The position numbers were made by a program, and so were the translations under genes. 64,000 nt of DNA from Castellaniella denitrificans (lineage in GTDB: Bacteria; Pseudomonadota; Gammaproteobacteria; Burkholderiales; Burkholderiaceae_B), in contig NZ_JAPWHE010000005.1 in NCBI RefSeq assembly GCF_027214045.1, forward strand, positions 124,001 to 188,000, in the 5' to 3' direction. Within the stretch, counting starts at the first letter, position 1. The number at the start of each line of letters is the position of its first letter. Of this stretch, positions 1-64,000 are shown one piece after another. The notes beneath the pieces are model-generated. The model saw only the letters and a list, made by a program, of their open reading frames with translations. It had not been told where the DNA came from and made no database searches.

Positions 1-1
1 C

Positions 2-610
2 TGCTGTGGCGCCATCAATTTCCACCTCGACGCCCAGGAAGCCGGCCGCGACCAGATGCGCGCCAACGTGGACGCCTGGTTGCCGCTGCTGGAATCCGGC
101 GAGGTCGAGGCCGTGATCGTCAACGCCTCGGGCTGCGGCGGCATGATCAAGGACTACGCCCATCATCTGAAGCACGACCCGGCCTATGCCGAACGCGCCG
201 CGCGTCTGATGCCGTATGTCAAGGACATCGCAGAATTTCTGGCGCCCATGGCGGCCGAGGTCCGCTCGAAGATGCGCCGCGCGCCGGGTCGCAGTGCTTT
301 CCATCCGCCCTGCACGCTGCAGCACTGGCAGGGTCTGCGCGCCGTCACCGAGCGGCTGCTGTCCGATCTGGGTTTCGATCTCCAGTCCTTCGGAGAATCG
401 CACCTGTGCTGCGGTTCGGCGGGCACGTATTCGATCACCCAGCCCGTGCTGTCGAAATCCTTGCGCGACCGCAAGCTTCAGGCGATCGAGGCGACGCTGC
501 CCGAGACCATCGTGTCCTCGAACATCGGCTGTATCTGCCATCTCCAGAGCGGCACCGGCACACCGGTGCGCCACTGGATCGAAACCGTGGACGAGGCCCT
601 GCATGACTGA
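2..610 (+). CDS. glcF: Glycolate oxidase iron-sulphur subunit GlcF (C-terminal part, cut by window edge)
   Basis: The reading frame is open from base 2, so the 5' end lies outside the window; about 202 residues remain. They contain two CCG-type cysteine motifs: [15 protein letters not shown] at the very start, with [12 protein letters not shown] after it, and later [11 protein letters not shown], then [11 protein letters not shown]. This pattern and the conserved PCTLQHWQ segment match the C-terminal half of GlcF, which passes electrons from glycolate oxidation (with flavin subunits GlcD/GlcE) through Fe-S clusters at the membrane. LutA/GlpC relatives share the CCG domain, but the CTLQH and RHWIE motifs favour GlcF. 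The stop overlaps the mnmA start (ATGACTGA), implying coupled translation. glcD/glcE would be expected just upstream. Confidence 0.88.
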
Positions 611-1718
611 TCGTCCGTCGCGCGGCGCGCGGGTCGTCATCGGCATGTCGGGCGGGGTGGACTCCTCGGTGTCGGCCTGGTTGCTCAAGCAGCAGGGTTA
701 CGAAGTGGTCGGCCTGTTCATGAAGAACTGGGAGGACGATGACGACAGCGAATACTGCTCGTCGCGCCAGGACTGGCTGGACGCCGCCAGCGTGGCCGAC
801 GTGGTGGGCGTGGACATCGAGGCGGTCAATTTCGCCGCCGAGTACAAAGACCGGGTGTTTGCGGAATTCCTGCGGGAATATTCCGCCGGCCGCACGCCCA
901 ATCCCGACGTGCTCTGCAATGCCGAGATCAAGTTCAAGGCTTTCCTGGACCACGCCATGGGACTGGGCGCCGACTACATCGCCACCGGCCATTATGCCCG
1001 GGTGCGGCGCATCGGCACGCCCCGGGGGACGCGCAGTCAGCTGTTGAAAGCGCTGGACGTCACCAAGGACCAGAGCTATTTCCTGCACCGGCTGAACCAG
1101 GACCAGCTGGCGCGCACGCTGTTTCCCCTGGGTGAGCTGCCCAAGACCGAGGTCCGGCGCATCGCGCGCGAGATCGGCCTGCCCAACGCCGCCAAGAAAG
1201 ACTCCACAGGCATCTGCTTCATCGGCGAGCGACCGTTCCGGGAATTCCTGAACCGTTATCTGCCCACGAAGCCGGGGCCGATGCTGACGCCCGAAGGTCG
1301 GCAGATCGGCCGGCATCAGGGCCTGGCCTTCCATACCCTGGGCCAGCGCAAGGGCCTGGGCATCGGCGGAGTGCGCGGCGCCCAGCGCGAGGACGGCACG
1401 GCCGACGCCTGGTATGCGGCCCGCAAGGATCTGGAAAACAATATCTTGTACGTCGTCCAGGGGCATGACCACCCCTGGCTGCTCAGCGAGCGGCTGCAAA
1501 CCCAGGACGCCACCTGGATCGCGGGCGAGCCGCCGGTCCCCGGCGCCTACGCCGCCAAGACCCGCTACCGCCAGGCCGACGCCGCCTGTGTCCTGGAGCC
1601 GGGGGCGGGCGCGGATTTCGCGCTCCGCTTCGCGGAACCTCAGTGGGCCGTGACGCCGGGGCAGTCCGCCGTGCTGTACGACGGCGACGTCTGCCTGGGC
1701 GGCGGGATCATCGTCTGA
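603..1718 (+). CDS. mnmA: tRNA-specific 2-thiouridylase MnmA
   Basis: The product is 371 residues, the normal MnmA length. It installs the 2-thio group of mnm5s2U34 in tRNA-Lys, -Glu and -Gln, using ATP and sulphur relayed by TusE. The PP-loop SGGVDSS is at residues 16-22, the first catalytic cysteine is C105 in NPDVLCN, and the second is C205 in STGICFIG. The [12 protein letters not shown] insert is typical of proteobacterial MnmA. The ATG at 603 is chosen because it gives the family N terminus (short lead, then RVVIGMSGG); the frame is open much further upstream, but that stretch only shadows glcF. It overlaps the glcF stop by 8 bases. A bidirectional terminator follows. Confidence 0.97.
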
Positions 1719-1747
1719 GGTCGGACGGCTTTGAGCGGTCCCAGATG

Positions 1748-1786
1748 AAAAACCCCGCGCAGGTCGGCCCGGCGCGGGGTTTTTTC
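1748..1786. terminator. Bidirectional intrinsic terminator between mnmA and the convergent GST gene
   Basis: ACCCCGCGC (1752-1760) pairs perfectly with GCGCGGGGT (1772-1780) around an 11-base loop. A T6 run follows on the plus strand and an A5 run precedes it, so it can serve both mnmA and the convergent GST gene. Confidence 0.9.
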
Positions 1787-1809
1787 TGTGGCGGGAATCC
1801 GCACGGAAT

Positions 1810-2424
1810 CTAGGCGGCGGGAGGGCGGGTCGCGGCAAAAGACGGGCGCGTGCCAAGTTTTTCCGCCAGGCGGGCCAGGTGAGGGTGGCCCGCGCGCCAG
1901 TCCGTGTCCGGGAAGCGCAGGTCCAGGTAGCCCAGGGCGGCGCCCACGGCGATGTCGGCCAGGCACAGGTTGACGCCCATGCAGTAGGACTGCTCTCCGA
2001 GCAACTGATCCATGTAATCGAGTCCGGCGCGGATCTTGTGGTGCTGCCGGTCGACCCAGTCGATGTTGCGCTGGGGTTCGGGCCGGCGGTGGGTTTCCAT
2101 GAAAGCGGCCGCGGCCGCATCCATGATGCCGTCGGCCACGGCCTCCCAGCGCTTGACTTCCACGCGCTCTCGTCCAGGCGGCGGAATCAGCCGGCCGACC
2201 GGCGAAAGCGTATCCAGGTATTCCACGATGACGCGCGAGTCGAACAGCGCGCCGTTCTCGTCCATGATCAGACAGGGCACCTTGCCCAGGGGATTGTGCG
2301 CCGTGACGTGGGTCGCGGGGCCCCAGGGGTCGTCGAGAATCAGCTCGTAGTCGAGTTTTTTCTCGGCCAGCACGATACGCACCTTGCGAACGTACGGGCT
2401 GGTCAGGGAACCGATCAATTTCAT
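1810..2424 (-). CDS. Glutathione S-transferase family protein
   Basis: The product is 204 residues. The N-terminal thioredoxin fold begins MKLIGSLTSPYVRKVRI, with the SPYVRKVRI glutathione-site segment, the cis-Pro element KVPCLIMDE and the DSRVIVEYLD glutathione-gamma-glutamyl contact near residues 55-70. The helical C-terminal domain carries NLCLADIAVG, the conserved N-capping box/Asp motif. This is the cytosolic bacterial GST type, close to the YibF/GstA-like group. The ATG at 2424 is chosen because the fold starts immediately; an upstream extension of the frame has no homologous character. The substrate cannot be told from sequence. Confidence 0.92.
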   Translation of the reverse strand: MKLIGSLTSPYVRKVRIVLAEKKLDYELILDDPWGPATHVTAHNPLGKVPCLIMDENGALFDSRVIVEYLDTLSPVGRLIPPPGRERVEVKRWEAVADGIMDAAAAAFMETHRRPEPQRNIDWVDRQHHKIRAGLDYMDQLLGEQSYCMGVNLCLADIAVGAALGYLDLRFPDTDWRAGHPHLARLAEKLGTRPSFAATRPPAA

Positions 2425-2590
2425 GAGGAAACAGGGTAGTCCAGGGCTCGAAAAGTATAGCAGGGCGGGTTCCGCGACTTGCGGTTGCGCGGGCCATTTC
2501 GGCCTTTTTTTACCAAGAGCCGAGGAAGGGTGTGGTATATACGCCCTGCCGCCGGAAGCCGGCGGGGCGGGTGTTAAAATCCCCGGCTGA

Positions 2591-4084
<1,494 letters not shown>

Positions 4085-4167
4085 GCGAGGCCTTGATCTT
4101 GCCAGGCGGCTTTTGCGCGGGCAATGAAAAAGGTGTATAGTTTCGTTCTTCGCAAAATCATTGCGAC

Positions 4168-4243
4168 GGGCTGTTAGCTCAGTTGGTAGAGCAGCGGACT
4201 CTTAATCCGTCGGTCGAGTGTTCGAGTCACTCACAGCCCACCA
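4168..4243 (+). tRNA. tRNA-Lys (anticodon CTT)
   Basis: A 76-nt cloverleaf: acceptor GGGCTGT (4168-4174) pairs with ACAGCCC (4233-4239), then A and an encoded CCA. The D arm is TAGCTCAGTTGGTAGAGCA, the anticodon loop CTCTTAA (anticodon CTT), and the T arm contains GTTCGAGTC. It is followed by a strong terminator and then by a minus-strand integrase remnant, so its 3' end is a plausible integration site. Confidence 0.97.
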
Positions 4244-4251
4244 GGATTATC

Positions 4252-4287
4252 AAGGACTTAGGAGTGATCCTAGGTCCTTTATTTTTG
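4252..4287 (+). terminator. Terminator of tRNA-Lys
   Basis: AAGGACTTAGGA (4252-4263), loop GTGA, then TCCTAGGTCCTT: a 12-bp stem with one G-U type mismatch, followed by the T-rich tail TTATTTTT. Confidence 0.9.
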
Positions 4288-4376
4288 CCCGTATGTGCCG
4301 CGATATTCTTTGCCCGTATGCGCCGCTGGCACATATACAGTAGTTTTTCAGGCGCCGATCTTCCGGCTATTTGGCG

Positions 4377-4598
4377 TCATGGATTCTCGCCAGCGGCTCT
4401 TGCGTAGATCTCGGTTGTGGCCTTGTCTTTGTGTCCGCATAGCGCCTGGATGCGCTCGATCGGGATGCCGGACAGCCACATGTCGGTGGCTCCTTTCCCC
4501 TTCAGATCGTGAAACCCGGATGGTTGCAGGGACTCCGCGTCGGCGACGTAGCGATCGCGCGCGGTCTCGGCACCAAAGCCGGTGACTACAATGGAGGC
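4377..4598 (-). pseudogene. Tyrosine recombinase (phage-type integrase) C-terminal remnant
   Basis: Reading the minus strand from 4598 to the TGA at 4379-4377 gives 73 codons that end like the catalytic domain of a tyrosine recombinase. FHDLKGKGATDMWLSGI aligns with the box containing H-x-x-R/K. Then comes IQALCGHKDKATTEIYARAA, which carries the GH..k.TT..Y motif with the nucleophilic tyrosine four residues before RAA. A TGA lies directly upstream (4601-4599), so the N-terminal three quarters of the enzyme are gone. It points toward the 3' end of tRNA-Lys, the usual geometry of an integrase beside its attachment site. It is probably inactive, a relic of an excised or decayed element. No ATG start is needed or seen. 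Confidence 0.8.
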
Positions 4599-4614
4599 TC
4601 ATATAAGGAGTGTT

Positions 4615-4872
4615 ATGTTGGAATTTCAGCCCGGAGCACGGGCATATCTTTTGGATATTCATGCCCTGTCTACAGACGGGGACGGCAATGAAGTGTTTGT
4701 AGGCATGACCCTGAAGGAGTCGGTCTGGTACCAGCAATACCTTGAAGACTCATTCAGCGGAAATGCCGATCGCACTGACGATTCGCAAGAAAGATATCTT
4801 GCGCTACACGACAAGCACGAGGGCGCGCGACAGACCGTGATAGCCAACGTTCACAAGTCGATCATTCAGTAG
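4615..4872 (+). CDS. Orphan small hypothetical protein in the tRNA-Lys island scar
   Basis: An 85-residue acidic protein that I do not recognise. The ATG at 4615 has a strong Shine-Dalgarno, AAGGAG at 4605-4610. An in-frame GTG at 4582 would add 11 residues but lacks such a site. The sequence contains no cysteine, membrane segment or signal peptide; it is hydrophilic with a mixed alpha/beta look (AYLLDIHAL, VFVGMTLKESVWYQQYL). It lies between the integrase remnant and the hicB remnant, and its codon third positions are less G/C-rich than those of its core neighbours, consistent with acquired DNA. Confidence 0.55.
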   Translation: MLEFQPGARAYLLDIHALSTDGDGNEVFVGMTLKESVWYQQYLEDSFSGNADRTDDSQERYLALHDKHEGARQTVIANVHKSIIQ

Positions 4873-4882
4873 CGACTGCGCC

Positions 4883-5132
4883 CACCACACCCCGCAGAAA
4901 ATCCCCGCCCCCGGCGCTCTCGAGGCCTGGAAAGACCATGAGGACTTCGAGGGGGGGCTTCTGGATGATGGTGGATATCGACCTATCCAAGGTCAGCACC
5001 AAAGCTGTTCGCCTGAACATCAGTCTCCCGGAGGACCTGGTGCATCGTATTGACGCCGTGGCCAAGACCCAGCATCTGTCACGCTCGGCCTTCCTGGCAA
5101 AGGCCGCAGAACGAGAAATGGCCGAAGCTTAA
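4883..5132 (+). pseudogene. hicB: Truncated, frameshifted hicB antitoxin remnant
   Basis: The last 64 codons (from 4938) contain a ribbon-helix-helix domain, with VDIDLSKVSTKAVRLNISLP followed by EDLVHRIDAVAK and SRSAFLAKAA, which is the C-terminal DNA-binding part of HicB. The matching middle of HicB is present just upstream but in another frame (QKIPAPGALEAWKDHEDFEG, about 4892-4951). The two frames join at a run of seven G (4951-4957); six G would restore EGGFWMMV. The N-terminal RNase-H-like half and any hicA are missing. A short protein from the ATG at 4938 could still be made and might bind DNA, but the toxin-antitoxin unit is broken. A sequencing indel in the G run is possible, but would not replace the missing N terminus. 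Confidence 0.72.
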
Positions 5133-5167
5133 AACGAAAACCCGCCCCGTCGGGCGGGTTCGTTTCC
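5133..5167 (+). terminator. Intrinsic terminator after the hicB remnant
   Basis: AACCCGCC pairs with GGCGGGTT (about 5139-5160) around CCGTCG, flanked by complementary ACGAA and TTCGT arms; the downstream side ends CGTTT. Confidence 0.75.
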
Positions 5168-5420
5168 TCGGGGCGCGATGCTCCTGCCCGTATTGTCACA
5201 CTTTCCGTCCCGCTTTTTGAAAGCCTCATGTCTCACTTTCCAAGCGTAGGTCGCGAACCCACCGCGACGAACTGCGGGCTCCACACAGACCTGTCTGCTT
5301 TCAACCAGGGATTCCAGAACGTGCAGCACGCCTTTGCGCACACGCTGCCGATCGGGTCCGGCGGCCTGCGGGAACCTGTTATAAAAACGGCAGGCGCGTT
5401 CCAGCAGAAAGGAGAGAAAC
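5168..5420. other. Intergenic stretch with no supported gene
   Basis: About 250 bases between the island scar and a lipoprotein gene. Reading frames exist on both strands, but none has a family signature, a convincing Shine-Dalgarno or a neighbour-like codon pattern. An AT-rich TATAAA at about 5380 could be part of the promoter for the lipoprotein, but no matching -35 is clear. Confidence 0.5.
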
Positions 5421-5669
5421 ATGTCCGGTCGAATCGTGATTCGAAGCAGCGTTGCGCTGTGTTTCGCCGCTCTGGTTTCAGGCTGTTTCGGCGGCGGCGG
5501 ACCGGCGCCGGCCAGGCAGACGGATCGCGGCGGCGATTGCCAGTGGGACCGCAGCCGGTGCTTGTATGAAGGCTCCTACGAGCCTGGCGAACGGGCGTAT
5601 GCCGAACAAGAGGCGAAGGACCTGAACCGGGCCGCGCTGGAAAAACTGCGGCGCGGTTCGGGCAGATAA
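5421..5669 (+). CDS. Small predicted lipoprotein
   Basis: An 82-residue protein with a type II signal peptide: basic start (MSGRIVIRSS), hydrophobic core, and lipobox LVSGC with the lipidated cysteine at residue 22. The mature part is short and hydrophilic, with two further cysteines in GGDCQWDRSRCLYEGSYEPGE, perhaps a disulphide pair, and a charged C-terminal helix (EQEAKDLNRAALEKLRR). A strong ribosome site (AAAGGAGAG) lies just before the ATG. The residue after Cys is F, so outer-membrane sorting would be predicted. Function unknown; it resembles small hypothetical lipoproteins common in Alcaligenaceae. Confidence 0.75.
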   Translation: MSGRIVIRSSVALCFAALVSGCFGGGGPAPARQTDRGGDCQWDRSRCLYEGSYEPGERAYAEQEAKDLNRAALEKLRRGSGR

Positions 5670-5779
5670 TCGGCTAGATAATGGGCGGTATTCCGCTTTT
5701 CGGGCGTCGTGGCCGTTGGGTAACATGGCTGAGCGATGCCTGATCGGATCGCACCAAGACCCCTACCGGAGATTCTGAA

Positions 5780-6523
5780 ATGTGTGATTCGAAATTCTGC
5801 ATGCATGCGGCGGCTTCCTCCCGTCGTTCTTTTCTTAGGTCCTCTCTGTCCACGGCGCTGGCGGTTGCCGCCGGAGGCGCGCTGCCGGGCGGCCTGGCCA
5901 TGGCGCGTACGGCGTCCCCGCCCAAGCCGCAGAATGTCGTGGATCCCGATACTGCGCTTGCGCGGCTGGCGGACGGCAACGGGCGGTATGTATCCGGAAA
6001 GGCCCTGCGGCATGATTTTTTCCATGAGCGCCCGGTGCTGACGGGGGGGCAGAACCCCTATGCGGCCGTGCTTGGCTGCGCGGACTCGCGCATCGTGCCC
6101 GAATATACGTTCGATTGCGCCCGGGGCGACCTGTTCGTCGCGCGGGTGGCGGGCAATTTCGCCAATGACGACATGCTGGGCAGTCTGGAATACGCGGTGG
6201 CGGTCCTGGGTGTGCCGCTGATCCTCGTGCTCGGGCATGACAAATGCGGAGCGATCGATGCGGCCGTCAAGGCCGTCACGCAGTCGGCCCAATTTCCGGG
6301 CCGGATTCCTTCGCTGGTGTCGGCCATCGCGCCGTCCGTGGAAAAGGTCCGTGGCGCGGCGGGCAACCTGCTGGAGGCCGCGATCACGCAGAATGTCCGC
6401 GACAATGTGGCTGCTCTGGCCGAGCGCTCGGACATCATCCGGGATGCCGCGCAGGCCGGCAAGTTGCGGATCGTCGGGGGTGTCTACCACCTGGCTACCG
6501 GCCGGGTAGAGTTTCTGGCCTAG
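5780..6523 (+). CDS. Tat-exported beta-class carbonic anhydrase
   Basis: The product is 247 residues. The N terminus holds a twin-arginine signal (SRRSFLRSS at about residues 14-22) and a hydrophobic stretch ending AMARTA, so the folded zinc enzyme is likely exported to the periplasm. Beta-carbonic anhydrase ligands are present: C100 with the D102/R104 dyad in GCADSR, then H153 and C156 in GHDKCGA. It interconverts CO2 and bicarbonate. It belongs to the group of periplasmic beta enzymes with Tat leaders rather than the cytosolic Can/CynT group. The stop is only 12 bases from the start of a response regulator, so it probably shares a transcript with the two-component pair downstream. Confidence 0.92.
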   Translation: MCDSKFCMHAAASSRRSFLRSSLSTALAVAAGGALPGGLAMARTASPPKPQNVVDPDTALARLADGNGRYVSGKALRHDFFHERPVLTGGQNPYAAVLGCADSRIVPEYTFDCARGDLFVARVAGNFANDDMLGSLEYAVAVLGVPLILVLGHDKCGAIDAAVKAVTQSAQFPGRIPSLVSAIAPSVEKVRGAAGNLLEAAITQNVRDNVAALAERSDIIRDAAQAGKLRIVGGVYHLATGRVEFLA

Positions 6524-6535
6524 GATGGGCGGTTG

Positions 6536-7255
6536 ATGGCCACGACGGGTTCGGCCGCCGGCCCGCGCATCCTGATCGTCGAGGACGATCCGACGCTGGC
6601 GGAAAACCTGTATGGTTATCTGGAGCGCCAGGGCATGGCGCCGGATGTGGCCTACGATGGCCATGGCGCCCTGACTTTGCTGCGCGAGTCGCCCTTCGAC
6701 GCCATGGTGCTGGATCTGGGCCTGCCCGGATTGGACGGTCTGGGTGTCCTGCGCGCCATGGGGCGGGACCCCGCCCTGTGGCGCCCCGTGCTGGTGCTGA
6801 CCGCGCGCGAACGGCTCGAAGACAAGCTTCTGGCCTTCGAGCTGGGGGCGGAAGACTATCTGGTCAAGCCTTTTTCTCTGGCCGAGGTCGTCGCGCGGCT
6901 GCGTGTCCTGGCGCGGCGGGGGCGGGGCGGCGAAGCCGGTCCGCTCGTTCACGGGGATCTCCGCTACGACCCGCATGCGCAGACGGTGACCCTGGCCGGC
7001 CGGCCGCTGGTCCTGCCACGCAAATCGGTGCTGCTGCTGGCGGCCCTGATGCAGTCGGCGGGTGGTCTGGCGACCCATGCCCGCTTGACGGCGGCCTTGT
7101 GGCCCGACGGACCGCCATCGGACCGCGCCCTGCATGATCAGGTGCATCTGCTGCGCCGCCGTCTGCGCGCGGAACGGGGACCCGACATCGTGGCAGACCC
7201 TGGCCGAGGCTGGAGAATCAGTCAGGACGCAGGGGACGGCGCGTCGCACCGATAG
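6536..7255 (+). CDS. OmpR/PhoB-family response regulator
   Basis: The product is 239 residues. An N-terminal receiver domain (RILIVEDDPTL) has its phosphoacceptor at about D60 in MVLDLGLPGLDG, a conserved T in LVLTARE and K in LVKPFSLAEV. A C-terminal winged-helix domain (about residues 140-230) ends RRRLRAERGPDIVADPGRGWRI-like, though shorter and more degenerate than usual. A TTG at 6533 precedes the ATG at 6536; the ATG is preferred. It lies between the carbonic anhydrase (12-base gap) and its cognate kinase (6-base gap). The signal is unknown; CO2/bicarbonate or envelope pH would fit the context but is only inference. Confidence 0.93.
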   Translation: MATTGSAAGPRILIVEDDPTLAENLYGYLERQGMAPDVAYDGHGALTLLRESPFDAMVLDLGLPGLDGLGVLRAMGRDPALWRPVLVLTARERLEDKLLAFELGAEDYLVKPFSLAEVVARLRVLARRGRGGEAGPLVHGDLRYDPHAQTVTLAGRPLVLPRKSVLLLAALMQSAGGLATHARLTAALWPDGPPSDRALHDQVHLLRRRLRAERGPDIVADPGRGWRISQDAGDGASHR

Positions 7256-7261
7256 GGGGCC

Positions 7262-8587
7262 ATGATGCGTCAGGATCGGCCTTCCTCACTGGCCCGGCGG
7301 GTGACCTGGGCCGTCACCGGCACCGCCGCCGTATTCCTGCTGGTCATCAGTCTGCTGGCCTATGAAACCTTCGCGCGCATGGAGGACAGTCTGGTCGACG
7401 AAGTCCTGTCGAGCCAGATTGCCGCCCTGAGAGACGATCTCGGCGCGGGGCTGGCCGTGCCGGCGACCCTGCCGCCGCGCTGGAGCGAAGGGGGGCGTGT
7501 CCAGGCCTGGGTGCAGCCGGCGGATCGGCCGCCTCCCCTGGAAGGCATGTTCTCGGCGGGGCCGGGTGGCCGCGAAATCGTGGAATCGGGCCGGACATGG
7601 CACACCTGGGTCGAGACTCTTCCCCAGGGACTGCTCTATGTCCGTTACGACGCCACTTCGCACGAAGACCGGGTCCGGTCGTTCGGCTGGATTCTGGCGG
7701 GCGGGGCTGTGTTGGCGCTGATCTGCGCCTGGCTGCTGGCCCGGCGTCTGGCGCGTCGGGTGGTGGCGCCGATCCGCGCCGTATCGGACCGGCTTTCGGC
7801 CTGGGGAGGCGTAAACCTCGCCGATGAGGCGCCTCTGGGCGATGAGGCGCTGCAATTGATCGGGGCCTTCAACCGCATCCAGGACCGGGTCGACCGGGCC
7901 GTGGCGTTCGAGCGTCAGTTCGCCGCCAATCTCGGCCATGAATTGCGCACGCCGCTGGCCGCCCTGCGTTCAGACTGCGAAATGGCGTTGCTGGACGCCG
8001 TGCCCGGGACGCCCCTGGCGGCGCGCCTGACGCGCATGCTGGTCCAGGTCGATGCTGCGGCCAGCAGTCTCGCGGGCGCCGCGGCCCTGAACAGCGCCGA
8101 TCCGGCCCGGGTGCGTCGCGTCGATCTGTCGCAGGCGCTGGAGCAGGCCTGGTTCGCCCTGGAACCCATGGCGCGCGCGCGGGGCCTGGTGCTGGATCCG
8201 CGTATTCCGCCGGGTGTGTGCCGGTCCCTGGATCCGGACGCGCTGCTGATCGTGTTGCGCAATCTGCTGCGCAATGCGATCGAGCACGCCGCGCCGGCCA
8301 CGCTTCGGGTTGACCTGGACGCGGATGGTGTCCTGGTTCTGCGCGACGACGGGCCGGGCATCGATCCAGGACGTCTGGCGCGCGTGCGCGAGTGGCGCGC
8401 CGGCCGGGCGGATCTGGCCGCGCCGGACGCGCCCGAGGCGGGTCATGGTCTGGGCCTGGGCATCGCCCAGCGTGTCTGCGAGTTGCGGGGCTGGCGGCTG
8501 AGCGTGGACTCGGTCCATGACGGTCCCGACAGTGGCACAACCTTCAGATTGGACTTGAATTCAGTTTCCAGTCAGGAAAATTCGTAG
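7262..8587 (+). CDS. Sensor histidine kinase paired with the 6536 regulator
   Basis: The product is 441 residues. TM1 is at about residues 15-33 and TM2 at about 142-162, bracketing a periplasmic sensor of roughly 105 residues, followed by a HAMP-like linker. The HisKA phosphoacceptor is H226 in NLGHELRTPLAAL. The HATPase domain has the N box LLRNAIEHA, G1 DDGPGID and G2 GHGLGLGI. The architecture is that of PmrB/QseC-like kinases. Another ATG at 7265 would shorten it by one residue. It ends the carbonic anhydrase-regulator-kinase unit; the next gene has its own leader of about 50 bases. Confidence 0.93.
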   Translation: MMRQDRPSSLARRVTWAVTGTAAVFLLVISLLAYETFARMEDSLVDEVLSSQIAALRDDLGAGLAVPATLPPRWSEGGRVQAWVQPADRPPPLEGMFSAGPGGREIVESGRTWHTWVETLPQGLLYVRYDATSHEDRVRSFGWILAGGAVLALICAWLLARRLARRVVAPIRAVSDRLSAWGGVNLADEAPLGDEALQLIGAFNRIQDRVDRAVAFERQFAANLGHELRTPLAALRSDCEMALLDAVPGTPLAARLTRMLVQVDAAASSLAGAAALNSADPARVRRVDLSQALEQAWFALEPMARARGLVLDPRIPPGVCRSLDPDALLIVLRNLLRNAIEHAAPATLRVDLDADGVLVLRDDGPGIDPGRLARVREWRAGRADLAAPDAPEAGHGLGLGIAQRVCELRGWRLSVDSVHDGPDSGTTFRLDLNSVSSQENS

Positions 8588-8639
8588 CGGATTCGTGGTC
8601 TTCAAGGCTATAGTGAGCGTCGTTTGATCAGGAGCCGTC

Positions 8640-9320
8640 ATGCCTTCGACCGCCTCTTCTCCTCCGGGCGCGTCCGCGGCCCATTCCAAAACCAATCTCG
8701 ATTCCATCTGGGAACGCCTCGCGCATGCCCAGGTGCTGCGTCGCCGCGCCTTGGGCGTGTTGGGCACGCTGGCGGTGCTGACGTTGCCCTGGGTCGGCTC
8801 CGCCTGGCCGGAGGCCGGATGGGTCAATCAGGGCCTGGAATGGTTGGGCCTGGTCCTGATGGTGCTGGCTTTGCTGGGGCGTTGCGCCTGCATGCTGTAC
8901 CTGGGCGGGCGCAAGGGTGCCGATCTGGTGGCCGAAGGCCCCTATGCGGTCTGTCGCAATCCCTTGTATTTCTTTTCCATTGTGGCCGTCCTGGGCATCG
9001 GCCTGCAGACCGGCAGCCTGACGGTCGGGCTGGTGCTGGCCCTGGCGGCCTGGGCGGTGTTCCGCTGGATCGTGAGCGAAGAAGAGCGGATGCTGCGCGC
9101 ATGCTTCGGCGCGCCGTTCGATGACTATTGCGTGCGCGTGCCCCGGTTCCTGCCTCGTCCATCCGCCTGGAATTCGCCGCGGCACGTCACGGTCGACCTG
9201 CAGGGCGTCTGGAACACGGTGCGTGACGCGCTGCCGTATTTCCTGTCGATCCCCGTGTTCGAGGCCATCGAGGCCGCACAGAACGCGGGCTGGTTCCACG
9301 TCCGGCTGTGGCTGTATTGA
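8640..9320 (+). CDS. Membrane isoprenylcysteine/phospholipid methyltransferase-like protein
   Basis: A 226-residue membrane protein with about four transmembrane segments. GADLVAEGPYAVCRNPLYFF is the hallmark of the ICMT/PEMT fold (G-P-Y..xRNPxY), and EEERMLRACFG..FDDYCVRVPRFLP is the conserved C-terminal block that binds SAM and substrate. Bacterial members methylate small hydrophobic or phospholipid substrates; the substrate here is unknown. The C-terminal 50 residues after PRFLP are longer than usual. It starts 52 bases after the kinase, with AGGAG before the ATG. It may belong to the same transcript, although a TATAGT element upstream could be its own -10. Confidence 0.8.
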   Translation: MPSTASSPPGASAAHSKTNLDSIWERLAHAQVLRRRALGVLGTLAVLTLPWVGSAWPEAGWVNQGLEWLGLVLMVLALLGRCACMLYLGGRKGADLVAEGPYAVCRNPLYFFSIVAVLGIGLQTGSLTVGLVLALAAWAVFRWIVSEEERMLRACFGAPFDDYCVRVPRFLPRPSAWNSPRHVTVDLQGVWNTVRDALPYFLSIPVFEAIEAAQNAGWFHVRLWLY

Positions 9321-9384
9321 GCATCCTGCGGCCGGATCCTTTCTGATTCCGCGCATCGGCGCCGCATGCCCCTGTGATACAGTG

Positions 9385-9406
9385 CCAGGCAGTTTTTCAT
9401 GCCTGG
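9385..9406 (+). other. Stem-loop upstream of the small ORF and ghrA-like gene
   Basis: CCAGGCA (9385-9391) pairs perfectly with TGCCTGG (9400-9406) around an 8-base T-rich loop. No T run follows the stem, so it is a weak terminator at best. It sits just before a GGAG and an ATG at 9417. Confidence 0.5.
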
Positions 9407-9416
9407 AGCCTGGTCG

Positions 9417-9587
9417 ATGCAGTTCCCGTTCTACCCTATCGGCACCCACGGCGTTCCCTGCGTCAGCCCCCGGGGCTGCGTGCGCATCCATCGCTGGAAT
9501 CCCCGTGCGCCGACCCCGAACCGCTCTTTCGGTCCCTGCAGCCCCGCGCCTGAATCGGCGGCGCCGGACTACGCCCTGGAGCATTGA
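9417..9587 (+). CDS. Possible 56-residue small protein upstream of the GhrA-like gene
   Basis: A short frame from the ATG at 9417 (GGAG at 9405-9408, eight bases upstream) to a TGA four bases before the next gene. Its third codon positions are strongly G/C (roughly four in five), like real genes here. The peptide is rich in Pro, Arg and Cys (three cysteines, GVPCVSPRGCVRIHRW) and matches nothing I know. It could be a small protein, a translated leader or chance. Without it, 9321-9591 would be empty apart from the stem-loop at 9385. Confidence 0.3.
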   Translation: MQFPFYPIGTHGVPCVSPRGCVRIHRWNPRAPTPNRSFGPCSPAPESAAPDYALEH

Positions 9588-9591
9588 CGCC

Positions 9592-10524
9592 ATGGACATC
9601 GTTTTCGCCTCGGAACTGGAACCCGATCCCCAGGCCTGGGTGGCGGCGCTGCGCGACGCCTTGCCCGAAGCCCGGGTGCGTCTGTGGGGCGATGAGCATT
9701 CCGATGGCCAGGCCGATTTCGCCGTGGTGTGGGCGCCGCCGATCGACCTGTTCGCCCGCGAACCCCGGCTGCGCGCCCTGTTCAATCTGGGCGCCGGAGT
9801 CGACGCCCTGCTGCGCCTTCCGGGTCTGCCGCCCGGCCTTCCCCTGGTGCGTCTCGAAGACGGCGGCATGGCGGTGCAGATGGCGGAATACACGCTCTAC
9901 CATCTGCTGCGCGAATCGCGCGATTTCGGACGCTACGAACGCCAGCAGGCCGGAGGGCTCTGGCAGCCCCTAGACGATATCGATCGCGACGCCTGGACCG
10001 TCGGTGTCCTGGGCGCCGGGGCGATGGGCGCTCGGGTCGCCCAGGCCTGCGCCGCGCTGGAATACCCGACGGCGGTCTGGTCGCGCAGCGGCCGCGCCGT
10101 GCCGGGGGTCGAGTCCTTCGGCGGCGAGGCGGGCCTGGCCGCGTTCCTGGCGCGCACGCGCGTGCTGGTGAACGCATTGCCGCTGACCGACGCCACACGG
10201 GGCATCCTGTGCGGCCGCACTTTCGACCAGTTGCGACCCGATGCCCTGGTGATCAACATCGCCCGGGGCGGGCATCTGGTCGAAGCCGACCTGCTGGCGG
10301 CCCTGGACGACGGCCGATTGCGGGCAGCGGCCCTGGATGTCTTCGAACGCGAACCTTTGCCGCCCGGCCATCCTTTCTGGGCCGATCCGCGCATCCGCAT
10401 CACGCCCCACATCGCGGGCGCCAGCCTGATGGATCGGACGGTACGCCAGATCGCCGGCAAGATCCGTGCCCTGGACCGGGGCGAGGCGATCTCCGGCATC
10501 GTGGACCGGGACCGGCAGTACTGA
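9592..10524 (+). CDS. ghrA: Glyoxylate/hydroxypyruvate reductase A-like D-2-hydroxyacid dehydrogenase
   Basis: The product is 310 residues. The D-isomer 2-hydroxyacid dehydrogenase fold has its NAD(P) motif GVLGAGAMGARVA at about residues 139-151. INIARGGHLVE carries the substrate-binding arginine, and the ERE..PPGHPFW and TPHIAG segments carry the catalytic Glu and His. The unusual N-terminal catalytic half (FNLGAGVD, MAEYTLYHLLRE) matches the GhrA group that reduces glyoxylate and hydroxypyruvate. The ATG at 9592 gives the family start (MDIVFASELEPD). The stop overlaps the next lipoprotein gene by one base (TGATG). Glycolate oxidase at the window start makes glyoxylate metabolism a reasonable local theme, but the two are 9 kb apart. 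Confidence 0.88.
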   Translation: MDIVFASELEPDPQAWVAALRDALPEARVRLWGDEHSDGQADFAVVWAPPIDLFAREPRLRALFNLGAGVDALLRLPGLPPGLPLVRLEDGGMAVQMAEYTLYHLLRESRDFGRYERQQAGGLWQPLDDIDRDAWTVGVLGAGAMGARVAQACAALEYPTAVWSRSGRAVPGVESFGGEAGLAAFLARTRVLVNALPLTDATRGILCGRTFDQLRPDALVINIARGGHLVEADLLAALDDGRLRAAALDVFEREPLPPGHPFWADPRIRITPHIAGASLMDRTVRQIAGKIRALDRGEAISGIVDRDRQY

Positions 10525-11255
10525 TGCCCGGCACGCGCCTCCGGAAATCCGTCCGCTGGCGCGCATGGTGGCTGGCCGGCCTGCTGGCGCTGGCCGGTTG
10601 CGCGGCGCCGTCCGACCCGGGGCTGCACGGCGAGTCCATGTCAGCCGACCAGTTCGCCCAGAGCGACATCAACCGGCTGCAGTCCCTGGCGATGCGTGAC
10701 AATCTGGACAGCCTGGACCGGTTGCTGGAAAAGCTGTACCGGCGCAATCCCGGAGAATGGCGCAAGGCCGGATTCACGGACCTGAAGACCGCCCTGGAGC
10801 AGGGCCGCGCGCGTATCCGCCGGGGCGAAGTGCCGAAGGAACTGGACGGCTTGCGGGACATCGAGGTGCTGTCTGTCGCCATGGATCCGCGCTACCCCGG
10901 GGACCGGGTCGCGGCCTTTGTCCTGGGCCTGTCCAGCATGATCATCGCCGCGCATGGCGGACTGACCCGTTTCCATGTCGGCGATTCCGTCCAGGCGCGG
11001 CACGTCTTCAACGCCGCCCGCAACGTCGAGACGGCGGCCTGGATGCTGTCCAGCCGGCGTGACGCCCAGGGGCGTCCGCTGCTGCTGTCCAATGAACTGG
11101 GCGACGGCGTGGCCAACCTGAGTTTCGAACGCGAGTTCGGCCGGATCATCGCTCGTCTGGACCTGGAGGCCTCGTTGCAGGACGAGAGCTTGCGGCGTAT
11201 CGGCATCAACTACGTGCAGGGCCTGCTGTTCTTCAATTTCCTGCCGGTGCGTTGA
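10524..11255 (+). CDS. Predicted lipoprotein of unknown function
   Basis: A 243-residue protein with a type II signal (RWRAWWLAGLLALAGC) and lipidation at C26. The mature part is helical and contains DPRYPGDRVAAFVLGLSSMI, a conserved-looking segment also found in hypothetical lipoproteins of Burkholderiales, and SNELGDGVANLSFEREFGRI. No catalytic motif is recognised. It overlaps the stop of the GhrA-like gene by one base, so the two are translationally coupled, though no functional link is evident. Confidence 0.78.
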   Translation: MPGTRLRKSVRWRAWWLAGLLALAGCAAPSDPGLHGESMSADQFAQSDINRLQSLAMRDNLDSLDRLLEKLYRRNPGEWRKAGFTDLKTALEQGRARIRRGEVPKELDGLRDIEVLSVAMDPRYPGDRVAAFVLGLSSMIIAAHGGLTRFHVGDSVQARHVFNAARNVETAAWMLSSRRDAQGRPLLLSNELGDGVANLSFEREFGRIIARLDLEASLQDESLRRIGINYVQGLLFFNFLPVR

Positions 11256-11279
11256 CGCCGCCGGATCGCCAGGCCTGTC

Positions 11280-12362
11280 TCAGGCTGCCGTGGCGGCCTG
11301 GCGAGCCAGTCTGCCGGTGCTTTCCAGGCGCAGCGCGCCGTATTCCAGCGGTTCGATGAAACGGGCCGGAATTGCCTGAATGCCGCCGATGGCGCCGCAC
11401 AGGGCCCCGGTCAGCATCGCACGGGCCTGGTTCTGGCCTCCGCCGTTGACGGCGTGCAGGACGGCCGACTCGAAATCATCCTGGAAGCGGCCGGCCAGAT
11501 AGTAGGCGGCGGGAAATTGGTGGTAGACCGCACAGGGCATGCCATACACCAGCGAGGCCTTCCAGGCCGGTTCGACCCGGATGTCCGGATCCTGGGCGGC
11601 GCGCACGACGCCGGACACCGTCAGCAGCGCGTCCGGCGAAGGAAACTGGCCGGCGGTGCGCGGCGACTCGGGGCCTGGCGGCGGCGTGTTTTCCCCGGTC
11701 GATGTGACACTGTGGAAGGGCAGGGAACCGTCACGCACCAGAGTCATCAGCCTGTCGGATGTGGCCGCGTCCAGCGGCTCGCCGCGGACCAGGCTGCCCA
11801 GCACGCAGCCGTAGGCCACGGTCATCGCCAGGACCGTGGTGTCGTATTGGGTCAGCGCCGCATTCGTCGCGCAGTGGCGCGCCAGGTCGGCCGGGCGGCG
11901 GGCGTAGCGCACGGCCAGGGCCAGGATGCGCTCGGCGGCTTCTGTGGTGTCGGCCAGGCCGGCCACCTGTCCCCAGGGCAGGCCCTGGCCCACGCGCAGG
12001 CGCCAGGCCTCGCGGATCGACTGGCTGGTGTAGCCGCCCGGCCCGTTCAGGGGCGTGCCGTCCAGCAGGGGGAACAAGTCCTCGTCCAGCCGGCGGCAGA
12101 AGTCCGGCTCGTCGTATCCGCCGCAGGCGTCCAGCGATCCGGTCAGCAGGTCCAGGATGAAGCCGGCCTGGCCTGACTGGCCGGCCCGCAGACCCGCGTG
12201 ATAACGGTCGGGGCGGGGATCCGTGTAGCCGTCGATCCAGTCGCCGTAGTCGCGCCGCAGGGCGTCCAGGTCGTAGTACCAGTGTGGTCCCAGGGCCAGG
12301 GCGTCGCCGACATAGGCGCCGATCAGGGCGCCTTGGGCGCGTTGTTCAAGGGTGGGTGCCAT
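11280..12362 (-). CDS. ADP-ribosylglycohydrolase-family protein with altered metal site
   Basis: A 360-residue protein of the ADP-ribosylglycohydrolase/J1-crystallin fold. The N-terminal block RAQGALIGAYVGDALALGPHW and the C-terminal block GALCGAIGGIQAIP are typical. In active enzymes the dinuclear magnesium site uses a T-D-D near the N terminus and a D-x-D in a GGDTD-like loop. Here the corresponding loop reads NGGGQNQARAML, with Q/N in place of both aspartates, and the N-terminal equivalent reads YTDPRPDRY. It is therefore probably not a classical ADP-ribosyl hydrolase and may be a pseudoenzyme or have another substrate. It stands alone on the minus strand, with a decayed GGDEF fragment just upstream. 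Confidence 0.82.
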   Translation of the reverse strand: MAPTLEQRAQGALIGAYVGDALALGPHWYYDLDALRRDYGDWIDGYTDPRPDRYHAGLRAGQSGQAGFILDLLTGSLDACGGYDEPDFCRRLDEDLFPLLDGTPLNGPGGYTSQSIREAWRLRVGQGLPWGQVAGLADTTEAAERILALAVRYARRPADLARHCATNAALTQYDTTVLAMTVAYGCVLGSLVRGEPLDAATSDRLMTLVRDGSLPFHSVTSTGENTPPPGPESPRTAGQFPSPDALLTVSGVVRAAQDPDIRVEPAWKASLVYGMPCAVYHQFPAAYYLAGRFQDDFESAVLHAVNGGGQNQARAMLTGALCGAIGGIQAIPARFIEPLEYGALRLESTGRLARQAATAA

Positions 12363-12399
12363 GCCGGATCCTCTGTCGTGTCCGATGTCCAGGCGGAGG

Positions 12400-12500
12400 G
12401 ACCGCCATGGGCGTGCACCCGGTTGCGACCGCTGCGCTCGGCCAGGTGCATCGCCTGGTCAGCATACGCCAAAAAAGCAGCAGGGCGTCGCCCTGGTGTG
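12400..12500 (-). pseudogene. Scar of a GGDEF-domain gene (last ~30 codons)
   Basis: Minus-strand translation of about 12455-12400 gives YADQAMHLAERSGRNRVHAH, the very conserved end of a diguanylate cyclase domain. Immediately upstream, in the next frame, HQGDALLL matches the preceding part of the same domain; the two frames are separated by a T6 run (A6 at 12472-12477 on the plus strand). The rest of the domain, including the GGDEF motif, is absent, replaced by the stop end of the 12515-13273 gene. It is a deletion scar with a frameshift, not a functional gene. Confidence 0.65.
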
Positions 12501-12514
12501 GCTGCGCAGGCCGG

Positions 12515-13273
12515 TCAGTCCGCCGGAGCGTGCCTGGCCTGTTGCCAGGCCAGCACGGCCCGGGTGGCCTGCGCCATGATGCGGTCGTGGCGTTCTTTCG
12601 GCCATGCCTGGCGCAGCGAGGCGAACAGACATTGTGTGCCGGATTGGGCCTGCTCATTGACGCCGGGGTCTTCCAGCAGGCGGATCTGGATGTGGGCCAG
12701 CGTATCGGCGACCAGGCGCCAGCCCAGTTCCGGCATGCCTTTATCCAGGGCCAGCAACTGGCTGCCCAACGTCTGGATGACGGGTTCGACCGATTCCAGG
12801 CTTTCGCCCGCCCCCATGGCGTGCCACAGGGCCAGGTGGATCTGGCGGCGCAGCGCGATCTTGAAGTCGATGGCGGCGGTTTCGACGGCGTTCAGTCTTT
12901 CGAATTGCTGTTGAAAGCGGGCTTCGCCCGCAGGGTCCAGGCCGGTGCGCAGGGCCCCGATCAGCGCGGTCAGCGGGGGGATCGCCTGAATGCCGAAAGC
13001 CTGACTGAAGGCCAGGCCCCATTGGTCCAGTCCAGCCAGCAGCAGCGCCATCCGCAGGGCGCGCGCTTCGGTGTCCGGGTCGGACCGGGTCCAGTCCAGG
13101 CACTGCGCGCGCAGCGTGTCCAGCGGGAACGGGGACGATTCCGCCGCCGCGTGACGAAAGGCGCGGGTGAAAGCGTCCCGGGCCAGGTCGGCGGCCTGAG
13201 CCTGGACCCCGGGCGGGGCCAGCGCGGCCAACGGGTCGTCGAGGTCCGTGTCCTGTCTGGTTGGTCTGGTCAT
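12515..13273 (-). CDS. Conserved hypothetical all-helical protein
   Basis: A 252-residue protein with no signal peptide or membrane segment, rich in Ala, Leu and Gln, that looks all-alpha (for example ETAAIDFKIALRRQIHLALWHAM). I recognise no family. The ATG at 13273 is the first possible start. A GGDEF remnant follows directly downstream. One possibility is that this gene is the surviving N-terminal sensory part, or a neighbour, of a former diguanylate cyclase gene, but the protein ends with its own TGA and looks complete. Confidence 0.6.
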   Translation of the reverse strand: MTRPTRQDTDLDDPLAALAPPGVQAQAADLARDAFTRAFRHAAAESSPFPLDTLRAQCLDWTRSDPDTEARALRMALLLAGLDQWGLAFSQAFGIQAIPPLTALIGALRTGLDPAGEARFQQQFERLNAVETAAIDFKIALRRQIHLALWHAMGAGESLESVEPVIQTLGSQLLALDKGMPELGWRLVADTLAHIQIRLLEDPGVNEQAQSGTQCLFASLRQAWPKERHDRIMAQATRAVLAWQQARHAPAD

Positions 13274-13439
13274 TTAAATTCGGATGGATGGGCTTGTCAG
13301 GCAAGGCGCAAACCGCAGCGATCGCGGTGCTGTCGCGAGGACTCGCCACGCGGCATGGCGAGGCCAAACGCCGAAGGTAAAGATCGGTATCAGCCAGACA
13401 GGACACCATGCGGGCATCGGTCATGGCGCCCGCATTGTC

Positions 13440-13766
13440 TCATGGTTTGACGATGAGACCGTTGTGCACCTGGGTGACGCCCTTGACCGATCGGGCCAGC
13501 GCGCCCGCGCGGTCCTTCTCGTGCTGGGACTTGGCGAAACCCGACAGTTGCACGATGCCGCCGTCGATCGTCTTGACGCTGATGTTGGCAGCCGAGGTGT
13601 CGGGATCGTTGGCCAGCTTGGCCTTGACCTCCGCCGTGACGGCCGAGCCGTCGATGTACTGGCCGACGGTTTCCTGTTTCCGGGCCACGGAGCAGCCCGA
13701 GATCATGACGGTGGCCGCGCCGGCCATCACGGCGATGGCGATGATGCGAGTGACATTCGATTGCAT
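13440..13766 (-). CDS. BON-domain lipoprotein (OsmY-like)
   Basis: A 108-residue protein with a type II signal ending ISGC, lipidation at C25. Then comes one BON domain (about residues 38-108): ITAEVKAKL-like SAVTAEVKAKLANDPDT, ISVKTIDGGIVQLSGFAKS and VKGVTQVHNGLIVK. BON domains bind phospholipid or envelope surfaces; OsmY and DolP are relatives. It is a periplasm-facing envelope stress protein by family. It is monocistronic and divergent from the CigR-like gene, sharing a 180-base upstream region. Confidence 0.88.
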   Translation of the reverse strand: MQSNVTRIIAIAVMAGAATVMISGCSVARKQETVGQYIDGSAVTAEVKAKLANDPDTSAANISVKTIDGGIVQLSGFAKSQHEKDRAGALARSVKGVTQVHNGLIVKP

Positions 13767-13947
13767 GATGTGCGTCCTTGTGGAAAGGTCGGATGGGTGA
13801 GCGTGGGATGCGAAATCACATTAACACGGGGCGGGCGCGGACAGGTGTTCGGGTGTTTTCGATATTTCAAGTGGATACAAGGTGGCGGCATGCCCGTCAT
13901 GAGATGTTCTATGCTGGAGCGGTCCATGCACATGAAAGGATCCCGGG

Positions 13948-14511
13948 ATGAAACGACGGACGATTTTGTTCACTGCGATGGTTGCGGGCAGTGTCTGGGC
14001 GCTTGGCGTCCGGGCGGCGCCCCCGGAAGGCCGGGGACAAGGGCACGGCGGGCCTCATGGCAATGGCGGCGGATCCGGCAAGGGGGCCAATCCCGGCAAA
14101 GGCAATGCCGGCCAGGGCAATGCCGGCGGATCGCGCCGGCCGATGGACGACGACTCGCATGGCCGGCATCGTGAATACTTCGATGACCGCAGGGATGATC
14201 AGGGCCGGCTGCGCGATGGCGATGCGTATGCCGGGCTCGTCTATGCGGGAATCACCGCGGCGCTGGCCCGGCGTTATGCGCTCGATGCAGGCCTCGGGGG
14301 ATATGAGGCGCTGCCGCCGGGGATCCGCAAGAACCTGGCGAGAGGCAAGCCGCTGCCGCCGGGCATCGCCAAGAAAATGGTGCCAGGCCCGCTGCTGGGC
14401 CGGCTCCCCCGGTACGATGGCTACGAATGGCGCGTGGCGGGCGCCGACCTGATCCTGATCTCGGTCGCGACCGCCGTGGTGGCGGACGTGTTGTACGACG
14501 TGTTCGATTGA
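13948..14511 (+). CDS. CigR/RcnB-like exported protein
   Basis: A 187-residue protein. A signal peptide (about 1-23, cut after VRA-AP) is followed by a Gly/His/Asn-rich low-complexity stretch (about 25-62) and then a C-terminal region with the repeated element LPPGIRKNLARGKPLPPGIAKK and PRYDGYEWRVAGADLILIS, ending in a hydrophobic helix. This layout matches the CigR anti-virulence-regulator family (C-terminal RcnB-like fold). The Gly/His-rich segment could bind metal, but this is not shown. An SD-like AAAGGA lies about 8 bases before the ATG. Confidence 0.7.
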   Translation: MKRRTILFTAMVAGSVWALGVRAAPPEGRGQGHGGPHGNGGGSGKGANPGKGNAGQGNAGGSRRPMDDDSHGRHREYFDDRRDDQGRLRDGDAYAGLVYAGITAALARRYALDAGLGGYEALPPGIRKNLARGKPLPPGIAKKMVPGPLLGRLPRYDGYEWRVAGADLILISVATAVVADVLYDVFD

Positions 14512-14543
14512 GCAACGCGCGCGGGGCGCGCCATGACGCGCCT

Positions 14544-15419
14544 TTATTTCCGGCGTCCGTTGGACAAGGCCACGTAGATGCCGCTGGCGGCGATCATCAG
14601 CGCGCCGGCGTAGAACCAGCCATCGGGGATTTCATTCCAGAAAAACCAGCCGAGCAGCCCCGCCGAGATCAGGCCGAAATAATCGAACGGGGCCACGGCC
14701 GACGCGGGCGCGATACGGAACGCCTGGGTGATCAGTCCCAGTCCCGCCGTGCTGCAGAGGGCGATTCCGATGAAGCCGGGCAGGTGTGCCCAATCGATCG
14801 GTTTCCAGACGAAGGCCAGCGGCAGGCTGGCGAACACCAACTGCCCGAAGACGATGTAGAACATCGTCGTGATCATGCTTTCGCGTGCCCCGATGCGTTT
14901 TGCGCTGACCATCATGATGGCGTAGCCGAGCGCGGTCGCCAGCGGCAGTAGGGCGGCCCACTGGATGTTGCCGGGGCTGGGCCGGACGATGACCATGACG
15001 CCGGCCAATCCGGCGCATATGGCCATCCATCCGCCTTTCGAGACCTTTTCTCCGAGGAATACGACGGAAATGGCGGTCACGAACAGCGGCGCGCAGAACG
15101 CCACGGCGGTGTTCTCGGCCAGCGGAAGCATCGTCAGGCCCAGATAAAAGCAGAAAGCGGCGGCCACGTTCAGGGCGCCGCGCAGCAGATGCACGCCCAG
15201 GTGCCGGGTGCGCAGCGCCCTGTGTCCGCCCAGAAACAGCACCAGCGCGGTGACCAGGGGGAGGGCGATGAGCGCGCGCAGGAAAAGAATCTGGATGGGG
15301 GGATAGGAAGCGCCCAGCCACTTGGCCAGGCCATCGCTGAGGGTCAGGCTGAATATGCCGGCCAGAATGCAGCCGATGCCGGCCCGGATGCCGCTTTGAG
15401 GTGATGCCGCGGTGCTCAT
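14544..15419 (-). CDS. EamA/DMT-family transporter
   Basis: A 291-residue membrane protein with ten predicted segments in two EamA repeats of about 140 residues each (FSLTLSDGLAKWLGASY..., then ALGYAIMMVSAKRIGAR...). The GEKVSKGGWMAICAGLAGV element ends repeat one. Members of this drug/metabolite exporter family export amino acids or other small molecules; the substrate is unknown. The ATG at 15419 is preferred; a longer in-frame start at 15497 would run into tRNA-Met. Confidence 0.9.
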   Translation of the reverse strand: MSTAASPQSGIRAGIGCILAGIFSLTLSDGLAKWLGASYPPIQILFLRALIALPLVTALVLFLGGHRALRTRHLGVHLLRGALNVAAAFCFYLGLTMLPLAENTAVAFCAPLFVTAISVVFLGEKVSKGGWMAICAGLAGVMVIVRPSPGNIQWAALLPLATALGYAIMMVSAKRIGARESMITTMFYIVFGQLVFASLPLAFVWKPIDWAHLPGFIGIALCSTAGLGLITQAFRIAPASAVAPFDYFGLISAGLLGWFFWNEIPDGWFYAGALMIAASGIYVALSNGRRK

Positions 15420-15486
15420 GGAACGCTGGTGGGGCCGAATGCAATGGAAAAGGCCTAGCGAGTGATCGCTAGGCCCTTGGTATTTT

Positions 15487-15563
15487 TGGTGGCGCATCCC
15501 TGATTCGAACAGGGGACCTGCGGATTATGATTCCGTCGCTCTAACCGGCTGAGCTAATGCGCC
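15487..15563 (-). tRNA. tRNA-Met (anticodon CAT)
   Basis: A 77-nt minus-strand cloverleaf: GGCGCAT (15563 to 15557) pairs with ATGCGCC (15497 to 15491), then A and an encoded CCA. The D arm is TAGCTCAGCCGGTTAGAGC, the anticodon loop ATCATAA, and the T arm contains GTTCGAATC. CAT is read as elongator Met. A lysidine-modified tRNA-Ile2 is the alternative that sequence alone cannot fully exclude; the acceptor stem looks Met-like. Confidence 0.92.
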
Positions 15564-15624
15564 AAAGCACGCCATTATAGGGGCGGAATTTTTGGTGCGC
15601 AAGTCGCCCGGAATCTTTGTGTTG

Positions 15625-15668
15625 GTGCAACGTGAGCATGTCCGGTCTGTGCAAAGTAGAAATGTCCG
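15625..15668 (+). repeat. Two tandem imperfect 20-bp repeats resembling an IS21-family terminus
   Basis: GTGCAACGTGAGCATGTCCG (15625-15644) and GTGCAAAGTAGAAATGTCCG (15649-15668) are 24 bases apart and agree at 15 of 20 positions. Multiple short terminal repeats of this GTGCAA...ATGTCC form occur at the ends of IS21-family elements, where the transposase binds. No istA or istB lies nearby, so this would be a solo end left by deletion or excision. The family assignment rests on memory of such termini and is uncertain. Confidence 0.45.
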
Positions 15669-15734
15669 CTTCAATGGGAAGGGCCAGACCATCGAAGCGG
15701 GCAGGGACGATGATCACGATGAGCCAGAAATGCG

Positions 15735-15868
15735 AAGGCCCCGCCTTTTGGCGGGGCCTTGCTGCCGCTGTGGGCAGCAGCACCGCATGGGAGCGGTGCA
15801 AAGTCAACGCCCTGAGGCGTGATGGACTACCGTCAGGTAGTGATTCCAGTATAGATCGCGCGGGAATC
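15735..15868. other. Run of six consecutive stem-loops
   Basis: Six perfect stems follow one another: AAGGCCCCGCC/GGCGGGGCCTT (15735-15760), GCTGCC/GGCAGC (15761-15778), CACCGC/GCGGTG (15781-15798), ACGCC/GGCGT with loop CTGA (15807-15820), ACTACC/GGTAGT with loop GTCA (15826-15841) and GATTCC/GGAATC (15842-15868). The first, with a short T4 loop, could terminate transcription. The rest have no T tails. The stretch lies between the IS-like repeats and the end of the minus-strand GltB-like gene and codes for nothing I can support. It could be a structured RNA, an array of terminators, or a transposon-derived end. Confidence 0.5.
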
Positions 15869-15921
15869 CAGACCATAGGTGAATTCCCTAGGAAATAGGC
15901 CAGGCCGGTTCGCGGCCCGTT

Positions 15922-17616
15922 TCATGCCGTGGCCTCCCCGGGTTGCTCGGTCGGATCCTGGTCCGGTGCGACGGCGGTGTCGGCGTGCCCGGACAGGGCC
16001 GCGCTCAGGCTGTACAGGGGCTCGAAGGATTCCGCCTGCGCCATGGGCCAGGCGGTGCGGAAGATCGTGTTGCGGAACCGGCCTTCCAGCAGTTCGCCCT
16101 TTTCCAGGTCGGGGAACAGCGCGGACAGGACGCGGACTTCGCCGTTGGCGATGCGTCGGGCGATGTGATGCGGCCGGAGCTGGTTGGGGTGGGTCAGGCC
16201 GGCCGCGCCCAGCAGTTCGCCCAAGGCCTTGAGAGTGTTGGCGTGGTAGTTGGCGACGCGTACGGACTTGTCGGCCACCACCAGGGCTTGCTGGCGCTTG
16301 GGATCCTGCGTGGTGACCCCCGTGGGGCAACGGCCGGTGTGGCAGGTCTGGGCCTGGATGCAGCCGATGGCGAACATGTAGGCCCGGGCACTGTTGCACC
16401 AGTCCGCGCCCAGTGCCATCAGGCGCGCCATGTCGAAGGCGCTGATGACCTTGCCCGAGGCGCCCAGCCGGATCTGTTCGCGCAGGCCGATGCCCACCAG
16501 CGTGTTGTGAACCAGACGCAGGCCTTCGCGCAGGGGCGTCCCGACGTGATCGACGAATTCGATGGGCGCGGCGCCGGTGCCGCCCTCGGCGCCATCGACC
16601 ACGATGAAATCGGGCGTGATGCCGGTGGCGATCATGGCCTTGGCGATGGCGAACCATTCCCAGGGGTGGCCGATGCACAGCTTGAAGCCGACCGGCTTGC
16701 CGCCGGACAGTTCGCGCAGGCGGGCGATGAACCGCATCATCTCGACGGGCGTGCCGAAGGCGCTGTGGCTGGACGGGGACACGCAGTCCTGGCCGACCGG
16801 CACGCCGCGCGCGGCGGCGATTTCCGGCGTGACCTTGGGCGCCGGCAGGATGCCGCCATGGCCCGGCTTGGCCCCTTGGGACAGCTTGAGTTCGATCATG
16901 CGGATGTTGTCCCGCCGCGCCATGTCCGTGAAGCGCTCTTCCGAAAAACTGCCGTCCGGATTGCGGCAGCCGAAGTAGCCCGAGCCGATGTTCCAGATCA
17001 GGTCTCCGCCGTGTTCCAGGTGGTAGCGGCTGACACCGCCTTCGCCGGTGTCATGGGCGAAATGACCGATCGCCGCCCCCTTGTTCAGGGCCATGACGGC
17101 GTTGGCCGACAGCGCGCCGAAGCTCATGGCGGAGATGTTGAAGACCGACAGGTCCACGGGCCGGGTACAGTCCGGGCCGCCGACCGTGGTGCGGAAATCG
17201 CTGTCGGCCACATGGGTCGGCACCATGGCGTGGTTGATCCATTCGTAGTCGTTGCCGTAGACGTCGCCCTGGGTGCCGAAGGGTCGCTGGTCCATCTGCC
17301 GCTTGGCGCGCTGGTACACCAGGGACCGGTCCACGCGGGAAAACGGCAGTTTGAGCGTGTCGTCCTCGAAAAAATACTGTCGGACTTCCGGACGGATGAA
17401 TTCGAACAGGAAGCGCAGGTTGCCGATCACCGGGTAGTTGCGGCGGATGGCGTGCCGGGTCTGGCGCAGATCGTAGACGCCCAGCAGGCTCAGGCCCAGG
17501 AACAGCAGGCAGGGCAGCCACCAGGCGGCGCTGAAGGACAAGGCCAACAGGGCGCACAGCGCGGTCAGCGCGATGACGGTGTGAAAGGCGGTGTGGCGGG
17601 TGAACAGTTGATGCAT
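15922..17616 (-). CDS. Membrane-anchored FMN-binding glutamate synthase-domain protein
   Basis: A 564-residue protein. Two membrane segments at the N terminus (about 12-45) are followed by a stand-alone GltB-type synthase domain: FNISAMSFGALSANA, NTGEGG-like HDTGEGGVSRYH, LKLSQGAKPGHGG, VDGAEGGTGAAP and the FMN phosphate loop ASGKV. The cysteine-rich ACNSAR..CIQAQTCHTGRCPTGV segment is the 3Fe-4S site of GOGAT domains (seen here as GCIQAQTCHTGRCPTGVT). No glutaminase domain is present, as in archaeal-type or GltB3-like proteins. It may reduce something other than 2-oxoglutarate plus glutamine. It is apparently monocistronic. Confidence 0.88.
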   Translation of the reverse strand: MHQLFTRHTAFHTVIALTALCALLALSFSAAWWLPCLLFLGLSLLGVYDLRQTRHAIRRNYPVIGNLRFLFEFIRPEVRQYFFEDDTLKLPFSRVDRSLVYQRAKRQMDQRPFGTQGDVYGNDYEWINHAMVPTHVADSDFRTTVGGPDCTRPVDLSVFNISAMSFGALSANAVMALNKGAAIGHFAHDTGEGGVSRYHLEHGGDLIWNIGSGYFGCRNPDGSFSEERFTDMARRDNIRMIELKLSQGAKPGHGGILPAPKVTPEIAAARGVPVGQDCVSPSSHSAFGTPVEMMRFIARLRELSGGKPVGFKLCIGHPWEWFAIAKAMIATGITPDFIVVDGAEGGTGAAPIEFVDHVGTPLREGLRLVHNTLVGIGLREQIRLGASGKVISAFDMARLMALGADWCNSARAYMFAIGCIQAQTCHTGRCPTGVTTQDPKRQQALVVADKSVRVANYHANTLKALGELLGAAGLTHPNQLRPHHIARRIANGEVRVLSALFPDLEKGELLEGRFRNTIFRTAWPMAQAESFEPLYSLSAALSGHADTAVAPDQDPTEQPGEATA

Positions 17617-17646
17617 GAACGGGTTTCCGTGGAATCGGCGACCCGC

Positions 17647-18093
17647 TTACCTTAGCAGATGCGCGCGGTCGGCGGGCCGGCCGGTCCAGGAGATCCAGGC
17701 CAGTTGCGCCACCGCGTCCGGCCCGCACCGGACCAGGGCGTTCTGCCCGAAGCGGCGCGCCAGGCGCAGCCCTTCATCCAGCGGCAGCCCCGGGATCCAC
17801 AGGCCGGGCTCGTCGGGCCACAGACCCCGGGGATCCAGGCCTCGCCCCGGCAGCCAGGCGAGGCCCTGCCGTGCGACCGACCGCCGCAGCGCGCGCAGAC
17901 GGCGGTCATTGGCGGCGGGGCGCAGGCGGCGGCTGCGCGGGTTGCAAGCGGTCAGGAAGATGCCGCCCTGGGGAAACAAGACGCGCAGCGCCGGGTGCGC
18001 CTCGCCGATGCGCAGGACCAGCGGCGGTTCGGTGTCGATGCGGTAGTGCGCGGCCCGGTAGGCCGCTTCCAGGGGATGGCCGCCGGTCGTCAT
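17647..18093 (-). CDS. DUF3293 protein
   Basis: A 148-residue protein with the DUF3293 pattern: an N-terminal AAYRAAHYRID, then GGIFLTACNPRSRRL (the [T/W]xNP motif), an N in AANDRRLRAL, WPDEPGLWIPG, and a terminal GQNALVRCG. The function of this domain is unknown. The start lies 6 bases after the tag stop, so it ends the yjgR-tag-DUF3293 run on the minus strand. Confidence 0.8.
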   Translation of the reverse strand: MTTGGHPLEAAYRAAHYRIDTEPPLVLRIGEAHPALRVLFPQGGIFLTACNPRSRRLRPAANDRRLRALRRSVARQGLAWLPGRGLDPRGLWPDEPGLWIPGLPLDEGLRLARRFGQNALVRCGPDAVAQLAWISWTGRPADRAHLLR

Positions 18094-18099
18094 GGCGGT

Positions 18100-18696
18100 T
18101 CAGCCCGCCAGTGCCCGATGGCGGTGGCAGTCCGTGGTGTGATCCATCAGGCAACCGATGGCCTGCAGATAGGACTGGCAGATGGTCGGGCCGACAAAGG
18201 TGAAGCCGTGGCGCTTCAGCAGGCGGCTCAGCGCCTCGGCCTCGGGGCCGGCCACGGGCGCGTCTTCCTGAACGGCATAGTGGTGCACGACGGGCTGGCC
18301 GCCGACCACGGACCAGACCAGGCCGACTGGATCGGGCAGCGCCAGCCAGGCCCGGGCGTTGGCGCCGGCGGCGCGCAGTTTCAGCCGGTTGCGGATGATG
18401 GTGGCGTCTTGCATGCGGTCCTGGACCCAGGCCTCGTCGGTGCGCGCCAGGGCCAGTGGATCGAAGTCCAGCAGGGCGGCGCGCAGGGCCTCGCGCCGGC
18501 GCAGGATGGTGAGCCAGGACAGGCCCGCCTGGAAGCCTTCCAGGATGAGCATTTCAAACAGATGCCGGGGATCGCGCGAGGGCACACCCCATTCGGTGTC
18601 ATGGTAGCGCACGTACAGCGGGTCATCGGTGCACCAGCGGCAGCGGACGAGGCCTGTCTCGATGGGAACCGCGGGAGCGGGCATCCGGGTCGTCAT
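18100..18696 (-). CDS. tag: DNA-3-methyladenine glycosylase I
   Basis: A 198-residue protein close to E. coli Tag (187). It removes 3-methyladenine from alkylated DNA. The zinc ligands appear conserved: C19 in VRCRW and H32 in RYHDTEWG have the same 13-residue spacing as C4/H17 of E. coli Tag, and the C-terminal DHTTDCH supplies the other pair. EGFQAGLSWLTIL is the base-recognition block and KRHGFTFVGPTICQSYLQA the helix-hairpin region. The ATG at 18696 gives a slightly long lead before the conserved C19. It lies 21 bases after yjgR. Confidence 0.95.
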   Translation of the reverse strand: MTTRMPAPAVPIETGLVRCRWCTDDPLYVRYHDTEWGVPSRDPRHLFEMLILEGFQAGLSWLTILRRREALRAALLDFDPLALARTDEAWVQDRMQDATIIRNRLKLRAAGANARAWLALPDPVGLVWSVVGGQPVVHHYAVQEDAPVAGPEAEALSRLLKRHGFTFVGPTICQSYLQAIGCLMDHTTDCHRHRALAG

Positions 18697-18717
18697 GGGT
18701 GTCCCGTCTGCGCGGGT

Positions 18718-20220
18718 TCAGCGGCGCCGGCCGCCGACCAGGGAGCCCAGCAGGCCGCGCACCAACTGGTTGGCGGCGTTGCGCACCATGCTCTTGGCGA
18801 CCGATTGCACGACCCCGTCGCGACGGCCGCCGCGCGGCCCGGTGGACCCGAACAGAAAATCGCCCAGGACGCCGGCGATGCCTTTGTCCTGGGGGGCGGA
18901 CGCCTCGGCGCCTGTCCCGTCCGAGGGTGCGGCGCTCCCCGGCTGGGCGCGCCGCAGCAGGATCTCGTAGGCGGATTCGCGGTCCAGGGCCTGGTCGTAT
19001 TTTCCGGCCAGCATGGAAGCCGCCTGGATGGCCTGGCGTTCCGCCGCCGTGGCCGGCCCGATGCGGCTGCCGGGCGCGGCCATCCAGACGCGCTGCGTGG
19101 GCGTGGGCTGGCCCTTGGGGTCCAGCAGGGACACCAGGGCCTCGCCCACGGCCAGCTCGGTGATGGCGGCCTCGATGTCCAGTCCGGGATTGGGCCGCAT
19201 GGTCTGCGCGGCGGTCTTGACGGCCTTCCGGTCGCGCGGGGTGTAGGCGCGCAGGGCATGTTGCACGCGGTGGCCGAGCTGGCCCAGCACGGTGTCGGGA
19301 ATGTCGGCGGGGTTCTGGGTGACGAAATATACGCCCACGCCCTTGGAGCGGATCAGGCGCACGACCTGCTCGATCTTTTCCAGCAGGGCGGCGGGTGCGT
19401 CCTTGAACAGCAGGTGGGCCTCGTCGAAGAAGAACACCAGCTTGGGTTTTTCAAGGTCGCCGACTTCGGGGAGGCGCTCGTACAGGTCGGCCAGCATCCA
19501 CAACAGGAAGACGGCGTAGAGGCGCGGGGACTGCATCAGCCGGTCGGCGGCGAGGATGTTGACCATGCCGCGTCCCTGGGCGTCGGCGCGCATCCAGTCG
19601 AAGACGTCCAGCATGGGTTCGCCGAAAAAGGTTTCGGCGCCCTCGGATTCCAGGCGCAGCAGGCTGCGCTGGATCGCGCCGATGGAGGCTGCGGAGACCT
19701 GGCCGTAGCGGGTGCGCAGTTCGGCGGCACGATCGGCCACGTGCTGCAGCATGGCGCGCAGATCCTTCAGGTCCAGGATCAGCAGGCCCTCGTCGTCGGC
19801 GACGCGGAAGGCCAGGGTCAGCACGCCTTCCTGGGTGTCGTTCAGGTCCAGCATGCGCGACAGCAGCAGCGGCCCCAGGTCGGACACCGTGGCGCGGACC
19901 GGATGGCCCTGCTCGCCGAAGATGTCCCAGAACGTGACCGGGCTGCCGCCCCAGACGGGTTCGGGCAGTCCCAGGTCGGCCAGCCGCCGGGCGAGCTTGG
20001 GCGACGCGGTCCCCGCCTGGGAAATCCCCGTCAGGTCGCCCTTGACGTCGGCCATGAAGACCGGTGTGCCGATGCGGGAGAACGATTCGGCCAGGACCTG
20101 CAGCGTGACGGTCTTGCCGGTGCCGGTGGCGCCGGTGATGCAGCCATGGCGGTTGGCCAGTTGCGGCAGCAGGGCGGCCTGGGCGTCGGCGTTGCGGGCG
20201 ATGATCAGGGGATCGGCCAT
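18718..20220 (-). CDS. yjgR: YjgR-type HerA-like ATPase (DUF853)
   Basis: A 500-residue protein. Walker A GATGTGKT is at about residues 29-36, [10 protein letters not shown] follows it, and the Walker B-like [12 protein letters not shown] is at about 275. [24 protein letters not shown] is the sensor/arginine-finger region. It is the DUF853/YjgR branch of the HerA/FtsK-type ATPases; the role is unproven. The C-terminal 80 residues are low-complexity and Gly/Arg-rich (GGRRR at the end). It is the first gene of the yjgR-tag-DUF3293 minus-strand run and is separated by 25 bases from selD upstream, so read-through from selU-selD is possible. Confidence 0.9.
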
Positions 20221-20245
20221 GGGGGCTCCGTGGAGGGGGACGGAA

Positions 20246-21301
20246 TCAGGATACCCGAATGTGGGCGGGACCGGCTTCCAGGCGTCCGATGCGGGCGGCC
20301 TGCGCGAAACCGTCGGCGCGCAGCAGGGCGAGGACCTGGTCGGCGGCTTCAGGCGCGCAGGCGACCAGCAGGCCGCCGGAGGTTTGCGGGTCGGTCAGCA
20401 GGTCGCGGGCCTCGGCGGGCAGGGCGGCGTCCAACGTGGTTTCGGCGCCGCATGCGTCCCAGTTGCGCCCGGACGCGCCGGTGCGGATGCCTGCCCGGAC
20501 CAGGTCGGGGGCGGGCGCCAGCCAGGGCAGGCCGGCATAGGACACCTCGGCGCGCAGACCCGAGCCCCGGCACATTTCCAGGGCGTGGCCCAGCAGGCCG
20601 AAGCCGGTCACGTCGGTCAGGGCGTGGACGGCGTCGAGTTCGGCCAGGCGCGCGCCCGGGGTGTTCAGCCGGGTGGCGCTATCGATCATGACGCGGTACC
20701 CCTCGGGGTCGAGCCGGTCCTTTTTCAGGGCGGCCGACAGGATGCCCACGCCCAGCGGTTTGCTCAGGATCAGGACGTCGCCCGCGCGGGCGCGGTCGTT
20801 GCGCTTGATGCGGTCCGGGTGCGCCAGGCCGATGACGGCCAGGCCGTAGATCGGCTCCACGGAATCGATCGAGTGGCCGCCCGCGATGGGGATGCCGGCC
20901 TGCTGGCAGACCGAGGCGCCGCCGGCCAGGATGGCGGCGATGGTGTCGTGCGGCAGAACGTTGATCGGCATGCCGACCAGTGCCAGCGCCAGGATCGGAC
21001 GCCCGCCCATGGCGTACACGTCGGACAGGGCGTTGGTCGCGGCGATACGGCCGAAATCACGCGGGTCGTCGACGATGGGCATGAAAAAGTCGGTCGTGGC
21101 GATCAGCGCCTGCTCGTCGTTGAGGCGATAGACGGCGGCGTCGTCGGACGATTGCGTGCCCACCAGCAGGTCGGGGAAGGGGCCGGCGGGCAGGGCGTCG
21201 CGCATCAGGCGCGCCAGCACGTCCGGGGCGATCTTGCAGCCGCAGCCGCCGCCGTGGGACAGGGAGGTCAGGCGGGGGACAGGGGCGTCGGGAGCGTTCA
21301 T
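20246..21301 (-). CDS. selD: Selenide, water dikinase SelD
   Basis: A 351-residue protein that makes selenophosphate from selenide and ATP. The catalytic pair is C20 and K23 in SHGGGCGCK (E. coli C17/K20). ATP/Mg residues lie in [28 protein letters not shown] and AGGHSIDS. The cysteine form is used, so the enzyme does not itself need selenocysteine. The ATG at 21301 gives the usual short lead; a longer frame exists upstream but is not conserved. It follows selU by 43 bases and would feed selenophosphate to it. No selA, selB or selC is in the window. Confidence 0.97.
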
Positions 21302-21344
21302 GGGGTGAAAAATCCAAGGTGGGGTTCGGTCGGCGCAGGCGGTT

Positions 21345-22421
21345 TCAGGCCGGGACGCGCAATTGCGCAATCAGGGCGCGAGCCTGGGCGTGGCCATCGT
21401 CGGCGGTGGGGTCGTAGTCGAACGTCATGGCCTGGTCCAGGCCGGCGTAATGGGAGTCGCTGCTGCGGCGGTAGGCGGGGTCGTAATGGGTCTCCACCAG
21501 GGCCTGGAACAGTTCGGCGCGCCGGCCGGCGGCGATCAGGGCCTGCCAGTCGCGGATCGTCTGGCGGCTGTGCAGGCCGATCAGCCGTTCCAGGGTGCGG
21601 CCGAAATCGTCCGGCGCCTCGAACAGGTGGGCGTAGTCCTGCAGCAGGAACGCGATCCGTTGCGGCAGCGCGGCCCGCACGCGCACGCAGCGGCCCGCGT
21701 GCATGGCGCGCAGCAGGGTCTCGGGCAGGCTCAGCTGGCCGATGCGCCGGCTTTCGGCCTCGACGAAGACGGGCCGGGCCGGGTCCAGGGCCTCGATGGC
21801 CTGGAGCAGGGCGGACTCGAAGCCGCGCTGGCTGGGCTGCGGCCGGTCCGGCAGTGCGCCCAGCAGCGATCCGCGATGGCGCGCCAGGCCTTCCAGGTCC
21901 AGGATCTGGGCGCCGGCCGCGCCCAGCGACTGCAGCAGGCGGGTCTTGCCCGAGCCCGTGGGTCCAGTCAGCACGACGCAGTCCAGGCCGGCTGGGCGTT
22001 CGGCCAGGGTGTCGATCACGTGGCGGCGCCAGGTCTTGTAGCCGCCGTCCAGCTGGCGCGCTTTCCAGCCGATCAGGTTGAACCAGGCGGTCATGGAACC
22101 CGAGCGCTTGCCGCCGCGCCAGCAGTAGATCAACGGCCGCCAGCCGCGCGGGCGGTCGGCGAAGATCGTCTCCAGGTATTCGGCGATGTGGCGCGCGACC
22201 AGGGCGGCGCCCAGGCGCGTGGCCTTGAAGGGCGATTCCTGGGCGTACATCGTGCCGATCAGGACGCGCTCCTCGTTGCTGAGCACGGGGGCGTTCAGGG
22301 CGCCGGGGATGTGGTCGTCGGCGTATTCGGCCGGCGTGCGCACATCGACGATCTCGTCGAACTGGCCGAGGGCGTCCAGGCCGCAACGCTGCGAGCCCTG
22401 ATGATGCGATGTGGGGTTCAT
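21345..22421 (-). CDS. selU: tRNA 2-selenouridine synthase SelU/MnmH
   Basis: A 358-residue protein. The N-terminal rhodanese domain has its catalytic cysteine at about residue 100 in PLIYCWRGGKRS. The C-terminal P-loop domain has Walker A GPTGSGKT at about residue 154. It geranylates and then selenates the 2-thiouridine at the wobble position of tRNA-Lys, -Glu and -Gln, using selenophosphate from SelD. The thio substrate is the product of MnmA, whose gene lies at 603-1718. It is upstream of selD on the same strand, a usual selU-selD pair. Confidence 0.95.
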   Translation of the reverse strand: MNPTSHHQGSQRCGLDALGQFDEIVDVRTPAEYADDHIPGALNAPVLSNEERVLIGTMYAQESPFKATRLGAALVARHIAEYLETIFADRPRGWRPLIYCWRGGKRSGSMTAWFNLIGWKARQLDGGYKTWRRHVIDTLAERPAGLDCVVLTGPTGSGKTRLLQSLGAAGAQILDLEGLARHRGSLLGALPDRPQPSQRGFESALLQAIEALDPARPVFVEAESRRIGQLSLPETLLRAMHAGRCVRVRAALPQRIAFLLQDYAHLFEAPDDFGRTLERLIGLHSRQTIRDWQALIAAGRRAELFQALVETHYDPAYRRSSDSHYAGLDQAMTFDYDPTADDGHAQARALIAQLRVPA

Positions 22422-22472
22422 GGCGGGGATTGTAAATCCGCCGGGGCGCGGATGCCCGATGCGCCGGATCCG

Positions 22473-22548
22473 TGGTGGGTGCTGAGGGGCTCGAACCCCC
22501 GACCTACGCCGTGTAAAGGCGCCGCTCTACCAACTGAGCTAAGCACCC
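22473..22548 (-). tRNA. tRNA-Val (anticodon TAC)
   Basis: A 76-nt minus-strand cloverleaf: GGGTGCT (22548 to 22542) pairs with AGCACCC (22483 to 22477), then A and CCA. The D arm is TAGCTCAGTTGGTAGAGC, the anticodon loop TTTACAC and the T arm GGGGGTTCGAGCCCC. Confidence 0.97.
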
Positions 22549-22660
22549 GGATGCCGTCGCGCGCGGCCCCGGCGGTTCGCCAGGGCGCAGGGGCGCATTA
22601 TATCGGGGCGCGCCGGGGGCGGCAAACCTCGACCGGCGCACGTCCGGCCCGGCCTGCCGG

Positions 22661-24469
22661 TCAGATCCCGCCGTTCTCCGGCGGAACAGGGACGTCCGGC
22701 TTGCGGTCGTGGCGCGGCGGGTCGATGCGTTCGATGTTGCCCAGCAGCAGCGCGCGTCCGGCGAAGGTGCCGCCGGCCGTCTCCAGGGCGAAGCGTTCGG
22801 TGTCCCGGCCGCGCACTTCGGCGTCAAGATCGTCGGCTTCCTGGTCCGTGGCGCCCAGGGCCAGGACCGCCTGGCGACCCATCAGCATCGCCGCCTCGAA
22901 GGTCTCGCGGATCACGTGGTCCGCGTCGAGCCGCACGAGTGCCAGCGCGTGTTCGCGGTCGAAGGCGCGCACGACCAGCCGGGTGCGGGGGCATTCGCGC
23001 CGCGCATTCTCGACGATGCGCGTGGCGGCGGCCTGGTCGTCCACGCAGACCAGAATGACGCGGGCATGCCGGGCGCCGGCGGCGCGCAGCACGTCGGCGC
23101 GGGCGCCGTCGCCGAAGTAGACCTTGAAGCCGTAGCGCGCGGCGTTGCGGACCACGTCGGGGTCATTGTCGATGATGGACAGCTCGGCACCCCGGGCCAG
23201 CGGTCCCTGGCTGGCGATCTGTCCCACGCGGCCGAAGCCGATGATGAGCACGTTGCCCCGCAGGTCCTGCGGGGCCTCGACGCCGTCCAGCGACGCGGCC
23301 TCGGCGCGCGCGTAGCGCTTGCGGGCCGCCACCACCAGCGGGGTGATGGCCATCGAGAGCACGATGATCGCCGTCATGTCGGCGTTGATCGAGGGGCTGA
23401 TGACCTTGAGCCTGAGCGCCTCGGCGAACAGCACGAACGCGAATTCCCCGCCCTGCGCCATCAGGGTGGCGCGGTCGATTGCGTCGGCGCGGCTGCTGCC
23501 GGCGAGCCGCGCCACCCCGTAGATGCACAGCGCTTTCGCCAGCATCAGTGCGATCACGCCCAGTCCGATGAGCCGCCAGTCGCGCGCCACCACGTCCAGA
23601 TCGAGCGCCATGCCCACGCCCAGGAAGAACAGCCCCAGCAGCAGGCCGCGAAAAGGCTCGATGTCGGCCTCCAGCTGATGGCGGAAAGACGATTCCGAGA
23701 GCAGCACGCCGGCGACGAACGCCCCCATGGCCATCGACAGGCCGCCCAGCTCCATCAGCAGTGCCGCGCCCAGCACCACCAGCAGCGCGGCGGCCGTCAT
23801 CACCTCGCGCGCCTTGGCCTTGGCCAGCACGCGGAACAGGGGGTTGAGCAGCCACAGTCCCGCCGCCGCCAGCGCGCCCAGCGACAGCAGGCCGGTGCCG
23901 GCGCGCTGCCAGAGCGGCGCCGCAGCCGCGGGCGCGGCGTCGGCCGGCGCGAGGAAGGCCACCACCGCCAGCAGCGGCACGATCAGCAGATCCTCGAACA
24001 GGAGGATGGAGACGATGCGCTGGCCGCGCGGCGCCAGGATGTCGCCGCGTTCGGCGAGCACTTGCATGACGATGGCGGTGGAGGTCAGCACGAAGCCCGC
24101 GCCGCAGACGAACGCCACCTGCCAGGGAAAGCCGGATCCGACGCCCACCGCGGTGAGCAGCAGGGCGCACAGGGCGACCTGCAGGCTGCCGAGCCCGAAG
24201 ATCTGCCCGCGCAGGTTCCACAGGTGGGACGGCTTCATCTCCAGTCCGATGATGAAGAGAAACATCACCACCCCGAGCTCGGCCACGTGGAGGATCGTCC
24301 GGGCGTCGGCCACCAGGCCCAGGCCGTAGGGGCCGATGGCCAGTCCCGCCGCCAGGTAGCCCAGCACCGAACCCAGGCCGATGCGCTTGAACAGCGGCAC
24401 CGCCACGACGGCGGCTCCCAGCAGCGTGACCATGCCGATCAACTGGCTCGCATCCCCTTCGGTGGACAT
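22661..24469 (-). CDS. Kef-type CPA2 cation/proton antiporter with RCK domain
   Basis: A 602-residue protein. About twelve or thirteen membrane segments (residues 8-375) form a CPA2 Na/H-exchanger domain, with the characteristic LFEDLLIVPLL and GLEMKPSHLW elements. A linker leads to a TrkA-N/RCK nucleotide-binding domain (about 400-520; VLIIGFGRVGQIASQ, IDNDPDVV) and a short charged tail. This is the KefB/KefC glutathione-gated potassium efflux layout, without the KefF/KefG ancillary flavoprotein nearby, so glutathione gating is not certain. It is monocistronic and convergent to nothing; HU lies upstream on the same strand behind a terminator. Confidence 0.9.
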   Translation of the reverse strand: MSTEGDASQLIGMVTLLGAAVVAVPLFKRIGLGSVLGYLAAGLAIGPYGLGLVADARTILHVAELGVVMFLFIIGLEMKPSHLWNLRGQIFGLGSLQVALCALLLTAVGVGSGFPWQVAFVCGAGFVLTSTAIVMQVLAERGDILAPRGQRIVSILLFEDLLIVPLLAVVAFLAPADAAPAAAAPLWQRAGTGLLSLGALAAAGLWLLNPLFRVLAKAKAREVMTAAALLVVLGAALLMELGGLSMAMGAFVAGVLLSESSFRHQLEADIEPFRGLLLGLFFLGVGMALDLDVVARDWRLIGLGVIALMLAKALCIYGVARLAGSSRADAIDRATLMAQGGEFAFVLFAEALRLKVISPSINADMTAIIVLSMAITPLVVAARKRYARAEAASLDGVEAPQDLRGNVLIIGFGRVGQIASQGPLARGAELSIIDNDPDVVRNAARYGFKVYFGDGARADVLRAAGARHARVILVCVDDQAAATRIVENARRECPRTRLVVRAFDREHALALVRLDADHVIRETFEAAMLMGRQAVLALGATDQEADDLDAEVRGRDTERFALETAGGTFAGRALLLGNIERIDPPRHDRKPDVPVPPENGGI

Positions 24470-24518
24470 TCCGTGTCATTCCTTCATGGCGAGGGCCGGC
24501 CCCGACGGGCCAAACGAA

Positions 24519-24549
24519 AAAGGCCACCGGCGGTGCGGTGGCCTTTTGC
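24519..24549 (-). terminator. Intrinsic terminator of the HU gene
   Basis: AAAAGGCCACCG (24520-24531) and CGGTGGCCTTTT (24538-24548 region) pair around a short loop. Read on the minus strand, the stem is followed by a T run (AAAAA on the plus strand), 14 bases beyond the HU stop. Confidence 0.88.
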
Positions 24550-24562
24550 GGGAAACGCCGGA

Positions 24563-24841
24563 TTACTTGGCGTTCACGGCGTCTTTCAGGGCCTTGCCCG
24601 GGCGGAACTTCGGCACTCGGGCCTTCTTGATCTTGATTTCTTCGCCGGTGCGCGGGTTGCGGCCGGTGCGGGCGGCGCGCTCGGACACGGCGAAGGTGCC
24701 GAAGCCGACCAGGGTGACCGAGCCCTTCTTTTTCAGGGTGGTCTTCACGGCGCCCACAAAGGCTTCCAGGGCGCGGCCCACGTCAGCCTTGGAAAGATCG
24801 GTCTTGGAGGAAATATGCTCGATCAGCTCGGTCTTGTTCAT
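24563..24841 (-). CDS. hup: DNA-binding protein HU
   Basis: A 92-residue histone-like protein that bends DNA and compacts the nucleoid. It begins [20 protein letters not shown], then [18 protein letters not shown], with the DNA-minor-groove arm [27 protein letters not shown]. The length and arm are those of HU rather than IHF. The ATG at 24841 is the family start. The 5' leader has a strong inverted repeat at 24870-24892. Confidence 0.97.
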
Positions 24842-24869
24842 TGATGAAATACCCCTGAGGTTTATTGTG

Positions 24870-24892
24870 GTCTGGCGGCCGATCCGCCAGAC
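24870..24892 (-). promoter_or_regulatory. Inverted repeat in the HU leader
   Basis: GTCTGGCGG (24870-24878) and CCGCCAGAC (24884-24892) form a perfect 9-bp dyad with a 5-base centre, 28 bases before the HU start codon. It could be an operator or an RNA hairpin in the 5' leader; no T run follows, so it is not an ordinary terminator. Confidence 0.55.
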
Positions 24893-24969
24893 TGTTTGAT
24901 GGATGATGGTCTGTCGCAGCCAGCCTGATCCGGTTTTACACACCCGCGAGAGGGCGGGATCCAGGCCGG

Positions 24970-25000
24970 TTCGAAGGCTAAGCCGTATTAAGCCTTCGAA
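24970..25000. other. 10-bp inverted repeat between metZ and HU
   Basis: TTCGAAGGCT (24970-24979) and AGCCTTCGAA (24991-25000) are perfect inverted repeats around an 11-base centre. It is a likely hairpin ending metZ transcription or a binding site in the HU upstream region. No T run is present. Confidence 0.45.
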
Positions 25001-25028
25001 AGGCCGGGAGTGTCAAGAACAAGTCACT

Positions 25029-25046
25029 GGAAACCCGCGTGTTTCC
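25029..25046 (-). terminator. Possible weak terminator hairpin after metZ
   Basis: GGAAAC (25029-25034) and GTTTCC (25041-25046) pair around CCGCGT. On the minus strand this lies about 55 bases beyond the metZ stop. The T6 run lies before rather than after the stem, so termination here is uncertain. Confidence 0.35.
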
Positions 25047-25099
25047 TGACGTCTGTTAAAAAACCCAACACTTGATCAGGGAATACCCCGAACCTGGAA

Positions 25100-26341
25100 T
25101 CAGGCCCGGGCGGCGTCCAGTGCCTGGGCGAAATCGCCGATCAGGTCGGCTTCGTCCTCGATACCGACCGAGATGCGCAGGAACCCGTCCGGGATGCCCA
25201 TCAGGGCGCGTCGTTGCGGCCCCATCTCGTAGTAGATGGTGTGGGCGGCGGGCAGCACCAGCGTGCGGTTGTCGCCCAGGTGGGTGGCCAGGGCGGCGAC
25301 GCGCAGGCGGTTCAGGCAGTCGAAGACGTCCACCTGGTCGTGCAGTTCCACGCCGAGCAGGCCGCCGAAACGGCCGCCGAACCACTGCGCGGCGCGCGCA
25401 TGCTGGGGATGACTGTCCAGGCCGGGGTAGCGGACCTTGCCGACCAGCGGATGTGTTTCCAGGAAACGCGCCAGCGCCAGCGCGTTGGCGCAGATGCGGT
25501 CCATGCGCAGCGCCATGGTCTCGGCGCCGGCCGCGATGCGGTGGGCCATGTCCGAGGACAGTGTGCCGCCCATGTCGCGCAGGCCTTTTTTCTTGATCTG
25601 CAGCAGGCCCCAGTTGCGCGGGTCGCCCTTGCGGTATTGTTCGTGGATGTGCGGGAAATCGGTCCAGTCGTACAGTCCGGTCTGCGTGACGGCGCCGCCC
25701 AGGGCGTTGCCGTGTCCGCCGATGTGCTTGGACAGGGAGTTGATCACCAGGGACGCGCCGAAATCCCGGCTCGGGGCCAGATAGGGCGAGGACAGGGTGC
25801 TGTCCACCACATAGACCAGTTTGCGCGCCCGGCACAGATCCCCGATCGCCTTGAGGTCGGCGATCTGGGTGCCGGGGTTGGCGATGGTCTCGACGAAGAC
25901 CATGCGGGTGTTCGGCCGGATCGCCGCCTCGACCTGGGCGGCGTCGGTCGCGTCCACCAGGCTCAGTTCCACGCCGAAGTTCTCCAGCGTCATCAACAGG
26001 CTGTTGGTGTTGCCGAAGATGTACTGGCTGACGATGAGGTGGTCGCCCTGGCGCAGCAGGGCGAAGAAGGTGGCGTTCAGCGCCGCCATGCCTGTGGCGA
26101 AAGTCACCGTGGCCTGCGCGCGTTCCATGTCCGTGATCTTGGCTTCCAGCGAGGCCGTGGTCGGCGTGCCCTGGCGGGCGTAGGTGTAGCCGGCCTTGCC
26201 CTGGAATACCGCGGCGAGTTCGCGCGCGTCGGCGTAGGCGTACTCGGTGGACGGATGGATGGGCTGGTGGATGGCGCCATGCTCCAGATGGGCATGGTGG
26301 TCGGCGTGGACGAGCCGGGTGGTGAAGCCTTGGTCGGACAT
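25100..26341 (-). CDS. metZ: O-succinylhomoserine sulfhydrylase MetZ (Cys/Met PLP enzyme)
   Basis: A 413-residue PLP enzyme of the Cys/Met-metabolism family. It makes homocysteine directly from activated homoserine and sulphide. YTYARQGTPTTASLEAKI is the tetramer/PLP-phosphate segment, FATGMAALNATF the conserved loop, and K205 in SLSKHIGGHG binds PLP. The N-terminal GFTTRLVHADHH start is usual for MetZ. Methionine gamma-lyase and O-acetylhomoserine sulfhydrylase share the fold; the VHA...HGAIHQPIHPSTEYA block favours MetZ of beta- and gammaproteobacteria. An upstream in-frame stretch (to 26470) runs into the repeat region and is not coding. Confidence 0.88.
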   Translation of the reverse strand: MSDQGFTTRLVHADHHAHLEHGAIHQPIHPSTEYAYADARELAAVFQGKAGYTYARQGTPTTASLEAKITDMERAQATVTFATGMAALNATFFALLRQGDHLIVSQYIFGNTNSLLMTLENFGVELSLVDATDAAQVEAAIRPNTRMVFVETIANPGTQIADLKAIGDLCRARKLVYVVDSTLSSPYLAPSRDFGASLVINSLSKHIGGHGNALGGAVTQTGLYDWTDFPHIHEQYRKGDPRNWGLLQIKKKGLRDMGGTLSSDMAHRIAAGAETMALRMDRICANALALARFLETHPLVGKVRYPGLDSHPQHARAAQWFGGRFGGLLGVELHDQVDVFDCLNRLRVAALATHLGDNRTLVLPAAHTIYYEMGPQRRALMGIPDGFLRISVGIEDEADLIGDFAQALDAARA

Positions 26342-26411
26342 GGAAAGGCGGCGTGGTTGGGTTGAAAGAGATGGGGCGCGGCCCGCGAACGGCCGCGCCG
26401 GAACATTATGC

Positions 26412-26529
26412 GCTTTTTTGCCGCAGGGCCGCCCCCAAGGCGAAAAACGCCCCCCTTGGGGGGGCAGCAAGCAAGCGCCAGCTTGCGCGGCGTGGGGGGG
26501 CTTTTTTGCCGCAGGGCCGCCCCCAAGGC
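26412..26529. repeat. Composite interspersed repeat: 30-bp direct repeat flanking a hairpin
   Basis: The same 30 bases, beginning GCTTTTTTGCCGCAGGGCCG, occur at 26412-26441 and 26500-26529. Between them are a CCCCC-TTGGGG run and a GCAAGC-GCCA-GCTTGC hairpin (26471-26486). This GC-rich composition, with Gs and Cs around poly-T, resembles repetitive extragenic elements dispersed in Achromobacter and Bordetella relatives. It lies between the minus-strand metZ and rlmB genes and carries no gene. A further 9-bp palindromic stem (GGCGCGGCC/GGCCGCGCC, about 26374-26398) precedes it. Confidence 0.75.
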
Positions 26530-26544
26530 AATATCCGAGGCGAT

Positions 26545-27294
26545 TCAGGCCGTCAGCCGCTGGCGCACGGTTTCGTACAGGCAGACCGCGCTCGCGACGC
26601 TGACGTTCAGGCTCTCGACCGAACCCCGCATGGGGATGGACACGAGCTCGTCGCAGGTCTCACGGGTCAGGCGGCGCATGCCTTCGCCTTCGGCGCCCAT
26701 CACCCAGGCCATGGGCCGGCGCGCGTCGACCTGGTGCAGGCCGTGCGTCGCGGCATCGTCCGTGCCCACCAGCCAGACATCGCGCTCGCGCAGGGCGCGC
26801 AGGGCGCGCGCCAGGTTCGTGACGGTCAGGTAGGGCACGGTGTCGGCCGCGCCGCAGGCCACGCGCTGGACCGTCGTGTTCAGGCCGACGGCCCGGTCCT
26901 TCGGCGCGATGACGGCGTGCACGCCGGCGGCGTCGGCCGTGCGCAGACAGGCGCCCAGATTGTGCGGGTCGGTGACGCCGTCGAGCACCAGCAGCAGGGC
27001 CGGTTCGCCGCGATCCTCCAGTGCGTCCAGCACTTCGTCGACCGAAACGGCCAGCGGACGGGGGCGGGCCAGGGCCACGATGCCCTGGTGGCGCACACCG
27101 TGCGCCAGGCCCTCCAGTCGCTGGGTGTCGGCGGCGTGCCAGCGGACGTTCGCGGCCTCCAGTTGTTCGATGCAGCGCTGCATGCGGGCGTCCTGGCGCG
27201 TGGTGTCCAGGTAGACGTCGCGGATGGAGTCCGGGGCGTGGCGCAGGCGCGCCTGCACGGCGTGGAAGCCGGCCAGGATCTGTTGGGATGACAT
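26545..27294 (-). CDS. rlmB: 23S rRNA 2'-O-methyltransferase RlmB
   Basis: A 249-residue SpoU-family enzyme that methylates Gm2251 of 23S rRNA. The N-terminal substrate-binding domain (about 1-75) is followed by the SPOUT knot motifs [18 protein letters not shown] (motif 1), [13 protein letters not shown] (motif 2) and [20 protein letters not shown] (motif 3). The ATG at 27294 gives the family start [17 protein letters not shown]; the frame stays open upstream but only shadows rnr. It lies 124 bases downstream of rnr, the usual rnr-rlmB order. Confidence 0.95.
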
Positions 27295-27418
27295 CGTGTG
27301 CCTATCAAGGATGAAGCGGGGCGGCCCGCCGCGCGAGGCGGCGGCCGCCTGGGATTGTAGTGCGGCGGGCGCCGCGCCGCGTACCGGCCGCGGCCGGGCG
27401 GGCGCCCGCCCGGCCGGA

Positions 27419-29857
27419 TCAGGACCGCCGCTTGCGCGGAGTTTCCTGGCGTGCGGCGCGCTTGGCCTCGGCGCGGCGCTGGCGGGCCGTGGTGCCGCGC
27501 AAGGCGACCGGCTTGGCGCCCGCCGCCTTTTTGCGGGGGCGCGCGACGGGTCGGGGCTCGCCTTCGATTTCGGCCTGCAGGGATTTGAAGTCTTCTCCCT
27601 TGACCGGACGGAAATCGATGCGCCGGGCCTCCAGGTCCACGCGGGACACCTGCACCTGCAGGGCGTCGCCCAACTGGTAGCGCAGGCCGGTGCGCTCGCC
27701 GCGCAGTTCGTTCTGGGCCTCGATGTACTGGAAGTAGTCGCCGCCCAGCTCGGAGATGTGCACCAGCCCCTCGACATAGAGCGTGTCCAGCGTGACGAAC
27801 ACGCCGAAGCTGGTGACGCTGCTGATGCGGCCGCTGAAGACCTCGCCCACGTGCTCGCGCACGAACCAGCATTTCAGCCAGGCCTCGACGTCGCGCGAGG
27901 CCTCGTCGGCGCGCCGTTCGCGGGCGGACAGCAGCGTGCCCAGCGCTTCCCAGGCGTCGCGTTCGCGGATTTTCGCGGGCAGCGCGGGGTCGGCGGCCTG
28001 ACCCGGCGGCGCCGTCGGCTGGTAGCGGCGCTTGTGCAGAATCCCCCGGATCACACGGTGCACCAGCAGGTCCGGATAACGCCGGATGGGCGAAGTGAAG
28101 TGCGCGTAATGTTCGTAGGCCAGGCCGAAGTGGCCGGTCTGCTCGGGGCTGTAGATGGCCTGCTGCATCGAGCGCAGGCACATCGTCTGGATCGATGCGA
28201 AGTCCGGCCGAGACCGGCTGGCCTGGATCAGGCGGGCGTAGTCGGCGGTCGAGGGGTCCTCGCCGCCGTCCAGCGTCAGGCCCAGGTGGCGCAGGAATTC
28301 GCGCAGCGTCTGCAGTTTTTCCGGCGTCGGCCCGTCATGCACGCGGAACAGCGCCTGGGCCTTGTTGCGCACGATGAAATCCGCCGCACAGGTGTTGGCC
28401 GCCAACATGCATTCTTCGATCAGGCGGTGGGCGTCGTTGCGCGCGTAGGGCTCGATGCGCTCGATGCGGCCCAGCGGGTTGCAGACGATGCGGGTCTCGA
28501 TCGTGTCGAAGTCGATGGCGCCGCGCTTGCGCCGGGCCTGCTCGAAGGCCTGGAACAGGTCATAGGCCGTCTGCACGTGAGGCAGCAGATCGCCCAGATT
28601 CTGCGCCGCCGGACCGGTGGGCTGCTGCAGGGCCGCCCAGATGTCGGTGTAGGTGGTGCGGGCGTGGGAGTGGATGACGGCCTCGTAGAACTGGTAGGCC
28701 GCGACGGTGCCCGCTTTGGCGCCGCCCTCCGGGATCATCATGTCGCACATCATCACCAGGCGGTCCACGTGCGGGTTCAGCGAGCAGATGCCGTTGGACA
28801 GGGCCTCCGGCAGCATGGGGATGACTCGGCGCGGGAAATACACGCTGGTGCCCCGGTTCAGGGCGTCCTCGTCCAGCGACGAGTCGGCCCGCACGTAGTG
28901 GCTGACATCGGCGATGGCCACCAGCAGCCGCCAGCCGGGCCGCGCGCGCTTGGCCGTGCCCAGGTCGGCGGGCATACAGAACACCGCGTCGTCGAAGTCG
29001 CGCGCGTCCTCGCCGTCGATGGTGATGAAAGGCACGTCGCGCAGGTCGACCCGCCCGGCCCGTTCGTCGGCGCGCACATGGTCGGGGATCGATTCCAGCT
29101 GCCGGCGCGCGGCGTCGGAGAATTCCACCGGCACGTCGAACTTGCGCACGGCGATCTCGATCTCCATGCCGGGGTCGTCGATTTCGCCCAGGACTTCGGT
29201 GACGCGACCCAGGGGCTGGATGTGGCTGGCGGGCTGGCGCAGGATCTGCACCGTGACCACCTGGCCGGGTTCGGCGCCGCCCGTGTCCTGGGGCGCGATC
29301 AGGATGTCGTGCTTGATGCGCTGGTCCTCGGGCGCGACGATGAAGGCGCCGTGTTCCTTCAGAAAGCGACCGACCAGCTTCAGCGTGCGCCGTTCGACGA
29401 CCTCGACGATGGTGCCTTCGGGACGGCCGCGGAATTCGCCGGATTCCCGCACCCGCACCCGGTCGCCATGCAGGACCTTGGCCATTTCGTGGGGCGAAAG
29501 GAACAGGTCCTGGCCGCCCTCGTCCGGGACCAGGAAGCCGAAGCCATCCCGATGGCCCTGGACGACGCCGGTGATGAAGTGCGTGTTGTTGCAGATTTGC
29601 AACCTTCCCTGGGGGTTGTAGCGGATCTGGCCGTCGCGCTCCATCGCTTTGAGACGGCGGATGAAGCCTGTGGACAGGGGGATCGTGGCGTGGGTGGCGT
29701 CGGCCAGCGCTTCCGGGGACAGGGGTTTGCCTGCCTGGCGCAGGGTGTCCAGCACTTGTTCGCGGGTGGGGACGTCGGGGTCGAAATCAGAGGGGAGACT
29801 GTTCGCTGGCGGGTTGGAAGCGTCGCGGTTATTGTCGTTGTTGGTTCGCTTTTTCAA
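27419..29857 (-). CDS. rnr: Ribonuclease R
   Basis: An 812-residue 3'-5' exoribonuclease that digests structured RNA and helps process rRNA and tmRNA-tagged messages. Domains in order: a helix-turn-helix segment (about 30-90), cold-shock domains (about 90-250), the RNB catalytic domain (about 255-590) with metal-binding D281, D287, D289 and D290 in [12 protein letters not shown], an S1 domain (about 645-725), and a basic Lys/Arg-rich tail of about 70 residues. The ATG at 29857 is supported by the conserved charged N terminus. rlmB follows on the same strand. Confidence 0.96.
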
Positions 29858-29965
29858 AGGCTATTTGCATCCAAAAAAATTGTGTTGTATATTTCTGTCT
29901 TCGCTGAACGACGCGCCAAACAACGCAGCGGATCAGCGAAGACAATAGCATACACGTTATGCTGT

Positions 29966-30050
29966 GCCCAGGTGGCGGAATTGGTAGACGCGCATGGTTC
30001 AGGTCCATGTGCCGCAAGGTGTGGAGGTTCGAGTCCTCTCCTGGGCACCA
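29966..30050 (+). tRNA. tRNA-Leu (anticodon CAG)
   Basis: An 85-nt class II tRNA: acceptor GCCCAGG (29966-29972) pairs with CCTGGGC, then A and an encoded CCA. The D arm is GGCGGAATTGGTAGACGC, the anticodon loop TTCAGGT, a long variable arm follows (TGCCGCAAGGTGT), and the T arm is GGAGGTTCGAGTCC. TATGCT just upstream (29958-29963) is a plausible -10. Confidence 0.97.
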
Positions 30051-30097
30051 CTTCTCTTGATCGGGAAGTCCAATTCAGTACGATGTCCTCTGGCATC

Positions 30098-30142
30098 AAA
30101 AAGCGAAACCCGCATAGACCCAGTCTTGCGGGTTTTTGCTTT
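30098..30142 (+). terminator. Terminator after tRNA-Leu
   Basis: AAACCCGCA and TGCGGGTTT pair around a 12-base loop (tagacccagtct), with further outer complementarity (AAAGC/GCTTT). A T5 run is inside the right arm. It is placed about 50 bases after the tRNA. Confidence 0.82.
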
Positions 30143-30387
30143 GCGCATGGCACATCGCGCGCCGCCCTGGCGCCCAGGCCCGCCAGCATCGTGCGTCTAT
30201 TGACCTTGCCCCCATGTTAAGGATTACGCTGTAAAAGTCCATTCGGGTTTTGGCGTTCCTGCTGTGACGAATGCCCGGCCTGCAAGACACTGTCGCGGCT
30301 TGAACCCGGGGATTGCCGCGCCGATCAAATACCTTCTCAAGTAGCGAAGTCGGCCCCGGGTCTTGTTTGACAGTCGGGAGATATTCG
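30143..30387 (+). other. Intergenic region carrying a copper-type promoter and a long leader
   Basis: About 245 bases with no supported gene on either strand. It holds the MerR-family promoter at 30200-30230. If transcription starts near 30237, the transcript has a 150-base untranslated leader before the ATG at 30388. I see no obvious riboswitch or ORF in the leader. Confidence 0.55.
30200..30230 (+). promoter_or_regulatory. CueR-type (MerR-family) promoter with 19-bp spacer
   Basis: A -35 TTGACC (30200-30205) and a -10 TACGCT (30225-30230) are separated by 19 bp, the over-long spacer typical of MerR-family activated promoters. Inside is a dyad CCTT (30204-30207) ... AAGG (30219-30222) with a C-rich centre. 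Aligned without gaps to the E. coli copA promoter, as I remember it, both ends of the 31-base element agree well: TTGACCTT, the CCC core, AAGG, TTA and CT. CueR or a close relative, sensing Cu(I), would be expected. No merR/cueR gene is in the window. Confidence 0.7.
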
Positions 30388-30810
30388 ATGAATACCAGGA
30401 TGATAGTGATGGCGTCCTTTGCCGCGCTGGCGATGGGCGTGGGCGTGCCGGGTGTGGCGGCGGCGCATGGCCAGGACCAGGCGGGCGGCGCGGGCATGAT
30501 GCGGGCGGGGCAGGGACCCGGCCCGATGGGGCAGAGGGGGGATATGGACGACATGATGGGTGTCCTGCCGGACGGTGTGGCCGCAGGCCCTCGTGGCGGC
30601 GGCATGCCGGGTGGCTACGGCATGCCGGGTGGCGGCAGGATGGGCTACGGCGTGCTTGGCGGCGGCATGATGGGCGCGTGCCCCGTGATGGCCGGCGCGG
30701 GACTGGATCCCGGGACAGCGATGCGGATGCGCGGCGAAATGATGCGGGCGATGGGGGATATCCTGGTCAAGTATGCCGACAAGATCCCGGCTTCGCCGCC
30801 CAAACCGTGA
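30388..30810 (+). CDS. Exported Met/Gly-rich small protein, probably copper-responsive
   Basis: A 140-residue protein with a signal peptide (MNTRMIVMASFAALAMGV, cut near VAAAHG). The mature part has very high Gly and Met content, with clusters such as AGMMRAGQG, DMDDMMG and GGGMMGACPVMAG, a single Cys, an HG after the cleavage site and an amphipathic C-terminal helix (RGEMMRAMGDILVKYADKI). Clustered Met in an exported protein suggests Cu(I)/Ag(I) binding, and the CueR-type promoter upstream supports that. The ATG at 30388 has GGGAG nine bases before it and starts the signal peptide; an earlier TTG (30313) has neither. I know no named family for it. Confidence 0.72.
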   Translation: MNTRMIVMASFAALAMGVGVPGVAAAHGQDQAGGAGMMRAGQGPGPMGQRGDMDDMMGVLPDGVAAGPRGGGMPGGYGMPGGGRMGYGVLGGGMMGACPVMAGAGLDPGTAMRMRGEMMRAMGDILVKYADKIPASPPKP

Positions 30811-30894
30811 CGGCGATCATGCACTGATCCCTGATCCCGCCCGGGGTGGCGGTTGCGAGTGTCGGTCAGACCGTTTCCGAAGTAGTACCATCGC

Positions 30895-30937
30895 AAGCTT
30901 GGACGCCGGTCGTCTGATCGGCGCGAAGGCCAAGCTT
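30895..30937 (+). other. Nested stem-loop in the ydfG leader
   Basis: AAGCTTGG (30895-30902) pairs with CCAAGCTT (30930-30937), and inside it CGCCG (30904-30908) pairs with CGGCG (30919-30923), around a loop GTCGTCTGAT. The structure ends 11 bases before the ydfG ATG and just ahead of its AGAGG ribosome site, so it could be the terminator of the upstream gene or modulate ydfG translation. Confidence 0.5.
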
Positions 30938-30948
30938 CCAGAGGACTT

Positions 30949-31719
30949 ATGAACGATTCCACACCCCACCCCATTGCCCTCGTCACCGGGGCTTCCGCTG
31001 GTTTCGGTCGTGCGATCAGCGAGCGTTTCCTGCGGGACGGCTATCGGGTGATCGCCGCCGCGCGCCGGATGGAGCCGATGCGGGAACTGCAGCGCAAGTA
31101 CGGCGACGCCGTGTTGCCGGTGTCCCTGGACGTCCGCGACGAACAGGCGGTCGTCTCCCTGAGGGAATCCCTGCCGCCGGCCTGGCGCGACATCGACGTG
31201 CTGGTCAACAACGCCGGCCTGGCCATGGGCAAGGAAAAGGCCCATGAGGCCGATTTCCAGGACTGGCGGACCATGATCGACACCAATGTCACCGGCTTGG
31301 CGCTGGTGACGCACGCCTTCCTGCCGGGCATGGTCGCCAGGAAGCGCGGGCTGGTGATCAACATCGGCTCGGTGGCCGGCAAATATCCTTATCCGGGCGG
31401 CAACGTCTATGGCGCCACCAAGGCCTTCGTGGCGCAATTCAGCCGCAACCTGCGCGCGGATCTGATCGGCACGGGCGTGCGGGTGACGGACGTGCAGCCG
31501 GGGCTGGTCGGCGAGACCGAGTTTTCGCTGGTCCGCTACAAGGGCGACAAAGAACGGACGGCGGCGATGTACGCCGGCGCTCACCCGCTGCGTCCGGAAG
31601 ACATCGCGGAAACGGTCGCCTGGGTGGCGTCCCTGCCGCCGCATGTCAATGTGAACGCGATCGAGGTGATGCCGACTTCGCAATCGTTCGCCGCCTTGAC
31701 CGTGACCCGGGACGAATGA
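30949..31719 (+). CDS. ydfG: NADP-dependent 3-hydroxy acid dehydrogenase YdfG-type SDR
   Basis: A 256-residue short-chain dehydrogenase. The cofactor loop is TGASAGFG at about residues 13-20, an AARR after the second strand favours NADP, NNAG is at about 86-89, and the catalytic S-Y-K lies in INIGSVAG and YGATKAF. The C-terminal half (PGLVGETEFSLVRYKGD, NVNAIEVMPTSQSFA) matches YdfG, which oxidises serine, threonine and 3-hydroxy acids, and reduces malonic semialdehyde as part of the Rut pathway in E. coli. It is monocistronic, with stem-loops on both sides. Confidence 0.9.
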   Translation: MNDSTPHPIALVTGASAGFGRAISERFLRDGYRVIAAARRMEPMRELQRKYGDAVLPVSLDVRDEQAVVSLRESLPPAWRDIDVLVNNAGLAMGKEKAHEADFQDWRTMIDTNVTGLALVTHAFLPGMVARKRGLVINIGSVAGKYPYPGGNVYGATKAFVAQFSRNLRADLIGTGVRVTDVQPGLVGETEFSLVRYKGDKERTAAMYAGAHPLRPEDIAETVAWVASLPPHVNVNAIEVMPTSQSFAALTVTRDE

Positions 31720-31724
31720 ACACC

Positions 31725-31757
31725 TGGATTCCGGGCGTGTCCATGCGCCGGAATCCA
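31725..31757 (+). terminator. Hairpin after ydfG
   Basis: TGGATTCCGG (31725-31734) pairs perfectly with CCGGAATCCA (31748-31757) around a 13-base loop, 6 bases after the ydfG stop. It lacks a clear T run, so it may be a terminator of the weak or Rho-assisted kind. Confidence 0.55.
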
Positions 31758-31875
31758 AGTGATACTTTGATACATTCATGTGCTATTCTGAAACTCTCCA
31801 TCATTTGTGGGGAAGATCAGGGTGCGATGCTTGGTCACGAACGGGGATGCCCGCATATGGCGATGGGCGGTTCTC

Positions 31876-32724
31876 ATGCGCGGATCGCTGTTGGCCGCGC
31901 TCTTCGTGTGCGCGTCCGTGTTTCCGGCGCATGCGGCGCAGCGGACCCTCGCCTATTTTCCCGTCGGCCCCATCTACGAATATCGCTGGAAAGTCCTCGA
32001 ACTGGCGCTGGATCATGTCCGGCGATCCGAAGGCGTCGCGATCGATCTGCGTCCCTTCGACGAGGACGTCACCCAGAACCGGGCCGTCAGTCTGCTGGAA
32101 GCCGGGAAAATAGACGTCATCGCGCTGGGCACCAATGACGAACGCGAATCCCGCATGCTGCCGATCAAGATCGACATTTCCCGCGGGACCGTCGGCTACC
32201 GGGTCTTCCTGGTCTCGTCGTCCGACCAGGAGCGGATCGCGGGCATGGACGACGAGGCGTTCAGGACGGAACTGACCTTCGGCCTGAACAGCCAGTGGGC
32301 CGATGTGCCCGTCATGCGGGTCAACGGCTATACCGTGCTGACCTCCACCGATTACGAAAGCCTGTTCGGGATGCTGGCCGCGCACCGTTTCGACGCGCTG
32401 CCCCGGGGAATCGGCGAGGCGGCGGTCGAACTGGCCGCGCGCCGGAAAGCCTATCCCGGGTTGACCATCGAAAAGACCCGCGCCCTGTTCTTCCCCTATC
32501 CCATCTATTTCTGGGTCAACCGCCAGGATGCGGAGCTGGCCGGGCGGATCGAGCGCGGCTTGCGCGCGGCCCTGGCCGATGGCTCCTTCCGGAAGCTGTT
32601 CATGACCTATCATGCGTCGATGATCGAGGACCTGGCCCGCAGCCATCGCCGGGTGATCCGTCTGGACAATCCCCTGCTGCCACCGGGATCGGCGGAAATC
32701 GATACGAAATGGTGGTGGCGTTGA
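31876..32724 (+). CDS. Periplasmic substrate-binding-like sensor protein
   Basis: A 282-residue protein with a signal peptide ([22 protein letters not shown]). The mature part has the periplasmic type II binding-protein fold ([20 protein letters not shown]..., [47 protein letters not shown]), as in solute-binding proteins of ABC transporters and in sensor kinases. No permease or ATPase gene is near. The next two genes are a hybrid kinase and a c-di-GMP protein, so it most likely presents a ligand to the kinase. The start is uncertain: GTGs at 31807 and 31822 would lengthen the lead; the ATG at 31876 gives the cleanest signal peptide. An extended -10 (TGCTATTCT) lies at about 31781-31789. Confidence 0.78.
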
Positions 32725-32740
32725 CGCGCGGGCGGCCTGG

Positions 32741-35700
32741 ATGAAAACGGGATCGACCCTGGCCAGGCGACTGCTGAGGTCCATGCTGCCCTGGTATCTG
32801 CTGGCGACCATCGGCCTGGTGGCGGTGCAGCTGGGCATCCAGTACGTCGGCATCAGCCGGGCGATCGCGAACGATCTGGCTTCTCTGGGACGCACGGTCG
32901 AACCCGCCGTGACCAATGCCGTCTGGGAACTCGACCGGGATCAGATGACCCGGGCACTGGACGGTGTGCGGCAGAACGCGATCGTCTCCGGCGCGCGGAT
33001 CGAATCAGCCAAAGGCGACATCCTGGCCGACAGCGGCTGGTCGCGTGAATCCGACGAAACACCCGATCTGGCGTTTTTCGTGCGAGGGCGTTCGGCCGCG
33101 ACGCCGCTGCGCCATGCCACGGCGGATGGCGCGATGCAGTTGCTCGGGGTGCTGTGGCTGCATACCGCGCCGTCCGTCATCTGGGACCGGCTCAAATACG
33201 GTTTCGCGGTCGCCTTGCTCAATTCGGTCGTTCTCAGCGCGCTCTTGTGGCTGCTCTTCGTCTGGACGATCCGGCGGCGCCTGTCGGATACGCTGACGCC
33301 CGTCGTGTCCGCCGTGAAGAACTGGCGCTTCGGCGACGACGATGCCCGGCCGGAGCCTTTGGTTTACCCGTATGACGACGAGTTGGGCGAACTGGTGGAT
33401 GCCTTCCGCGAAAACCGCCAGAAGCTGTCGGTTTCGATGCGGGAACTGGACACCCTGAATCACGACCTCGAATCCATCGTCTCGGATCGTACCCGGGAAT
33501 TGCGGGAGGCCAAGGAAACCGCCGAATCCGCCACGCGGGTGAAATCCGATTTCCTGGCCACCATGAGCCACGAGATCCGTACGCCGATGAACGCCATCCT
33601 GGGGATGCTGTATCTGGCGCTCAAGGAAGACATGCCGGCCGGCACGCGGGGCCGGTTGATCAAGGCCCAGGGCGCCGCGCAGTCGCTGCTGGGCATCATC
33701 AACGACATCCTGGATTTTTCCAAACTCGAGGCCGGCAAGCTCGCCGTCGAGCAGGTCGAGTTCGACCTGGAGCTGGTGCTGGAGCGGCTGGTGGACGCGG
33801 TCGGCCTGCAGGCCGAGGCCAGGGGCATCGAGCTTTTGATCCGGCATGATCCGGCCATTCCAACCCTGCTGGTGGGTGATCCGCTGCGCTTCGGGCAAGT
33901 GCTGCTCAACCTGTGCGGCAACGCGGTCAAGTTCACCGAGCAAGGCGAGGTCGAGCTGGCCTTGCATTGCCTGGGGCGGGACGAGGACGGCGTCAGGATT
34001 CAGGCTTGCGTGCGCGACACCGGCATCGGCATGACGACCGACCAGGCCCGGACCCTGTTCCAGAAATTCACTCAGGCAGACCAGTCCACGACGCGCCGCT
34101 ATGGCGGCACGGGTCTGGGCCTGGCGATTTGTCGCAGTCTGGTGGAACTGATGGGCGGGCGCCTGTGGGTGGAATCCTCCGCGCCGGGCAAGGGCACGAC
34201 GATGTGCTTCACGCTTCGGTTGGCCGTGGCGCGGCAGGCCCGGACCCAGCAGCGCCAGCTGCTGGAACGGATCGGCTCCAGACTGCGGGGCTGGCGTGTG
34301 CTCGTCGTGGATGACAATCCGGTGTCGCTGGAGATCCTCTCCGAGATGTTGCTGTTTTTCCAGCTCGACGTCGGCACCGCCAGCCACGGCGCACAGGCCC
34401 TGACCATGCTCCGGCAGGCCAGCGGCCAGCCGTACGACCTGGTGCTGATGGATTGGCGCATGCCGGGCATGCATGGCGACGAAGTCGCCCGGCGCATCCG
34501 GGCCGACGCTGCCATCGCGCACCCGCCAAAGATCGTGATGGTCACCGCCTACGGTACCGAGGACGTCATGCGCCGGGCGGCCCAGGCCGGCATGGATGGC
34601 TTTCTGATCAAGCCGGTCTCGCCTTCCTCGCTGCTGGACACGGTGCTGTCCGTGCTCGGCCAGGGCCGGCTGCCGGGGCAGGACATCGAGGCCACAGCAG
34701 CGGTCGCGCAGGCGGGGGGCGGCGGCCTGGCCGGCGCCCGGATCCTGCTGGTCGAGGATAACGACATCAATCGCGAGTTCGCGGTGGAACTGCTGCGCGG
34801 CGAGGGGGTTTCGGTCGACGAGGCCGCCAACGGACAGGAAGCCGTGGAACGGGTCCAGCGCAAGCACTACGACGCCGTGCTGATGGATATCCAGATGCCT
34901 GTCATGGACGGCCTGCAGGCGGCCCGCCGCATCCGCCGCCTGGGCGGCGGGTCGGGCGGGGCGCGTTTCGTCGCGTTGCCCATCATCGCCATGACGGCGT
35001 TGGCCATGGCTTCCGATGCGCAGGCCAGCCAGGAAGCCGGCATGAACGACCACATCACCAAGCCGATCGATCCGGACCATTTGCTGACGACGCTTGCCCG
35101 CTGGGTGAGGGTGCCCGGCGACCGGGTGGCCACGCAACCGACGGCCTCCGGCGGCGAATCCGGTCGCCTGCCCGACGACTTGTCCGCCCTGACGCATCTG
35201 GACGCCGCCGACGGCTTGCGCCGTATCGGCGGCCGGGCGGCGCCCTATCGCAAGCAGTTGCGGCGCTTCGGTGCGCAATACGGCGGCGCCATCGTCGAAT
35301 TGCGGCGCCTGCTGGCGCAAGAGGACCTGGCGGCGGCCGAGGCGCATTGTCATAGCCTCAAGGGCGTGGCCGGCAACATTGGCGCGCGCGCACTGTTCGA
35401 CCGGGTGACCGAGATCGACCGCCTGCTGAAACAGGGCCTGCGGCCCGATGCCGCGTTGCTGGACACGGCGCAGTCGATGCTGGGGAATGTCCTGGCGGAC
35501 ATCGAGTCCCTGGCGGACGACACGCCGCCGCCATTGCCTGAGGCGCCGCCCTCGCGCGCGGCGCTGCGCGATCTGGTCGAGCGGCTGAAGACGGCGCTGG
35601 GATCCGACCTGGGGGCCGTCGAGGCCCTGATCGACGAACTGGTTCGCGGCGTGGCTGGCACCCCCCTGCAGCCCGCCGTCCAGGAAATCGCCGACCGGAT

Positions 35701-35773
35701 CGACCGGTTCGAACTCGACGCCGCGCTGGCGTTGCTGGCATCCCTGCCCATTGCGCCGGAGACCGCGTCATGA
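32741..35773 (+). CDS. Hybrid sensor histidine kinase (HK-REC-REC-HPt)
   Basis: A 1010-residue protein. TM1 is at about residues 16-36 and TM2 at about 150-172, with a periplasmic sensor of about 110 residues between them. A HAMP-like and coiled-coil linker follows. The HisKA phosphoacceptor is H277 in [13 protein letters not shown], and the HATPase domain (about 375-500) has [15 protein letters not shown] and [12 protein letters not shown]1 has D571 in [11 protein letters not shown]2 has D716 in [11 protein letters not shown], and an HPt domain has H871 in [10 protein letters not shown]. This is a complete BarA/ArcB-like phosphorelay in one protein. It starts 16 bases after the binding protein and its stop overlaps the next start (ATGA), so the three genes form one operon. 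Confidence 0.95.
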
Positions 35774-37998
35774 GCCTGACCCCGCACGAAACCGCGTCGC
35801 CAGCCGGTGACGGCGGCCGCCCGAGGCTGCTGATCGTCGATGACGCTGCCGTCAATCTGCATACCTTGATTGGCATGTTCCGGGATGATTACGCCATTTC
35901 CGCCGCCACCAGCGGCCTCAAGGCCATCGAGCTGGCGCGGCGCGATCCGCGGCCCGACCTGATCCTGCTCGACATCCAGATGCCCGACATGGACGGTTAC
36001 GAGGTGCTGGCGGCCCTGAAACAGGACGCGGCGACGGCGGACATTCCGGTCATCTTCGTGACCGCCCTGGCCGAGGCGGCGGATGCGGCGCGAGGTCTGC
36101 TCATGGGGGCGGCGGACTACGTCACCAAGCCCATCAACCCGGAGCTGTTCCGGGTCCGGGTCAGGAACCAGCTGGAACTGACGCGCTACCGGCGGATGCC
36201 GGCGGCGTTCGAACTCGTGCCGCAGTCCGGGGACATGCCGCCGCCGACCTTGCTGGTGGTGGACGACGTGCCCGAAAACATCCACGAGTTGCTGGTGGCC
36301 TTGCGCGACGAGTTCCGGATCCTGGTCGCCAGCGATGGCATCCGTGCGCTGGAAATCGTCCAGGGGTCGGCGCCGCCCGACCTGGTGCTGCTGGACGTGG
36401 TGATGCCCGGAATGGACGGCTACGAGGTCTGCCGGCGCATCAAGGCCACGCCGGACGGTCAACGCATCCCGGTGGTGTTCGTCACGGTGGTCGACGACAC
36501 GCGCGACAAAGTGCGGGGTTTCGCCCTGGGCGCGGCCGATTACGTGACCAAGCCCTTCGATATCGAGGAGGTCCGCGCCCGGGTGCGCGCCCATCTGGAA
36601 CTCGCCCGCTTGCGCCGTTTCCTGGAGGACCTGGTGGCGCAGCGCACCGCCTTGCTGCGGGTGAGCGAGGAAAAATACCGCATCCTGACGCATCGCGACC
36701 CCCTGACCGGCCTGCCCAACCGGGTGCTGTTCGCCGAACTGCTGGCCCATTCCATCCAGATGGCTCAGCACGCCGCCATGCATTTCGCGCTGCTGTGCCT
36801 GGACCTGGACAAGTTCGCCGCTATCAACGAGACCCTGGGGCACGGGCTGGGCGACCGGGTGCTGGTCCAGGCGGCGCAGCGGCTGCGTGGCCTGCTGCCG
36901 GAACGGGACGCGCTCGCGCGGGTCGGTGGCGACGAGTTCTATGTCATTCTGGACCGTGACCAGGGCGAACGGGGCGTCGCCCTGGCCGCGCAGCGCATGC
37001 TTGATGCGCTGGCGGCGCCGTTCGCCCTGGACGGCCAGACGGTCTACGTGAGCGCCAGTATCGGCGTGGCGCTCTATCCCGAGGACGGCGCCACGGCGGA
37101 CGAACTGCTCAGCAGAGCGGATGCGACGCTGCACCAGGCCAAAGCCGCTGGGCGGGGCAGCCTGCGGTTCTTTTCGCCGGAGATCATGCTGCGCGCCAGG
37201 GAACGCCTGTCGCTCGAAGCCGAGATGCGTCGTGCGCTGGAGCGGGGGGAATTCCGGGTTCATTACCAGCCGCAACTGCACCTGAACGAGCGTGCGGTGA
37301 CGGGGCTCGAGGCGCTGGTGCGCTGGGCGCACCCCGAGCGCGGCCTGCTCGGGCCGGGCGCGTTCATTTCCATGGCCGAGGAAAGCGGCCTGATCGTGCC
37401 GCTGGGGAACTGGGTCCTGCGGGAAGTGGGACGCCAGATGCGCGCCTGGACCGACGAGGGTGCCGCGCCCGGCTACGTCGCGGTGAATCTGTGCGCGCTG
37501 CAGCTCGGCTACGGGGATCTGGCCGATTCCGTGCGCGATGTGCTCGAGACGAACCGGCTGGCACCCGGTTGCCTGGAACTGGAAATCACCGAGAGCTGCC
37601 TGATGGCCGATCGCGGCCGCGCCATCGACACGCTGGAGACCCTGCGCGGCATGGGTGTGCGCCTGTCCATCGATGATTTCGGCACGGGCTATTCCTCCAT
37701 GTCCTATCTGCAGCATCTCCGTGTGCACCGGCTAAAGATCGACATGACGTTCGTCCGGGATCTGGAGACCAATCCCGGCAACGCGTCCATCGTCACGGCG
37801 ATCATCGCCCTGGGCCACAGCCTGGATCTGGAGATCGTGGCCGAGGGGGTCGAGACGCCGGAGCAACTGGCCCATCTCCGGCGCCTGGGCTGCGACCTGG
37901 TACAGGGTTATCTGGTCGGGCGTCCCGTGCCCGCGTCGAGGGTGCTGGACTTGCGCTTCGGTCCAGGCCATCCTCTGGTGGGGATGCTGCCCGCCTGA
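35770..37998 (+). CDS. REC-REC-GGDEF-EAL c-di-GMP response protein
   Basis: A 742-residue protein. Two receivers come first (phosphoacceptors D68 in [11 protein letters not shown] and D209 in [11 protein letters not shown]), joined by a short linker. Then comes a GGDEF domain with intact VGGDEF at 385-390, but the inhibitory-site arginine is absent (P377-E-R-D380 instead of RxxD). An EAL domain follows, with EAL at 514-516 and the catalytic loop DDFGTGYSS at 635. It can in principle both make and degrade c-di-GMP; which activity dominates cannot be read. It has no DNA-binding domain. It is the likely output of the hybrid kinase, with translational coupling at the ATGA overlap. Confidence 0.95.
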
Positions 37999-38028
37999 AC
38001 GAGCTTCGGGCCGCCCCCGGCGGCGCCT

Positions 38029-38997
38029 TCAGGCGCGCACTTCCTGGCGCTGGAACACGATGTAGGCCAGGGTGAACAGGAGCACGACCGCCGCGATCAG
38101 ACCTGTGAACTGCGGCCAGACGATGGCCAGGCTTTCGGACAGCGGCAGCGGGCTGCCCAGCAGGGCGCCCTGCAACTGCGACAGGAACACCGGGCCCAGG
38201 CTGCGGGTGGCGGGGCTGAGCAGGGTGATGGCGGTGTCGTTGAACAGCGTAGCCGGCGAGACGTGCAGCAGGCCGCTTTGCCAGGCCACGGCATGCATGT
38301 CCAGCCCGCCGCCCAGCAGGGTCGCCGGATCGGGCGGGGTGATGGCCCGGGCCAGGGCCGGGGCCAGCATGGGCCACAACAGGGCGCAGAACAGCCACAG
38401 GCCCAGGGCGACCAGCGCGGAGGTCGAGGCCGAACGGAACGCCACCGAGCACAGCAGGGCGACGGCCAGCCAGACGCCGGCGTAGGCCAGGGCCGCGACG
38501 AGGAACGCCAGGGACCGGACCACTTCTTCGCCGCTGGGGGGCACGCCCAGCAGGATCAGGCCGGCGCCCATGACCAGCAGCCACAGGCAGACCAGGCTGA
38601 TGGCCAGCGCGGCCAGACCGGCCAGGAACTTGCCCAGCAGCAACGCATCGCGATAAAGAGGCTGTGACAGGATGCGGCTGAGCGTCCGGTGGCTGTATTC
38701 GCCGTTGATGGCGTCGAACCCCAGGCCGATGGCGATCAGCGGGATCAGGAACCCCAGCAGGGCCGCGAAGGAGGGCAGCGGCGCGCGCGCGTCGGTGAAC
38801 AGGCGCAGAAAAACGAAGGGGTCCGAGGCCGTGGTCTGGCGGATGCCTTCGATGGCCCCGTACAGGGCGGCGGCCGCGGTCAGGACGACCAGCCATTGCA
38901 GCAGCCGCATGCGGGCGCTGCCCAGGTGGTCGGCCAGTTCCTTGGACAGGACGGCGCCCAGGCCGTGCCAGGGCGAGCCGATACGGGTCGTGCTCAT
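38029..38997 (-). CDS. ABC-2 type transporter permease
   Basis: A 322-residue membrane protein with six predicted segments. The N-terminal cytosolic lead (KELADHLGSARMRLLQW) and INGEYSHRTLSRILSQPLYR are typical of ABC-2 permeases of the NosY/CcmB-like type that work with a single ATPase. Its start overlaps the ATPase stop (ATGA), so it is the last gene of a three-gene operon (NEW3 protein, ATPase, permease). The substrate is unknown; NosY-type exporters paired with sulphur or copper delivery are one possible parallel, but the nosD/nosL companions are absent. Confidence 0.9.
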   Translation of the reverse strand: MSTTRIGSPWHGLGAVLSKELADHLGSARMRLLQWLVVLTAAAALYGAIEGIRQTTASDPFVFLRLFTDARAPLPSFAALLGFLIPLIAIGLGFDAINGEYSHRTLSRILSQPLYRDALLLGKFLAGLAALAISLVCLWLLVMGAGLILLGVPPSGEEVVRSLAFLVAALAYAGVWLAVALLCSVAFRSASTSALVALGLWLFCALLWPMLAPALARAITPPDPATLLGGGLDMHAVAWQSGLLHVSPATLFNDTAITLLSPATRSLGPVFLSQLQGALLGSPLPLSESLAIVWPQFTGLIAAVVLLFTLAYIVFQRQEVRA

Positions 38998-39977
38998 GTC
39001 GGGGTATCCTCGGCGAAGGTCTGACGGTAGATGCGGTCCAGGCTGGGGGTGTCCACGGCCAGGTCGCGCAGTTGCGCGCCCGCCAGGACCGCCGCCTGGG
39101 CGGCCTGGGCGCGGACGTCGCTTTCGGCCTGCAGCACGTAGTGTCCCGGGGACTCGGCGCGCACGCCGCCCACGCCCGGGACGGTGGCCAGGACGGACCT
39201 CAGATCGGGGCCGTCGGCATGGAGGTGGACCTCGTGGCTGTGGCCGCCCAGCACCTGGCGGGCCAAGTCCCGGACCGGTCCCATCAGGGCGATGCGGCCG
39301 GCGTTGAACAGGGCGACGCGGTCGCAGATGCGCTGCATCTGATCGAGCAGGTGCGACGACAGCAGCACGGTGACGCCGTCGTCGCGCAGGGATTCGATCA
39401 TGCGCAGAAAGGCTTCGGTGGACTGCGGGTCCAGGCCGGAGGTGGGTTCGTCCAGGATGGCGATGGCGGCCCGCTTGAGCAGGATCTCGGCCAGGCCCAG
39501 GCGGCGGCGCATGCCGTGGGAAAAGGCCCCCGCGCGCTGATCGATGCGGTCCAGCAGCCTGACGCGGTCCAGGGCCTCGGCGATCCGCTCGTCCCTCTCC
39601 TTTGCGGGGATGTCCAGCAGGCGGGCGGTGTAGCGCAGATTTTCACGCGCGCTCAGGTGGTCGTAGAAACCGACCGAATCGGGCATGTAGCCGACCTGGC
39701 GCTTGACGGCCAGCGGATTGCGCCAAGGGTCCTCGCCCAGCACGCGCACCTGGCCGCGCGTGGCTTCGGTCAGGCCCAGCAGCATGAGGATCGTGGTGGT
39801 CTTGCCCGCGCCGTTGGGACCCAGCAGGCCGAAGACCTCGCCGGATCGGACCTGGAAGTTCAGGGATTGGACCACGGCGCGGCCACCGTAGTCCTTGCCC
39901 AGTTCCCGGGCATCGATGGCGGGGGTGTCCCGGGACGGGAGTGCGGCGGACGTGCGCATGGCGGACGGCCCGTTCAT
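38994..39977 (-). CDS. ABC transporter ATP-binding protein (ABC-2 exporter)
   Basis: A 327-residue protein. Walker A GPNGAGKTT is at about residue 56, the signature FSHGMRRRLGLA replaces the usual LSGGQ, Walker B is AIAILDEPTSGLD, and the H-loop is LLSSHLL. The C-terminal 95 residues form the extra domain typical of CcmA/NosF-type ATPases (HSHEVHLHADGPDLRSVL...). The ATG at 39977 overlaps the stop of the upstream gene by four bases. A second ATG at 39959 is possible. It is the energy unit of the three-gene ABC-2 exporter. Confidence 0.92.
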   Translation of the reverse strand: MNGPSAMRTSAALPSRDTPAIDARELGKDYGGRAVVQSLNFQVRSGEVFGLLGPNGAGKTTTILMLLGLTEATRGQVRVLGEDPWRNPLAVKRQVGYMPDSVGFYDHLSARENLRYTARLLDIPAKERDERIAEALDRVRLLDRIDQRAGAFSHGMRRRLGLAEILLKRAAIAILDEPTSGLDPQSTEAFLRMIESLRDDGVTVLLSSHLLDQMQRICDRVALFNAGRIALMGPVRDLARQVLGGHSHEVHLHADGPDLRSVLATVPGVGGVRAESPGHYVLQAESDVRAQAAQAAVLAGAQLRDLAVDTPSLDRIYRQTFAEDTPT

Positions 39978-41137
39978 CGGCGGCCGTGCCGGGCGACCGC
40001 GCCCAGCAGCGCCAGCAGGGCCACGGCGATCAGGATGGCGCCGCTGACCCCCCACAGGCCGGATGTCGTCACCGAGACGCGCAGATCGCCGTCGGCCGAC
40101 TGGCCGGCCGAGCGCGCGTGCAGCTTGACCATGTAGTCGCCGGCCAGGGACTGGGGCGCGGGCGTGATGCGGGCCTGGACCTCGGCCGTCTTGCCCGGCT
40201 CCAGAAGGGCGACGCGCGCCGGCTCGAATTCGATCTTCCAGCCCGAGGGCGCCGTGCCGTCCAGCGCGATGTCCCGGGCGGCGGCGGTGCCGCTGTTGCG
40301 CAGGACCAGCGGCATTTCACGGGTGGCGCCGATCTGGGCGTCGGTGCTCATCAGACCGTCGCGGCCCGACAGGTCCAGGGCGGGTTGGCCCGTGATGTCG
40401 AGCTTCAGGGTCGTGGACGCCTTGACGCCATCGGCCGCGACTTCGACCTGGATCGCGTGCTCGCCGGATTGCGCCGATGCGGGCGGGCGCACGTGCAGCT
40501 TGACGGTCTTGGACTCGCCGGCTTTCACGGGCACGGCGCTGATCTGCTGGGTGCCGTAGCCTTCGGTGAAGGATGTGTCGAAATACTGCGGGGCACGGGC
40601 CGACAGACTGGCCAGGACGTCGTGGCCGCTGGCGTTCTTCACTGTCAGCTGGTAGTCGAAGGCGGTGCGCGCCGACCCGGTCAACTGCGGTAATTCGGGC
40701 TGGACCGACAACTGCGCGGGCAACTGGTCGGCCAGGGTGATGTCGATCGGCAGGCTCAGGTGGCGCCGGTCGCCGTCGGCATGGACGGTCAGCGTGTGGC
40801 GCGATTGCGCGGCGCCTTGAGGGATGTCAAGCCGCAGTTGCAGAGGCAGCGTATCATCACTTCCAGGCATGGCCGATTCCACGGGGCGGCCATTGCCCAG
40901 CAGGGCGGCCTTCCAGGCCTTGGGCACCCCATCCACCGACAGTGCCAGGCGCTCGGCGGGTGTGGCCCGGTTGCGCAGACGCAGGGCGATGGTCGATGTC
41001 TCCCCGGCCTTCAGGGTCAGGGAAGGGTAGTCGGTCGACAGGTCGATTCCGGGAGGCGCGCCCTCCGTGGCCAGGGCGGTGGCCTGGAAACTCAAGGCGC
41101 ACAAGGCGGCGGCCCACAGTGCAAGGTATCTGGACAT
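39974..41137 (-). CDS. Membrane-anchored NEW3-domain protein of the ABC-2 operon
   Basis: A 387-residue protein. A signal peptide (MSRYLALWAAALCALSFQATALA) precedes about three immunoglobulin-like beta repeats of roughly 110 residues, each with the NEW3 pattern (LKAGETSTIALRLRNRA, VKAGESKTVKLHVRPP, LEPGKTAEVQARITP). A C-terminal membrane helix (about 360-380) and a basic tail HGRR follow. It would stand on the periplasmic face. It heads the operon with overlapping ATPase and permease genes, so it is probably the periplasmic partner or receptor of the exporter. The region upstream of it also carries the Fur box of tonB. Confidence 0.8.
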   Translation of the reverse strand: MSRYLALWAAALCALSFQATALATEGAPPGIDLSTDYPSLTLKAGETSTIALRLRNRATPAERLALSVDGVPKAWKAALLGNGRPVESAMPGSDDTLPLQLRLDIPQGAAQSRHTLTVHADGDRRHLSLPIDITLADQLPAQLSVQPELPQLTGSARTAFDYQLTVKNASGHDVLASLSARAPQYFDTSFTEGYGTQQISAVPVKAGESKTVKLHVRPPASAQSGEHAIQVEVAADGVKASTTLKLDITGQPALDLSGRDGLMSTDAQIGATREMPLVLRNSGTAAARDIALDGTAPSGWKIEFEPARVALLEPGKTAEVQARITPAPQSLAGDYMVKLHARSAGQSADGDLRVSVTTSGLWGVSGAILIAVALLALLGAVARHGRR

Positions 41138-41289
41138 GGTGTCGTTCGGCTTTTCGTTCAGGTTGATCTGCCCGGTCCGGAACCGGTCTCCAGAAAAAAG
41201 GGACCGGACATCGCGGTTTCGAGTTTCAATAAAAACGTAATTTTTTGTTTCTCATGGAGCTTGGCGCTGACCGCTGAATGTCCTTGTAT

Positions 41290-41304
41290 TGAGAACCGTT
41301 ATCA
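41290..41304. promoter_or_regulatory. Fur box upstream of tonB
   Basis: TGAGAACCGTTATCA fits the 7-1-7 Fur consensus (TGATAAT-N-ATTATCA) at 11 of 14 positions and is itself nearly palindromic. It lies 45 bases before the tonB ATG. The divergent NEW3-domain gene starts 153 bases away, so it might also be affected. Confidence 0.7.
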
Positions 41305-41348
41305 TTACTGCTAACATCGCACTTTCGCTCCTCGACATCCGCTGGTCC

Positions 41349-42170
41349 ATGTCCTCCGGTTTTTCCCCGCGCCTTGTCCCGCTGAAGATCGTCGCCGCCT
41401 GCGCGACTTTGGGCTTGCATGCGGCCGTGCTGGCGATGGTGCTGTCCGCGCCGGTCGCCGAGGTCTCCCAGGGGCGGCCCGAGGCGCTGGACGTGCAGTT
41501 CGTGGAGCTGGGGCCGGCGACCGAGCCCCAGACGATGGCCGGGGCGGAGCCCCGGCCGCCAGTGGAAACGCCGCCCGAACCCGAGCCGGTCGTCGAGCCC
41601 CAGCCCGAACCCGAGCCTGCGGTCGCGCCGGAGCCCGAACCCGAGCCGGTCGTCGAGAAGCCCGAGCCCGAATCCATCACCGAGCCGCCTCCGCCCGAAC
41701 CCAAGCCGCGGCCCAAGCCCAAGCCCAAGCCCAAGCCGGAACCGAAGCCCCGGCCCGAACCCGAGCCGAAGCCCCGGCCCCGGCCGACGACGTCCGCGCC
41801 GCAGGCAAGCGCCGCGCGGACCGTCACGGCGGGCGGCGCGCGCCAGGCTTCCGAGGCGCGCGGCGAGCCGGTGCCGGTGGATCCCGACCGGCCCCGTGCG
41901 ATCGGCCAGGTGGACTATCTGGGCAAGCGGCCCAGCCCGGTGTACCCCCGGGTCTCGCAGCGGCGGGGCGAGCAGGGTCGGGTGGTGCTGCGCGTGCTGA
42001 TTTCCCCGCTGGGCCGGGTGGCCGATGTCACGGTGCGCACTTCGTCAGGCCATGTGCGCCTGGACGAGGCGGCCGTGGAAGCCATGCGCCATGCGCGGTT
42101 CCGTCCATACACGGAAAACGGGATCGCCTACAAGGCGCTGGTGGACATTCCCTTCGATTTCGTCTTATAG
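41349..42170 (+). CDS. tonB: Energy transducer TonB
   Basis: A 273-residue protein. One N-terminal membrane anchor (about 10-32, LKIVAACATLGLHAAVLAMV, with the membrane His) is followed by a long Pro/Glu/Lys-rich rod (about 65-150, repeated EPEPEP and KPKPKP) that spans the periplasm. The C-terminal TonB domain has YPRVSQRRGEQGRVVLRVLI and VRTSSGHVRLDEAAVEAMRHARFRPY. It delivers proton-motive energy to outer-membrane receptors. The ATG at 41349 is chosen over a TTG at 41289 that would overlap the Fur box. exbB follows 13 bases later. Confidence 0.95.
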   Translation: MSSGFSPRLVPLKIVAACATLGLHAAVLAMVLSAPVAEVSQGRPEALDVQFVELGPATEPQTMAGAEPRPPVETPPEPEPVVEPQPEPEPAVAPEPEPEPVVEKPEPESITEPPPPEPKPRPKPKPKPKPEPKPRPEPEPKPRPRPTTSAPQASAARTVTAGGARQASEARGEPVPVDPDRPRAIGQVDYLGKRPSPVYPRVSQRRGEQGRVVLRVLISPLGRVADVTVRTSSGHVRLDEAAVEAMRHARFRPYTENGIAYKALVDIPFDFVL

Positions 42171-42183
42171 GAAGGACAGGAAC

Positions 42184-43074
42184 ATGATGCTTGATCTGAT
42201 CGGGAGCGCGGCGCTGACGCTGGCCCAGGCCGTGGGGCCTGATGCCGCCCTGGCCGCCGCCGACGCGGCGGCGACCGCGGTTGCCACGGGCGCGGCGAAG
42301 GCCGTCCCCATGGTGCTGGACTCCGGCGCCGTGGGGGCCGGCGGCCAGGGGGTGCTGCATTTCATCGGCCAGAGCGACATGGTGGGCAAGTCCCTGTTCG
42401 TCTTCCTGATGCTGATGTCCCTGGCGAGCTGGTACCTGATTCTGGCCAAGGGGCTGACGCATCTGCGCATCCGCCGCCGGTCGCGCAAGTTCCTGTCGGA
42501 GTTCTGGGCCGCCAGTTCCCTGGAACAGGTGGAAAACGAGATTTCCACGCACGGGGCCGAAGAACCTTTCGCCCACCTGGCCAGCCATGCCATCCATGCC
42601 CAGCGGCACCATACCCGGTACGGCGCGCTCAAGCTGGAGGAAAGCGGTTCCACGGCGGCCTTCGTGACGCGCACCATCCGCAAGGTCATCGACGAGGAGA
42701 CCGCGCGCCTGGAAAACGGCCTGACGGTGCTGGCGTCCGTGGGATCGACCGCGCCGTTCGTGGGCCTGTTCGGCACGGTATGGGGTGTGTATCACGCGCT
42801 GCTGAGCATCAGCATGACCGATGGCGTCACCATCAACCGCATCGCCGGGCCGGTGGGCGAGGCCCTGATCATGACCGGTCTGGGCCTGGCGGTCGCCATC
42901 CCCGCCGTGCTGGCCTACAACGCCTTCGTGCGCGTCAACCGTGTCTACCTGGCGCAACTGGACGCCTTTGCGCATGACCTGTTCACTTTCTTGACCACCG
43001 GCCAGCAGGTGACCGACGGCAGCCACGAGCGCAACGGCCGGACGATCAGTCTGGCCAGCCACCGGGGAGCCTGA
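42184..43074 (+). CDS. exbB: ExbB, TonB-system proton channel subunit
   Basis: A 296-residue MotA/TolQ/ExbB protein. A long N-terminal periplasmic lead rich in Ala (about 1-60, possibly with a signal) is typical of betaproteobacterial ExbB. Three membrane segments follow, with the conserved cytoplasmic loop and GSTAPFVGLFGTVWGVYHAL and EALIMTGLGLAVAIPAVLAYN. The Shine-Dalgarno GGAAGGACAGG precedes the ATG. exbD starts one base after the stop. Confidence 0.95.
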   Translation: MMLDLIGSAALTLAQAVGPDAALAAADAAATAVATGAAKAVPMVLDSGAVGAGGQGVLHFIGQSDMVGKSLFVFLMLMSLASWYLILAKGLTHLRIRRRSRKFLSEFWAASSLEQVENEISTHGAEEPFAHLASHAIHAQRHHTRYGALKLEESGSTAAFVTRTIRKVIDEETARLENGLTVLASVGSTAPFVGLFGTVWGVYHALLSISMTDGVTINRIAGPVGEALIMTGLGLAVAIPAVLAYNAFVRVNRVYLAQLDAFAHDLFTFLTTGQQVTDGSHERNGRTISLASHRGA

Positions 43075-43075
43075 C

Positions 43076-43537
43076 ATGGCATTCGGCAGCTTCGATTCCA
43101 AGGGGCCGGGCACCACCATGTCCGAGATCAACATGGTGCCGCTGATCGACGTGATGCTGGTGCTGCTGGTGATCTTCATCATCACGGCGCCCCTGCTCAG
43201 CCATTCGATCCGCATCAACGTGCCCCAGGTCACGGCCCAGCCGGTGGAGCAGAAGCCCGTGGTGATCGATCTGGCGATCGACGCGTCCGGCGCGCTGTTC
43301 TGGAACGAGCAGCCGATCGCCGAGGAAGACCTGGCCGCCCGCTTCGCCGGCGAGGCCGGGGCCGATCCCCAGCCCGAGATCCGCATCCGCGCCGACGTCG
43401 ACACCCGTTACGGCCTGCTGGCGCGGGTCATGGGCGCGGCCCGCCAGGCGGGCATGAAGCGTCTGGGTTTCGTCACCACGCCGGGGCAGGCCGCCCGGGG
43501 CGCTGAGCAAGCATTCAAGCAATCGTCAGCTATGTAA
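43076..43537 (+). CDS. exbD: ExbD, TonB-system proton channel subunit
   Basis: A 153-residue protein with one membrane helix (VPLIDVMLVLLVIFIITAPL) that includes the proton-carrying Asp. A periplasmic domain follows. It forms the ExbB5-ExbD2 motor. It ends the tonB-exbB-exbD operon; a response regulator gene follows after 54 bases with its own TAGAAT -10-like element. Confidence 0.95.
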   Translation: MAFGSFDSKGPGTTMSEINMVPLIDVMLVLLVIFIITAPLLSHSIRINVPQVTAQPVEQKPVVIDLAIDASGALFWNEQPIAEEDLAARFAGEAGADPQPEIRIRADVDTRYGLLARVMGAARQAGMKRLGFVTTPGQAARGAEQAFKQSSAM

Positions 43538-43591
43538 CCCCGATGCTTGGACAGTGACGCGGCGTGACCGCTTCAGGCTAGAATCACCCTC

Positions 43592-44266
43592 ATGAGAGTC
43601 CTGGTCATCGAAGACGACGCCACCCTCGGACACGCCTTGCAGGAATTCCTGGGCGGTCAGGGCTATGCCGTCGATTGGTTGCAGTCCGGCGACCGCGTCG
43701 AAGGCGCGCTCGCCGGACAGATCTACGATCTGCTGCTGCTGGATCTGAACCTGCCCGGCCTGGGGGGACTGGAAGTGCTGCGGCGGCTGCGCGAAGGCGG
43801 TTCCCAAGTCCCGGTGCTGATCCTCACGGCGCGCGACGGCCTGGACGACCGCGTCGCGGGGCTGGACGCCGGCGCCGACGACTACGTCACCAAACCCTTC
43901 GAACTGCCTGAACTGGCCGCCCGGGTGAGGGCGCTTGCCCGGCGGCACGCGGGCCAGGCCCAGACCATCCTGGAATGCGGCCCCTTGTCCTTCGATACGG
44001 TGGGCCGCCAGATCCGGGTGGACGGCAAGCGCCTGGCGCTGTCCGTGCGTGAATTGTCCGTGCTGGAAATGTTGATGGCGCGTCCCGGCCGGGTGGTGAC
44101 CAAACAGCAGATCGTCAATTCCCTGTCGGCCTGGGATGCCGATTTCAGCGAGAACGCGGTCGAAGTCTATGTCTATCGCTTGCGCAAGCGGCTCGACGGC
44201 ACCGGGACCAGCATCCAGACGGTGCGCGGCTTCGGCTATCTGCTCGACGTCGAACGTGCCGCCTGA
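43592..44266 (+). CDS. OmpR/TctD-family response regulator
   Basis: A 224-residue protein. The receiver has D51 in LLDLNLPGLGG, T in LILTARD and K in VTKPFELPEL. The C-terminal winged helix (about 125-220) ends with VEVYVYRLRKRLDGTGTSIQTVRGFGYLL, typical of QseB/TctD. It overlaps the kinase start by about 11 bases. The neighbours (tonB operon, kup) do not reveal the signal; the pair resembles TctDE and QseBC. Confidence 0.94.
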   Translation: MRVLVIEDDATLGHALQEFLGGQGYAVDWLQSGDRVEGALAGQIYDLLLLDLNLPGLGGLEVLRRLREGGSQVPVLILTARDGLDDRVAGLDAGADDYVTKPFELPELAARVRALARRHAGQAQTILECGPLSFDTVGRQIRVDGKRLALSVRELSVLEMLMARPGRVVTKQQIVNSLSAWDADFSENAVEVYVYRLRKRLDGTGTSIQTVRGFGYLLDVERAA

Positions 44267-45380
44267 ATTCACCGTCGGTCCGCGACCTGATTCCGGGGCG
44301 CGGGGCCTGGTCGAGCGCCTGATCCCCAAGGATTCGCTCGCCCGCCGCCTGGTGCGCCGGCTGCTGCCGGCCTTTTTCATTCTGGTGGCCATCGATCTGC
44401 TGGCCACATGGTTCATGACGGGCGTGATCCGCCCCCAACCCTGGCTGCTGCGCGACCTGTTCTGGGTCATGATGCTGACCCAGGGCCTGTTGGTGGCGCT
44501 GTTCGTCTGGGTGCTGATTTCCGGGATCCGCCTGGAACTGGCTTCCATCAACCGGTTGGCCGACGACATCCGCCAGCGTTCCATCGAGGACCTGCAGCCG
44601 CTCGATCTGGCGGGCCTGCCCACCGAGATCGCGCCCCTGGTCCTGCATTTCAACGATCTGCTCCTGCGCCTGGACGATTCGGTCCAGGCGCAGCGCCGCT
44701 TCATCGGCCATGCGGCGCACCAGTTGCGCACCCCCCTGGCCGGCCTGAAGGTCGAGTCCGAGCTCATGCTCGGCCAGGAACTGCCCGAGGACATCCGCAT
44801 GCGTGCGGACCGCATCAAGTCCGTGACGGATCACATGATCCGCATGGGCCAGCAGTTGCTGGTGCTGGCGCGCGCCGAACACGCGGCCCGGCCCCAGGAC
44901 AGCTTCGTGCGCCTGGATCTGTGCGAATGGATGCGTCAGACAGGCGCGGAATGGCTGGGGCGCGCGCACGACCGCGGTGTCGATCTGCAACTGGTGGCGC
45001 CCGACGCCGCGGTCTGGGTGGATGGCGATCCGGTGCTGTTGCAGGAGCTGCTGGGCAATCTGATCGACAATGCCTTGCGCTACGGCCAAGGCGCGCGCCG
45101 CATCGTGCTGCGCGTCATGGCCAATCCGCCTTCGTTTTCCGTCGAGGACGACGGCGCCGGGATCCGGGCCGAAGACCTGGACCGTGTCTTCGAGGCCTTC
45201 TACCGCGCGGCCGATGCGGGCCGTGGCGGTTCCGGCCTGGGCCTGGCCATCGTGCGCGAGATCGCGCGCGCGCATGGCGCCTGGTGGAAGGTCGCCAGCC
45301 GGCCCGCATTCCCCGGCACGCGGGTCTCCCTCGTGTTTCCCGGCCCCCGGCGCGGCGCCTGTCTCACGCGAGCCGAATAA
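44256..45380 (+). CDS. Sensor histidine kinase paired with the 43592 regulator
   Basis: A 374-residue protein from a GTG start that overlaps the regulator's stop. No ATG is available before the first membrane helix. TM1 is at about residues 35-55 and TM2 at about 66-88, with almost no periplasmic loop (about 10 residues), so the signal is probably sensed within or at the membrane. The HisKA domain has H155 in HAAHQLRTPLAGL. The HATPase domain has LIDNALRYG, DDGAGI and GGSGLGLAIV. kup starts 9 bases after its stop and could be co-transcribed. Confidence 0.92.
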   Translation: MPPEFTVGPRPDSGARGLVERLIPKDSLARRLVRRLLPAFFILVAIDLLATWFMTGVIRPQPWLLRDLFWVMMLTQGLLVALFVWVLISGIRLELASINRLADDIRQRSIEDLQPLDLAGLPTEIAPLVLHFNDLLLRLDDSVQAQRRFIGHAAHQLRTPLAGLKVESELMLGQELPEDIRMRADRIKSVTDHMIRMGQQLLVLARAEHAARPQDSFVRLDLCEWMRQTGAEWLGRAHDRGVDLQLVAPDAAVWVDGDPVLLQELLGNLIDNALRYGQGARRIVLRVMANPPSFSVEDDGAGIRAEDLDRVFEAFYRAADAGRGGSGLGLAIVREIARAHGAWWKVASRPAFPGTRVSLVFPGPRRGACLTRAE

Positions 45381-45389
45381 GCGAATGGT

Positions 45390-47264
45390 ATGAATATGCA
45401 GAAAGACAAACCGCGGGCGGCCCTGCTGATCGGTGCCCTGGGCGTGGTCTACGGGGACATCGGCACCAGTCCGCTGTACACCATGAAAGTCGCGCTGTCG
45501 GGCACGGGCCGGCCCGATGTCGAGCACATCCTGGGGGTGCTGTCGATCCTGTTCTGGATGCTCATCCTGGTGGTATCGCTGAAATACGTGACGTGTATCT
45601 TGCGCGCCGACAATCGGGGCGAGGGCGGTACGCTGGCCCTGATGGAGCTCGCCCTGCGGGGCCGGTCCGGGAAGAGCCGCTGGCGCCTGGCGCTGCTGGG
45701 ATTGATCGGCGCCAGCCTGTTCTATGGCGACAGCATGATCACGCCGGCGATTTCCGTCCTGTCCGCCGTCGAGGGTATCGGTATCGTGTCCCACCGGCTC
45801 GACGCCTGGGTGGTGCCGGTCTCGGTGGTCGTGCTGCTGGCCCTGTTCATGTTCCAGGTGCGCGGCACCGGCGCCGTGGGCAAGCTCTTCGGGCCGGTGA
45901 TGCTGTGCTGGTTCCTGGTGCTGGCGGGGCTGGGCGCCTGGCGGATCGCCGGCCAGCCCGAAGTCCTGCAGGCGATCAACCCGGTCTGGGCGCTGCGCTT
46001 CATCGGCGACGCCCCCTGGGAAACCTTTCTGGCCCTGGGCGCGCTGGTCCTGGCCTTGACCGGCGCCGAGGCGCTGTACGCCGACATGGGGCATTTCGGC
46101 GCGCCGGTCATCCGCCGCGCCTGGTTCGCCCTGGTGCTGCCGGCGCTCGCCCTGTGTTATTTCGGCCAGGGGGCGCTGCTGCTCAGCGACCCGGGGGCCA
46201 TCCGCAATCCCTTCTTCCTGCTGGCGCCCGCATGGGGCCTGATCCCGCTGGTGGCGCTGGCCACGCTGGCCACGGTGATCGCCTCGCAGGCGGTGATCTC
46301 GGGGGCGTTCTCCATGACACGCCAGGCGGTGCAACTGGGCTACTGGCCGCGCATGGTCATCCAGCACACCTCAGTGCGCGAGGAGGGGCAGATCTATATG
46401 CCGCGCGTGAACTGGCTGTTGCTGCTGGCCGTCCTGGTCCTGACGCTGTCTTTCGGTTCATCCGACCGCCTGGCGCATGCCTACGGCTTCGCCGTCACGG
46501 GTACGATGCTGATGACTTCGCTGCTGGCGTTTGTCGTGCTGCCCCGGGACACACACGGCCTGCGCCGCCTGGCCTGGCTGGCCCTGATCTCCCTGTTCCT
46601 GGTGATCGACGTGTTGCTGTTCTCGTCCAACACACTCAAGCTGCACGAAGGCGGCTGGTTGCCGCTGGTGGTGGGGATCGGCCTGCTGACGCTGATGGCG
46701 ACCTGGAAACAGGGGCGCCAACGCGTGCATGAAACGCTGGCGGGAGACCAACAGCCGCTGGCCAGCTTCATGGAATCCCTGGAGGCCTACCCGCCGACCC
46801 GGGTGCCGGGCACGGCGGTATTCATGAGCATGATCGTGGGCACGGTGCCGCCCGCGCTGCTACACAACTTGAAACACAACAAGGTGCTGCACGAACAGGC
46901 GCTGTTCCTGACGATCGAGGTCGCCGATGTGCCCTATGTGCCCTTCGACGAACGGTTGAAGATCGAGCGGGTCAGCCGCAGCGCCTGGCAGGCCGTGGCG
47001 CGCTGGGGATTCAAGCAAGAGCCCAACGTGCCCCAGGTCGTGGAGCAGATCGGCCAGGAAATCAAGGATCTGAACCTGGATCCCATGCAGACTTCGTATT
47101 TCCTCTCGCGCCAGACCGTGATCGTGGTGCGACGGTTGCCGTGGTACCAGAGCTGGCGGCGGCACTTGTTCGCCTTCATGGCGCGCAATGCCAGCCGCAG
47201 CACCCGGTTCTACAAGATTCCGCCCAATCGCGTCGTGGAAATGGGCATGCAGATGGAACTCTGA
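45390..47264 (+). CDS. kup: Low-affinity potassium transporter Kup
   Basis: A 624-residue protein of the KUP/HAK/KT family, a proton-coupled potassium importer. About twelve membrane segments fill residues 12-445, followed by a cytosolic C-terminal domain of about 180 residues. Conserved blocks are GALGVVYGDIGTSPLYTMK at the start, YGDSMITPAISVLSAVEG, and the C-terminal TSYFLSRQTV. ATG codons at 45390 and 45396 are both possible. Its stop abuts the stop of the convergent gene (47264/47265). With the Mrp operon and the Kef-type antiporter it marks a cation-homeostasis district. Confidence 0.96.
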   Translation: MNMQKDKPRAALLIGALGVVYGDIGTSPLYTMKVALSGTGRPDVEHILGVLSILFWMLILVVSLKYVTCILRADNRGEGGTLALMELALRGRSGKSRWRLALLGLIGASLFYGDSMITPAISVLSAVEGIGIVSHRLDAWVVPVSVVVLLALFMFQVRGTGAVGKLFGPVMLCWFLVLAGLGAWRIAGQPEVLQAINPVWALRFIGDAPWETFLALGALVLALTGAEALYADMGHFGAPVIRRAWFALVLPALALCYFGQGALLLSDPGAIRNPFFLLAPAWGLIPLVALATLATVIASQAVISGAFSMTRQAVQLGYWPRMVIQHTSVREEGQIYMPRVNWLLLLAVLVLTLSFGSSDRLAHAYGFAVTGTMLMTSLLAFVVLPRDTHGLRRLAWLALISLFLVIDVLLFSSNTLKLHEGGWLPLVVGIGLLTLMATWKQGRQRVHETLAGDQQPLASFMESLEAYPPTRVPGTAVFMSMIVGTVPPALLHNLKHNKVLHEQALFLTIEVADVPYVPFDERLKIERVSRSAWQAVARWGFKQEPNVPQVVEQIGQEIKDLNLDPMQTSYFLSRQTVIVVRRLPWYQSWRRHLFAFMARNASRSTRFYKIPPNRVVEMGMQMEL

Positions 47265-47672
47265 TCAGGAGCCGGCCGCGGGCGCCGGGATCGTGATCGT
47301 GGTTTCGCGCAGCACGCCGCCCGACTGGACCGAGCCTTGCATGCGGACATTCGCGTCATCCATCAGTTTCATGCATTCCTGGCGCTGGTCGGCGGGCAGA
47401 CTGTCGCAGCGTTTGCTGCGGTTGAGCGCTTCGGCCTGGGCCGAAGGCTGGGTCAGCGCGTCCTGGCGGGCGGCCTGGGCGGCGGCGCCGGCTTCCTTGA
47501 GGCAGGCCTGCACGTCGATTCCCGGCGTGTTGTGGCAGCGCGCCACGTCCTGCTGGTATTGGGTCTGCGCCTGCGTTCCGGCGGCCTGTGCCCCCGGGGC
47601 GAACAGGGTCGCGCAGCCCAGGCTGGTGGCCAGCAGCGCGGCGCGCAGCGGCATGTGCTTTTCTAGACGCAT
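47265..47672 (-). CDS. Exported Cys-containing hypothetical protein
   Basis: A 135-residue protein with a signal peptide (MRLEKHMPLRAALLATSLGC..., cut near AQAAG). The mature part has four cysteines in two pairs (ARCHNTPGIDVQACLKEAG and KRCDSLPADQRQECMKLM), probably disulphide-linked helical hairpins. Similar small secreted proteins, often annotated as hypothetical, are common in Alcaligenaceae. A strong AGGAG lies before the ATG at 47672. The function is unknown. It ends immediately against kup. Confidence 0.72.
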   Translation of the reverse strand: MRLEKHMPLRAALLATSLGCATLFAPGAQAAGTQAQTQYQQDVARCHNTPGIDVQACLKEAGAAAQAARQDALTQPSAQAEALNRSKRCDSLPADQRQECMKLMDDANVRMQGSVQSGGVLRETTITIPAPAAGS

Positions 47673-47815
47673 GATGGACACTCCTAAAGGGTGAATTCCG
47701 GACATTTTTCCCGGCCCGGTTCAGGGACTGGTCTGCCGCGCGCGCGATGAGTCGGATCCGCCAGCGCGGGTTCTGGATCAGTGTACGGGTTTCCCCTAGA
47801 TCCGATGTAACCGGA

Positions 47816-48148
47816 TCATTCAGCCTTGGCGGGGGTGTCCGGGCCTCCGCGCTGGCGGCGGCGGGCGCTCTGCATCAGCAGGATGGCCGTGACCGGCGCC
47901 GTCATGAACAGGAACAGGCAGATCAGCCATTCATGGACGATGGGCCGATGCTGCAACAGGCTGGCGATCAGGGTGGCCGCCAGGGCGACGCAGAAGGTGC
48001 CCATCGTCATGCCCATGGTCGGGGCGTGCATCCGTTCGCGGAAGCTGCGCAGGCGCAGCAGCCCGAGGGACCCGATCAGGGTCACCAGTCCCGCCAGAAC
48101 GAGCAGCAGTGCGGCCGGTACGGCGGCCCACAGAGGCAGGTCGGTCAT
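47816..48148 (-). CDS. mrpG: Mrp antiporter subunit G
   Basis: A 110-residue membrane protein with three segments and the MrpG/PhaG core GSLGLLRLRSFRERMHAPT. It is the last gene of the Mrp (Mnh/Pha/Sha) cation/proton antiporter operon. Its start overlaps the mrpF stop by four bases. The length is normal. Confidence 0.93.
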   Translation of the reverse strand: MTDLPLWAAVPAALLLVLAGLVTLIGSLGLLRLRSFRERMHAPTMGMTMGTFCVALAATLIASLLQHRPIVHEWLICLFLFMTAPVTAILLMQSARRRQRGGPDTPAKAE

Positions 48149-48429
48149 GGCTCGATCACCTCGCCGCGCAGCAGGAACTTGGCCAGGGCGGACGAGCCGA
48201 CGAAGCCGAACAGCGCGATCAGCAGCGCCACGTCGAAATACAGTCCGGCCTCGAAGCGCAGACCCAGCACCAGCAGGATCAGCATACCGTTGATGTAGAG
48301 GGTGTCCAGGGCCAGCACGCGATCCTCGGCGCCGGGGCCGCGGATCAGGCGGATGGCGGCGCAGCCCAGCCCCAGGGAAAAACACAGCAGGGCGAAGCCG
48401 CCGGCCCAGTACAGTATCGTCGCGCTCAT
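48145..48429 (-). CDS. mrpF: Mrp antiporter subunit F
   Basis: A 94-residue protein with three membrane segments, including RLIRGPGAEDRVLALDTLYIN, the MrpF motif with the conserved R-x-x-x-x-D. It overlaps mrpE and mrpG by four bases each. Confidence 0.93.
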   Translation of the reverse strand: MSATILYWAGGFALLCFSLGLGCAAIRLIRGPGAEDRVLALDTLYINGMLILLVLGLRFEAGLYFDVALLIALFGFVGSSALAKFLLRGEVIEP

Positions 48430-48914
48430 TCGAAGATCTCCATCAGGGGGCGTTCGTAGCGGTCCTGGATCATGCGGGTCAGGCCGTCGGGGTTGCTCAG
48501 ATCCAGCACGTGCAGAGTCAGCACGTTGCTTACGGGATCGTGCCCGGCCCAGACGGTGCCGGGCGTGAAGGTGATGATGCAGGCGAGCGCCGCCAGACCG
48601 TGCGGGTCGCGGATGCGCAATGGAATGTCCAGGAGCCCTGGGCGCGTGTCGGCGCGGCGACCGCGCAGGATGATCCGCCCTACATCGCGGTTCGAGCGGG
48701 CGATGTCGGCGGCCACGTGTCCGGCCAGGCGCATGGCGGTGAGCGGATGCGACAGTCGTGCCCGGACCGGACGCAGGATCGGCGTCAGCAGGGCGAGCGT
48801 CAGGGCGATCGCCGTTCCCAGGATCAGATGGTCCGCCGACAGGCTGTCGTTCAGCACCAGCCAGAGGATCAGCAGCAGGCAGGCCAGCGGCAGGGCGCGG
48901 AACAGGCGTTTCAT
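48426..48914 (-). CDS. mrpE: Mrp antiporter subunit E
   Basis: A 162-residue protein: two membrane helices near the N terminus and a soluble C-terminal part (ALACIITFTPGTVWAGHD, then LTLHVLDLSNPDGL), as in MrpE. It overlaps mrpD and mrpF by four bases each, so the whole block is translationally coupled. Confidence 0.92.
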   Translation of the reverse strand: MKRLFRALPLACLLLILWLVLNDSLSADHLILGTAIALTLALLTPILRPVRARLSHPLTAMRLAGHVAADIARSNRDVGRIILRGRRADTRPGLLDIPLRIRDPHGLAALACIITFTPGTVWAGHDPVSNVLTLHVLDLSNPDGLTRMIQDRYERPLMEIFE

Positions 48915-50560
48915 CGCGGGCCTCCGGACCCGGGCGCCGGTGCCGGGAAGTCGTGCTGGTCCTGGCCCAGCACCGCCTCGATGTAGCGGTCCGGCTGATC
49001 CAGGTACCAGGCGGTGTCCTCCAGGTAGGCCATCACCGATCCGGCCCGCGCTGTCAGCAGGACGCAGGCCGACAGCAGCACCAGGATGGGGATGGCCTCG
49101 TTCAGCCGCAGGGCCGGGACGTGGAGGTCTTCCGGCACCCAGAACAGGCGCACGCCGCAGCGCCCCAGGGCGATCAGGCCGGCCACGCCGGAGAACAGCA
49201 TGGCCCCGACCAGCAGCCAGACGTTGACGGTGGGTGCGCCGTATTCGGCGGTGCGCAACGCGGCCGACAGCAGCGAGAATTTAGCCACGAAGCCCGATAG
49301 CGGCGGCAGGCCGATGATCAGCAGGGCGCAGGCGAAGAAACTCAGGCCCAGGAAGGCCATGGTGGCCGGCAGCGGCACGCCCACCGCCTGGCCGCTCAGG
49401 TCGGCCGCGTCGGGGTCGTCGTTCTCGAAGGCTTCCTGTGTGATGGCCAGCATGTTGGCACCGAACGATTGGCTGCGTTCGGTCAGTTCCAGCAACAGGA
49501 ACAGGGCGCCCAGGGCCAGGACCGAGCTGAGCAGATAGTAGAGGGCCGGTCCCGTCAGGGTGGCGCCGGGCATGCCCAGGGCGGCGAACAGCGTCCCGGA
49601 GGACGTGATGATGGCGTAGGCGGCGATGCGACGCGCCTGTGTGCTGGCCAGCATGCCCAGGGTGCCGAAGGCCAGGGTGGCGATGCCGGCGGGGAACATC
49701 CAGGCGCCGCCGAAGGCCGCCGGGGCGCCCGCCGGCAGCAGCAGCGAGCCGATGCGCAGCAGGGCGTAGATGCCGACCTTGGTCATGATGGCGAAGAGCG
49801 CGGCCACCGGGGCGCTTGCCTCGGAGTAGGTGTTCGGCAGCCAGAAGTTCAGCGGCCAGGCGGCGGCCTTGATCAGGAAAGCGACACCCAGGATCGCGGC
49901 GGCGCTGTCGAACAGTTGCCGGTCCGCGCCGCGCAGGGCCAGGGCGCGCACCGCCAGATCGGCCAGATTCAGCGTGCCGGTCAGGCCGTAGATCAGGGCG
50001 ATCGCCACCAGCAGCAGGAACGACGCGATCAGGTTGACGGCGATGTAGTGCAGGGCGGCGCCGACCCGGCGCTTGCCCGAGCCGTGCAGCATCAGGCCAT
50101 AGGAGGCGGTCAGCAGGATTTCGAAGAAAACGAAAAGATTGAACAGATCGCCCGCCAGGAAGGCGCCGTTCAGGCCCATCATGATCAACAGGAACAAAGG
50201 GTGGAAGTGGCTGCCGGCGCGGTCCCAGCGGGCCGTGGCGTAGATCCAGGCGCACAGACCCAGGACCGCGGTCAGGCCCAGCATCAGCGCGGACAGGCGA
50301 TCGGCCACCAGCACGATGCCGAAGGGCGCGGGCCAGTTGCCCAGCAGATAGACGCCGATGTCGTCGGGCCAGCGGGGCGCGCCGATGCCCTGGGTGGCGC
50401 GCACCAGCATCAGGGCGGTCAGTGCCATGAGGCCGAGCGCGCCCGCACCCAGGATCACGCGCAGCCGGCGCTGGCTGTCGCGGGTGAGCAGCATCAGCGC
50501 GCTCGTGAGCAGGGGGATCAGGACCGGCAGGACCGGCAGGTGCTGCAGCCAGAACCTCAT
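48911..50560 (-). CDS. mrpD: Mrp antiporter subunit D
   Basis: A 549-residue membrane protein of the NuoL/M/N-like family, with about fourteen segments. It carries the proton-path Lys/His pattern (KAAAWPLNFWLPNTYSEASA, which is the conserved W-P-x-x-x-W-L-P block) and FEILLTASYGLMLHG. MrpD is homologous to the antiporter-like subunits of complex I. It overlaps mrpC and mrpE by four bases each. Confidence 0.94.
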   Translation of the reverse strand: MRFWLQHLPVLPVLIPLLTSALMLLTRDSQRRLRVILGAGALGLMALTALMLVRATQGIGAPRWPDDIGVYLLGNWPAPFGIVLVADRLSALMLGLTAVLGLCAWIYATARWDRAGSHFHPLFLLIMMGLNGAFLAGDLFNLFVFFEILLTASYGLMLHGSGKRRVGAALHYIAVNLIASFLLLVAIALIYGLTGTLNLADLAVRALALRGADRQLFDSAAAILGVAFLIKAAAWPLNFWLPNTYSEASAPVAALFAIMTKVGIYALLRIGSLLLPAGAPAAFGGAWMFPAGIATLAFGTLGMLASTQARRIAAYAIITSSGTLFAALGMPGATLTGPALYYLLSSVLALGALFLLLELTERSQSFGANMLAITQEAFENDDPDAADLSGQAVGVPLPATMAFLGLSFFACALLIIGLPPLSGFVAKFSLLSAALRTAEYGAPTVNVWLLVGAMLFSGVAGLIALGRCGVRLFWVPEDLHVPALRLNEAIPILVLLSACVLLTARAGSVMAYLEDTAWYLDQPDRYIEAVLGQDQHDFPAPAPGSGGPR

Positions 50561-50898
50561 GCGCGGTGTTCCTCGCCATCCACGTGGTCGGTGTCGCTCA
50601 TGCCGCGCGAGGCCAGCAGCACCACCAGAAACAGCGCCGTGGTCGCGAAGCCGATGACGATGGCGGTGAGCACGAGCGCCTGGGGCAGGGGGTCGGCGTA
50701 GCTTGCCGGGTCGGCCCAGGCCGGATCAATGACCGGTGGGGCGTCCACCCGCAGTCTTCCCATGGCGAAGATGAACAGGTTGACCGCGTAGCCCAGCAGC
50801 GCGAGGCCCATGATGAACTGGAAGGTTCGCGGCCGCAGCAGCAGCCAGACCCCAGAGCCCGCGAGCACGCCGATCGCCAGTGCCAGTATCCATTCCAT
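50557..50898 (-). CDS. mrpC: Mrp antiporter subunit C
   Basis: A 113-residue protein with three membrane segments, homologous to NuoK: GLALLGYAVNLFIFAMG and LPQALVLTAIVIGFATTALF, with the conserved Gly-rich helix. It starts two bases after the mrpAB stop and its own stop overlaps mrpD. Confidence 0.93.
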   Translation of the reverse strand: MEWILALAIGVLAGSGVWLLLRPRTFQFIMGLALLGYAVNLFIFAMGRLRVDAPPVIDPAWADPASYADPLPQALVLTAIVIGFATTALFLVVLLASRGMSDTDHVDGEEHRA

Positions 50899-50900
50899 GG

Positions 50901-53807
50901 TCAGGGTCCTCGTTCAGTCAGGGCGGGGGTCGCGGCTTCGACGAGCTTGCGGTGCAAACGCAGGGACTGGTGCGCCAGGGCGATGATCATCAGGATCGTC
51001 GCACCCACCACCAGCATGTACACGCCCACGTCGAACAGCAGCGCGCTGGACAGGTGCAGCGTGCCGACCAGGGGCAGGGCGAGATCCAGCGTGTGGGAAG
51101 CGAGCAGGGGTTTGCCGGCCCACCAGACCGCCATGGCGGCGGCGCCGGCCACCAGCAGGCCCAGGGCGATCCAGGCTTGCGGGCGGATCAGGGGGCGGGC
51201 CTCGACCCACAGGATGCCGCCCACCATGTATTGCAGGATGATGCCGGTGGCCATGATCAGTCCGCCGATGAAGCCGCCGCCCGGCAGGTTGTGTCCGCGC
51301 AGCAGGAAATACAGCGAGATCAGAGTGGAGACCGGCAGCAGCAGGCGGACCAGGACGGCGGGCACGCGCAGTGTGCCGTCGGGCAGCGGCGCTTGCAGAT
51401 CGGGTTCTTCGAAGGTGGCGGGCATGCCGCCGCGATGGCGCAGCGGTGCGGCGATGGTCTCGGCGGGCGGGCGGAAACGCCGCAGCAACGCGTAGACGCT
51501 GAGGGCCACGACCCCCAGTACGGTGATTTCGCCGAACGTGTCGAAAGCGCGGAAGTCGACCAGGATCACGTTGACCACGTTGGCGCCGCCGCCCAGAGGC
51601 CAGGCCTGCTGGACAAAGTAGGCGGCGATGCTGTCGTGCGCCGGGGGCCGCGTCATCATGACATAGGCCAGCACCGCCATCAGGGCGCCCGTGGACGCGG
51701 CCGCCAGGAAGTCGCGCCGTCGGCGCCAGCGCGTCGTCCCGGGGGTGGGGCCGGGGAATTCCTCGATGCGGGGTGGCAGCCAGCGCAGCCCCAGCAGGAT
51801 GAGCACGGTGGTGACGACCTCGACCGTGAGCTGGGTCAGGGCCAGGTCGGGGGCCGACAGCCAGGCGAAGGTGAGGCAGGTGGCCAGGCCGGCCGCGCCG
51901 GCCAGCATCAACGAAGCGGCGCGATGGTATTTGGCCTGGTAGGCGGCGGCCAGGGCGCAGGCGCCGCCCGCCAGCCAGATCAGACCGAAGGACCACTGCG
52001 CCGGGGTCGTCAAGGTGACGCGCGGCCACCAGCCGCCCGGCAGCAGGGGCAGCAGCGTCACCGACCCGGTGGCCAGCACCAGCAGGAATACCTGCGGCTG
52101 CAGCCGCTGGGTCTGCAGCCAGCTCAGCAGGCGGGCCGAGCCGGCGTCGATGGCCTCCAGCAGGGTTTCGAAGGTCTGGCGCCCGTCCAGCCGGTAGATC
52201 AGGGGCACCTGGCCCGGCACGCGCCGGTCGTGCGCGCGCAGCCCCAGGTACAGGCCGATGCCGGCGATCATGGCGGCCAGGCTCATGAGCAGGGGCAGGT
52301 TCAGTCCGTGCCATACCTGCAGGTCGTAGGCCGGGACGTTGTTGCCCAGCAGGGCGCGCATGACCATGGTCAGGACGGGCTGCAGGAACAGGCCGGGCAG
52401 AATGCCCACGGCCAGGCAGAACAGGACCAGCACCGCGCAGGGGATCAGCATCATGCGGGGCGGATCGTGCGGCGTGCGCGGAAGGTCTGTCGCCGGGGGG
52501 CCGAAGAACACCTGCAGGATGAAGCGCAGGGAATACGCCACGCTGAGCGCGCCGGCCACCACGGCGGCGAGCGGCAGGCCCCAGCGGCTGGCCCAGTGCC
52601 CGGTGACGAACACGGTTTCCGCGAAGAACATTTCCTTGGAAATGAAGCCGTTGAGCAGGGGCACGCCCGCCATGGCGGCGGCCGACACCATGGCCAGCGT
52701 CGCGGTCAGCGGCATCAGGGTCCGCAAGCCGGACAGGCGCGTCAGGTCGCGGGTGCCGCTTTCATGGTCGACGATCCCGGCCGCCATGAACAGGGATGCC
52801 TTGAAAGTGGCGTGGTTGATGATGTGGAAAACGGCGGCCACCAGGGCCAGGCGGCTGTTCATGCCCAGCAGCAGGGTGATCAGGCCCAGGTGGCTGATGG
52901 TGGAATAGGCCAGCACGCCCTTCATGTCGCGCTGGAAGGTGGCGGCGTAGGCCCCCAGCAGCAGCGAGCACAGGCCCGCGCCGCCGATGATCCAGGTCCA
53001 CCAGTCGGTGCCCGAGAAAATCGGCCAGAAGCGCGCCAGCAGGAAGACGCCCGCCTTCACCATGGTGGCCGAATGCAGGTAGGCCGACACCGGGGTGGGC
53101 GCCGCCATGGCGTTGGGCAGCCAGAAGTGGAAGGGAAACTGGGCGCTCTTGGTCAGGGCGCCCAGGGCCAGCAGGACCAGCAGGATCGGATACCAGCGGT
53201 GTCCCCGGATCGCCGTGGCGGCCGCGAGCACCGCGTCCAGATCGTAGCTGCCGACGATGTGTCCGATGATCAGCATGCTGGCCAGCAGGCAGAAGCCGCC
53301 GGTGCCGGTCACGATCAAGGCCATGCGCGCGCCGCGACGGGCATCCATGCGATGGTGCCAGTAGCCGATCAGCATGAACGAGGACAGGCTGGTCAGTTCC
53401 CAGAACACCAGGAGCTGGATCAGGTTGCCGGCCAGCACCACGCCCAGCATGGCGCCCATGAAGCTGAGGAGAAAGGCGAAGAAACGGGGAACCGGGTCCT
53501 GGGCCGACAGGTAATAGTGGGCGTAGAGGGCGATCAGGGCGCCCATGGCCGAGATGATCACGGAAAACAGCCAGGCGTAGCCGTCCATGCGCAGGGTCAG
53601 ATCGACCCCCAGGGTCGGAATCCAGGGCAGGCGGAGCTTGATGATGCCCGAGGTGGCGATCTCGGGCGTGAGCCAGAGCGTCAGGACCAGACAGGTCAGC
53701 GCGCTGCCGCCCGCCAGCCAGGCCCCCGCTCGGCGCGCGGTCGCGGGCAGCAGCGAGGCGCACAGGCTGCCGGCAAACGGGATCGCGAGGATCAGGGTCA
53801 GAAGCAT
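50901..53807 (-). CDS. mrpA: Fused Mrp antiporter subunit A-B
   Basis: A 968-residue protein. The first part (about 1-770) is MrpA, a NuoL-like antiporter with about 21 segments ([37 protein letters not shown]). The last 160 residues or so form the MrpB-like domain ([33 protein letters not shown]). The fusion, giving six rather than seven genes, is the group 2 (PhaAB-type) layout. The system exchanges Na+ or K+ for protons at the membrane. The ATG at 53807 is preferred; an upstream ATG (53846) would add 13 residues. Confidence 0.94.
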
Positions 53808-53929
53808 GGAGTGTGGTTGATACGGGAATCGGGCGACACGCGACACCTGGCGGCCGGTGGCGCGGCGCCGATGGTGCGAGTGCGAACGGGCTTGCTCGTA
53901 ATTCCTTAATGATACGCGAAGACGACGGC

Positions 53930-53943
53930 TTGACCTGAGTCAA
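53930..53943 (+). promoter_or_regulatory. FNR/ANR/DNR-type box upstream of hemN
   Basis: TTGACCTGAGTCAA is a perfect dyad TTGAC-N4-GTCAA, close to the FNR consensus TTGAT-N4-ATCAA. A TATGTT at 53971-53976 could be the -10, putting the box near -43 to -47 relative to the start, a class II-like position. It lies 108 bases before the hemN ATG. Confidence 0.78.
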
Positions 53944-54051
53944 GTCGATCGAGCGCTTTTTGCGGGAGACTATGTTGAAATGTAGAACAATGCCGCCTGA
54001 AGCACCGGACCCATCGGTTTCCGGCGCGGCCTTGTCGCAGGAGCTTGCCGC

Positions 54052-55482
54052 ATGACCACCCAAGAAATGCCCGCCGCGGCCTCCGGTCCGGAGGACATCG
54101 CCTTTCCCGACCTGGAGATTTCCGAGGCGCTGATCCGCCGTTTCGACCAGTCCGGCCCGCGCTATACCTCGTACCCGACGGCCGACCGTTTCCAGCAGGG
54201 CTATCCGGCGTCGGCCTACATCGAGCGTCTGCGGGGCCGGGCGGCCGCCGAACAGGCGCCGCCCTTGTCGATCTACGTGCACCTGCCGTTCTGCGAATCG
54301 CTGTGCTATTTCTGCGCCTGCAACAAGATCATCACCCAGGACCACAGCCGTTCGGCGGATTATCTGGACATCCTGTACCGTGAAATGGACCAGGTCGGCC
54401 CGCTGCTGGGCCGCCACAACCGCGCGGTGCAACTGCATCTGGGGGGCGGCACGCCAACCTTTCTGAGCGCGGATGAACTGACCGCGCTGATGGACCGGAT
54501 CCGGCGCCACGTCGAGTTCACCCCCGACGCCGAGCTGGGCGTGGAAATCGATCCGCGCACTGTCCGGCCCGCTTCCCTGGCCATGCTGGCGGGCCTGGGC
54601 TTCAACCGCACCAGCTTCGGTGTCCAGGACTTCGACCCGCTGGTCCAGGCGGCGGTCAACCGCATCCAGCCCTACGACATGGTGCGTACGGCCTTGCAGG
54701 CCAGCCGGGACAATGGTTTCCAGTCCATCAACGCCGATCTGATCTACGGCCTGCCCAAGCAGACGCTGGACAGCTTCAGCCGCACCCTGGACCAGTTGAT
54801 CGAACTGTCCCCCGACCGCATCGCCCTGTACAACTACGCCCACCTGCCCGACCGCTTCAAGGCGCAGCGCCTGATCCATGCCGAAGACCTGCCCAGCGCC
54901 GACACGCGCATGGGCATTTTCCTGATGTCGGTGCGCCGCCTGCTGGCGGCCGGCTACGTCTACATCGGACTGGATCATTTCGCCAAGCCCGACGACGAAC
55001 TCAACCAGGCGCGCCTGAACCAGAGCCTGCATCGCAACTTCCAGGGCTATACCACCCGTGCGGAATGCGACCTGGTGGGCTTCGGCATTTCGGCGATCGG
55101 CAAGATCGGGGACGCCTACATCCAGAACCATCATTCGCTGAACGCCTACCGCGACAGTCTCGAACGGGGCGAACTGCCCACGGCCAAGGGCTTCGACCTG
55201 AGCCCCGAGGACGCCTTGCGCCGCGAGGTCATCATGACCGTCATGTGCAGCATGCCGCTCGACTTCGACGCCTTCCGGGCGCGCCACGGCCGCGCTTTCG
55301 AGGCCTGTTTCCCGGACGAACTGGAGCGTCTGCGTCCTTACGCGGACGCCGGCCTGCTGGAACTGGACGCACGCGGACTGCGGGTGCTGCCCAAAGGCCG
55401 CGTGTTCGTGCGTGCGCTGGCGATGGTGTTCGATCAGTACGTGCGCCGACCCCGTGTGGCGACCTATTCCCGGCTGATCTGA
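54052..55482 (+). CDS. hemN: Oxygen-independent coproporphyrinogen III oxidase HemN
   Basis: A 476-residue radical-SAM enzyme that makes protoporphyrinogen IX without oxygen. The cluster cysteines C81, C85 and C88, plus the extra C90, have the E. coli 4-3-2 spacing (CESLCYFCACNK). GGGTPTFLS and the C-terminal HemN domain (KGFDLSPEDALRREVIMTVM) are present, distinguishing it from HemW. The N terminus has YTSYPTADRF. An FNR-type box precedes it, and a Crp/Fnr-family gene lies 460 bases downstream. Confidence 0.97.
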   Translation: MTTQEMPAAASGPEDIAFPDLEISEALIRRFDQSGPRYTSYPTADRFQQGYPASAYIERLRGRAAAEQAPPLSIYVHLPFCESLCYFCACNKIITQDHSRSADYLDILYREMDQVGPLLGRHNRAVQLHLGGGTPTFLSADELTALMDRIRRHVEFTPDAELGVEIDPRTVRPASLAMLAGLGFNRTSFGVQDFDPLVQAAVNRIQPYDMVRTALQASRDNGFQSINADLIYGLPKQTLDSFSRTLDQLIELSPDRIALYNYAHLPDRFKAQRLIHAEDLPSADTRMGIFLMSVRRLLAAGYVYIGLDHFAKPDDELNQARLNQSLHRNFQGYTTRAECDLVGFGISAIGKIGDAYIQNHHSLNAYRDSLERGELPTAKGFDLSPEDALRREVIMTVMCSMPLDFDAFRARHGRAFEACFPDELERLRPYADAGLLELDARGLRVLPKGRVFVRALAMVFDQYVRRPRVATYSRLI

Positions 55483-55874
55483 TCGGGGGGCGGATCCGGC
55501 CGGTCGGCGGCGCCGCCCGGCCGGGTGGGCAGGCGCCACAGATAGATCGTCACGCCGATGCCCGGGATCAGCAGGAACCAGCGCGCCCAGGGCACCGGCA
55601 TGATCGAGGCCGACAGGGCCAGCGAGGGCCACATCAGGGCCAGGGCGATGCATTTGCTGCGCAAGGGGATGCCGCGCCCCGCCTGAAAGTCGCGGATGTA
55701 CGGACCGAGGATGCGATGGGACATCAACCAGGCATGCATGCGCGGCGAGCCGCGCAGGAAGCAGAAGGCCGCCAGCAGCAGGAACGGAGTGGTGGGCAGC
55801 AGGGGCAGGAAAATGCCCAGCCCGCCCAGGGCCAGGGCCACGTAACCCAGGAAGGACAGGAGGGCGCGGATCAT
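55464..55874 (-). CDS. ybaN: YbaN-type DUF454 membrane protein
   Basis: A 136-residue protein with three or four membrane segments. GLGIFLPLLPTTPFLLLAAFCF is the hallmark of the DUF454/YbaN family, followed by RMHAWLMSHRILGPYIRDFQAGRGIPLRSK. The function is unknown, but these genes often sit beside hemN or fnr-like genes. It ends 19 bases inside the hemN 3' end, tail to tail. Confidence 0.88.
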   Translation of the reverse strand: MIRALLSFLGYVALALGGLGIFLPLLPTTPFLLLAAFCFLRGSPRMHAWLMSHRILGPYIRDFQAGRGIPLRSKCIALALMWPSLALSASIMPVPWARWFLLIPGIGVTIYLWRLPTRPGGAADRPDPPPDQISRE

Positions 55875-55943
55875 CGTACCGGGGATTCTATCAATCCGTG
55901 GCGTCTGCGGGGCGGGGGTGACGACCGCTCGCGCCACGCGCGG

Positions 55944-56603
55944 ATGCGCGACCTGCTGTCCCAGGTGCCGCTGTTCAACGAACTGCCGCCGCAGGATCTG
56001 GACCCCATCGCCCGGGGGACCAGCGAGATCAGCGCCGTGCGCGGGGACATCATTTTCCGGCGCGGGGATCCGTGCGTGGGATTCCATGTGGTGGTCTACG
56101 GCCAGGTGAAGCTGCTGTTCGTCTCGAATTCCGGGGTGGAGCGCGTGGTGCGCCTGATCGGCCCGGGCGACGGCTTCGGCGAGGCGCTGATGTTCATGGG
56201 TCAGGACTACATCGTTACCGCCGAAGCCCTGCGCGACACCCTGTTGCTGCACGTGGGGCGCGACGCGCTGTTCGATCAGCTCGACCGCAACCCCGGTGTG
56301 GCGCGCAAGATGCTGGCGGGCCTGAGCCGGCGCCTGTACAGCCTGATGGGCGACGTCGAGGCCTACACCTTGCACACCGGCGCCCAGCGCCTGATCGCCT
56401 ATCTGCTGCGTGAATGGCGTGGCGAGGTCGGCCAGCCTTTCCGCATCGAGATCAGCAAAGCCGTCGTGGCCTCGCGCCTGAACCTGACGCCGGAGCATTT
56501 CTCCCGCATCCTGCGCGACCTGAGCGACCGCGGCCTGATCCGCGTCCGGGGCCGCGAATACACCGTCCTGGATCCCGACGGACTGAGGGGCTATAAAGGA
56601 TGA
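55944..56603 (+). CDS. Crp/Fnr-family regulator without Fe-S cysteines (Dnr-like)
   Basis: A 219-residue protein. The N-terminal cyclic-nucleotide-type beta roll (about 1-125) includes FRRGDPCVGFHVVVYGQVKLL. The dimer helix follows. The C-terminal helix-turn-helix (about 165-205) has ISKAVVASRLNLTPEHFSRIL, with the E..SR recognition helix that reads TTGAT-type boxes. It has no N-terminal C-x2-C-x5-C cluster, and the only Cys is in DPCVG, so it is not an oxygen-sensing FNR. It fits the Dnr/NnrR group that responds to nitric oxide, or a Cbb3/hemN regulator. The boxes before hemN and ubiU are its probable targets. Confidence 0.88.
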   Translation: MRDLLSQVPLFNELPPQDLDPIARGTSEISAVRGDIIFRRGDPCVGFHVVVYGQVKLLFVSNSGVERVVRLIGPGDGFGEALMFMGQDYIVTAEALRDTLLLHVGRDALFDQLDRNPGVARKMLAGLSRRLYSLMGDVEAYTLHTGAQRLIAYLLREWRGEVGQPFRIEISKAVVASRLNLTPEHFSRILRDLSDRGLIRVRGREYTVLDPDGLRGYKG

Positions 56604-56610
56604 GTCTGGA

Positions 56611-56640
56611 CACGAAATGATCCCTGCGGATCATTTCGTG
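56611..56640. terminator. Perfect 13-bp hairpin between the Dnr-like gene and the convergent membrane-protein gene
   Basis: CACGAAATGATCC (56611-56623), loop CTGC, then GGATCATTTCGTG (56628-56640): a perfect 13-bp stem with a 4-base loop, 8 bases after the regulator's stop. No T run on either strand, so it may be a bidirectional Rho-assisted terminator, an RNA-stabilising hairpin, or a protein-binding palindrome. Confidence 0.6.
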
Positions 56641-56686
56641 CCTGACGAATCGGAGCGGCCTGCAAGCCGCGACGTGGGGGGCTGCC

Positions 56687-58027
56687 TCAATCAGAGATGG
56701 ATGAAGCCGCCGCCGCCATCACCCGTAATGTTTTCCGGTAGAGCCGCAGCGCCCGGCCGAGGTTCCAGGCCAGGCCGGCGGCCGAGACGATCTGCAGCGG
56801 GCCGGCCGCCAGCGCCGCAGGGGACCAGCCGGCCGCCGCCAGCGACCAGCACAGCACGACGGCGACATGGGCGGCCCATTGCCACCGGGCCGGGCGCTCG
56901 CCGACGTAGGCCGCCATCTTGGGCAGGATCTTCAGGTAGACGCGGGCCTGGCCCGGATCCCGGTCGGGCACGATCATGGCGTCCTGGGCGTGCTTCCACA
57001 GCAGGAAGGGCACGATCTTGTACAGCATCCCGTTCACCACCGAGCCCAGCACCCCCGCGATGATCACCACGCCCAGCACCGGCCCCGCCCGGGGGGATTG
57101 CCCGAGCGTCATCCAGATCCAGAGCGGCGCGCAGGCCAGCAGGCCGAGCATGCCCGTGTACCAGAACAGGGTCGTGGCTTCCGGGGCGGGCCGTTTGCGG
57201 GTCCAGAGCAGCCGCAGCGTGACACAGGCCCACAGCGCGTAGGCGCCGACCAGCAGCAGTTCCGCGGTCTCCCGCATCAGGCGGGGCAGGCCGGCGGAAG
57301 CGTCCAGCGCCGTCCAGGCCAGCAGCAGGCCTGGGATCAGCAGCGGCAGCCAGCGCGCAAGAGGCCTGGGGTAGAGCTCCGTCACCTGGAAGATCGGCAG
57401 CAACTGGAAGGACATGCCCATCAGCAGCAGGCCGCCCCAGCCGGCCAGCCCCCACAGCACGTGGGCGTCGACCCAGTCGGGCAGCGCCCATCCCAGGCCC
57501 AGGGACAGCGCCAGGACCAGGCCGATCAGCGCCGTACAGGACAGGGCGATCAGCGCCCCGCGCACCGGGACGAGGATTTCGCGGGCGCCCTTGTAAACCT
57601 GGCGCCGGTGCCGCCAGAGCGCCCGCGTTACGGCCGCCAGGTATAGCGCGAAGGCCGGGCCGAGCAGGGCCGCCGCCCCGATCCAGGCGGCCGGCCACCA
57701 GCTCAGGAATCCCGCCGCCAGCAGCAGCGTGCCCGCCGTCAGCAATGCGTGCGTCAGGCCGGCGACCGTGCGGGCGGCACCCACCGGGACGTTGCAGGCC
57801 ACCGCCAGGATCTGGATCAGGGCGCCCAGCATGGCGCTGCCCAGGATGCCCAGGGTCCACAGGTGGGTGAGGGCCAGGGCGGCGCCATTCCAGCGCGAGG
57901 CGAAGGCCTGCGGCCCCGCCCAGGTGGCCAGCAGACCGGCCAGCAGCGCGAACAGCGGCACGTTCAGGAAAAAAGGCAGGGGCACGCCCAGGGCGGGCGT
58001 CTTGTCGAAATCCAGGGCGCGCCGCAT
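56687..58027 (-). CDS. Polytopic membrane protein of the denitrification neighbourhood (NnrS/oxidase-like, unassigned)
   Basis: A 446-residue membrane protein with about eleven or twelve segments. It has a candidate haem or metal ligand (H55 in ALTHLWTLGILGSAMLGALI), a second cluster at MSFQLLPIFQVTELYPRPLA, and KIVPFLLWKHAQDAMIVP. Such proteins recur next to DUF2249 and dnr genes in denitrifying betaproteobacteria and look distantly like haem-copper oxidase subunit I or NnrS, but the usual His-His pattern of the binuclear site is not evident, so neither can be assigned. Its gene lies 10 bases after the DUF2249 gene on the minus strand, facing away from ubiU. Confidence 0.65.
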   Translation of the reverse strand: MRRALDFDKTPALGVPLPFFLNVPLFALLAGLLATWAGPQAFASRWNGAALALTHLWTLGILGSAMLGALIQILAVACNVPVGAARTVAGLTHALLTAGTLLLAAGFLSWWPAAWIGAAALLGPAFALYLAAVTRALWRHRRQVYKGAREILVPVRGALIALSCTALIGLVLALSLGLGWALPDWVDAHVLWGLAGWGGLLLMGMSFQLLPIFQVTELYPRPLARWLPLLIPGLLLAWTALDASAGLPRLMRETAELLLVGAYALWACVTLRLLWTRKRPAPEATTLFWYTGMLGLLACAPLWIWMTLGQSPRAGPVLGVVIIAGVLGSVVNGMLYKIVPFLLWKHAQDAMIVPDRDPGQARVYLKILPKMAAYVGERPARWQWAAHVAVVLCWSLAAAGWSPAALAAGPLQIVSAAGLAWNLGRALRLYRKTLRVMAAAASSISD

Positions 58028-58037
58028 CGCTATGTCA

Positions 58038-58265
58038 CTATTTCGCGTCGTACCAGATCGTGACCTGGAAATGCGTGTCTTCGAAGGTGCAGCAATGCTG
58101 AAAGCCGTCGCGGTCCAGGATGGTGTATAGCGGGTACGGCTCGCGGTCGATGAGCATGTGCAGGCGCTGGCCCGGAGCCAGGTCGGCCAGGGCTTCCAGG
58201 CAGTGTTCCAGCGGTTCCGGTGCGGGCAGCGAACGTACGTCGAGGGTCAGGTCGGGAAGGGCCAT
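58038..58265 (-). CDS. DUF2249 protein
   Basis: A 75-residue protein with the DUF2249 core: LDVRSLPAPEPLEHCLEAL, then GQRLHMLIDREPYPLYTILD and the terminal HFQVTIWY. The fold is TusA/SirA-like. Its first cysteine (C22) lies in EPLEHC, close to the position of the sulphur-carrying cysteine in TusA. DUF2249 genes are linked to denitrification clusters. It forms a two-gene minus-strand unit with the polytopic membrane protein and is divergent from ubiU. Confidence 0.85.
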   Translation of the reverse strand: MALPDLTLDVRSLPAPEPLEHCLEALADLAPGQRLHMLIDREPYPLYTILDRDGFQHCCTFEDTHFQVTIWYDAK

Positions 58266-58378
58266 GGAAAGGTCCGGAAGGAGGGCCGGGAGGGCGCGCG
58301 GCGCCGGTGCCGTTACCTTACACGATCCCTCGCTCCGCGTGCGACAAGACCTTGCGCGGAAGTCAGGATGCGGGCTTC

Positions 58379-58420
58379 TTGATCCGGATTAAGGTCCGAT
58401 GCCGCTCGACAGGGCATAGT
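58379..58420 (+). promoter_or_regulatory. FNR/DNR-dependent class II promoter of ubiU
   Basis: TTGATCCGGATTAA (58379-58392) fits TTGAT-N4-ATCAA with one mismatch. A -10-like CATAGT is at 58415-58420. With transcription starting at about 58427, the box is centred at -41.5, the exact class II position. The Fnr-family gene at 55944 is the obvious candidate regulator. Confidence 0.75.
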
Positions 58421-58484
58421 TTCCGCTATTGCCGAAGCGGGGCCCGGCGGTGCGCCCCGCCACGAACCCCTCTGGACTTCCCCC

Positions 58485-59540
58485 ATGTCAGCCCTCCCCG
58501 AATCTCACCGTCCCGGCGTGGTGCCCCGCCACGACCTGTCGGACTTCGAACTCGTCTGTCCCGCAGGCAGCCTGCCCGCGCTCAAGGCCGCCGTCGACGA
58601 GGGCGCAGACGCCGTCTACCTGGGCTTTCGCGACGCGACCAACGCACGCAATTTCGCCGGCCTGAATTTCGACGCCGCCGCCATCGCCGAGGGCATCCGC
58701 TACGCACACGACCGCCAGCGCAAGGTGCTCCTGGCCCTGAACACCTATCCGCAGCCCGATGGCTGGCAGCTCTGGCGGGATGCCGTGGACCGCGCGGCCG
58801 GTGCCGGGGTGGACGCCGTCATCATGGCCGATCCGGGCCTGATGGCCTACGCCAGCGAACGCCATCCCAGCCTGCGGCTGCACCTGTCGGTGCAGGGCTC
58901 CGCCACCAACTACGAGGCCATCCGCTTCTATCACGACCGCTTCGGGGTGGCGCGCGCGGTGCTGCCCCGCGTGCTGTCGGTGGCCCAGGTCCAGCAGGTC
59001 TGCGAGAACACGCCGGTCGAGATCGAGGTCTTCGGTTTCGGCAGCCTGTGCGTCATGGTCGAGGGCCGTTGCGCCCTGTCGTCCTATGCCACGGGCGAAT
59101 CGCCCAACACGCACGGCGTCTGTTCGCCGGCCAGGCACGTGCGCTGGCAGCAGACCGACAAGGGCCTGGAGTCACGCCTGAACGGTGTGCTGATCGACCG
59201 CTACGACGACGGCGAGAATGCCGGTTATCCCACCCTCTGCAAGGGCCGTTTCGATGTCGCGGGCGAAAACTACTACGCGCTCGAGGAACCCACCAGCCTC
59301 AACACCCTGGAACTGCTGCCCCGGCTGATGGCCATGGGGGTGCGGGCGATCAAGATCGAAGGCCGCCAGCGCAGCCCGGCCTACACCGCCCAGGTCACCC
59401 GGGTCTGGCGCCAGGCCATCGACCTGGCCCGCAACTCCCCGTCCCGTTATTCGGTGCATCCGTCCTGGATGGCCGAACTGAACAAGGTCGCCGAAGGCCA
59501 GCAGCACACGCTGGGCGCCTACCACCGGCCCTGGAAATGA
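58485..59540 (+). CDS. ubiU: UbiU, O2-independent ubiquinone hydroxylation (U32 peptidase-like)
   Basis: A 351-residue U32-family protein that, with UbiV, hydroxylates ubiquinone precursors without oxygen, probably using prephenate. Cluster cysteines C189, C196, C213 and C252 keep the spacing 7-17-39 of E. coli UbiU (C169/C176/C193/C232). Sequence blocks are LVCPAGSLPALKAAVDEGAD, SVQGSATN and KIEGRQRSPAYTAQV. It is about 20 residues longer at the N terminus than E. coli UbiU. An FNR-type promoter precedes it. ubiV follows after 79 bases. Confidence 0.95.
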   Translation: MSALPESHRPGVVPRHDLSDFELVCPAGSLPALKAAVDEGADAVYLGFRDATNARNFAGLNFDAAAIAEGIRYAHDRQRKVLLALNTYPQPDGWQLWRDAVDRAAGAGVDAVIMADPGLMAYASERHPSLRLHLSVQGSATNYEAIRFYHDRFGVARAVLPRVLSVAQVQQVCENTPVEIEVFGFGSLCVMVEGRCALSSYATGESPNTHGVCSPARHVRWQQTDKGLESRLNGVLIDRYDDGENAGYPTLCKGRFDVAGENYYALEEPTSLNTLELLPRLMAMGVRAIKIEGRQRSPAYTAQVTRVWRQAIDLARNSPSRYSVHPSWMAELNKVAEGQQHTLGAYHRPWK

Positions 59541-59619
59541 TCCCGCGCGGGACCATGCGCCCGGCGACCCGGCCGGGGACGCGGGTCGCCCCGCGCATTG
59601 CGCACAAGGAAACCTCATC

Positions 59620-60573
59620 ATGAAAATCGCCCTGGGCCCCCTGCAATACTACTGGCCCCGCGTTACCACTTTGGAATTCTACGCCGCCGTGTGCGACTGG
59701 CCGGTGGACATCGTCTATCTGGGGGAAACCGTCTGTTCGCGTCGCCACGAACTGCGCCTGCCCGACTGGATCGAGGTCGCCGACATGCTGGCCGAAGCCG
59801 GCAAGACGCCCGTGCTGTCCACTCAGGTCCTGCTTGAATCGGGCAACGATCTGAACACTCTGTGCAAGATCACCGAAAACGAACGTTATGCCGTCGAAGC
59901 CAACGACATGGGGGCCGTGCAGCGGATGCAAGGCAGGCCCTTCGTCGCCGGCCCGTTCCTCAATATCTACAGCAAGCCGACCCTGGACGTGATCGCCGCT
60001 CAGGGCGCGGTCCGGTGGATCATGCCGCTGGAAATGGGCCGCGCCGGACTGACGCAGTTGCAGCGGGACCGGCCCGCCGGCCTGCAGACCGAGGTCTTCG
60101 CCTACGGCCGCATGCCCCTGGCTTTTTCCGCCCGCTGCTTCACGGCCCGCAACCGCAATTTCCCCAAAGACAATTGCCAGTACGTCTGCATGGATCACCC
60201 GGACGGCCTGTTGCTCGAAACCAAGGAATCCCAGGCCTTCCTGACGATCAATGGCATCCAGACCCAGTCGGCGCTGGTCTACACGCTGATCCACGCCCTG
60301 GATGAACTGCGCGACCTGGACGTGGACGTGATCCGGCTCAGCCCGCAGTCCCTCCACATGGACCAGGTCGCGGCGGCCTTCCGGGCCGTGCTCGACGGCC
60401 GCGAATCGGCCGAAGAGGCGCATCGGCGGCTGGTACCGCTGATGCCGGCCGGTCCCTGCAATGGCTATTGGCACGGCCGTGCCGGTCTGGACATGGTGGC
60501 TCCCGGAGAAATCGTCGTGTCGCAGGCCCCGGATGCGCGCACCCCCGGGGTCAAGGCGCGCAGCGTCGCCTGA
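59620..60573 (+). CDS. ubiV: UbiV, partner of UbiU
   Basis: A 317-residue U32-family protein. Cluster cysteines C39, C173, C186 and C190 keep the spacing of E. coli UbiV (C39/C180/C193/C197). It has VYLGETVCSRRHEL, VFAYGRMPLAFSARCF and KDNCQYVCMDHPDG. It forms a heterodimer with UbiU, each with a [4Fe-4S] cluster. AAGGAAA lies just before the ATG. ubiT follows after 26 bases. Confidence 0.95.
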   Translation: MKIALGPLQYYWPRVTTLEFYAAVCDWPVDIVYLGETVCSRRHELRLPDWIEVADMLAEAGKTPVLSTQVLLESGNDLNTLCKITENERYAVEANDMGAVQRMQGRPFVAGPFLNIYSKPTLDVIAAQGAVRWIMPLEMGRAGLTQLQRDRPAGLQTEVFAYGRMPLAFSARCFTARNRNFPKDNCQYVCMDHPDGLLLETKESQAFLTINGIQTQSALVYTLIHALDELRDLDVDVIRLSPQSLHMDQVAAAFRAVLDGRESAEEAHRRLVPLMPAGPCNGYWHGRAGLDMVAPGEIVVSQAPDARTPGVKARSVA

Positions 60574-60599
60574 CGCCCGCCGTTTCCTCCATTTTTTCC

Positions 60600-61094
60600 A
60601 TGAACCCGACCATGCAAAATCCCTCGACCCCCGCCTACCGTATTCCCGAGCCCGTGGCCCGGGTGCTCGGCCGTCTGCCCCGCTATCCGGGCTCGGTGCT
60701 CTTCGTCACCGGGCTGAATCTGGTGCTGGCCCGTCATCTGCACCCCGACACCCTGCACAGGCTGGAAGGCCGCTCCCTGCGCATCCACGTGGCGGATGCG
60801 GGTCTGCGCTTTGACTACACCTGGCGCGACGGCGCCTTCCGGGCGGCACGGCACGACGTGGCCGAACCCGACCTGACCTTCCGCGCCGATGCCTGGGATT
60901 TCCATTGCCTGCTGCAGCGCCGTGAGGATCCCGACACGCTGTTCTTCAGCCGCCGCCTGGTGATCGAGGGGGATACGGAACTGGGCCTGATGGTGAAGAA
61001 CACACTCGACTCCATCGACATGGCGGTCTTTCATCCCAAGGCCATCCTGCGCGATCTGCTGGCGGGGCAGCGCCATCGCCTGCGCTTCCGGTAG
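60600..61094 (+). CDS. ubiT: UbiT, SCP2 lipid-binding accessory factor for O2-independent ubiquinone synthesis
   Basis: A 164-residue SCP2-domain protein (a second ATG at 60612 would give 160). It shares the UbiT hallmark DPDTLFFSRRLVIEGDTELG with E. coli UbiT, followed by VKNTLDSIDM. SCP2 proteins carry lipids; UbiT is thought to present the quinone intermediates. The gene order ubiU-ubiV-ubiT, all plus strand, makes a complete O2-independent ubiquinone module. A large hairpin ends the operon. Confidence 0.93.
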   Translation: MNPTMQNPSTPAYRIPEPVARVLGRLPRYPGSVLFVTGLNLVLARHLHPDTLHRLEGRSLRIHVADAGLRFDYTWRDGAFRAARHDVAEPDLTFRADAWDFHCLLQRREDPDTLFFSRRLVIEGDTELGLMVKNTLDSIDMAVFHPKAILRDLLAGQRHRLRFR

Positions 61095-61121
61095 CCTTGC
61101 AGCGGTTTACTGGCGATCGCA

Positions 61122-61155
61122 GAAGCCCCTGCCCGACCATTTCGGGCAAGGCTTC
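61122..61155. terminator. Extended hairpin between ubiT and the convergent GGDEF-EAL gene
   Basis: TGCCCGA (61130-61136) pairs with TCGGGCA (61142-61148), and the outer GAAGCC (61122-61127) pairs with GGCTTC (61150-61155), with small internal bulges. It lies 27 bases after the ubiT stop and 27 before the convergent stop, and could end both transcripts. Confidence 0.7.
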
Positions 61156-61181
61156 CGCGACTCCGGGGCCGGCAGGAACAA

Positions 61182-64000
61182 CTAGCGAAGCCGCTCGCGT
61201 TCAGCGTTCAGGATTTCCTGGACATCCCGGGATCTTTGGTCGATGAAGGCCTGTTCGATGTCCTTGCGCAGGCTTTCGTCGTCCCAGGGCTTGGTGATGA
61301 ATTTGTAGATGGCGCCATGGTTGATGGCCTCGGTCACGGATTTCAGATCGGTGTATCCGGAAAGGATCATGCGCGTGGTGGCCGGATACATCTCCTTGAC
61401 CTTGCTGAAAAATTCCGTGCCGGTCATCTCGGGCATGCGCTGATCGGATACGATCACCTGCACCTCATGCCTGGCAAGCAATTCAAGAGCCTGAGGCGCG
61501 TTGTTCGCGGTCAGTATGCGATAGCCGTCCCGGCGCAACAATCGAGTGAGGGCGTTCAGGATGTTTTGTTCGTCATCAACCAGCAACAGCACGCGTTCGG
61601 ATGTTGCCGTATCCAGAGGCTGCGTCGTGAAGTGGCCGCTGTTTTCGCTCAGCCTGTCGATCAGTTCGTCGAAGGTCAGTGGCCGGGCAAAAAGATAGCC
61701 CTGGAATTCGTCGCAATGGCTGCGTTTCAGGAAAGCCAGCTGGGACTCTGTTTCCACCCCTTCCGCAATCACCTTCAGGCCCAGATGGTGAGCCATGGAG
61801 ATGATGCCTTGCGCAATGGCGGCCGCCGCCGGGTCGTGGACCACATCGGTCACAAAAGAGCGATCAATCTTCACCTTGAAGATCGGCAAGTTCTTCAGGT
61901 AATTGAGGTTTGAATAGCCTGTTCCGAAGTCATCGATGGAGGTCTGGATGCCCATGTCCCGCAGCTGTGTCAGCTTCAGGATGGCCGCTTCCTTGTCGTC
62001 GAGCAGCACGCCTTCGGTGATTTCAATCGACAGCAGCGTGGCCGGCAATGTCGCATCACTCAGGTTCTTGCGGATTTTTTCAACGAAATCGGTGCGCTGA
62101 AAATAAAGCGGCGAAATATTGATGATGACGGGCAACGCCGAAAATCCTTTTTTGCGCAGCGCGTCACTGTCGCGGCAGGCGGTCGCGAGCACCCATTCCG
62201 TCAGGCTTGCGATTTGACCGGTTTCCTCCGATAAAGGGATGAATCGGGAAGGGGAGATATAGCCCCGCGTCGGGTGCCGCCAGCGCACCAGCGCTTCGAC
62301 GCCGACCACCCGCCCCGAATGCCCGGCGATGATGGGCTGGTAATGCAATTCCAGCGCGCCCGCGTCCAGCGCGCTTTGCAGATCGTTGCGCAGCTCCAGT
62401 CGATCCGCGACACGGGCGCTCAGATCCTCGGTATAGGTATGCCATGTGTTCTGGCCATCCTGCTTGGCCCTCAGCATGGCCAGATCCGCTTCGCGCACGA
62501 GCTGCATGTGATCCCGGGTGTGGCCATCGCTGATCGTGATGCCGGCGTTCGTCGTGACGCGCAAGGCTTTGCCGGTGACGAAGTAGGGCTTCGCAAGTTC
62601 GTGCATGATGTGTTGCGTGCGTTCCTGGACCTGCCGCAGCTCGAGGCCGGGAAACAGCAAGACGAATTCATCGCCGCCGAGGTGGGTGACGCTGCCATCC
62701 AGTTGCACGTCGTTGAGCAGGCGGTCCGACGCTTCCATCAGGACGGTATCACCGATCCGGTGGCCCATGGAGTCGTTGATGAGCTTGATGCCGTCCAGAT
62801 CCAGAAACACGACGGACACCGACGATTTCCCGGTTCTTGCCCGGGTGCAGGCATCCTGGAGCGTTTGTTCGAGCATGCGCCGGTTCGGCAAGCCCGTCAG
62901 CGGATCGTGCAATGCGCTGTGGCTGAGCTGGTCCGAGCGTTCGCGCGCAATGCGTGCCAGTCTTTGGCTGGAGCCAAGGAGAAAGGTGAACAGCAGGCCC
63001 GCGAGCAGGACGAATTCCGGCAATACATCCGCGCCGAGGTCGCCGGGCGCTTTCGCATAAGCATACGCAAGCTTCAGGTCGAGATCGTGGTTCAAGGCGA
63101 TGGTCAGTTCGCCGGCCGCAAAGGGGTTTTCTGGCGGCGTGTCAGCGGTTCGGTAGAGCGTGCGGCCGTCATGATTGATGCTGAAATAGCCACGCGGGGT
63201 CTTCGCGATTGCCCGCATGAAAATATTGACCAGATTCAGCCGTGTGATGGTGTACCAGCCCTTCATGGCCGGATTGGACTGAGGGGTGATGATCAATCCG
63301 ATGTTCTGGTTGCCCGAGAGGCGATCATCGAGGACGAAGTGGGGGTTGCCGCTGTCGATCACATGGTCCAGCACGCTGCGCAGCGAGCGGTTCGTGATCG
63401 AGTCCCGCACCCAGTCGGACGTAACGCCCGCCCTGTTCGACATCGCAACAATGGACGGTCCCGTGTCAACCAGGGCAAAACCATCAAAGAAGAGAAAATC
63501 ACTGAGGTGATTGTCGAACTCCTCCCGGAGGAAGGCCTGCGATGGGACATGGCCCATCACTTTCCAGCGTTGGGCCTGTCTTCCTGCAAAGGCGACCGTC
63601 CGGGAGATTCTTTCAGTGATCTCATTCGCCACCGTCCTGGCGGATGCGTTGGCGAATCTTTGCCGGGTGACGATGTCGTTTTCGATCAGACCGTAGGACA
63701 GCAGGGTCGGCAGGGCGATGCCCAGGAGCGCAGTCAGGGAAGCCCCCAGGCGAGGCCAGGCGGATGGCGGGCGCCGGACTTCCTTGTTGCGCAGCGCCAG
63801 GGCCACCAGTGCGCCCAGCAGGGCCACGGATGTGGCGAAAGCCGCCGACACGGTCCGGCCATTCACCCATGCGTCGTACCAGCGCGGCGCGATCAGGGCC
63901 CAGACTAGCATGCCGATCATGGCGATCCCGAACAGAGGCGCATGGCGGGTGTAGGCGCGGGCGGCATGCAGCGCGAGGCCGCACAGGATCATGACGAGGG
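61182..64000 (-). CDS. Membrane GGDEF-EAL protein with C-terminal receiver (5' end beyond window)
   Basis: At least 936 residues are present; the frame is still open at base 64000, so the start may be further out, although an ATG at 63992 exists. N-terminal membrane segments (at least three) are followed by a CHASE-like periplasmic region (about 110-310) and another membrane helix (about 328-345). The GGDEF domain has an intact HLGGDEF but no RxxD inhibitory site. The EAL domain has VEALVRW and [11 protein letters not shown]-terminal receiver has VIVSDQRMPEM and a KPWDDESL element as in RpfG-like receivers. It can in principle make or break c-di-GMP. The receiver at the C terminus suggests a separate kinase partner. 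Confidence 0.9.
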   Translation of the reverse strand, partial: LVMILCGLALHAARAYTRHAPLFGIAMIGMLVWALIAPRWYDAWVNGRTVSAAFATSVALLGALVALALRNKEVRRPPSAWPRLGASLTALLGIALPTLLSYGLIENDIVTRQRFANASARTVANEITERISRTVAFAGRQAQRWKVMGHVPSQAFLREEFDNHLSDFLFFDGFALVDTGPSIVAMSNRAGVTSDWVRDSITNRSLRSVLDHVIDSGNPHFVLDDRLSGNQNIGLIITPQSNPAMKGWYTITRLNLVNIFMRAIAKTPRGYFSINHDGRTLYRTADTPPENPFAAGELTIALNHDLDLKLAYAYAKAPGDLGADVLPEFVLLAGLLFTFLLGSSQRLARIARERSDQLSHSALHDPLTGLPNRRMLEQTLQDACTRARTGKSSVSVVFLDLDGIKLINDSMGHRIGDTVLMEASDRLLNDVQLDGSVTHLGGDEFVLLFPGLELRQVQERTQHIMHELAKPYFVTGKALRVTTNAGITISDGHTRDHMQLVREADLAMLRAKQDGQNTWHTYTEDLSARVADRLELRNDLQSALDAGALELHYQPIIAGHSGRVVGVEALVRWRHPTRGYISPSRFIPLSEETGQIASLTEWVLATACRDSDALRKKGFSALPVIINISPLYFQRTDFVEKIRKNLSDATLPATLLSIEITEGVLLDDKEAAILKLTQLRDMGIQTSIDDFGTGYSNLNYLKNLPIFKVKIDRSFVTDVVHDPAAAAIAQGIISMAHHLGLKVIAEGVETESQLAFLKRSHCDEFQGYLFARPLTFDELIDRLSENSGHFTTQPLDTATSERVLLLVDDEQNILNALTRLLRRDGYRILTANNAPQALELLARHEVQVIVSDQRMPEMTGTEFFSKVKEMYPATTRMILSGYTDLKSVTEAINHGAIYKFITKPWDDESLRKDIEQAFIDQRSRDVQEILNAERERLR

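Follow-up and report, generated by a model that had tools for sequence, protein, structure and literature searches.

The stretch of DNA under analysis, hereafter the window (64,000 nucleotides, C46:124001-188000 of genome G000), carries a putative promoter at 30200-30230, with a tRNA-Leu gene (29966-30050) on its 5' side and, on its 3' side, a gene for a Met/Gly-rich protein that is predicted to be exported (Table 1). No sigma-70 promoter with a spacer of 16-18 bp turned up in our scan of 29900-30950, and a hairpin 3' of the tRNA-Leu gene (stem 30116-30135) was discarded as being at chance level, with one found versus 0.8 expected. The promoter elements named by an earlier sequence-only reading, namely, TTGACC and TACGCT around a 19-bp spacer with a CCTT...AAGG dyad, were all confirmed upon re-reading. 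Its description of a 140-residue protein with Met-Met clusters and a Cys was equally accurate: there are four Met-Met pairs, a single Cys (residue 98) and a single His (residue 27), and the 113 residues after residue 27 include 17 Met and 32 Gly.

Table 1. Features of the Met/Gly gene and its upstream region, numbered from the first letter of the window.
Feature	Position	Strand	Basis
-35 hexamer TTGACC	30200-30205	+	sequence reading, genome pattern match
CueR-type dyad CCTT-N11-AAGG in the 19-bp spacer	30204-30222	+	sequence reading; recurs 5' of homologs
Spacer, 19 bp, TTGCCCCCATGTTAAGGAT	30206-30224	+	sequence reading
-10 hexamer TACGCT	30225-30230	+	sequence reading
Scar of GDCCVxC gene	30267-30299	+	28 of 33 bases shared with the C. 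defragrans relative (L018)
Scar of 80-aa gene, 3' end and stretch up to the Met/Gly gene	30309-30384	+	alignment
Ribosome-binding site CGGGAGA	30375-30381	+	sequence reading
Gene of Met/Gly-rich, predicted exported protein, 140 aa, stop included	30388-30810	+	ATG at 30388; open frame; dN/dS
Predicted signal peptide, residues 1-26	30388-30465	+	cleavage after AAA by eye; alignment; model helix 3-17
Codon of nearly invariant Cys 98	30679-30681	+	alignment
Conserved C-terminal helix, residues 108-130 (PGTAMRMRGEMMRAMGDILVKYA)	30709-30777	+	alignment and model

The promoter site and its candidate regulator

CueR promoters combine a 19-bp spacer with the dyad ACCTTCC-N7-GGAAGGT, according to excerpts of two published accounts (PMC1526738, PMC10187127), and variants of the dyad with altered inner letters are described in the part of the second at hand (PMC10187127). 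The window site has the 19-bp spacer and a close variant of this dyad, in which the outer half-sites are correctly spaced (CCTT at 30204-30207 and AAGG at 30219-30222, with 11 bp between them) and the inner letters, GC and GTT, deviate. It thus resembles the sites of the CueR regulon genes copA, copZ, cueO and Salmonella cueP in its spacer and its ACCTT...AAGG dyad (PMC1526738, PMC10187127, in the same excerpts), the last of these genes being regulated by CueR according to a further account, also seen in part (PMC13201067). Unlike these genes, however, the window gene encodes none of the copA, copZ, cueO or cueP products.

How often such a site occurs was assessed over the 3.1 Mb genome with a 17-letter pattern, made of the fixed letters of the -35, the dyad and the -10. 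The dyad alone was dropped as evidence, as ACCTT-N11-AAGG has 10 genome matches versus 18 for the reversed control. With up to three mismatches the full pattern has five matches, and its reversed control likewise five. First, the only match without mismatches is the window site, a score that is partly circular because the pattern was written after reading this site and those of its homologs. Second, the places with two mismatches lie 5' of the copA ATPase gene (C3:11102-11132) and, on contig C33, next to a gene of the MerR type. Third, three mismatches are found at C50:95885-95915 and at C3:11010-11040 (minus strand), the latter stopping some 30 bases short of the CopZ-like gene (HMA domain) that runs divergently from copA. 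Neither the copA site nor the copZ-like one had a part in writing the pattern, and the right half TGTCAAGGNTTA is common to the copZ-like site and most window-type sites. Recurrence near homologs, described below, is stronger evidence than the zero-mismatch score of the window site. As a side observation, C3:11010-11132 (L006) has the copA ATPase and CopZ-like genes in divergent orientation with one CueR-type site each.

The genome also encodes a candidate for the regulator. The CueR model TIGR02044 matches in five places, and the best of these, a frame at C3:13477-13851 that overlaps the end of the copA ATPase frame, scores 145.7 bits, slightly below the curated cut-off of 147.4. The best PDB matches of this protein are chains named CueR (E about 1e-25), with which it shares the C-x7-C pair and an aligned Ser before (A/S)(D/E)VK. 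In CueR, the C-x7-C pair and this Ser bind and select +1 ions.

The five matches to the CueR model, and the C33 site that stands beside one of them with only two mismatches, leave room for a site that answers to another MerR-type regulator, of the Cd/Pb/Zn or Hg kind, and not to copper. We regard this as very improbable, since the TAG...CTA core of the C33 site is absent from the window site, and window-type sites share TGTCAAGGNTTA with the copZ-like site and stand in copper clusters. The C33 site itself (C33:255140-255170 of genome G000; L002, L172) is a strong palindrome, ACCTTGTAGTCGCTACAAGGT, before the MerR-type gene, and is presumably a CadR/PbrR-type metal switch. The assignment of 30200-30230 as a CueR-type promoter, already proposed by the sequence-only reading, is supported by its architecture, its likeness to the copA and copZ-like sites, its recurrence 5' of homologs and the CueR-like gene in the genome; from these we infer binding by CueR and induction by copper.

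Homologs, recurring sites and copper genes

The Met/Gly protein has matches in 26 of the 150 genomes searched, its own included, and in 14 of 97 genera; two of these, L035 and L038, are weak matches that include a TGA. A site with at least 15 of the 17 letters, on the same strand and 187-584 bases 5' of the homolog, was found at 10 of 30 loci, the window's own included. All 17 letters are present at seven loci (L016, L017, L018, L022, L023, L043 and L044), 16 at L042, where the distance is counted from the first matching piece, and 15 at L019 and L024, and the spacers of these sites are divergent between loci. The other 20 loci have no site so placed, some of them having little upstream sequence (L025). 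The copies at L020 and L021 lie about 1.8 kb from CopR/CopS-type genes.

A second, named collection comprises 76 loci with a homolog, which we take to be nearly all from Burkholderiales; the remainder are one Nitrosomonas, one unclassified Proteobacteria MAG, and three short matches in Rokuibacteriota/Acidobacteria MAGs. In these 834,748 bases the pattern has 6 sites at 17/17, 11 at 16 or more, 25 at 15 or more and 46 at 14 or more, as compared with means of 0, 0, 0.055 and 0.985, and maxima of 0, 0, 2 and 8, for 200 letter-scrambled patterns run over the same loci. The control stretches, that is, twenty 12-kb stretches (240,020 bases) taken at round coordinates from ten relatives, have no site at 14 or more. 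The 25 sites with at least 15 letters occupy 20 of the 76 loci. Nine of them, in nine loci, lie 100-1000 bases 5' of the homolog on the same strand, and 16 lie elsewhere; many of these point the same way and precede copA ATPase or cueR genes at a distance of 2.6-4.2 kb 5' of the homolog, as in Paralcaligenes and Cupriavidus among others. The pairing of promoter and gene that the sequence-only reading had suggested looking for in related genomes does occur, at the 10 of 30 loci given above, one of which is the window's own. Conservation of the dyad, on which that reading had made its proposal depend, holds among close relatives but fails in part among distant ones, where 67 of the 76 named loci have no site at 100-1000 bases, several of these having one farther upstream before a copA ATPase or cueR gene.

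The neighbourhoods of the homologs were compared with the same control stretches using ten copper-cluster markers, named by library search (CopA oxidase TIGR01480, CopI-like, GDCCVxC NF041374, copper/silver response regulator, CopB, DUF411, cytochrome c, and HMA and E1-E2 ATPase domains, among them), with identity thresholds that were fixed after a first look at the loci. At least one marker is present in 56 of the 76 named loci versus 1 of 20 controls, at least two in 37 versus none, and a core marker (copA ATPase, CopA oxidase, CopB, CopI or CueR) in 47 versus 1. A strict marker is absent from 20 of the 76 loci, including two near relatives that are laid out like the window (L092 and L094) and several loci of Paraburkholderia and Caballeronia, which have a weak DsbD-like match at most. 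At the window locus itself, no copper gene was recognised among the neighbours examined. Arsenic-type genes were seen by eye near the C. defragrans homolog, and an arsenic-related role was dropped because copper markers dominate. Since many relatives have copper-resistance neighbours, the Met/Gly protein is probably a copper-binding protein of an unnamed kind.

Searches of plasmids by tblastn gave nothing for the window protein at E <= 1e-5, and 28 records for other homologs at E <= 0.01 (18 in another run, of which all but four cover no more than about a third of the query). The gene is hypothetical or unannotated throughout the rows listed, namely, the best 20 of the 28 records and all 18 of the other run. 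On annotated plasmids of Caballeronia grimmiae and Burkholderia vietnamiensis G4, it appears as a hypothetical protein near an RND efflux pump.

A longer operon and constraint on the gene

At three loci, G006 C52 (L053), G008 C54 (L054) and C. defragrans G001 (L047), the site leads a run of four genes on a single strand, which encode, in this order, a GDCCVxC protein, an 80-aa protein, the Met/Gly protein and a cytochrome c. The order is the same in G006 C42 (L051), with the GDCCVxC gene reduced to a tail; in G070 (L048) the first three genes are present and that cytochrome is missing, and in G060 (L052) the 80-aa gene alone precedes the Met/Gly gene. CueR sites have been predicted before cytochrome genes in Vibrio as well (PMC1526738, in the excerpt at hand). 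The 80-aa protein (L054:8111-8350 and homologs), encoded between the GDCCVxC and Met/Gly genes, has an apparent membrane stretch and no Pfam or NCBIfam match. Nothing related to the GDCCVxC protein was found in the portions of the open-licence PMC literature at hand.

The leader between the window promoter and the Met/Gly gene retains traces of the first two of these genes. For the 80-aa gene, the alignment scores 45 against L018, where the shuffle maximum is 18, and its score is reached by none of 1000 shuffles for L019, L022 and L043 and by one of 1000 for L044. For the GDCCVxC gene, none of 1000 dinucleotide shuffles reaches the score against L018, the one locus on which this scar rests, as 65 of 1000 do so against L019, and L022, L043 and L044 give nothing. 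On this sequence evidence the window gene is what remains of a longer operon, with traces of the lost genes in its leader, a feature that the earlier reading had missed. It follows from the scars that a deletion would have joined the Met/Gly gene, formerly the third of four, to the promoter, bringing it to within 160 bp.

A deletion of this kind may also leave behind a promoter and a gene that are of no further use. That the window locus is such a decaying remnant would suit the reduction of two of the four operon genes to scars, the absence of the cytochrome c gene and of recognised copper genes nearby, and the near relative DR_1_1.49, in which the -35 is mutated to TTGGCC. The Met/Gly middle of the DR_1_1.49 protein is also shorter. 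The dN/dS of the Met/Gly gene, 0.31 against the UBA6218 ortholog (dS 0.149, dN 0.046), is also higher than the 0.10 of the neighbouring SDR gene. However, the open frame is kept in three genomes, and the 14 synonymous and 14 non-synonymous differences from UBA6218 depart from neutrality (binomial P = 0.003), such that the protein looks to be under constraint, as judged by its codons. The promoter differs from that of UBA6218 at 2 of 31 bases, with no fixed letter hit, yet the leader is similarly close (142 of 156 aligned bases identical, 14 different, and one gap), and the promoter is therefore not clearly more conserved than the leader. Taken on these points, decay is very unlikely. The downstream SDR gene has its best C. 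defragrans match at 82% identity, and no Met/Gly homolog is present in the 1.5 kb before that match.

The Met/Gly protein and its proposed role

The sequence-only reading knew of no named family for the protein, and this was upheld. The window protein has no Pfam, NCBIfam or PADLOC family match, the family profile has no match among PDB sequences, and we recognised no description of the family in the portions of the open-licence PMC literature at hand. Of the 23 aligned sequences, one matches Metal_resist PF13801 weakly (E = 0.014) and one matches an NCBIfam model that is unrelated (E = 0.081); no match to Metal_resist at E <= 0.1 was seen for the window protein or the remaining 21 homologs. 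The AlphaFold2 model, built from the 23 sequences, is mostly of low confidence, the middle included (mean pLDDT 53), and shows a helix in the signal peptide (3-17) and, after it, a single helix at 108-130 (pLDDT about 80), a point that also bears on the comparison with Metal_resist.

This C-terminal helix is the best-conserved part of the protein, while the Met/Gly middle varies in length. Residues M1, A24, M95, M114, M118, M119, I125, K128, Y129 and A130 are invariant, A25, M57, M84, M85, M94, C98, M112, E117, A121 and M122 are nearly so, and the motif MHGEMM is present in many homologs. From their spacing, and by our own reading, M114, M118, M122, I125 and Y129 would lie on one face of the helix. 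Such a distribution of conservation might be expected if the protein were induced by copper without binding it, the Met-rich chain being a sacrificial antioxidant, or the helix binding a partner (a cytochrome c, the 80-aa protein or an efflux pump) with the Met/Gly part as a linker. The invariant I125, K128, Y129 and A130 of the helix are no metal ligands, and a cytochrome c gene often adjoins the Met/Gly gene (16 of the 76 loci). Invariant Met 95, 114, 118 and 119 and the nearly invariant Cys 98 are, on the other hand, as expected of Cu(I) ligands, which is not decisive, and we consider a non-binding role unlikely.

By comparison with known systems, the Met/Gly protein represents a family without a name in a type of system that is already known. 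SilE, in the parts of the account at hand (PMC5008109), is a disordered periplasmic protein with His and Met motifs that serves as a silver sponge and folds on Ag+. The window protein resembles SilE/PcoE in being small, exported by prediction, Met-rich and, again by prediction, largely disordered, and in the metal-cluster setting of its homologs. Unlike SilE with its His and Met motifs (PMC5008109, same parts), it has one His, at residue 27, and unlike SilE/PcoE it combines a CueR-type promoter with a conserved C-terminal helix and a Cys. The window protein matches no Pfam/NCBIfam model, and the 23 homologs have no match at E <= 0.1 to whatever SilE/PcoE models these libraries may include. CopM of Synechocystis, as described in part of PMC4335983, is a copper-induced periplasmic Cu(I) binder that alone can confer resistance; it is set apart from the window gene, on the basis of this description, by its control through the CopRS two-component system (PMC4335983) in place of a CueR-type promoter.

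The reading that we favour, and hold to be likely, is that of a copper-detoxification gene under CueR, whose product would be induced through CueR and act in the periplasm as a sponge or chaperone for Cu(I)/Ag(I), functioning like SilE or CopM but assigned to neither family. Rising cytoplasmic Cu(I), or Ag(I) or Au(I), would activate the CueR-like protein whose gene follows that of the copA ATPase, and this regulator would switch the promoter on by way of the dyad in the spacer, which at 19 bp is longer than normal. The signal peptide would then direct the Met/Gly protein to the periplasm, where Cu(I) or Ag(I) could be held by the Met/Gly-rich chain together with the lone Cys and the Met residues lining the C-terminal helix; the Cu(I) so held might be buffered, or handed to efflux or oxidation. 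This would add a periplasmic Met-rich protein to the predicted CueR regulon, and assign a likely function to a family that has no name and is now annotated as hypothetical, or left unannotated, in the plasmid rows listed. It would also provide a small test case for how Cu(I)/Ag(I) could be held by a chain that is rich in Met and Gly but has one Cys and hardly any His.

It is tempting to speculate further, even if the odds are rather against it, that this undescribed family, found mainly in Burkholderiales, forms with the GDCCVxC (seleno)protein, the 80-aa protein and the c-type cytochrome one CueR-switched module, in which periplasmic Cu(I) uptake would be coupled to electron transfer, for Cu(I) oxidation or protection of the cytochrome. 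If so, the window would preserve a reduced form of this module, from which only the Met/Gly protein was worth retaining.

Two minor observations complete this description. First, in Nitrosomonas eutropha Nm 57 (L141:6058-6210), a 50-aa frame seems to fuse a cytochrome c-type N-terminal membrane stretch to the C-terminal helix of the family, and Pollutimonas (L144) has the same marker layout; the helix alone may have persisted. Second, farther downstream in the window, at 31807-37998, three genes stand in a row, namely, one for a periplasmic binding-protein-like product (weak SBP_bac_3 match), followed by those for a hybrid histidine kinase of 1010 aa, which has receiver and Hpt domains, and for a 742-aa receiver-GGDEF-EAL protein, which probably form one signalling operon.
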